Shown piece by piece: positions 1 to 23,507 of a stretch of 23,507 bases of DNA. The notes under the pieces are model-generated. The model was given only the letters and a program-made list of their open reading frames with translations. It was not told where the DNA came from and did no database searches. Each line of letters opens with the position of its first letter. The stretch's first letter is position 1. The stretch comes from a virus. Location: positions 1 through 23,507 of IMG/VR virus record IMGVR_UViG_3300032236_001949; one strand, 5' to 3'. The position numbers and the translations under genes were made by a program.

Positions 1-165
1 GAAATTTGGGCTAAAATTTGCACGGATACGTTTAAGGTTTCTAGGGATAAATACCCAGTTCTTAAGCTTATCCTTGGAGGAGAGGGTCAAAAAACTAGAC
101 TGGCTGTTATCGAATGGGCGTTACTAGAGCAAATGGTAGAATGCTGGGAGAAACAAAATTTATAA
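1..165 (+). CDS. 3' end of an unrecognised phage gene
   Basis: Frame 1 is open from the first base to a TAA at 163-165 and encodes the last 54 residues of a protein whose start is outside the window. The tail is hydrophilic and probably helical (ending ALLEQMVECWEKQNL). I do not recognise a family. Base composition is less AT-biased than the next two genes, so it looks like core phage sequence rather than part of the accessory pair that follows. Its stop lies just where coding similarity to the next gene appears to begin. Confidence 0.6.
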   Translation, partial: EIWAKICTDTFKVSRDKYPVLKLILGGEGQKTRLAVIEWALLEQMVECWEKQNL

Positions 166-238
166 TATTGATGCTTATGTTGTAGATCCCAAAAGCCCAG
201 TAGCAGATATCAAACAACTTGATATAAAACGAGAATGG

Positions 239-877
239 ATGATAAATGATGCACATAATTGCACACCACTTGTTGTTGCTAATACTATAGGTTATGGAAT
301 TTCTTTTGATAGAGATTTATCATTTATATGGGATGGAGATCCAATAAATCCAGCAACAATTTTAAAAGGAAAAGAATTTCTTAATTCAGACCGTGGCGGA
401 GGAGCAATAAGTTTTAATACTAATTTAGTTTTAAGGACAGACGAAAATACAAGTATTTTAACTATACCAGTTCCAAATCAACTAATTAAAGATATAACAC
501 CATTGTCAAGTGTTTTGTCCACATCGTTTTTTAGTGCAACTTTTACAATGGCTTGGAAGCTTGAAATTCCAAACAAAGAATATTTAATACCAGCAAACAC
601 TCCAGTAGCATGCATAATACCGATATCTTTATCTAATTATAATAATAGTAACTTAAACATACACAGTAAAAAACTACCATTCGACAATATTCATGGTAAA
701 ACAGAATACATTAAAGCTTTAAAAGATAATCAAAAAACTCAAAAAGAAAAAAAGTTTTTAAGATTATATCAAAAAGGAATAGATCATAAAGGCAATATTT
801 TAGGAAAGCATGAAGTTAAAAAATTAGTTTTAAATGTAAATTATATAGATGATGATGGAGATCAAGTTGGAATATAA
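239..877 (+). CDS. DUF6065-like protein of unknown function
   Basis: The 212 residues from ATG 239 resemble, from memory, the DUF6065 family: a core of about 200 residues with CTPLVVANTIGYGI near the N-terminus and a following FIWDGD. The family usually has a conserved R-x-W-M segment just before that core. The same segment is present here in frame (REWM), immediately upstream of and including the ATG. The reading frame is open back to base 140 and coding-like back to about 158, but has no ATG, GTG or TTG there, so the true N-terminus is probably upstream and the start is unresolved. Function is unknown. The gene overlaps the following 2OG-Fe(II) oxygenase by up to 29 bases and shares its extreme AT richness, so the two probably arrived and act together. 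Confidence 0.65.
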   Translation: MINDAHNCTPLVVANTIGYGISFDRDLSFIWDGDPINPATILKGKEFLNSDRGGGAISFNTNLVLRTDENTSILTIPVPNQLIKDITPLSSVLSTSFFSATFTMAWKLEIPNKEYLIPANTPVACIIPISLSNYNNSNLNIHSKKLPFDNIHGKTEYIKALKDNQKTQKEKKFLRLYQKGIDHKGNILGKHEVKKLVLNVNYIDDDGDQVGI

Positions 878-1760
878 TTTAATAAAGCAAACTAATGTTG
901 CTCCACAAATTATTGTTTATAACAATATATTAAAAGATTCTAATGAAATTATTGATATTATTGAAAATAATGAAAGAGTAGATTCTTTGTGGCCTAAGTG
1001 GGAACCTTGGTATAAACAAGGCAAAAATATCCATCAATTATTTTATAGAGATCAAGCAATTATTGAAGAAAATGATTCCGAAAATTTAAAAAAAGAAAAA
1101 ATAGTTTTACAAAATATATTTGATGTTTATGATTTTATTAAAAAAGACTATTTAAACAAGTATAATGAAAATAATGGAAAGTGGCCTTCATACATTAATC
1201 AATGGGATAAAATTCGTGAAAAATCTGATCCAATTGATATAAATATCTATCGTTACGATGTTGATCGTTTTGATAAAATAAATGAAGATGAGCTTATGAT
1301 GCAATTTCATGTTGATGAGATGCCAGAAAATGCACATAGTTTAAATTTGCATCAAGTTGTAACTATAACATTTTATCTTAATGAAAATTATGAAGGCGGG
1401 GAAGTTTGTTTTTACGATGAAGATCAAAACAAAGCTTATGAATATAAGCCAAGAACTGGAGATGCCACAGCATTTCCTTCTTCAGCACCTTTCTATCACG
1501 GAGTAAATCACTTTACTGGTTCAAATAGATATTTTATGAGAATTTTTATAAATTATTCATCAGAAGGTGATACTGATTGGATAAAAAATAATAAAAATGA
1601 TTATAACGATTTTATAAAAAATCAACATCAAAAAATAAATGATTTTGTAGAAAAATATAGCCATGCAGTTACTTTAGAATTTCCTAATAAAAAACCAAAA
1701 AATATTTATGGCAAATTAATAAAGCTAGATAATGATATAATAAGGATAGGTAATGATTAA
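849..1760 (+). CDS. 2OG-Fe(II) dioxygenase, prolyl-4-hydroxylase-like
   Basis: A 303-residue member of the Fe(II)/2-oxoglutarate dioxygenase superfamily. The metal-binding facial triad is visible as H154-x-D156 (QFHVDEM) and H217 (PFYHGVN). R227 (SNRYFMRIF) sits where 2OG is normally bound. The strand before the distal His (GGEVCFYDED, then GDATAFP) is typical of the prolyl hydroxylase/PiuC branch. These enzymes hydroxylate a protein, nucleic acid or small molecule using O2 and 2OG; the substrate cannot be read from sequence. Three consecutive ATGs (849, 852, 855) begin inside the preceding gene. A later TTG start at about 867 is possible because the first residues are not conserved. The stop overlaps the next gene by 8 bases. 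Confidence 0.88.
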   Translation: MMMEIKLEYNLIKQTNVAPQIIVYNNILKDSNEIIDIIENNERVDSLWPKWEPWYKQGKNIHQLFYRDQAIIEENDSENLKKEKIVLQNIFDVYDFIKKDYLNKYNENNGKWPSYINQWDKIREKSDPIDINIYRYDVDRFDKINEDELMMQFHVDEMPENAHSLNLHQVVTITFYLNENYEGGEVCFYDEDQNKAYEYKPRTGDATAFPSSAPFYHGVNHFTGSNRYFMRIFINYSSEGDTDWIKNNKNDYNDFIKNQHQKINDFVEKYSHAVTLEFPNKKPKNIYGKLIKLDNDIIRIGND

Positions 1761-1935
1761 CGAAGAAAATATTGATGAGTTTAGTATCTGGTTTAACAAT
1801 GGTGTTGATCGTGGCTGGATAACAGATATGTTTTGTGCGACACATGATGGTATACCTTCATTAAGTGAAGAAGAAGAAAAAGAATGGGAAGAAGGCGGGG
1901 ACCCATGTCAGTTTGTAGTAAGAATAATAGAATAG
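1753..1935 (+). CDS. Small acidic conserved actinophage protein
   Basis: A 60-residue acidic protein with a recognisable pattern: WITDMFCATHDGIPS, then a run of Glu, then GGDPCQFVVRI. I recall this C-x-THD...EE...DPC-x-x-VVR pattern from many small unannotated proteins of actinobacteriophages; no function is known to me. Two Cys and one His could bind metal. It overlaps the oxygenase stop by 8 bases and is followed 7 bases later by the peroxidase gene. Its base composition is closer to the core genome than that of the two genes upstream. Confidence 0.8.
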   Translation: MINEENIDEFSIWFNNGVDRGWITDMFCATHDGIPSLSEEEEKEWEEGGDPCQFVVRIIE

Positions 1936-1942
1936 GTAAAAA

Positions 1943-2407
1943 ATGAGCATATATGATTTAAGTTTTACAGACAATAAAGGTAATGTTGTACCACTATCTA
2001 ATTATAAAGATAAGGTTCTGTTATTGGTAAATGTTGCAAGTAGATGTGGATTTACCAATCAATATGAAGGATTAGAAAATCTCTATAAACAATACAATAA
2101 TTTAGGCTTTGAAATTATTGCTTTTCCTTGTAATCAATTTGGTTCACAAGAGCCAGGAAGCAATGATGAGATTGAAAATTTTTGTAAAGTTAATTATGGT
2201 GTAACTTTTACTATTGCTTCTAAAATTGATGTAAATGGAGAAGAAGCTGATCCAATATATAAATATTTAGTAGAAAATATAAAAAATAATAATATTGGAT
2301 GGAATTTTGAAAAGTTTTTGATTGCAAAAGATGGCTCAATAACAAATTATCAACCAGACTTTACACCTGAAAAGCTTAATCCAATAATAGAAAATTTAAC
2401 ATCATGA
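1943..2407 (+). CDS. Glutathione peroxidase-family (thiol) peroxidase
   Basis: A full-length 154-residue Cys-type glutathione peroxidase. The peroxidatic Cys35 lies in VASRCGFTNQ. The rest of the catalytic tetrad is visible: Q69 in FGSQEPGS, and W120-N121 in GWNFEKFL. Cys81 (ENFCKVNYGVTF) is at the usual resolving-Cys position of the two-Cys enzymes, which in bacteria are mostly reduced by thioredoxin rather than glutathione. It should therefore reduce H2O2 and organic hydroperoxides in the cytosol. The phage also encodes a thioredoxin (20516), a plausible electron donor. The gene overlaps the next by 4 bases (ATGA). It is an unusual cargo for a tailed phage. Confidence 0.95.
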   Translation: MSIYDLSFTDNKGNVVPLSNYKDKVLLLVNVASRCGFTNQYEGLENLYKQYNNLGFEIIAFPCNQFGSQEPGSNDEIENFCKVNYGVTFTIASKIDVNGEEADPIYKYLVENIKNNNIGWNFEKFLIAKDGSITNYQPDFTPEKLNPIIENLTS

Positions 2408-2730
2408 CAGAAAAACCAGTAATTGAATTAATCAGCGAACTTACAGAGTTTAACGATATGAAGGAGTATATGAATGACAAAGATTTGGATTATGCCCTTG
2501 ATCTTATTATTAAGCTTATATCAAAGCCTGATGTACCAAGTTCAAAAGCACCAGACCTTATTATTAAAATGCAGGCTTTGGCTGCAAAATTTGCTATGAT
2601 GTCAAGATTTTATACCACTTTTGAAAAAGGCGGGGAAAATAGTAAAAAGAAGAATGTATATTACACAGCTGAAGAAGCTATTAATAGATTAGTGGATGCT
2701 CTAAAGTATTCTGCAAGATATGGAGCATAA
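2404..2730 (+). CDS. Conserved phage protein of unknown function (108 aa)
   Basis: An all-helical-looking 108-residue protein. The C-terminal half (AAKFAMMSRFYTTFEKGG, then KKNVYYTAEEAINRLVDALKY) matches a pattern I recall from small proteins beside recombination nucleases in actinophage genomes; no function is assigned. It starts in the ATGA overlap with the peroxidase gene. Its TAA overlaps the ATG of a 42-codon zinc-ribbon gene (TAATG), so it begins the DNA-processing operon running through the nuclease and the resolvase. Confidence 0.82.
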   Translation: MTEKPVIELISELTEFNDMKEYMNDKDLDYALDLIIKLISKPDVPSSKAPDLIIKMQALAAKFAMMSRFYTTFEKGGENSKKKNVYYTAEEAINRLVDALKYSARYGA

Positions 2731-2858
2731 TGAACATATTTAAAAAGTTTTTTCACAAGCATGAACTTGAAGATGTATCTTGTCCATATACAATGAAAAC
2801 TTATACTATGTGTGTTAAGTGTGGTCAAAAGATGGGCTGGAGATTAACTAATGGGTAG
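2730..2858 (+). CDS. 42-aa Cys-containing mini-protein
   Basis: A short frame from ATG 2730 (sharing A with the preceding TAA) to TAG 2858, encoding 42 residues. The N-terminus is basic (MNIFKKFFHKHE). C18, C28 and C31 (MCVKCGQ) with H9/H11 could form a small zinc site. The 1-base overlap before it and the 8-base overlap with the nuclease start after it fit the coupling used throughout this operon, which is the main reason to believe it is translated. No family recognised. Confidence 0.6.
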   Translation: MNIFKKFFHKHELEDVSCPYTMKTYTMCVKCGQKMGWRLTNG

Positions 2859-3636
2859 AGATATAATTGCTAATTTAAAGTTTCAAAAAATGTCAGATCC
2901 AGAAGGATTTAACCCAATTGCTTTTGCAAAAATGTATGAAGAAGCTGTACTTGAGGGAAAGAGGCCAAATGAATTTACTCAAAAGAAAACTTTTAGTCCT
3001 AGTAGTGTTGGTTATGGTAATGGTAACTGTCCTAGATATTGGTTCATTGCTTTTACTGGTGCAGAATTTGAAAATGAAACCGATAGTATGGGTGTCATTA
3101 ATATGGATAATGGTACGTATGTTCATGAACGTATTCAGAAAGTCATGGCAAAAACACCAGTCTTCAAAGCTAATGAAACAGAAGTTACTCATGATGACCC
3201 GCCAATTAGAGGATTTGCAGACACTTTTATTGAATGGAACGGTAAAGAAGTAGTAGGAGAAATTAAATCTGCTAAGGAAGAGATTTTTGCTATTCGTCAA
3301 GCAGAAATGCAAGGTTTACCATACCATAAAGTTCAATTATTAACATACATGAAAATTCGTGGAGCACAACAAGGATTTTTCTTTTATGAAAATAAAAACG
3401 ATAATTCATTTTTAATTATTCCAATTAATATGGATGAAAAAAATACCAAGCTTGTTGATGATGTATGGAATTGGTTGCGTAAAGTTTATGCAGCATACGA
3501 AGCTGGGACTTTACCAGAGCGGACATTCACAAAATCACAGTGGGCTTGTAAAGGATGTCCAGTAAAAAAGACATGTTGGGCTGATAAAAAAGATCTTGGT
3601 GAAGTTTATATAGAGCCCTTGGTGCTTGAAAAATGA
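2851..3636 (+). CDS. PD-(D/E)XK exonuclease, Cas4/RecB-like with Fe-S-type cysteines
   Basis: A 261-residue nuclease of the RecB/Cas4/AddB superfamily. Visible motifs are H92 (VHERIQ), D124 (IRGFADTF), E137-x-K139 (VGEIKS) and the motif-III Gln Q162 (HKVQLLTYM). One early Cys (C60, NCPRYW) and a C-terminal cluster C233-x2-C236-x5-C242 match the four-Cys arrangement that holds a 4Fe-4S cluster in Cas4 and AddB nucleases. It would degrade or trim DNA ends during phage replication or recombination. It sits in an operon with zinc-ribbon proteins and a RuvC-like resolvase, overlapping the next gene by 4 bases. No cas genes or repeats occur here, so a phage recombination role is more likely than CRISPR adaptation. 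Confidence 0.92.
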   Translation: MGRDIIANLKFQKMSDPEGFNPIAFAKMYEEAVLEGKRPNEFTQKKTFSPSSVGYGNGNCPRYWFIAFTGAEFENETDSMGVINMDNGTYVHERIQKVMAKTPVFKANETEVTHDDPPIRGFADTFIEWNGKEVVGEIKSAKEEIFAIRQAEMQGLPYHKVQLLTYMKIRGAQQGFFFYENKNDNSFLIIPINMDEKNTKLVDDVWNWLRKVYAAYEAGTLPERTFTKSQWACKGCPVKKTCWADKKDLGEVYIEPLVLEK

Positions 3637-3929
3637 AATGTGCCTATGATAAATGTGAAGGGGTAAATGAGTTTGAGCCAAAAACTCATAATCAAAAATA
3701 TTGTTCTGATGAATGTTGTCGTATAGCAACAAATGAAAAATTAAAAGAAGCTTATTACGAAAAAAAAGCCAGATTAGCTGGTAAAAAACGTGTTTGCAAA
3801 AGCAAAGGGTGTGAAGTAGTTCTAGATAGATATAATCCAGGTAAAGTTTGTAGTAAGTGTATTCAGGCTGAAAAAGAAAAAGAAAGAACTGATTTAATAG
3901 AAATGTTTAAAAAACATGTCATTAGCTAA
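3633..3929 (+). CDS. Double zinc-finger protein of recombination operon
   Basis: A 98-residue basic protein with two metal-binding clusters. The first uses C3/C8 and C24/C28 (C29 adjacent), in KCAYDKC and YCSDECC. The second uses C54/C60 and C73/C76, in VCKSKGC and VCSKC. A Lys/Glu-rich helix joins them and another ends the protein. The layout suggests a nucleic-acid binding accessory factor. It starts inside the nuclease stop (ATGA) and overlaps the resolvase start by 14 bases, so it is probably co-translated with both. No precise family recognised. Confidence 0.82.
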   Translation: MKCAYDKCEGVNEFEPKTHNQKYCSDECCRIATNEKLKEAYYEKKARLAGKKRVCKSKGCEVVLDRYNPGKVCSKCIQAEKEKERTDLIEMFKKHVIS

Positions 3930-4473
3930 ACTGGTCGCACCTGCACCTACAAAAGTTTTAGGAATAGATGCAAGTACAAATAGCTTTGCTTTTTGCTTAA
4001 TGGATCACAAAAAACCCATAAAATGGGGAGAGATAAATTTTGAAGGCGATGATGTATACCAAAGAATACTTGATGCAAAAAGAAAAATTAAATCTTTTAA
4101 AAAAGAATTGAATACCGATTTTATAGTTATAGAAGCAGCTATATCTGTAAAATCAGTCCATACTGGTATTAAGATGGCATACGTATTTGGTGCTATAATG
4201 GGAGAGTTACTTAGTGATAATGTTCAAGTTCATGAGATTCATCCAATAACTTGGCAATCATACTTGGGTAATAAAAATTTTACAAAAGCTGAAAAGCAGG
4301 CGGTTAAAGATGAGTTTCCAGGAAAATCAGAAAATTGGTACAAAGCCAAGATTAGAGAAATCAGAAAATCTAGAACAATTACATTTGCTAGAGATATGGG
4401 CATCAAAACTGAATCGGACAATGTGGCGGATGCTGCAGGAATTGCTTGGTATGCTGTAAATGAAGTTGTGTAA
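3916..4473 (+). CDS. RuvC-like Holliday junction resolvase
   Basis: A 185-residue RNase H-fold protein. The first acidic residue is D18 in VLGIDASTNS, the second E73 in IVIEAA, and the C-terminal D168/D172 in SDNVADAAGIAWY, which matches the RuvC pattern D-x-x-D-A. It should cleave branched DNA made during replication or recombination before packaging, working with the upstream nuclease. The insert around residues 119-150 is rich in Lys and Trp. The gene ends just before a perfect Shine-Dalgarno (AAGGAGG, 4472-4478) for the HTH gene. Confidence 0.92.
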   Translation: MSLAKLVAPAPTKVLGIDASTNSFAFCLMDHKKPIKWGEINFEGDDVYQRILDAKRKIKSFKKELNTDFIVIEAAISVKSVHTGIKMAYVFGAIMGELLSDNVQVHEIHPITWQSYLGNKNFTKAEKQAVKDEFPGKSENWYKAKIREIRKSRTITFARDMGIKTESDNVADAAGIAWYAVNEVV

Positions 4474-4482
4474 GGAGGTATA

Positions 4483-4656
4483 ATGGCTAAAAGTGCAAAG
4501 CTTTGGGAAAACAAAGACTGGGTATTTAAAAGATATTCGGTAGAAAAAAAGACTGTTCTTGAAATGGCAATGGAAGCAAAATGCTCACATATGACAATAC
4601 AGAGAGCATTAGAGCGTTTTGAATTGATTAAAAAGCCTAGAAAGTGGACTAAGTAA
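4483..4656 (+). CDS. Small HTH DNA-binding protein (57 aa)
   Basis: ATG 4483 follows a perfect Shine-Dalgarno at 4472-4478. The frame runs 57 codons to TAA 4654-4656, which overlaps the next ATG by one base. Residues 12-50 read as a helix-turn-helix of the type found in small phage regulators and homing-endonuclease tails: WVFKRYSVEKKTVLEMA, then CSHMTIQRALERF as recognition helix. A basic tail (KKPRKWTK) follows. It has no effector domain, so it is either a regulator or a DNA-binding accessory to the recombination proteins. Confidence 0.82.
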   Translation: MAKSAKLWENKDWVFKRYSVEKKTVLEMAMEAKCSHMTIQRALERFELIKKPRKWTK

Positions 4657-4997
4657 TGTTAAAACCTGTTTATGATGATGTAAAGGAATTTACATGTAGT
4701 GACTTGTATATGCACTCAACGAGTGCTCCATCTGGCAAAAAAATATGGGATGCTTGCCATGAAATTGCACAATTACTTATAGAAAAAAACATTTCTTATG
4801 GAGATTCAGCTTTATCTCCAAATAGAATATTTGCACAATCTGACAATATAGAGCAATTAAAGGTTAGAATTGACGATAAGCTTAATCGTGTAAAAAACAA
4901 TCAAGGTTTTGCTGGTGATAATGATATTGATGATTTGATTGGTTATTTAATTTTACTTAAAATTGCAGTTGACAACAATAGGGCTGATGGGTTATAA
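4656..4997 (+). CDS. DUF1599 / nucleotide-modification-associated protein
   Basis: A 113-residue helical protein with the signature of DUF1599 (Pfam 'Nucleotide modification associated domain 1'): KNISYGDSALSPNRIF at residues 44-59, RIDDKLNRV at 71-79, and D-x-DIDDLIGYLILL near 88-101. The family occurs in phages and in loci linked to modified nucleotides, and its conserved Asp/Glu pattern recalls all-alpha NTP pyrophosphohydrolases; the reaction is not established. Its last codons contain a strong promoter for the next gene. Given the carbamoyltransferase and oxygenases elsewhere, a role in nucleotide metabolism or base modification is plausible but unproven. Confidence 0.85.
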   Translation: MLKPVYDDVKEFTCSDLYMHSTSAPSGKKIWDACHEIAQLLIEKNISYGDSALSPNRIFAQSDNIEQLKVRIDDKLNRVKNNQGFAGDNDIDDLIGYLILLKIAVDNNRADGL

Positions 4998-4998
4998 T
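4969..4998 (+). promoter_or_regulatory. Consensus promoter, leaderless start
   Basis: TTGACA at 4969-4974, an 18-base spacer and TATAAT at 4993-4998. The start of transcription should fall at about 5004-5006, on the ATG of the FmdB-like gene at 5004. No Shine-Dalgarno lies between, so the message is probably leaderless. It is embedded in the end of the DUF1599 gene and would also drive the terminase genes downstream. Confidence 0.85.
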
Positions 4999-5003
4999 TA
5001 AGT

Positions 5004-5183
5004 ATGCCAGTTTACGAATACTCATGTATTACATGTGAAGAAAAAGCAGAAATAACAAGATCCTTTTCTGATGAAGAGGTTCTTCCTCCATGCCCAAGCT
5101 GTGGTTACAAGATGGCGAGAATATATACGCCTGCAGGAATTCAATTTAAGGGATCAGGGTTTTATAAAACAGATAATGGATAA
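5004..5183 (+). CDS. FmdB-type zinc-ribbon protein
   Basis: A 59-residue FmdB-family regulator-like protein: the N-terminus MPVYEYSCITC, a C8/C11 and C30/C33 zinc ribbon (PPCPSCG), and the characteristic end GIQFKGSGFYKTD. In bacteria the family is named after a putative regulator of formamidase expression; in phages its role is unknown. It opens a transcription unit with a strong promoter that places +1 at its own start codon, and it overlaps the small terminase gene by 8 bases. A longer frame overlapping it in another phase is rejected because this protein is a clear family match. Confidence 0.9.
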   Translation: MPVYEYSCITCEEKAEITRSFSDEEVLPPCPSCGYKMARIYTPAGIQFKGSGFYKTDNG

Positions 5184-5715
5184 CGAACTAGAAGTTGCTG
5201 GTCAATTTGATCAAATGAATAAAGTTGTTGAGGAATTGCTTAAGGGTAATTCTCCAGCACAAATAGTACGTTCTTTGGGCTTAACCCGTGTTCAAGTTGA
5301 TAACTATATTGATGCTTGGAAAGGCTTTGTTCACGATAACACAGCAATTAGAGAACGTGCAAAAGAAGCCTTAGCTGGTGCTGATGAGCATTACAGCATG
5401 CTTATTAAAGAAGCATGGAATGTTGTAGAAGCTGCAGGTTTGTCAGAAGAACTTAATACAAAAAATGCTGCATTAAAACTTATTGCTGATATTGAAGCTA
5501 AGCGTATTGATATGCTTAATAAAGCGGGGGTTCTTGAAGATAATTCCATGGCTGATCAGATCTTAGAATCAGAAAGAAAGCAAGATATTCTTGTAGGAAT
5601 ATTAAGAGATGTAACTTCATCATGCGAACATTGTAAATGGGAAGTATCTAAAAGATTGTCTGAGGTTACAGGTAAAGTAGAAGCAGTAGTAGTTGGAGAT
5701 AACGATGTCATTTGA
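5176..5715 (+). CDS. Probable terminase small subunit
   Basis: Starting at ATG 5176 gives 179 residues. The frame is open further upstream, but that stretch runs through the FmdB-like gene in another phase and is unlikely to be translated. Residues 14-45 form a helix-turn-helix (EELLKGNSPAQIVRSLGLTRVQVDNYIDAW). The middle is helical (to about residue 115) and C140/C143 (CEHCKW) may bind metal. An HTH plus oligomerisation helices immediately upstream of the large terminase is the usual form of a small terminase, which recognises the packaging site; family identity rests on context. Unusually, a 2OG oxygenase separates it from the large subunit. Confidence 0.72.
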   Translation: MDNELEVAGQFDQMNKVVEELLKGNSPAQIVRSLGLTRVQVDNYIDAWKGFVHDNTAIRERAKEALAGADEHYSMLIKEAWNVVEAAGLSEELNTKNAALKLIADIEAKRIDMLNKAGVLEDNSMADQILESERKQDILVGILRDVTSSCEHCKWEVSKRLSEVTGKVEAVVVGDNDVI

Positions 5716-6214
5716 TAAAAGCAAATTTGAAAAAATAAATGATTCTGCCTATGTTTATAAAAATTTTTTATCAGAAAAACAATGTAACAATTTAATATAT
5801 TTGTCAAAAAAATTTTTATTTAAACCTTTATTTGATACACATGATGCAATTTTTGCTTCAGGAGAACTAATTAATCAAAGTTTTTTACCTGAAATGATGC
5901 GTGAATTTTTAGATAAAGAGACTTTTGCAGGAGGTTTTGCGTTTGGTAATACCCCAAAAAATGGAAAATGGCCAGTACATACTGACTCTGAAGGAAAACT
6001 AGATAAAGGTGTAAAAACTTGGGGAGGAATTTTATATCTAAATAATTTTGAAGGAGGAGATGTTTTTTATCCTGAAACAAATACATCTTATCATCCTAAT
6101 TTAGGAGATATTGTATTGCATACAAAATATGTAGAGCATGGAGTAAAAGAAGTTTTATCAGATGTTAGAAAAACAATAATATTCCATTTGTGGGAACTAA
6201 ACAATAATGACTGA
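5705..6214 (+). CDS. 2OG-Fe(II) dioxygenase inserted in terminase operon
   Basis: ATG 5705 is preferred over a non-ATG start 12 bases upstream; this gives 169 residues. The Fe(II) triad is H92-x-D94 (WPVHTDSEG) and H145 (YVEHGVKEV), with R155 (DVRKTIIFHLW) as the likely 2OG-binding residue. FEGGDVFYPETN and NLGDIVLHT complete the jelly-roll pattern. It is only distantly similar to the oxygenase at 849. Substrate unknown. It overlaps the small terminase by 11 bases and the large terminase by 8, so it is translated with the packaging machinery. It is visibly more AT-rich than both neighbours, suggesting insertion of a foreign gene. Confidence 0.9.
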   Translation: MSFDKSKFEKINDSAYVYKNFLSEKQCNNLIYLSKKFLFKPLFDTHDAIFASGELINQSFLPEMMREFLDKETFAGGFAFGNTPKNGKWPVHTDSEGKLDKGVKTWGGILYLNNFEGGDVFYPETNTSYHPNLGDIVLHTKYVEHGVKEVLSDVRKTIIFHLWELNNND

Positions 6215-8054
6215 TTTTAGTGCGTTTTTAGATGCATTACAGGGTGATGAATTTTCTGAAACACCAGTAACAATTGAAGAGTTTGTTACCAGCAAGGACT
6301 ATTTAGGATTACCTCCTTTATCTCAATTACAATATCAATCTATTAAGGCATCAACACAAATTTACAAAAAAGAAACTCTTATTCGTTTATATGGCGAAGA
6401 AGAAGGAAATAAAATATTTAAGCAAACTTGCAACGAAGTTATTTTGCAATTGGGTAAAGGTTCTGGAAAAGACTATACTTCAACAATTGCTTGTGCATAT
6501 GTAGTGCATTTGCTGCTATGTTTATCTGATCCCGCCGTTTATTACGGAAAACCACCTGGAGATGCTATTGATATTATTAATATTGCTATTAACGCTGTCC
6601 AGGCAAACCGAGTATTTTTTAAAGGTTTTAATCAGCGTATTGAAAAATCCCCTTGGTTTCAAGGAAAATATATAGCTAAAGCTAATAGTATTGAATTTGA
6701 TAAAGAAATTACAGTTCACTCAGGTCACTCTCAAAGAGAATCCTGGGAAGGATATAACGTATTAATTGTTATTCTTGATGAGATTTCTGGATTTGATTTA
6801 GATTCCACATCTGGAAATGAACAAGCAAAAACTGCATCTGCAATTTACAAAATGTATCGTGCCTCAGTAAACTCTCGTTTTCCAGATTTTGGAAAACTTA
6901 TATTGCTTTCATTCCCACGTTTTAAAAACGACTATATTCAACAAAGATATGAAGAAGTTGTTGCTGAAAAAGAAGTTGTTATTAAAAGTCATAGATTCAA
7001 AGTAGATCCAGATCTTCCAGATGATACCGAGGGTAATGAATTTGAAATGGAATGGGAAGAGGATCATATTGTTTCTTACAAAATTCCAAGAGTTTTTGCA
7101 TTAAAACGTCCAACATGGGATGTAAATCCTACACGTAAAATTGAAGACTTTACAATTGATTTTTATACAGACCCACTTGATGCTTTATCACGTTTTGCAT
7201 GCATGCCACCAGATGCTGTAGATGCTTTTTTTAGGTCAAGAGATTTAATTGAAAAAGCTTTTTCAAATTATCGTCTTGGAGTTGATAAAGATGGAAGATT
7301 TGATGATAACTTTACACCAATAGAAAATGCAAATTATTTTATACACGTTGACCTTGCTCAAAAACATGACCATTGTGCAGTTGCTTTGTCACATGTTGAT
7401 GGCTGGGTGACAATGAAAATTGGTGAAAACTATAAAGAAGCAGCACCAAAAATTGTTGTAGACGCTGTTAGATTTTGGACACCAACTAAAGATAAATCTG
7501 TTGATTTTGAAGAGGTAAAAGATTATATAATTAGTTTGAAGCAAAAAGGTTTTAATTTAAAGATGGTTACATTTGACCGTTGGAATTCTCATGATCTAAT
7601 GCAACAATTAAAAGCTTATGGAATTAATTGCGATATACTTTCTGTTGCAAAAAAACATTATGAAGATATGTCTTTATGCATCACAGAAGAAAGAATTTTT
7701 GGCCCTAAAATTCAATTATTGATTGATGAATTGCTTCAATTACGTATTGTAAAAGACAAGGTAGATCACCCTAGAAAGGGCTCTAAGGACCTTTCAGATG
7801 CTGTGTGTGGTGCAATATACAATGCCACAGCTTTAACCCCAAGAGATTTAAATCAAGAAATAAGTCTTTATACATATGGAACAGTTTTTCAAACTGAAAT
7901 TGAAAAATTAAGAGAGCAATCTGACGCAAGACTTAAGTCTAACAATACAATTAAGCTTCCAGAATCAAGAGAGATGCCTGCAAATTTGCGGGATTTCATG
8001 GGTATTGATGAAGACGAAGATGTAATGCCTGTTGACAGCATGAGAATACTCTGA
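6207..8054 (+). CDS. Terminase large subunit (ATPase and nuclease)
   Basis: A 615-residue packaging motor. The N-terminal ATPase has a Walker A at residues 83-89 (GKGSGKD) and a Walker B ending in D191-E192 (VLIVILDEISGFD). The C-terminal RNase H-like nuclease shows D382 (YFIHVDLAQKHD), D457 (VTFDRWNSHD) and D528/D531 (SKDLSDAVCG). It pumps DNA into the prohead and cuts concatemers. Length and domain order are complete and no frameshift was seen. The long linker around residues 263-330 is acidic and typical of actinophage-type terminases (recall). Its last codons hold the -35 and part of the -10 of a promoter for the next gene. Confidence 0.95.
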   Translation: MTDFSAFLDALQGDEFSETPVTIEEFVTSKDYLGLPPLSQLQYQSIKASTQIYKKETLIRLYGEEEGNKIFKQTCNEVILQLGKGSGKDYTSTIACAYVVHLLLCLSDPAVYYGKPPGDAIDIINIAINAVQANRVFFKGFNQRIEKSPWFQGKYIAKANSIEFDKEITVHSGHSQRESWEGYNVLIVILDEISGFDLDSTSGNEQAKTASAIYKMYRASVNSRFPDFGKLILLSFPRFKNDYIQQRYEEVVAEKEVVIKSHRFKVDPDLPDDTEGNEFEMEWEEDHIVSYKIPRVFALKRPTWDVNPTRKIEDFTIDFYTDPLDALSRFACMPPDAVDAFFRSRDLIEKAFSNYRLGVDKDGRFDDNFTPIENANYFIHVDLAQKHDHCAVALSHVDGWVTMKIGENYKEAAPKIVVDAVRFWTPTKDKSVDFEEVKDYIISLKQKGFNLKMVTFDRWNSHDLMQQLKAYGINCDILSVAKKHYEDMSLCITEERIFGPKIQLLIDELLQLRIVKDKVDHPRKGSKDLSDAVCGAIYNATALTPRDLNQEISLYTYGTVFQTEIEKLREQSDARLKSNNTIKLPESREMPANLRDFMGIDEDEDVMPVDSMRIL

Positions 8055-8060
8055 TAGAAT
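8032..8060 (+). promoter_or_regulatory. Consensus promoter, leaderless start
   Basis: TTGACA at 8032-8037, a 17-base spacer and TAGAAT at 8055-8060. The predicted +1 is at or beside the ATG at 8067, and no Shine-Dalgarno lies between, so the transcript is probably leaderless. It overlaps the end of the large terminase gene. Confidence 0.82.
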
Positions 8061-8066
8061 ACAAGC

Positions 8067-8351
8067 ATGATAGCAAATGGAACAATGAGAACTATAGAGG
8101 ATGATCAAGATATTTATATATCTTTAACACAAATTTGTGAATATCTTACGCAATCTTCAGCAAATATGAAAAAAGAACTTGAAGATGTTCCCCCAAATGA
8201 TAAAAGATATGCTCAAGGTTTGCTTGATATGATGTTTACAATTGCTGATGAATTTATTGAGTTAGGTAAATTTGAAGCACAACGCAGACTAATCAACAAT
8301 CCGCAAGATCTTTTAGATATGATTGACAAGAAACCGTTTGGAAATATATAA
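8067..8351 (+). CDS. Small helical phage protein, unknown function
   Basis: A 94-residue acidic protein predicted to be mostly helical (ISLTQICEYLTQSSANMK, then LLDMMFTIADEFIELGKF). No family recognised. It lies directly after the large terminase, where many phages carry small genes before the portal, but here the accessory SGNH genes follow. A strong promoter puts the transcription start at its ATG, so it opens a new unit. Its base composition is core-like, unlike the very AT-rich genes after it. Confidence 0.72.
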   Translation: MIANGTMRTIEDDQDIYISLTQICEYLTQSSANMKKELEDVPPNDKRYAQGLLDMMFTIADEFIELGKFEAQRRLINNPQDLLDMIDKKPFGNI

Positions 8352-8352
8352 A

Positions 8353-8439
8353 ATGTTAATGATTCAATATTATTTTCATAAATTTATATTATTTTTTAAA
8401 TTTAATAAAAAAGAAAATAAAGACAGGTTTATATATTAA
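8353..8439 (+). CDS. Possible 28-aa peptide before SGNH genes
   Basis: A 28-codon frame (ATG 8353 to TAA 8437-8439) abuts the next ATG exactly (TAAATG). The peptide is aromatic and basic (MLMIQYYFHKFILFFKF). It may only be spacer between the core gene and the AT-rich block, because sequence this rich in A and T gives such frames easily. The exact junction with the next start makes translational coupling possible. Weakly supported. Confidence 0.3.
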   Translation: MLMIQYYFHKFILFFKFNKKENKDRFIY

Positions 8440-9423
8440 ATGTATGATCAAGAAATTTTTTTTAATGATGATTTTAATTGGCAAGAAGCTTTTTTTGGCA
8501 TAAAAAATAAAAAAATAAATAAAGATATTGAAACAAAATTGATATGGAAGCCAGAAAATGTAAAAGAAGTATATAACTTAAATTCTTTTGATTTTAGGTC
8601 AGACGAATTTGTTGAAAACAGAGATTTAATTTTTACTGGATGTTCTCACACTTTTGGTCAAGGAACATTAAATGATGGAATATGGGGAAATATTGTATCA
8701 AAAGAATTAAATCTAAAAAGTTATAATTTGGGGTCACCTGGGTCATCAACTCAAGATATTGTTTCAGTTTTATTTGATTATTTTAGAGAAATTGGAAATC
8801 CTAAAATAGTTTTATGTTTATTTCCAGATTTTATAAGAATGAATATGTGGTCAGATATTTCTGAATTTAAAAGTAAACATTTTTCTAAACAAGATAAAGG
8901 AAAAAGAAAATATAGTTTACTTCTTGATAATTATGAATATGCAAAAATTTCTAAAATACCACACGATGTTGAATTTATAACTCCAAGAGAATTAGCTTTT
9001 GCTTTATCATTACAATATATTAAAATGCTTGAAGCATATTGTAAAGCAAATAAAATTCTTCTTTTATGGGGAACTTGGGATCCAATTCAAGAAAATTATA
9101 TTGATAGAAATCGTTATAATTTAATTTTTGAAAACTTTATATATTTAGAAAACCAAAAATGGCATCAAAGAAAGCAAGATGGCCGAAAAGTTTTATATCA
9201 TGAAAATATGCAAGACAAATGTGATTTTCATGAAGGGGTGTCATGCAATATTTATACAAAATGCCATGAAGATCAAAGAAAAATTTATGGTAAAAATTTT
9301 GATTTAGCTATGGATTGCGGAGATGAAAATTTAATGAACGGTTTTGGACATTGGGGAGTTCACAAACATATACATATTGCTGAAAAATTTATTAAAATTT
9401 TAGAAAGACATTCAATAGTATGA
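8440..9423 (+). CDS. SGNH/GDSL-like hydrolase, copy A
   Basis: A 327-residue protein with an SGNH-hydrolase-like first block, FTGCSHTFGQG with the nucleophile candidate S69, and a block-II Gly in YNLGSPGSST. The C-terminus GHWGVHKHIHIAEKF (H304, H308) sits where the catalytic His is expected, but the usual Asp three residues before it is absent. The fold is therefore likely and esterase activity less sure. A central FPDFIRMNMWS follows the third core strand. SGNH proteins commonly acylate or deacylate glycans. It has a paralogue immediately downstream and a carbamoyltransferase after that. It is extremely AT-rich (hand count 11 of 60 G+C in 8881-8940). Confidence 0.72.
   Translation: MYDQEIFFNDDFNWQEAFFGIKNKKINKDIETKLIWKPENVKEVYNLNSFDFRSDEFVENRDLIFTGCSHTFGQGTLNDGIWGNIVSKELNLKSYNLGSPGSSTQDIVSVLFDYFREIGNPKIVLCLFPDFIRMNMWSDISEFKSKHFSKQDKGKRKYSLLLDNYEYAKISKIPHDVEFITPRELAFALSLQYIKMLEAYCKANKILLLWGTWDPIQENYIDRNRYNLIFENFIYLENQKWHQRKQDGRKVLYHENMQDKCDFHEGVSCNIYTKCHEDQRKIYGKNFDLAMDCGDENLMNGFGHWGVHKHIHIAEKFIKILERHSIV
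8671..8732 (+). repeat. 62-base identical repeat, copy 1 (with 9645-9706)
   Basis: Bases 8671-8732 in copy A are identical to 9645-9706 in copy B, including all third codon positions. A second identical block is 8591-8625 versus 9565-9599 (35 bases). Outside these blocks the genes differ at many codons, so this marks recent duplication followed by conversion, or repeated recombination through the conserved core. Confidence 0.9.
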
Positions 9424-10439
9424 ATAAGTATAAAAATGTAGCTGATAATCCATTTAACTGGGAAGAAGCAATTCTTAAAATTGAACCGAGCGGTTTTATA
9501 GATGAAACTGATATTTTTTGGAAAGAAGATAAAAATGAAAAAATTTATAAAATTAATTCTTTAAATTTTAGGTCAGACGAATTTGTTGAAAACAGAGATC
9601 TGGTTTTTTCTGGCTGCTCTTATACCTTTGGACAAGGTGTCGTTAATGATGGAATATGGGGAAATATTGTATCAAAAGAATTAAATCTAAAAAGTTATAA
9701 TTTGGGATTACCAGGAAAATCAGTTCAATCTATTGTTAATAATTTATTTAATTATTTTAAAATAATTGATCATCCAAAAATACTATTATGTTTATTTCCA
9801 GAATTTACAAGAATGGACATGTGGTCTGAAAGAGATCATATGGTTTCAAGAAAAAATTTTGAAGAAGCAAAAAGAGAATATAATAAATACACTTTAGTTC
9901 TTCAAGATAGAGAATATGAAAAAATTTCTAAGCAGCCTTACATTGCAGAAAAAATTATACCAATGGAATTACCATTTGCTCTTTCTATTCAATATATTAA
10001 ATTTTTAGAAATGTATTGTAAAGCAAAAGATATTAAATTTTTATGGGGAACTTGGAGTCAAACTGAAAGCTTATTCTTAAAAAGTAACAAAGAAACATTT
10101 TTGTTTAATAATTTTGTTGATTTGGAAAGTTATAAATGGCATCAAAGATATGAAGATAAAAGAAAAATTAGATATCATCAAGAAGGTTTGATTTCAAAAA
10201 ATCATACTGAAGACTATATGTATCATGACAAAGAATGTATAAATGCTACAGATTGTCATCAAGAATTAAAACATATTTATGGAAAAAATTTTGATCTCGC
10301 CATGGATACTGGAGAAAGCGATTATGATTTAAAAAATCATCATGGACATTGCGGTGTACATCAACATATTCATTATGCAGAACTTTTTGTTGAAGCTTTA
10401 AATAATTATGATGAAAGATTTAAGTCAAATGATCAATAA
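9420..10439 (+). CDS. SGNH/GDSL-like hydrolase, copy B
   Basis: A 339-residue paralogue of the preceding gene, overlapping it by 4 bases. The block-I Ser is S67 in SGCSYTFGQG, block II is YNLGLPGKS, and the His-rich end is GHCGVHQHIHYAELF. The two proteins align end to end; identity is highest at residues 49-98, where the DNA is also identical over 35 and 62 bases. The C-terminal region contains an extra stretch (residues about 251-270) and His/Cys residues (YHDKECINATDCHQE) that could bind metal. It probably acts as a pair with copy A, for example as a heterodimer or on two sites of one substrate. Substrate unknown. Confidence 0.72.
   Translation: MNKYKNVADNPFNWEEAILKIEPSGFIDETDIFWKEDKNEKIYKINSLNFRSDEFVENRDLVFSGCSYTFGQGVVNDGIWGNIVSKELNLKSYNLGLPGKSVQSIVNNLFNYFKIIDHPKILLCLFPEFTRMDMWSERDHMVSRKNFEEAKREYNKYTLVLQDREYEKISKQPYIAEKIIPMELPFALSIQYIKFLEMYCKAKDIKFLWGTWSQTESLFLKSNKETFLFNNFVDLESYKWHQRYEDKRKIRYHQEGLISKNHTEDYMYHDKECINATDCHQELKHIYGKNFDLAMDTGESDYDLKNHHGHCGVHQHIHYAELFVEALNNYDERFKSNDQ
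9645..9706 (+). repeat. 62-base identical repeat, copy 2
   Basis: The second copy of the 62-base block shared by the two SGNH genes. It encodes NDGIWGNIVSKELNLKSYNL in both. The direct orientation, 974 bases apart, would allow deletion by recombination to give a single chimeric gene. Confidence 0.9.
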
Positions 10440-11859
10440 AAATATTTTGGGTTATAACGAAACATCTCATGATGCTGCTATGGCATTAATTGATGATGAA
10501 AAAATCTTGTTTGCTGGTCATGCTGAAAGATATAGCAAGAAAAAAAACGATTGGTATAACAATAATGAAATATACCGTGACTTACTTAATTATGGTATTC
10601 CAGATGAGGCTGCTTATTATGAGAAACCCCGCCTAAAAAGATTAAGAATAAAATTGCGTGGTGGGGCAGCTGATTGGAAACCTGCTGACAAAGGAATAAA
10701 AGCAAAAGAATTTAAGCATCACTATTCTCATGCAGCAGCAGGATATTATACAAGCCCATTTGATGATGCTGTAATTGTAGTATTAGATGCTATTGGAGAA
10801 TTTAATACATCAACAGTTTGGACGGGAGTGGGAGATGATATTTCTTTAGTAGAAAAAAGAAACTACCCATTTAGCTTTGGACTATTCTATTCAGCTTTTA
10901 CACAATTAATTGGTCTTATGCCTAATCAAGAAGAGTATATTATGATGGGCATGGCTGCTTATGGAGATCCAATTAAATACTTTAATAAAGTTAATGATTA
11001 TTTTCCGCATATATTTAAGCAAAAATATAATTTTCATAAAGGAATAATTGATTGGGGCGATGTTGATGAAAATGATAAATTTGACATAGCAGCAGCAGTT
11101 CAAAAAGTTTATGAACGAAGGTTATACGATTTTATGTTGGAAGCCAAAAGAAAAACTGGTAAAACCAATCTTGTATTTATGGGTGGGTGTGCATTAAATT
11201 CTTCTGCTAATACTTTGTTATGGGACATATTCGATGATGTTTGGATTATGCCTAATCCAGGAGATGCAGGATCAAGCTTAGGTGCTGCACTTGCTATGCG
11301 TGGTAAACATATAAAATGGGAAGGGCCATACCTTGGTTACGATTTAGGTAATGAATATCCTGTAAAAAAGATTATTAAATCTTTAATTGATAATAAAATT
11401 GCTCCAGTGGCAGCGGGACGTGCAGAGTTTGGACCAAGAGCATTAGGCAATAGAAGCATATTAGCAGATCCTAGAGATCCAAATATTAAAGATAAAGTTA
11501 ATCAAATTAAACAAAGAGAATTATTTAGACCATTTGCTCCAGTTGTTATGGAAGAATATGCACACGAATGGTTTTATATGCCATCAAATGCTACCAGCCC
11601 TTATATGCAATATACCTTTATGTGTTTAAAGCCAGAAATTATTCCATCTGTTGTTCATAAAGATGGAACTTCAAGAGTTCAAACAGTTAATGCTGAACAA
11701 CATCCAGGACTTTATGCTGTATTATCTGAATGGTATAAATTAACTGGTGTTCCAATATTGTTAAATACTAGTTTAAACATAAAGGGTCAACCACTTTTAA
11801 ATGATTGGAAAGACATTGAAGAATGGAATAAATTTTATAATAATACAATAATCACTTGA
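10429..11859 (+). CDS. Carbamoyltransferase (NodU/CmcH/TobZ family)
   Basis: A 476-residue O-carbamoyltransferase. The Kae1-like N-terminal domain shows NETSHDAAMAL (H14), AERYSKKK (E33), HHYSHAAAGYYTSPF (H97/H98/H101) and a conserved Asp (VVLDAIGEF). The C-terminal domain has EFGPRALGNRSIL at 333-345 and LLNTSLNIKGQPL. The family uses carbamoyl phosphate and ATP to carbamoylate hydroxyls of sugars, antibiotics or, in some phages, hydroxymethylcytosine. ATG 10429 is preferred (11-base overlap, and the protein then starts at the family's usual MxxxILG); ATG 10408 is the alternative. The final segment after GQPLLND is unlike the usual family end and short, but the catalytic parts are present. 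Confidence 0.93.
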   Translation: MINKNILGYNETSHDAAMALIDDEKILFAGHAERYSKKKNDWYNNNEIYRDLLNYGIPDEAAYYEKPRLKRLRIKLRGGAADWKPADKGIKAKEFKHHYSHAAAGYYTSPFDDAVIVVLDAIGEFNTSTVWTGVGDDISLVEKRNYPFSFGLFYSAFTQLIGLMPNQEEYIMMGMAAYGDPIKYFNKVNDYFPHIFKQKYNFHKGIIDWGDVDENDKFDIAAAVQKVYERRLYDFMLEAKRKTGKTNLVFMGGCALNSSANTLLWDIFDDVWIMPNPGDAGSSLGAALAMRGKHIKWEGPYLGYDLGNEYPVKKIIKSLIDNKIAPVAAGRAEFGPRALGNRSILADPRDPNIKDKVNQIKQRELFRPFAPVVMEEYAHEWFYMPSNATSPYMQYTFMCLKPEIIPSVVHKDGTSRVQTVNAEQHPGLYAVLSEWYKLTGVPILLNTSLNIKGQPLLNDWKDIEEWNKFYNNTIIT

Positions 11860-11885
11860 CACATTAGCCTTTAATAGGGTATACT
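11856..11885 (+). promoter_or_regulatory. Promoter of the tRNA cluster
   Basis: TTGACA at 11856-11861 overlaps the carbamoyltransferase stop codon. An 18-base spacer leads to TATACT at 11880-11885. The expected +1, about 11892, is some 12 bases upstream of tRNA-Asn. It is the only clear promoter seen before the tRNA array. Confidence 0.82.
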
Positions 11886-11903
11886 TTGAAACAACAAAGA
11901 AAA

Positions 11904-11976
11904 TGGGGTGTAGCTCAGACGGCAGAGCGTTCGACTGTTAATCGAAATGTCACAGGTTCGATCCCTGTCACCCCAG
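11904..11976 (+). tRNA. tRNA-Asn (GTT)
   Basis: Acceptor TGGGGTG pairs with CACCCCA. The anticodon stem TTCGA/TCGAA holds loop CTGTTAA, anticodon GTT. The T-arm is ACAGG-TTCGATC-CCTGT. The discriminator is G and CCA is not encoded. It is separated from the main array by the small zinc-protein gene at 12012. Confidence 0.96.
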
Positions 11977-12011
11977 CAAGTTATTAGCCCACTACAACTA
12001 GGAGTATAATT

Positions 12012-12257
12012 ATGAATATGATGGCAGAAAAAACAGAAGAAAAGACAATTGAAAAAGAATATATACTTAAAGCTGTTGATCGTTGCGATTCATGTTCCGC
12101 AGAAGCGTTAGTACTTGTTAAAGGTGTTGGCGGGGAATTAATGTTTTGTGGTCATCATTATGCTAAGAACGAAAAAGCTCTTGAAAAATTTGCGTATGAA
12201 GTAATTGACGAAAGAGAAAAAATTATACAGAATAAACTTATAGGATCTTCAAATTAA
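12012..12257 (+). CDS. Actinobacterial small zinc protein (DUF7455-like)
   Basis: An 81-residue protein. After an acidic N-terminus it reads LKAVDRCDSCSAEALVLV, then GGELMFCGHHYAKNEKAL. The ligands C25, C28, C46, H48/H49 form a zinc site. I recall this D-R-C-D-x-C-x-A...GGEL-x-F-C-x-HH pattern as a small family (DUF7455) nearly confined to Actinobacteria and their phages, so it is good host evidence; function unknown. A Shine-Dalgarno AGGAG lies at 12000-12004. It sits between tRNA-Asn and the rest of the tRNA array, so it is probably on the same transcript. Confidence 0.88.
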   Translation: MNMMAEKTEEKTIEKEYILKAVDRCDSCSAEALVLVKGVGGELMFCGHHYAKNEKALEKFAYEVIDEREKIIQNKLIGSSN

Positions 12258-12262
12258 AACTT

Positions 12263-12337
12263 GGGGATATAGCTTAATCTGGTTAAAGCATTTGTCTTAT
12301 ACGCAAACGACTCTTGGTTCAAATCCAAGTATCCCTA
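12263..12337 (+). tRNA. tRNA-Ile (TAT)
   Basis: Acceptor GGGGATA/TATCCCT, D-stem GCTT/AAGC, anticodon stem TTTGT/GCAAA with loop CTTATAC, T-arm CTTGG-TTCAAAT-CCAAG, discriminator A. The anticodon is TAT, reading AUA. Most bacteria read AUA with a CAU tRNA modified to lysidine, so a UAU tRNA is unusual. AUA is a common codon in this AT-rich phage. Confidence 0.93.
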
Positions 12338-12338
12338 C

Positions 12339-12415
12339 GGAGCAGTAGCTTAGTTGGTCAAAGCCCCGAACTCATAATTCGGTAATCGTCAGTTCAAGTC
12401 TGACCTGCTCCACCA
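12339..12415 (+). tRNA. tRNA-Met (CAT), elongator type
   Basis: Acceptor GGAGCAG/CTGCTCC, anticodon stem CCGAA/TTCGG with loop CTCATAA, T-arm GTCAG-TTCAAGT-CTGAC. A is the discriminator and CCA is encoded at 12413-12415. The paired first base and lack of three G-C pairs in the anticodon stem exclude an initiator. It could in principle be a lysidine-type Ile tRNA, but the neighbouring tRNA-Ile(TAT) makes Met more likely. Confidence 0.88.
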
Positions 12416-12416
12416 A

Positions 12417-12490
12417 GGTCACGTAGTTCAGTTGGTTAGAACGCCACCCTGTCACGGTGGAGGTCGAGGGTTCGAGTCCCTTCGTGATCG
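12417..12490 (+). tRNA. tRNA-Asp (GTC)
   Basis: Acceptor GGTCACG/CGTGATC, anticodon stem CCACC/GGTGG with loop CTGTCAC, T-arm GAGGG-TTCGAGT-CCCTT, discriminator G, no encoded CCA. It starts one base after the CCA end of the preceding tRNA. Confidence 0.96.
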
Positions 12491-12570
12491 CAATGCAATG
12501 GGTTCTCTAAGTTGAAGCGAATTGCAGGTTAGAAAAATATTGAGACTAGTTAATCTTTATTTTTCTACAT
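12491..12570 (+). ncRNA. Structured spacer between tRNA-Asp and tRNA-Glu
   Basis: Eighty bases without a gene. Two inverted repeats are visible: TGCAAT with ATTGCA around an arm of about 25 bases, then TAGAAAAATA with TATTTTTCTA (10 perfect pairs) around an 18-base loop. These could be processing elements of the tRNA precursor or a weak transcription pause. No tRNA or known RNA family recognised. Confidence 0.35.
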
Positions 12571-12642
12571 GGCCCCATCGTCTATGGGTTAGGATGCCAG
12601 GCTTTCATCTTGGCGAACAGGGTTCAAGTCCCTGTGGGGCTA
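12571..12642 (+). tRNA. tRNA-Glu (TTC)
   Basis: Acceptor GGCCCCA/TGGGGCT, three-pair D-stem of the Glu type, anticodon stem CCAGG/CTTGG with loop CTTTCAT, T-arm CAGGG-TTCAAGT-CCCTG, discriminator A. Confidence 0.95.
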
Positions 12643-12652
12643 CAGTGTAGTG

Positions 12653-12819
12653 ACTGACACTCGGTTATATCAATCGTGAATAAGATATGTAGGGGAGCCC
12701 CGAAGTGGCGATGGCACTGAACTTTGCCTTTAGAGAACGTAGCGGGTCTCATAGTTGCTGTTACTCGCAGGTGGTAGAGAGAAGAGTCAGTAAGGGGGAT
12801 CTAGTCAATCCCTGCTTAC
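12653..12819 (+). ncRNA. Possible structured RNA between tRNA-Glu and tRNA-Gly
   Basis: About 180 bases separate two tRNAs here with no credible gene. A long-range stem pairs ACTGA-CA-CTC (653-662 of 12 kb) with GAGTCAGT (12784-12791). Inside lie AGTG/CACT and GAGA/TCTC hairpins. Overlapping its 3' edge is a strong hairpin, GTAAG-GGGAT with ATCCC-CTTAC (12790-12819), which has no U-tract and so is not a terminator. The stretch is much richer in G+C than the coding regions, as structured RNAs in AT-rich genomes usually are. No tRNA T-arm is present and I recognise no known family. Confidence 0.4.
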
Positions 12820-12821
12820 AT

Positions 12822-12892
12822 GCGGATGTTGCATATTGGTAGTGCCTCTGCCTTCCAAGCAGAAGGGGTGAGTTCGATTCTCATCATCCGCT
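12822..12892 (+). tRNA. tRNA-Gly (TCC)
   Basis: Acceptor GCGGATG/CATCCGC, anticodon stem TCTGC/GCAGA with loop CTTCCAA, T-arm GTGAG-TTCGATT-CTCAT, discriminator T as usual for Gly. Confidence 0.95.
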
Positions 12893-12896
12893 CAAA

Positions 12897-12982
12897 GGAA
12901 GATTGGCAGAGTGGCCGAATGTAGCGGTTTGCTAAATCGTAGATCGAAAGATCCACAGGTTCGAATCCTGTATCTTCCGCCA
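12897..12982 (+). tRNA. tRNA-Ser (GCT)
   Basis: Acceptor GGAAGAT/ATCTTCC and a long variable arm GATC-GAAA-GATC mark a class II tRNA. The anticodon loop TTGCTAA gives GCT. T-arm ACAGG-TTCGAAT-CCTGT, discriminator G, CCA encoded at 12980-12982. Confidence 0.95.
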
Positions 12983-12983
12983 G

Positions 12984-13054
12984 TTCCAGATCGTCTAACG
13001 GTAGGACATCACCCTTTGGAGGTGATTATCTTGGTTCGAATCCAGGTCTGGAAG
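12984..13054 (+). tRNA. tRNA-Gln (TTG)
   Basis: Acceptor TTCCAGA/TCTGGAA begins with the U1-A72 pair typical of Gln. Anticodon stem TCACC/GGTGA with loop CTTTGGA, anticodon TTG. T-arm CTTGG-TTCGAAT-CCAGG, discriminator G. Confidence 0.93.
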
Positions 13055-13058
13055 CAAA

Positions 13059-13131
13059 GCCCTAGTAATCCAGTGGTAGAGATAGTGGACTTAAAATCCA
13101 TACAGCGTTGGTTCGAATCCAACTTGGGGCA
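13059..13131 (+). tRNA. tRNA with TAA anticodon (Leu by code), class I body
   Basis: Acceptor GCCCTAG/TTGGGGC, D-arm with stem ATC/GAT, anticodon stem GTGGA/TCCAT with loop CTTAAAA (anticodon TAA, codon UUA). The variable region is only ACAGC, followed by T-arm GTTGG-TTCGAAT-CCAAC and discriminator A. UUA means Leu, and A73 fits Leu, but bacterial tRNA-Leu normally has a long variable arm that is missing here. The structure is otherwise sound. Confidence 0.85.
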
Positions 13132-13132
13132 C

Positions 13133-13245
13133 GAGACTACAGATGGCACACCTTGGGATGTTATAGTTACATATGATGTACACCCGATGTAAGAGTTGTG
13201 GTGAGACAGGGCAGCCATTAGTGCTGGAATCCATCTGTAGTTCTC
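13133..13245 (+). ncRNA. Possible structured RNA closed by a 13-pair stem
   Basis: Between tRNA-Leu and tRNA-Thr. CTACAGATGG (13137-13146) pairs perfectly with CCATCTGTAG (13231-13240), extended by GAG/CTC across a small internal loop. Inside are TTACAT/ATGTAA (13167-13172 with 13187-13192) and CAGC/GCTG hairpins, giving a multi-branched shape. No open frame of note runs through it and it lacks a T-arm, so it is not a tRNA. It may be a phage small RNA processed out of the tRNA transcript. No known family recognised. Confidence 0.45.
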
Positions 13246-13247
13246 AC

Positions 13248-13319
13248 GCCTCCCTAGCTCAGTGGTAGAGCATCCGCCTTGTAAGCGGAAGGTCGTCAGT
13301 TCAATCCTGACGGGGGGCT
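13248..13319 (+). tRNA. tRNA-Thr (TGT)
   Basis: Acceptor GCCTCCC/GGGGGGC, anticodon stem TCCGC/GCGGA with loop CTTGTAA, T-arm GTCAG-TTCAATC-CTGAC, discriminator T. It closes the main array. Two TATAAT boxes (13334-13339 and 13342-13347) follow, without a convincing -35, before the next gene. Confidence 0.95.
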
Positions 13320-13380
13320 CTGAAAATATTAGTTATAATGTTATAATTAGTTTATAAAATATTTTACATTGGAGATTAAA

Positions 13381-13665
13381 ATGTCATTATCACATTCTTT
13401 AGTAAGTTTAACAACTACAGCACAAATTGTTTCAGTAGCTCCAGCAGATGAATTGCCATATGCTAATAGCTTAACAATTTCAATTCAAAATACAGATGAT
13501 ACAATTGCTGTATTTTTAGGCGGTGTAGGAGTAACTTCTTCAAGCTATGGTTACAAACTTCTTCCAGGAACTACATTTTCTGCTGATTTATCACCCGCAG
13601 ATGATCTTTATGCAGTTGCTGCATCAGGTACGCCAAAAATTGCAATTATTAAGGTGCAACAATAA
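13381..13665 (+). CDS. Small beta-rich virion-type protein
   Basis: A 94-residue protein starting at ATG 13381, behind a GGAG Shine-Dalgarno at 13371-13374. A TTG 12 bases upstream is less likely. The pattern (SLSHSLVSLTTTAQIVS, ISIQNTDDTIAVFLGG, GVTSSSYGYKLLPG, DDLYAVAASGT) is a compact all-beta protein that I recall as common among unannotated structural-region proteins of actinophages, possibly a head or tail decoration protein. It sits one base before the collagen-like fibre gene, which supports a virion role. Confidence 0.78.
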   Translation: MSLSHSLVSLTTTAQIVSVAPADELPYANSLTISIQNTDDTIAVFLGGVGVTSSSYGYKLLPGTTFSADLSPADDLYAVAASGTPKIAIIKVQQ

Positions 13666-14543
13666 TGTCTAAAATTTATACAACTCACATATCAACTGGA
13701 TTACAAGGACCAAAAGGTGATAAGGGAGATCCAGGAAATGGTTCCCCTACAGATACATATGACAAACTTTATGTAACAAACAATGGGGCGGGAACCAATG
13801 TAAAAATTGGTGATGATGTTTGGCTAGGTGATGTCAATATAGCAAATACGCTCTCAATAAGAGGATTTGAAAACTCTGCAGAAGGATATATTTCTTTTGG
13901 AACTGAAATGGCTAAGAATATTGGAACAGATGGTTCTGGTGCCACTATAATAGGTACAGATTTAATCCCAGCGGAAGACAACGTGTACACACTTGGAACA
14001 GCAGAAAAGCGTTGGAAAAATGTCCACTTGGGCCAAGGTACTATTTATATTACGGATACTTCAACAGGAAATGAAGTTGGTTTAACTATTGATAATGGAG
14101 TATTCTTTATTGATGGTATTGCTCAGGCTCAACTTCCCGCAATTATTGCAAATAATATTGAATTGCATGATGGTAATGATAATGTAGTTTTGCGTTTAGT
14201 TGAAGATGCTGGTGTTGGTAAAATTTATTTTGGCGGGGGATCTAATGGTATCTACCAAGATGGTGGTAAAACTTATATAAATGGCATAGGCTATAAACCA
14301 CAATCTTCAGGCATAAAGCCGTTATCTTATAATACTTCAACGGGTGAAATTTCTTATAATAGCGATATTAAATCTGTAATTGTAAAATCTTCTGTTCCCG
14401 CACATTCCTATGGAGTATCTGGGGATGTTGAAGGTATGATCGCACATGACTCTTCCTTCTTATATGTATGTATAAGAGATTATGTAAATAATTCAACACC
14501 AATTTGGAAAAAAATTGATTATCATGCAGGAGACAACTGGTAA
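13665..14543 (+). CDS. Minor tail / fibre protein with collagen-like segment
   Basis: A 292-residue protein. After a short N-terminus it has collagen-type Gly-X-Y triplets (GPKGDKGDPG, residues 15-24). Gly/Asp-rich beta repeats follow (IGDDVWLGDVNIANTLSIRG, LIPAEDNVYTLGTAEKRWKN, ITDTSTGNEVGLTIDNG). The segment around YTLGTAEKRWKNVHLGQG is typical of fibre shafts and chaperoned tail spikes, and the C-terminus (PIWKKIDYHAGDNW) is a frequent fibre tip ending. It probably trimerises and contributes to host binding. It starts in a TAATG overlap with the decoration-like gene. Confidence 0.85.
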   Translation: MSKIYTTHISTGLQGPKGDKGDPGNGSPTDTYDKLYVTNNGAGTNVKIGDDVWLGDVNIANTLSIRGFENSAEGYISFGTEMAKNIGTDGSGATIIGTDLIPAEDNVYTLGTAEKRWKNVHLGQGTIYITDTSTGNEVGLTIDNGVFFIDGIAQAQLPAIIANNIELHDGNDNVVLRLVEDAGVGKIYFGGGSNGIYQDGGKTYINGIGYKPQSSGIKPLSYNTSTGEISYNSDIKSVIVKSSVPAHSYGVSGDVEGMIAHDSSFLYVCIRDYVNNSTPIWKKIDYHAGDNW

Positions 14544-15151
14544 TGCCATATAGCATTAGACATGAAGGAAATAAATACGAGGTAGTTGTAACTGCAACTG
14601 GGAGAGTAGTAGGTACTCATCCAAATAAAGCACAAGCCCAAGCACAATTGGGTGCTCTTTATACAAATGTCCCAGATGTTAAAAAAGCTCAAGGTCCTTG
14701 TTGGGATGGTTATGAATATGCTGGAACAAAAGAACAAGATGGAAAAACAGTACCAAATTGTATTCCCGTCAAAAAAGAATCAGCTGGTGCTGGAAGAATT
14801 TCTGGTGGCGTAGGATTTAAATTAGAATATAATGTTCCAGATTGTCAAGGTGGTTATGCTGTTACAAAAGCGGGAACTGGTCAAGTAATTGGTTGTTATA
14901 CTACTAAAGAGCATGCAGAAGAAGCAATGAAAACAATTGCAGTGAACGAACCAGTAGTAAAAAATGATCAAGGAAATGAAGAAGGAATAGGTTCTTTTAA
15001 TTTTTGGAATGGTTCATTTGTACCAGTAATTGGTTCAGAAATGCAAGATATGAGATATAATTCAACTTATAATACTCCACCACAGAAAGATGGACAACCA
15101 TCAGCGGGGTACGGAAACAGATCAGATAAAAACGGTAGATCTAATTCTTAA
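14543..15151 (+). CDS. Structural-region protein with two repeat modules
   Basis: A 202-residue protein. Two similar modules, YEVVVTATGRVVGTHPNKAQ (residues 12-31) and YAVTKAGTGQVIGCYTTKEH (105-124), look like small alpha/beta units. Between them lies PCWDGYEYAGTKEQDGKTV (52-70) with C53/C73, a motif I recall from the C-terminal tails of phage prohead proteases and portal-adjacent proteins. The C-terminus is Asn/Gly-rich and disordered. It shares one base with the fibre gene, so it is probably a virion or virion-assembly protein; a precise role is not known. Confidence 0.75.
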   Translation: MPYSIRHEGNKYEVVVTATGRVVGTHPNKAQAQAQLGALYTNVPDVKKAQGPCWDGYEYAGTKEQDGKTVPNCIPVKKESAGAGRISGGVGFKLEYNVPDCQGGYAVTKAGTGQVIGCYTTKEHAEEAMKTIAVNEPVVKNDQGNEEGIGSFNFWNGSFVPVIGSEMQDMRYNSTYNTPPQKDGQPSAGYGNRSDKNGRSNS

Positions 15152-15156
15152 TCTGA

Positions 15157-15162
15157 TATAAT
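15157..15162 (+). promoter_or_regulatory. -10 box of the structured leader transcript
   Basis: TATAAT at 15157-15162, directly after the stop at 15151. No convincing -35 is seen. The predicted +1 at about 15169 would start the RNA at the 5' edge of the folded leader described next. Confidence 0.55.
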
Positions 15163-15166
15163 ATTT

Positions 15167-15280
15167 ATCTGCACCCTTTCATCGGGGAGTCGCAGATTGT
15201 CGTCGGGAGAAAGCGACATTAAATAAATGCATAGTCCTGAGCATGACTGTAAAAAACTGCTCATCTAACAAAGGATGATT
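15167..15280 (+). promoter_or_regulatory. Structured 5' leader with H-type pseudoknot (riboswitch-like)
   Basis: The leader folds into three elements. Hairpin A pairs ATCTGC (15167-15172) with GCAGAT (15192-15197). Hairpin B pairs TGTCG (15198-15202) with CGACA (15214-15218). A classical H-type pseudoknot follows: stem 1 ATAGTC/GACTGT (15231-15236 with 15245-15250, one G-U), stem 2 TGAGCA/TGCTCA (15238-15243 with 15258-15263), and an A-rich crossing loop AAAAAAC (15251-15257). The pseudoknot ends 7 bases before the Shine-Dalgarno AAGGA (15271-15275) of the 42-codon gene. This geometry is that of translational riboswitches such as preQ1-I or SAM-II, but the sequence matches none I know. Confidence 0.6.
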
Positions 15281-15409
15281 ATGCCAAGCAATACAGAAAA
15301 AATTAAAGCAGCTTTAGCAATTAGACAAAAAAATCATAAAGGTCCAGGCGGTAAGCTTCCAGGATCTATGAATAAAAAGAAAACTGGTTACGCTAAACCA
15401 TCCAAATAA
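15281..15409 (+). CDS. 42-aa basic, Gly/Lys-rich protein
   Basis: ATG 15281 to TAA 15407-15409, behind AAGGA at 15271-15275. The peptide begins MPSNTEKIKAALAIRQKNH and continues into a basic Gly-Pro-Lys tail (GPGGKLPGSMNKKK). It resembles small basic nucleic-acid or virion-associated proteins but no family is recognised. Its interest lies in the elaborate leader in front of it, which implies its synthesis is controlled. A -10 box for the next gene begins 3 bases after its stop. Confidence 0.72.
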   Translation: MPSNTEKIKAALAIRQKNHKGPGGKLPGSMNKKKTGYAKPSK

Positions 15410-15411
15410 TG

Positions 15412-15417
15412 TATAAT
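15412..15417 (+). promoter_or_regulatory. -10 box giving a leaderless holin-like mRNA
   Basis: TATAAT at 15412-15417, seven bases before the ATG at 15425, with no Shine-Dalgarno between. The -35 is weak. The +1 would fall on or next to the start codon. Confidence 0.6.
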
Positions 15418-15424
15418 TAGTTGT

Positions 15425-15676
15425 ATGTGGAACAAGATCTCAACATACTTTAAAAGATATCCAGCACGAGTGTCTGGGTATACATCAGCATTAATTTTGT
15501 GGGGACACAAATATTTTTCTGGTAAGTTGATGGATCTATTAATTCCATCAATCATGTTTATGATTGGTATGGGAGAAATGGCACAAAGAGCAGAAAATAA
15601 AAAAACTATAAAAGCTTTATATGTAGAAAATGATCCAAACAGATCAGATGAAGATATAATTAAGGATATAAAATGA
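15425..15676 (+). CDS. Small membrane protein, holin candidate
   Basis: An 83-residue protein with a basic N-terminus, two short hydrophobic stretches (YTSALILWGHKYF at about residues 19-31 and LLIPSIMFMIGMG at 38-50) and the charged tail EMAQRAENKKTIKAL. I recall the arrangement of a membrane hairpin followed by G-E-x-A-QR-x-E-x-KKT from small actinophage membrane proteins near lysis genes, so holin is a reasonable guess. No endolysin is visible beside it. It overlaps the Dps-like gene by 4 bases. Confidence 0.7.
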   Translation: MWNKISTYFKRYPARVSGYTSALILWGHKYFSGKLMDLLIPSIMFMIGMGEMAQRAENKKTIKALYVENDPNRSDEDIIKDIK

Positions 15677-16110
15677 ATGAATTAGCACAAATGCTTGTTA
15701 AACTACAATCAATGGTAGTTAAAATGTATGCACAAACACACGGGTATCATTGGAATATTGAGGGATCTGGTTTTCCACAATATCATCAAAAATTATTAGA
15801 TATCTATGAGGATGTTTTTGATTCTATTGATGATTATTCTGAAAATCTACGTAGGCTTGGTTATAAAGCACCATTTGGTGTTAAGTCATGGAATGAAAAT
15901 AGTGAATTAGAAGTAAATGATTCTCTTGATCTTGATGCAAAACAAATGTTTCAAGAATTAGTTACAACAAATACTGTTGTTCTTGCAATGTTAAAGAGAA
16001 CATTTGACAAATCTGCAGAACTTGATGAACAAGGACTTTGTAATTTTCTTGCAGAAAGACTTGATAAACATAAATTCTGGCAATGGCAGTTGACAGCAAC
16101 ACTTAAATAG
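15673..16110 (+). CDS. Dps-like ferritin (DNA protection during starvation)
   Basis: A 145-residue four-helix ferritin-like protein. The Dps ferroxidase ligands are visible: H26 (YHWNIEG), H38 (QYHQK), then D53 and E57 (SIDDYSENLRRLG), in the spacing seen in Dps dodecamers. Dps oxidises and stores iron, removes H2O2 and shields DNA. The N-terminal DNA-binding tail of E. coli Dps is absent. It follows a holin-like gene in a 4-base overlap. Together with the peroxidase and thioredoxin it forms a phage-borne oxidative-stress set. A terminator follows 28 bases after the stop. Confidence 0.9.
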   Translation: MNELAQMLVKLQSMVVKMYAQTHGYHWNIEGSGFPQYHQKLLDIYEDVFDSIDDYSENLRRLGYKAPFGVKSWNENSELEVNDSLDLDAKQMFQELVTTNTVVLAMLKRTFDKSAELDEQGLCNFLAERLDKHKFWQWQLTATLK

Positions 16111-16118
16111 TATAGAAT
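16090..16118 (+). promoter_or_regulatory. Consensus promoter just ahead of a terminator
   Basis: TTGACA at 16090-16095, a 17-base spacer and TAGAAT at 16113-16118, inside the end of the Dps gene. The predicted +1 is about 16125, only some 13 bases before a strong terminator hairpin. Confidence 0.75.
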
Positions 16119-16137
16119 ACACTTATAACTTAATAAA

Positions 16138-16159
16138 GGCACTAGAAATAGTGCCTTTT
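16138..16159 (+). terminator. Intrinsic terminator before tRNA-Lys
   Basis: GGCACTA (16138-16144), tetraloop GAAA, TAGTGCC (16149-16155), then TTTTATATTT. It ends the Dps unit. tRNA-Lys begins at 16166 with no promoter between, so the tRNA needs readthrough. Confidence 0.9.
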
Positions 16160-16165
16160 ATATTT

Positions 16166-16238
16166 GTCCCTATAGCTCAGTTGGTAGAGCAGCAGACTTT
16201 TAATCTGCGGGTCGTTGGTTCGAGCCCAACTGGGGACA
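16166..16238 (+). tRNA. tRNA-Lys (TTT)
   Basis: Acceptor GTCCCTA/TGGGGAC, anticodon stem GCAGA/TCTGC with loop CTTTTAA, T-arm GTTGG-TTCGAGC-CCAAC, discriminator A. Confidence 0.96.
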
Positions 16239-16242
16239 CTAA

Positions 16243-16315
16243 GCCTTTGTAGCTCAGGGGATAGAGCGAGACTCTTCTAAGGTCTGCGTCGCACGTTCGA
16301 ATCGTGCCAAGGGCA
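16243..16315 (+). tRNA. tRNA-Arg (TCT)
   Basis: Acceptor GCCTTTG/CAAGGGC, anticodon stem AGACT/GGTCT with loop CTTCTAA, T-arm GCACG-TTCGAAT-CGTGC, discriminator A. It reads AGA, the main Arg codon of this AT-rich sequence. Confidence 0.95.
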
Positions 16316-16318
16316 CTA

Positions 16319-16347
16319 TTGACAAAAATAATTTATTAGAGTAAGAT
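16319..16347 (+). promoter_or_regulatory. Promoter of the secreted subtilase gene
   Basis: TTGACA at 16319-16324 begins 4 bases after tRNA-Arg. A 17-base spacer leads to TAAGAT at 16342-16347. TATACT at 16347-16352 is an alternative -10 with a longer spacer. Confidence 0.65.
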
Positions 16348-16378
16348 ATACTCATAACCATTAACAGAAAGAAAAAAA

Positions 16379-17266
16379 ATGAAAAAAACTATTACTGCAA
16401 TTGGTGTTATTCTTGTTGTTATTTATTTAATTTTAGTTGGATTTAATGCTATTCCAGCACACGCTGCTTCAACAGGTTCAAATATTGCAATCATTGATAC
16501 TGGGTATGATCCTTCAGTTGCATCTTTTAAAGATAAAGTGATTTATGAAAAATGTATTAATTGGCTTGAAGCAACTTGTCCAAATGGAAAACTTTCAATG
16601 GATGGTGCGGGATCAGCACAATTAACATCAAAGCAACTTGGAACTGGAACTGCAATGCATGGAACAGAAATGATGCTTAATTCAATTGCTACAAATTCAA
16701 ATACTAAATTTGTTTTTATTCGTGCTTTTTCTATCAATAAAGCAGTAATTGCACCACTTGATACAGATATTGTAAATATTTTAAATTGGATTTATGCAAA
16801 TAAAGATACATACAACATTGGTGCTGTTACTATGAGTTATGGAAGACCTGTTACTTCAACAACCTGTCCCAATTCAACAACATTGACAAATGCTGTTAAT
16901 CAACTTAAATCTGTTAATATTCCAGTAATTGCTGCAGCAGGAAATAACTATGATTATTCACATATTGATTTTCCATCTTGCAATACAGGTGTTATTTCAG
17001 TTGGATCATCTGTAAATGGAATTCATCAACTTTACAGCAACTACTCTTCATTCATTAGTTTTGATGCTTTGGGTCAAATTGGATCAACAAATGGAACATC
17101 AACTGCAACACAAGTATTTGGTGCGGGATGGGTAGCAATTCATCAAGCAAAACCATCACTATCTTATTCTCAAATCTATTCATTAATACAGCAAACGGCA
17201 TCTATCTCTACAAACCAATATGTTAAATCAGTACCTACTTTAAATATTGCAGCAGCTTTAAAGTAG
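16379..17266 (+). CDS. Secreted subtilisin-like serine protease (S8)
   Basis: A 295-residue subtilase. The N-terminus is a clear signal peptide (KK, hydrophobic residues 9-24, cleavage near AHA-AS at 29-30). The S8 catalytic triad is D40 (IAIIDTGYD), H94 (AMHGTEM) and S241 (NGTSTAT), with oxyanion N189 (VIAAAGNN). There is no long propeptide, so the mature enzyme begins almost at the catalytic Asp. Four Cys (C59, C67, C163, C201) could form disulfides outside the cell. It has its own promoter. A Sec-exported protease is rare in tailed phages; it might modify the host surface, aid lysis or release, or act on other host cells' proteins. Shape and motifs are convincing; the role is unknown. Confidence 0.93.
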   Translation: MKKTITAIGVILVVIYLILVGFNAIPAHAASTGSNIAIIDTGYDPSVASFKDKVIYEKCINWLEATCPNGKLSMDGAGSAQLTSKQLGTGTAMHGTEMMLNSIATNSNTKFVFIRAFSINKAVIAPLDTDIVNILNWIYANKDTYNIGAVTMSYGRPVTSTTCPNSTTLTNAVNQLKSVNIPVIAAAGNNYDYSHIDFPSCNTGVISVGSSVNGIHQLYSNYSSFISFDALGQIGSTNGTSTATQVFGAGWVAIHQAKPSLSYSQIYSLIQQTASISTNQYVKSVPTLNIAAALK

Positions 17267-17274
17267 AGTATAAT
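17247..17274 (+). promoter_or_regulatory. Promoter with leaderless start
   Basis: TTGCAG at 17247-17252, a 16-base spacer and TATAAT at 17269-17274. The ATG at 17281 is 7 bases after the -10 and there is no Shine-Dalgarno between, so the mRNA is probably leaderless. Confidence 0.7.
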
Positions 17275-17280
17275 TAATAT

Positions 17281-17634
17281 ATGGAAGATGCAAATTTTAG
17301 CGATTTCTTTGAAGAAGGTTTTGAAGAAGAAACAGAGCAAATTATAGAATATCTTGTTTCACAAGGTGCTGCTGAATGGGACGGGATGGATGAGTATGGC
17401 GAAAGAATGTTTAGGTTTAACCTAGATGTTTTAAAGGAAGTTATGCCAGAGCTTTATAACGAAATAATGGGCGATGTAGATAGCGTTATGATGGACTTGT
17501 TTCAACAGGGGCTGGTTGATATAGAATATACTGAGAACCTAGAAGCAATGTTTAAAATAAGCGATAAAGCTAAGCAAATACTAGAAGGTTTAGGTATTGA
17601 TTACCTTATAAATGATGACCCTAGCCAAGATTAG
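17281..17634 (+). CDS. Acidic protein, possible winged-helix
   Basis: A 117-residue, strongly acidic protein (NFSDFFEEGFEEETEQ at the N-terminus). The C-terminal half, helices followed by MFKISDKAKQILEGLG, resembles the closing part of a winged-helix domain. No family recognised; a DNA-mimic or regulator is possible but speculative. It is probably translated from a leaderless message. A hairpin CCCTA/TAGGG surrounds its stop and a TATAAT (17637-17642) follows immediately. Confidence 0.7.
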   Translation: MEDANFSDFFEEGFEEETEQIIEYLVSQGAAEWDGMDEYGERMFRFNLDVLKEVMPELYNEIMGDVDSVMMDLFQQGLVDIEYTENLEAMFKISDKAKQILEGLGIDYLINDDPSQD

Positions 17635-17667
17635 GGTATAATGAACGTACAAGGCGGTGATTAAAAT

Positions 17668-17907
17668 ATGGACAACAATCAGCAAGTAGCAGGAGCAGGC
17701 ACAGAGCAACCAGCCTCATCTCCTTCTGTAACAGAGCAAGCAGGACCACAAGCAGGAACTAATTCTGCAGCAGTAACAAACTTAGGCGTTAATAATCCAG
17801 GGAAAGCAACTACTGCTGGCCCATTCACAGGAAAAGATGTTTCAATGACAACACCTCAATATGCAGGTGGACCAATTGCAACAACAGAACCAGGATCACA
17901 CGCATAA
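17668..17907 (+). CDS. Low-complexity Ala/Gly/Thr/Pro-rich protein
   Basis: A 79-residue protein without predicted secondary structure, rich in Ala, Gly, Thr, Pro and Gln. A Shine-Dalgarno-like AAGGCGGTGA lies at 17651-17660. No family recognised. It ends in a TAATG overlap with the next gene, which is also low-complexity, so the two are likely to act together, for example as disordered virion-associated or scaffold-type proteins. TATAAT at 17637-17642 may start the message. Confidence 0.7.
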   Translation: MDNNQQVAGAGTEQPASSPSVTEQAGPQAGTNSAAVTNLGVNNPGKATTAGPFTGKDVSMTTPQYAGGPIATTEPGSHA

Positions 17908-18503
17908 TGAATATTGAAAATTTTTTAGATGAAGTTAAAGAAGCTTTTATTAAAGCAATTGGAACTTCTTCATCAATTAATGAAGAGCGTGACGAACGTA
18001 GCGTTGAGAACTACGTGAGAACAGGAGGTAATACAATGGAAAATACAACAGAACCAGATCCAAAGGGAGACATTGCAGTAACAAAGTCATTCCCAACACC
18101 TAATTCTGGAGACCTAGTTGATCAAACAACTCGTCCAGAAGGTGACGTATCAGTTTCAGATGCACCAAACAATCCAGGAATTGTTCCTAATCAAGAAACA
18201 ATCCCATCTTCAGCAACTTCAGCAGTTGCACCAACACATGCAGAGATGGCACAAGCAGAGAAGGTTACAATCACAAAGTCAATGACTTGTCCAGATTGTG
18301 GTGGATCAGTTGTTCATGAATGCATGAGCAAGGCTGATGAACCAAAAGATGCAGATGAGATTACAAAAGCTGATGAAGCTAAGGAAACTCCTGCTGATGA
18401 AGCTAAAGAAACTCCAGCTGAAGAAGCTGCAGAAGAAAAAGCTGGAACTGAGAAGCCAATGAAGAAGTCCCTTTGGGGCGGAGCGTTTGCACCAGTTAAG
18501 TAA
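17907..18503 (+). CDS. Disordered acidic protein with a Cys/His knuckle; two possible starts
   Basis: A 198-residue frame. The N-terminal 43 residues contain an amphipathic helix (NIENFLDEVKEAFIKAIG). Residues 44 onward are disordered and Pro/Thr-rich, followed by a metal-knuckle CPDCGGSVVHEC (128-139), tandem DEAKETPA repeats and the tail KKSLWGGAFAPVK. A perfect Shine-Dalgarno AGGAGGT (18023-18029) lies 6 bases before an in-frame ATG at 18036, so a shorter 155-residue product is likely as well as, or instead of, the long form. Role unknown; internal starts of this kind produce scaffolding proteins in some phages. Confidence 0.78.
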   Translation: MNIENFLDEVKEAFIKAIGTSSSINEERDERSVENYVRTGGNTMENTTEPDPKGDIAVTKSFPTPNSGDLVDQTTRPEGDVSVSDAPNNPGIVPNQETIPSSATSAVAPTHAEMAQAEKVTITKSMTCPDCGGSVVHECMSKADEPKDADEITKADEAKETPADEAKETPAEEAAEEKAGTEKPMKKSLWGGAFAPVK

Positions 18504-18505
18504 TT

Positions 18506-18523
18506 AATATATACGTATATATT
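18506..18523. promoter_or_regulatory. Perfect 18-base palindrome
   Basis: AATATATACGTATATATT reads the same on both strands, lies 3 bases after a stop codon and just before a terminator and the SLOG-like gene. It could be a dimeric regulator site or a methylation target; AT-rich palindromes also arise by chance. Confidence 0.4.
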
Positions 18524-18525
18524 GT

Positions 18526-18558
18526 ACAGAAGGTCGGGAAACCGATCTTCTGTGTTTT
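18526..18558 (+). terminator. Intrinsic terminator
   Basis: ACAGAAGGTCGG (18526-18537) pairs with CCGATCTTCTGT (18542-18553), 12 pairs with one G-U, loop GAAA, followed by GTTTTAT. It is a strong hairpin with a moderate U-tract, ending the low-complexity gene pair. Confidence 0.78.
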
Positions 18559-18571
18559 ATGAGAGGAATTT

Positions 18572-18940
18572 ATGAGAGTATTAGTTTTTGGCGATAAAAA
18601 CTGGAAAGACTATAACGAATTAATAAGACAAGTTAGTGTCTTGTTAGACGATAGAAAACATTTTTATCCAGAAGATAAAGATTATGTATTTATACATAAG
18701 GGGCTTCAAGGTGCTGAAAATATGATAACTGAATATATTGGTAAGACAGAAAAGTTCCTTAGACAAAAAGGATATAGGATTAAAGAAGAATTAATTAGAG
18801 ATAAATCATCGTTTTCAGATGTAACAATGATTGAATCTCAACCAGATTTTGCATTGGTTTTTGGTATTTCACCAAGAAATAAATCATGCATAGAATTATT
18901 GGAATCTTTTATGGTTCCATATAAACATGTTAAAGAATAA
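18572..18940 (+). CDS. SLOG / DUF2493-like Rossmann protein
   Basis: A 122-residue protein with the look of the YspA/DUF2493 branch of the SLOG superfamily: MRVLVFGDKNWKDYNEL as the first strand and helix, then VFIHKGLQGAENMITEY, where family members have V-x-H-G-x-x-x-G-A-D. FALVFGISPRNKSCIELL is the later strand. The family is thought to bind nucleotides or their derivatives. The second motif is partly degenerate (HKGLQGAEN), so ligand specificity may have changed. A Shine-Dalgarno GAGGAA lies at 18561-18566. It stands between a terminator and the groES promoter. Confidence 0.72.
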   Translation: MRVLVFGDKNWKDYNELIRQVSVLLDDRKHFYPEDKDYVFIHKGLQGAENMITEYIGKTEKFLRQKGYRIKEELIRDKSSFSDVTMIESQPDFALVFGISPRNKSCIELLESFMVPYKHVKE

Positions 18941-18942
18941 GC

Positions 18943-18971
18943 TTGACAGCAGCTTATTACAATGATACAAT
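18943..18971 (+). promoter_or_regulatory. Consensus promoter of the groES operon
   Basis: TTGACA at 18943-18948, a 17-base spacer and TACAAT at 18966-18971. The expected +1 is about 18978, giving a short leader with Shine-Dalgarno AAAGGA (18989-18994). It probably drives the overlapping gene chain to 21369. Confidence 0.88.
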
Positions 18972-18999
18972 ATATAACAACTACTAACAAAGGAAAATA

Positions 19000-19308
19000 A
19001 TGACAAATATTAAACCGCTTGGCAGTTTAATTTTAATCAAAGTAGAAGAAGAAAAAGATAAGACTACAAAATCAGGTTTAGTTATTGCTGCTACAGTTAT
19101 TGATTCAGCATTAAAAAGAGCTAAAGTAGTTGCAGTAGGTCCAGGTGATTACCATAGTAATGGTGACCTACATTCAATACCGCTAAATATTGGTGATACA
19201 GTTATTTATTCACCAAATCACGTTACAGAAATTGAAGATGAAAGTGGAGAAAAGCTTCACTTTATTAACTGGAGACAACTCTTCGGAATGGAACAAAACA
19301 ATGCCTAA
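19000..19308 (+). CDS. groES: GroES-family co-chaperonin
   Basis: A 102-residue Cpn10. The protein opens with IKPLGSLILIKVEEEKD. Residues 16-33 form the mobile loop that docks on GroEL (KTTKSGLVIAA), followed by AKVVAVGPGDY and IGDTVIYSPNHVTEI. It would cap the host GroEL and adapt folding to phage proteins, as gp31 does for T4, though it is closer in sequence to bacterial GroES. No groEL is present in the window. First gene of the operon; it overlaps the next by 8 bases. Confidence 0.94.
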   Translation: MTNIKPLGSLILIKVEEEKDKTTKSGLVIAATVIDSALKRAKVVAVGPGDYHSNGDLHSIPLNIGDTVIYSPNHVTEIEDESGEKLHFINWRQLFGMEQNNA

Positions 19309-19531
19309 GATCGTACTTGATTATGAAGCAGCACACAACTTTGTAGAAAAAAATAAATCAAATGGTTTTTTCTGGGATGGCTATACAATTGTAAAGTGGT
19401 CTCCAAGTAACAATGGTTACATGCAAAAAAACGGTATGTTTAAAAACAATCGTTGGGGCTACTCAAATCGCTACAACCTAAAGGCAAATGGCACTTGGGA
19501 GCTTAGCGATAAGTATGTCAAATTTATTTAG
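19301..19531 (+). CDS. Small conserved phage protein, unknown function
   Basis: A 76-residue protein from ATG 19301; a longer frame upstream lies within groES and is rejected. The pattern GFFWDGYTIVKW, then NGMFKNNRWGY, then GTWELSDKYV suggests a small beta sheet. I recall similar small proteins in actinophage operons near WhiB genes. It overlaps groES by 8 bases and the WhiB gene by 17. Confidence 0.78.
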   Translation: MPKIVLDYEAAHNFVEKNKSNGFFWDGYTIVKWSPSNNGYMQKNGMFKNNRWGYSNRYNLKANGTWELSDKYVKFI

Positions 19532-19841
19532 TTTTTTAGGTATTGATGAGCTGGATTTAAAATGGTATCATCTTGCTGCTTGTAATGGAATGACTGTAGA
19601 TTCTAATTTTGATTGGTTTTATGATTTATATGAAACTGATAAAGAAGCTGCAAAACAAGTTGATGAGATATGCATTCATTGTCCAGTAATAAAACAATGC
19701 CACTCAGCAGGAGTGTCTGGAAAAGAAAAGGGTGTGTGGGGAGGAGTTTATATGGATCTTGGTAGACCAGATAAGCAACACAACTCACACAAAGATAAAG
19801 AAACTTGGAAGAGATTAAAAAAGCTTCATGGAAAAAATTAA
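19515..19841 (+). CDS. WhiB-family iron-sulfur regulator
   Basis: A 108-residue Wbl protein starting at ATG 19515, preferred over an upstream non-ATG start. Four Cys ligands for a 4Fe-4S cluster are C23, C53, C56 and C62 (AACNG, EICIHCPVIKQC). The family turn motif is GVWGGVY (73-79), and a basic C-terminal tail (KETWKRLKKLHGK) follows for DNA contact. Wbl proteins bind the primary sigma factor and are essentially restricted to Actinobacteria and their phages, so this is the strongest host marker here. In phages such proteins may redirect host transcription or affect superinfection. It overlaps the next gene by 14 bases. Confidence 0.96.
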   Translation: MSNLFSFLGIDELDLKWYHLAACNGMTVDSNFDWFYDLYETDKEAAKQVDEICIHCPVIKQCHSAGVSGKEKGVWGGVYMDLGRPDKQHNSHKDKETWKRLKKLHGKN

Positions 19842-20106
19842 ATATACTACAGAGATGGCTAAAAAGATTCGTGGAATTAAACCTCCAGTTAAGAATCTTA
19901 TTCTTGACATAAGGGCAAGACCAAATTATCTTGCACTTACAGTATATGAAAGTAATATCATGGAGTATAACGAATCTCAAAGAATGCAAGTTATGGAGTA
20001 TCTCTTACTCGTTAGAAGTTTAATTCAATCTTTTGGTACATCATGCGAAATAGAAGGGATGAAATATACTGATGAGCAAGCAAGATCCAGACGAAGAAAT
20101 GCATGA
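19828..20106 (+). CDS. Conserved phage protein, unknown function (92 aa)
   Basis: A 92-residue protein with a basic N-terminus (MAKKIRGIKPPVKN) and a beta strand and helix (PNYLALTVYESNIMEYN, then QVMEYLLLVRSLIQSFG). It ends in an Arg-rich tail (EQARSRRRNA). No family recognised. It is placed in the overlapping operon between WhiB and a small beta protein. Confidence 0.75.
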   Translation: MEKIKYTTEMAKKIRGIKPPVKNLILDIRARPNYLALTVYESNIMEYNESQRMQVMEYLLLVRSLIQSFGTSCEIEGMKYTDEQARSRRRNA

Positions 20107-20293
20107 GGAAACAATAACTTATGTATATTTGCCATATGATGGCATATATGGAACAGTAATAAATCATGGTGCATGGGCATCATTAATTCAATACTATCAG
20201 GATGGTGTTGAGTACACGATAGAAATTCCAAACGATGAATTTAATATTGTGGATGAAATTGGAATCGGATATGAAACAGGAGAAAACTTTTAA
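20072..20293 (+). CDS. Small beta protein, unknown function
   Basis: A 73-residue acidic protein. Its core TYVYLPYDGIYGTVINHG, then QYYQDGVEYTIEIPNDEFN resembles a small SH3-like barrel common in unannotated actinophage genes. The ATG at 20072 gives a 35-base overlap; ATG 20099 (8-base overlap) is the alternative and would remove the nine acidic N-terminal residues. It ends in a TAATG overlap with the zinc protein. Confidence 0.75.
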   Translation: MSKQDPDEEMHEETITYVYLPYDGIYGTVINHGAWASLIQYYQDGVEYTIEIPNDEFNIVDEIGIGYETGENF

Positions 20294-20523
20294 TGGTTTG
20301 CTATGGTTGCGGTAAGCAAAGAAATGAATTGCATCCCAAGAAATCAGATGTCATGAAGGGTGTACAGCTTTTTATGTGTCAGATTTGCATAGATCTAAAA
20401 CATGAGCCAAGATGGGTAATTATTTTGGGAAGTCGTCAAAATGGACCAGAATCGGTAAGAGATTATATAGTCAAAAGACTATATACTGGAAGAGATATTA
20501 CAGGAGAAGAATTAATTGCTTAA
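20293..20523 (+). CDS. Zinc-finger protein, small conserved phage type
   Basis: A 76-residue protein with a four-Cys zinc knuckle, C3/C6 (MVCYGCGKQR) and C29/C32 (FMCQICID). The tail WVIILGSRQNGPESVRDYI follows. I recall this arrangement from actinophage proteins of unknown function. It overlaps the thioredoxin start by 8 bases, and its last codons carry that gene's Shine-Dalgarno (AGGAGAAG). Confidence 0.8.
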   Translation: MVCYGCGKQRNELHPKKSDVMKGVQLFMCQICIDLKHEPRWVIILGSRQNGPESVRDYIVKRLYTGRDITGEELIA

Positions 20524-20812
20524 AGTAACTGATGATGTAAATGAATTTAAACAAGAAGATTCTTGTGTAGTTTATTTTACTGCTGCATGGTGTGGTCCAT
20601 GTAAGGCATTAAAGCCACAATATGGACGGGCTGCAGTAATGGATCCTGAAACTAACTATTATATGCTTGATGTTGACAAAGTTGACCCTAATGCGATACA
20701 ATATTATGGTATTCAAAGCATCCCGCAAGTTTTTGTTATGGAAAAAGGCGAGATCAAAAAGTCTATACAATCAAGAACAGCAGAATCTATTCTAGAGGAA
20801 TTAGGTAAATGA
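20516..20812 (+). CDS. Thioredoxin
   Basis: A 98-residue thioredoxin with the active site W25-C26-G-P-C29-K and the cis-proline P70 (GIQSIPQVFVM). The fold is complete with strands VVYFTAAW and YYMLDVD. The start is TTG 20516, with Shine-Dalgarno AGGAG near 20502; the first in-frame ATG lies too far inside the fold to be the start. It would reduce disulfides, ribonucleotide reductase or the phage's own Cys-type peroxidase at 1943. It overlaps the Ntn hydrolase gene by 4 bases. Confidence 0.94.
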   Translation: MLKVTDDVNEFKQEDSCVVYFTAAWCGPCKALKPQYGRAAVMDPETNYYMLDVDKVDPNAIQYYGIQSIPQVFVMEKGEIKKSIQSRTAESILEELGK

Positions 20813-21369
20813 CAACAATCGTTGCAGTAGTAAAAAATGGTAATGTAACTATGGGTGCAGACTCTCAAGTTACAGATGATTCAAGACCTAATATGCATGC
20901 TAGAATGGAAAAGATTACAAAAAATAATGGTTGGCTAATTGCAGGTAGTGGTGATTCAACACCATGCGATATTTTTCAACACATATTTATTCCTCCAGTT
21001 CCAAATTCAAATGAAAGAAAAGATCTTTACAAATTTATGATTACTAAATTTGTTCCAGCAATGCGTGAGGCATTAGAAGAAAATGGTTGGAAAGAAGACG
21101 ATAAAGATCCATCAAGTGGATTTTCTATGCTCTTTGCATTTGATGGAGAAGTTTTTGATATAGGTAGTGACTTTAGTGTATTGCTGAATAGCGACGGCAT
21201 ATATGGAGTTGGTAATGGTTCTAAAATCGCTATTGGTGCGTTGTACGCTGGGGCTTCTGTAGAAAAAGCTCTGGAAATTGCTGCTATCAACGATATTTAT
21301 ACATCTGGTCCTTTTCAGATTGTAAGGCAACAAAAGGTTGGCGATAAAAAGCTTAAAAAGCCTGAGTAA
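20809..21369 (+). CDS. HslV / proteasome-beta-like Ntn hydrolase
   Basis: A 186-residue Ntn-fold protein closest to HslV. It begins MTTIVAVVKNGNVTMGADSQ; the nucleophile would be Thr2 after Met removal, with D18 (GADSQ) and K35 (MEKITKN) as partners, then WLIAGSGDSTPCDI. HslV normally assembles with the HslU ATPase into a protease; no HslU is seen here. Proteasome-like peptidases of this kind recur in actinophages. It may degrade host proteins or act as a regulated amidase. It is the last gene of the operon; 125 bases of non-coding DNA with the next promoter follow. Confidence 0.9.
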   Translation: MTTIVAVVKNGNVTMGADSQVTDDSRPNMHARMEKITKNNGWLIAGSGDSTPCDIFQHIFIPPVPNSNERKDLYKFMITKFVPAMREALEENGWKEDDKDPSSGFSMLFAFDGEVFDIGSDFSVLLNSDGIYGVGNGSKIAIGALYAGASVEKALEIAAINDIYTSGPFQIVRQQKVGDKKLKKPE

Positions 21370-21402
21370 TTGCTGTGAATAATTGAATACTCGTCAGTAC
21401 GT

Positions 21403-21432
21403 TTGACACAAAGCAAGTATGTAAGATAAAAT
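21403..21432 (+). promoter_or_regulatory. Promoter of the secreted surface protein
   Basis: TTGACA at 21403-21408, an 18-base spacer and TAAAAT at 21427-21432. The leader of about 55 bases contains a small hairpin, TATCC/GGATA (21459-21463 with 21471-21475), and a Shine-Dalgarno AGGAAA before ATG 21495. Confidence 0.78.
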
Positions 21433-21494
21433 AAAGCATTGGTTACATTTGTAGCCATTATCCTGTACAGGGATACTAACTAGATAGGAAAACA

Positions 21495-22553
21495 ATGAAC
21501 GTAACAAAGAAGATCGCTCTTGCAACTGCTGCAGCCCTTGCAATCGTAGGCGTTTCAACAGTTGCTCACGCTACACCGCTTTCGGTAACAGTAGCAGGAG
21601 TGGCAAACACAACAACAACTGCAGCACCAAAGACAGTTGCAGTTCCTGCATCAAATGTAATTGATTCATCAAATACAGTAGCTCTTGCTGCTACAGCAGA
21701 CACAGGAACAGTAGTTAACTATGTTGCATCAGGCGTAAAGCTTGTTTCAGCACTTAACACAACTCTTGCACCAGTTTCTGTTGCATCAGGTGTATCATCA
21801 CTTTCAGTAACATCGCAGGGATCTGCAGTTACTGTATATGCTTACACAACATCAGTAGCAGTTGGCTCAGTAACCATTACAAATGGTGCATACTCAACAA
21901 TTGTATACATTCAGGGAACAGCTGGAGTTGCAGCAAATGTTGCAGTTTCAGTTCCATCAGCAACAGCAGTAGGAACTGTTCCAACAATTTCTGTTTCAGC
22001 AACAGACGTATTTGGAAATCCAGTTGCTTCTGAAACTATTTCTGTAACTTTGATCGGAGCAACATTTTCTGATGCATCAATCACTAAGAATCTTACAACT
22101 TCTGCAGTAACTTCTGCAGCAGGTGTTACACCAGTTACAGTATTAGGTTCGGCAACAGGAACTCTTGCTACAGCAGTAGCAGGTACAGTAACTGTAGTTG
22201 CAACAGATTCTTCAATTGCAGCAACAGCAACAGGACTTCCTGCAGCAGTCAAGTCAGCAATTGGTACATTTACAGTATCTGATCTTGGATCACAAATTGT
22301 TGCACTTAATGCACAAATTTCATCACTTACTGCACAACTTGCATCAGCAACTTCTGCATTAACAGCAGAAAAATCAGCACATGCTGCTGATGTTGCTTCA
22401 GCAAAGTCTGCATCAGATGCAGCAACAACCGCTCTTACACTTGAGAAAGCAGCACATGCTGCTGATGTTGCTTCAGCAAACAAAGCATACCTTGCTTTAG
22501 TTGCTAAGTACAATGCTCAAGCTAAGAAGTTTAAGTTTGCAGCAATTAAGTAA
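21495..22553 (+). CDS. Secreted Ala/Thr/Val-rich surface protein with Ig-like and coiled-coil parts
   Basis: A 352-residue exported protein. The signal peptide (MNVTKKIALATAAALAIVG, cleavage near AHA) is followed by Thr/Ala-rich beta sequence. An Ig-like domain is suggested at about residues 150-250 (ISVSATDVFGNPVASETISV, typical of bacterial Big domains). A coiled coil (QIVALNAQISSLTAQLASA) comes next, then two repeats of AHAADVASA and a basic end (KYNAQAKKFKFAAIK). It looks like a host cell-wall or adhesin protein rather than a virion part. Its G+C is clearly higher (31 of 60 bases in 21541-21600). With its own promoter and terminator it forms a one-gene moron. Confidence 0.82.
   Translation: MNVTKKIALATAAALAIVGVSTVAHATPLSVTVAGVANTTTTAAPKTVAVPASNVIDSSNTVALAATADTGTVVNYVASGVKLVSALNTTLAPVSVASGVSSLSVTSQGSAVTVYAYTTSVAVGSVTITNGAYSTIVYIQGTAGVAANVAVSVPSATAVGTVPTISVSATDVFGNPVASETISVTLIGATFSDASITKNLTTSAVTSAAGVTPVTVLGSATGTLATAVAGTVTVVATDSSIAATATGLPAAVKSAIGTFTVSDLGSQIVALNAQISSLTAQLASATSALTAEKSAHAADVASAKSASDAATTALTLEKAAHAADVASANKAYLALVAKYNAQAKKFKFAAIK
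22375..22405 (+). repeat. 31-base direct repeat, copy 1
   Basis: Bases 22375-22405 are identical to 22450-22480, 75 bases apart, so the period keeps the reading frame. They encode the repeated AHAADVASA segment of the coiled-coil region and could change copy number by slippage. Confidence 0.9.
22450..22480 (+). repeat. 31-base direct repeat, copy 2
   Basis: The second copy of the in-frame repeat in the secreted protein gene. The surrounding 25-residue unit is also similar (ALTAEKSAHAADVASA and ALTLEKAAHAADVASA), indicating tandem duplication of a helical unit. Confidence 0.9.
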
Positions 22554-22569
22554 GTAATACAACTAAGGA

Positions 22570-22598
22570 GGGTGGATTATTATTAATCCACCCTTTTT
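22570..22598 (+). terminator. Strong intrinsic terminator
   Basis: GGGTGGATTA (22570-22579), loop TTAT, TAATCCACCC (22584-22593), then TTTTT. Ten perfect pairs close the secreted-protein unit. Confidence 0.95.
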
Positions 22599-22606
22599 GG
22601 TATAAT
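22598..22606 (+). promoter_or_regulatory. Extended -10 promoter fused to the terminator
   Basis: TGGTATAAT at 22598-22606 is a full extended -10 (TGn-TATAAT). It begins at the last U of the terminator; the -35 region would fall inside the hairpin and is not conserved. The +1 is expected near 22612. Confidence 0.72.
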
Positions 22607-22611
22607 AAATA

Positions 22612-22845
22612 ATGAATAGAGGTGTTATTATGCATGATCATAAAAAAGATACTAATAAAAAATCATTGTTTAAAACAATGACTTGGTATGTTGCACATAT
22701 AGTTGTTGCAACTTCGGTTGCATTTATAGTAACACATAGCTTAAGGATAGCAGCCACTTTAGCGTCTGCAGAGATTGCTTGGGAAGCATTTCTTTTTTAT
22801 GGCCATGAGAGAGCTTGGGCCAAATGGGGTAAACATTTTAAATGA
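22612..22845 (+). CDS. DUF2061 small membrane protein
   Basis: A 77-residue membrane protein. KSLFKTMTWYVAHIVVATSVAFIVTH gives the conserved S-x-x-K-T-x-T-W entry and first membrane helix. AATLASAEIAWEAFLFYGHERAWAKWG gives the second helix and the diagnostic Y-x-HER-x-W end of DUF2061. Function is unknown in any organism. Start choice: ATG 22612 lies where the promoter would begin transcription (leaderless), while ATG 22630 is 5 bases after GAGGTG (22619-22624) and may be the real one. It overlaps the next gene by 4 bases. Confidence 0.87.
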   Translation: MNRGVIMHDHKKDTNKKSLFKTMTWYVAHIVVATSVAFIVTHSLRIAATLASAEIAWEAFLFYGHERAWAKWGKHFK

Positions 22846-23420
22846 TTAAAGAAGATGAACTAATCTCTTTACTTTCTGAATCAATAAATAATGAAAAAAT
22901 TCTTTTTGTAAAAGATGCTTTTAATTTAAATTGTGATTGGAATAAAATTGTTTTATTATTAGATAAAAAATTTAATTCTGCAAAAAATATAAAAGCGAAA
23001 GCAAATATTCAAATTAATTCTACAAATGGTAGGGTAACAGATATATTAGATTACGAAAGTTTGTTTTTTCATGTATGGCATATAGAAAATAAAGAAGAAA
23101 ATAATATGGAAATTTTTCCAGAATTACAATTATTTAATGAAAATATTTTAAATAAAATAAATTACAATAACTTTGGATTAAAAGCTTCAATTACTTTTGT
23201 TAGTAATGGGCATGTAATAAGAGAGCATGCTGACATACATCACTCTTTGTTTTTAGGTGCTTTAGGAACTTCTAATATTACGATAAGAGACAAAGAAAAT
23301 ATTGTAAAAGATTATGAATTAAATGCAAATGATTTAATGCTAATTCCAAAAGGTTTTAATCATACAGTAATTTCGTATGTTCCACGAGTTTCTTTTATAT
23401 ATGATTCAGAGGTTAAATAA
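22842..23420 (+). CDS. Cupin-type Fe(II) dioxygenase-like protein
   Basis: A 192-residue protein with a C-terminal cupin or JmjC-like half. The metal site is H129-x-D131 (IREHADIHHS) and H174 (IPKGFNHTVIS), with a turn ELNANDLMLIPKG between the strands. The N-terminal half is helical and not recognised. The HxD...H arrangement fits a Fe(II)-dependent oxygenase, but no clear 2OG-binding Lys or Arg is assigned, so a non-catalytic cupin is possible. It is very AT-rich (hand count 12 of 60 G+C in 22861-22920), like the two 2OG oxygenases elsewhere. Confidence 0.75.
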   Translation: MIKEDELISLLSESINNEKILFVKDAFNLNCDWNKIVLLLDKKFNSAKNIKAKANIQINSTNGRVTDILDYESLFFHVWHIENKEENNMEIFPELQLFNENILNKINYNNFGLKASITFVSNGHVIREHADIHHSLFLGALGTSNITIRDKENIVKDYELNANDLMLIPKGFNHTVISYVPRVSFIYDSEVK

Positions 23421-23421
23421 A

Positions 23422-23507
23422 ATGAGTAATCAATTATGGTCATGGGCATTATCAGCAATTGGAGTTATAGGTATTTACCTAACAGGACGCAAAAATTGGC
23501 GGGGATA
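23422..23507 (+). CDS. 5' end of a small membrane protein
   Basis: From ATG 23422 to the window edge, 28 residues: MSNQLWSWALSAIGVIGIYL, then TGRKNWRG. I recall this N-terminus from a frequent small actinophage membrane protein with three or so membrane helices and no known function. It starts right after the cupin gene, with one base between stop and ATG. Confidence 0.7.
   Translation, partial: MSNQLWSWALSAIGVIGIYLTGRKNWRG

Follow-up and report, generated by a model that had tools for sequence, protein, structure and literature searches.

The 42-codon gene of a viral genome fragment is preceded by a structured leader RNA, and this raises the question of whether the RNA controls the gene that follows or belongs to what lies before it. 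The window analysed here is the whole 23,507-nucleotide stretch of IMG/VR record IMGVR_UViG_3300032236_001949; its source is probably an actinobacterial phage from fresh water, host and habitat being judged by a WhiB gene detected in a Pfam/PHROG scan and by the relatives. The leader and its gene occupy 15157-15409, with all features on the plus strand. A predicted extended -10 element, TATAAT (TGATATAAT), lies at 15157-15162, directly 3' of a 202-amino-acid gene that stops at 15149-15151 (TAA), and is followed by a modular RNA of approximately 95 nt. Module A (15167-15197) is a 5' hairpin whose pairing is kept across 32 aligned relatives, with an outer stem AUCUGC/GCAGAU, an internal loop, an inner stem CCCU/GGGG and the loop UUCAUC. 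Module B (15198-15229) consists of a hairpin (15198-15218) with the stem UGUCG/CGACA and a purine-rich loop, plus a UAAAUAA linker, and Module C (15231-15263), at the 3' end, is an H-type pseudoknot supported by covariation of both stems and by fixed loop cytosines. In Module C, S1 (15231-15236/15245-15250, AUAGUC/GACUGU, with one G-U; core 15233-15236/15245-15248) and S2 (15238-15243/15258-15263, UGAGCA/UGCUCA) are joined by loops of 1, 1 and 7 nt, namely L1 (C15237), L2 (U15244) and L3 (15251-15257, AAAAAAC). The sequence has exactly the layout described in the first-pass annotation, two hairpins and then an H-type pseudoknot, including the 7 bases (15264-15270) between the pseudoknot and AAGGA. 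The tail (15264-15272) runs into a Shine-Dalgarno sequence (SD, AAAGGA, 15270-15275), and the gene for a basic peptide of 42 amino acids (MPSNTEKIKAALAIRQKNHKGPGGKLPGSMNKKKTGYAKPSK) occupies 15281-15409. The start at 15281 is common to homologues in over 20 related contigs, while the peptide had no Pfam or PHROG match and none by tblastn.

The pseudoknot is invisible in the nested minimum-free-energy fold of the leader, the stability of which is ordinary (z = -0.87) and uninformative, and its reality was judged by comparison. Analysis of 512 elements showed Watson-Crick pairing at S1 pairs 2, 3 and 4 in 97, 95 and 68% of them, against 41, 36 and 29% expected, while pairs 5 and 6 form no more often than by chance. 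The S1 sequence varies among related contigs with its pairing kept (GGGGC/GCCCC, AAGGAC/GUCCUU, AUAGUC/GACUGU), and at least three S1 pairs, fixed closing pair included, were found in 188 of 189 distinct viral copies. Both of the 6-pair stems proposed earlier do pair in the window; the S1 of the family, however, is a 4-bp stem, of which the six pairs seen here are a local extension. For S2, patterns admitting every uncompensated combination were used, and the change at pair 3 was compensated in 106/106 copies, all G-C, and that at pair 4 in 99 of 101 (81 A-U, 9 U-A, 9 C-G), these being counts of related sequences and not of independent events; the two copies with pair 4 unpaired both lacked S1. 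In relaxed scans with S1 fixed as AGTC, L1 was C in at least 120 stretches and A, G or T in none, and no base other than C closed L3, the patterns for Module C having held the S2 ends and the loops fixed unless deliberately relaxed.

Compensatory change in both stems, by which an H-type pseudoknot is recognized, was therefore present at S1 pairs 2-4 and S2 pairs 3-4. Module C is thus established as a real RNA structure by comparative evidence; its mechanism we infer. Across hundreds of relatives both stems were upheld, and the loss of stem 2 from homologous leaders, which the first-pass annotation had named as grounds for refutation, was not seen. A chance or low-complexity origin was rejected on the shuffle expectation (one occurrence of the pattern in the window, 0.01 expected) and on the test of compensated against uncompensated changes. 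A DNA operator palindrome (TGAGCA..TGCTCA) was rejected as well, because S1, which covaries, falls outside it. By analogy with plant-virus frameshift pseudoknots, the invariant L1 cytosine and the AAAC would suit a triple-stabilised, mechanically strong knot.

Pattern searches indicated that Module C is shared by phages across many bacterial phyla and is not specific to the window leader. At least hundreds of viral contigs contain it, all counts being lower bounds. A pattern with S2 and the loops fixed and S1 free except for the closing C-G matched at least 120 times in viral contigs, and a stricter one matched 79 stretches in contigs of bacterial and archaeal genomes from many phyla, where approximately 3 were estimated by chance. 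Since at least 120 stretches carried AGTC, which accounts for about 9% of S1 sequences (13/146), copies of the window's S2 type alone probably exceed a thousand by extrapolation. Large phage records held one to a few copies each, with none for the reversed-pattern control, and Module C therefore does not mark gene ends in general. It is rare for a structured RNA to be shared among phages of many bacterial phyla, and this one is small, with invariant loop bases and strong covariation in two stems; as it occurs in the cultured phages Labelle, Molivia, S-EIV1, ParMal1 and NMeng1, its function is testable. One contig (L086, about 11870-11953) carries tandem Module C pseudoknots approximately 60 nt apart, the first having TGAGTA in S2.

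The genomic context, based on simple ORF calls in the contigs, revealed that Module C usually lies 3' of a same-strand stop codon. The distance from the stop to the CC peaks at 8-9 nt, so that S1 starts approximately 5 nt past the stop, and those apparent divergent cases that were inspected proved to be short spurious ORFs on the opposite strand. The commonest genes 5' of Module C (sample n = 108) were phrog_1221 (DUF932), Hsp20, single-strand DNA-binding proteins and head proteins, of which the last three are likely to be high-demand products; downstream genes belonged to more scattered families. What follows Module C varies, being an SD and the next gene, a convergent gene, a promoter, a tRNA, a hammerhead ribozyme or a DUF2800 RNA. 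Among 511 elements, 36 of the 41 tRNAs lying within 300 nt downstream began within 20 nt of Module C, and in a 147-element subset about 0.2 tRNAs would be expected within 40 nt. The adjacent tRNAs are of at least 11 species, with 22 tRNA-Asp, many of them at homologous sites. The order in the annotated phage Molivia is stop codon, knot and tRNA-Gly, with the same arrangement of knot and then tRNA in NMeng1; in Labelle the knot again comes after a stop codon, with the tRNA about 180 nt further downstream. In another contig (L414, 1484-1658) a tRNA is placed between two Module C knots, the second past a short spacer.

Hammerhead-like cores were found in phage-like regions directly 3' of Module C in L293 (7541-7595 region), L581 (2366-2460) and L613, the first matching the Rfam model and the other two scoring below the gathering threshold; on the standard hammerhead layout, the predicted cut would fall approximately 5 nt past Module C in L293 and 18 nt past it in L581 and L613. 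The DUF2800 RNA (RF02960) begins at the base after Module C in L304 (5407-5592), L311 (2824-3006) and L338 (1691-1874). Most of S1 is lost in L304, and next to other DUF2800 RNAs Module C is degenerate or absent. DUF2800 RNA, a phage or prophage RNA, is a separate family whose model starts past the knot, and in some phages RF02960 may lack a partner element on its 5' side.

These neighbours bear on the first-pass proposal of a riboswitch-like leader, in which the knot hides the ribosome site. A riboswitch or an autoregulatory operator governing translation of the 42-codon gene would fit the position of Module C just 5' of the SD in the window, and the H-type fold with its A-rich loop resembles in outline preQ1-I, SAM-II and the T4 gene 32 operator. 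However, the same knot also lies 3' of the stops of unrelated genes and beside convergent genes, tRNAs and ribozymes; the SD is outside the fold, and the knot recurs where no ribosome site follows. Furthermore, nine related contigs have TATAAT and a simple GC-rich hairpin ahead of the 42-amino-acid gene, in place of the three modules. No match to the preQ1, SAM-II, Downstream-peptide or glnA models was obtained with cmscan, either in the window at gathering threshold or in the leader at E up to 10. A riboswitch or gene-specific operator is disfavoured because the knot is tied to the upstream and not the downstream sequence, because it lies against RNAs that are released from precursors by cleavage, and because it ends a small RNA with no ORF just before it; it is accordingly considered very improbable. 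As to the protein-bound operator offered in the same annotation, a protein site of a general kind is conceivable and is weighed below, and an operator of the 42-codon gene found no support. A stop-codon readthrough signal was not favoured either, given that the spacing is not frame-locked, that TAA is the usual stop and that the three modules occur together with no ORF just before Module C.

Module C was also compared with known systems. PreQ1-I and SAM-II occur in 5' leaders as compact H-type pseudoknots whose crossing loop is rich in A. Module C shares this fold and loop and differs in its 1-nt L1, its 6-bp S2 and its lack of a tie to a ribosome site or a metabolic gene; a preQ1-I aptamer overlaps or controls the ribosome site, whereas the SD here is 7 nt past the knot. 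The Downstream-peptide and glnA RNAs of cyanobacteria and cyanophages resemble the window in that a structured leader precedes a very small gene of an aquatic phage, but the window leader differs in anatomy and has no Rfam match, in line with the earlier remark that its sequence is unlike these riboswitches. In T4 and T2, the gene 32 leader pseudoknot is located 5' of the gene and serves as the nucleation point for the binding of gp32 across the ribosome site (PMC3014915). Like it, Module C is a phage H-type pseudoknot with coaxial stems, and some of its neighbours are single-strand DNA-binding genes; an operator of that type would occupy the 5' leader of such a gene, whereas the neighbour survey placed Module C 3' of these and many other genes, across phyla.

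The three modules were then considered as a unit in the relatives of the window, defined as IMG/VR contigs found via the upstream 202-amino-acid protein. Related contigs carried A+B+C, B+C, A+C or C alone. Module A was detected in at least 119 stretches of IMG/VR, and Module C was present after 75 of 75 distinct A elements (70 by pattern and 5 on inspection). In 67 of these 75, mostly in related contigs and including the window, TATAAT ended exactly 6 nt before CTGCA, and this fixed spacing places the predicted transcription start at the base of hairpin A. In 32 aligned sequences, changes on both sides of the Module A helices left 94% (helix 1) and 100% (helix 2) of cells paired, with a covariation score of 0.181 compared to 0.097 when shuffled and at most 0.062 when slid. 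MAFFT misaligned S2 in rows with a short loop, and S2 was therefore judged separately. In Module B both bases of the outermost pair had changed in 5 of the 32 sequences and the inner four pairs were nearly invariant; in other phages this module is absent, replaced by a CGGG..CCCG hairpin, or found alongside such a hairpin. A BLAST search of the leader against cultured phages gave only chance-level matches to the three modules.

Further inspection of the relatives showed another TATAAT-like sequence 3' of Module C in four contigs and an opposite-strand gene in four others, and in several the whole A-B-C unit lies upstream of a different gene, another promoter or a convergent gene. In many relatives the gene upstream of the unit appears to be hsp20, inferred from conserved C-terminal residues and phrog_432; the window's upstream gene differs. 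The unit also occurs with no ORF just before Module C and yet is ended by it, which argues that the role of the knot is not tied to ribosomes. We read A-B-C as a small RNA, approximately 95 nt long, that is closed at its 5' end and knotted at its 3' end and that, in the window, doubles as the leader of the 42-codon gene. A type III antitoxin (ToxI-like tandem pseudoknots beside a toxN-like gene) found no support, as the window copy is single and the nearest genes scanned had no such match.

Taken from the observed structure, conservation, position and neighbours of Module C, our best explanation, held at a probability of roughly 0.4, is that of a compact RNA knot that marks a 3' boundary and protects the 3' end. 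Its own promoter would transcribe A-B-C, with hairpin A closing the 5' end and pseudoknot C the 3' end. Loop-stabilised and placed just past a coding region or small RNA, Module C would block 3'-to-5' exonucleases once the transcript had been cut or ended just downstream, the cut being made by RNase P at a tRNA, by a self-cleaving ribozyme or by an endonuclease acting within the tail, which is poor in G. A stable 3' end would then be left on the upstream RNA, and the downstream gene or RNA would be set free; in the window, the knot would mark the end of A-B-C, and read-through would yield the 42-codon mRNA. The tie to upstream sequence, the abutting RNAs that are cut and the ending of a small RNA fit such an element, protecting ends after nearby cleavage. 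Also speaking for it are the position after stop codons, the free downstream context, the natural cut sites, the G-poor tail and the high-demand upstream genes. Against it, each phage genome carries few copies, most co-directional copies have no known processing site downstream, and the near-invariant S2 ends and loops could equally be explained by protein recognition.

An insulating role, in which the knot stops ribosomes from unfolding the following RNA or keeps the next ribosome site independent, would agree with the proximity to stop codons and with structured RNAs lying flush against it, but Module C also ends A-B-C and follows hairpins that have no translated gene just upstream; this role is therefore regarded as improbable.

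Two serious rivals to the 3'-boundary reading are pausing and recognition by a conserved protein. Across 511 elements, the tail contains 3-9% G at positions 1-7, compared to about 20-25% beyond, and about 40% U over the first 8-9 nt, so that its composition suggests a stretch that lacks structure and is open to cutting or easily melted. A knot formed during transcription and a weak 9-nt hybrid could make the polymerase pause or partly terminate at gene ends: the G-poor, U-rich tail of 8-9 nt has the length of an RNA-DNA hybrid, and Module C sits at gene ends, ahead of next promoters and convergent genes. Most copies, however, have no U-run, only about 22% (about a fifth) having 6 or more T in 9, and sites facing convergent genes are no T-richer. 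A tail that is G-poor but rarely a U-run is not that of a standard terminator, and the intrinsic terminator in its usual form, a GC-rich hairpin with a U-run, was rejected on these figures. In addition, an SD lies within 60 nt of many copies, leaving no space for a new promoter, and read-through would therefore be needed. A pause or attenuation signal is unlikely on this balance.

The other rival is a site for an RNA-binding protein, bacterial or phage-encoded and widely conserved, acting on many phage transcripts. The fixed S2 ends, L1 cytosine and last L3 cytosine beside a variable S1 are what a recognition element would show, but occurrence across many bacterial phyla would demand a near-universal protein, and no candidate was found; we consider this possibility doubtful, to a similar degree as pausing.

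Intercistronic hairpins of the REP type lie just 3' of stop codons and would protect the upstream mRNA. Module C may be likened to these 3' stabilisers, being intercistronic and just past stops, but it differs in being a pseudoknot with fixed loop bases, spread over many phyla and often flush with tRNAs or ribozymes. Rfam 15 contains no family for Module A, B or C, as examined in the window, in the leader at E up to 10 and at 26 other loci; the Rfam search suggested at first pass thus gave no unrelated known structure, and the class is absent from that database. No description of the motif was found in literature searches whose coverage of RNA-motif papers was incomplete, and an earlier description is possible. 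In the accessible part of the first hammerhead survey, prophage hammerheads flank genes and a C-type knot is not mentioned (PMC3088659). Module C is an RNA family absent from Rfam, built on a known fold and probably serving a familiar purpose by unusual means. More tentatively, and at somewhat less than an even chance, it would be a general RNA-end knot of tailed phages, exonuclease-resistant and missing from Rfam, acting with RNase P, ribozymes and endonucleases that cut transcripts into stable units, with A-B-C as a stand-alone small RNA built around it. If Module C does guard RNA ends, it would explain how stability is set gene by gene within long phage transcripts and why tRNAs and self-cleaving ribozymes are placed where they are, and it could serve in bacteria as a short and portable means of stabilising RNA.

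Additional observations concerned the surroundings of Module C and of the leader. In the Ignavibacteria Ch128a, copies lie inside apparent CRISPR arrays (L356 at 1776, 3037 and 5923; L367 at 6754), at least four in one genome and in identical orientation; apparent arrays with Module C were also seen in three further contigs, with repeats such as GTCTCAATTCCACTATGGTTCAATTCAAAT, which suggests repeated spacer capture from the motif. A conserved reading, M-x-R-F-x-I/M-P-R-x-A-H-C-x-x-G-C, precedes Module C in eight contigs from very different bacteria, and a TGA within CCTGAGCA is a possible stop codon there. Elsewhere in the window, host-type genes encode a Dps-like ferritin (15673-16107), a Nol-like carbamoyltransferase (10408-11856) and an HslV-family peptidase (20809-21366), and translations read by eye resemble a glutathione peroxidase (1943-2407), a GroES-like co-chaperonin (19000-19308) and a subtilisin-like protease (16379-17266).
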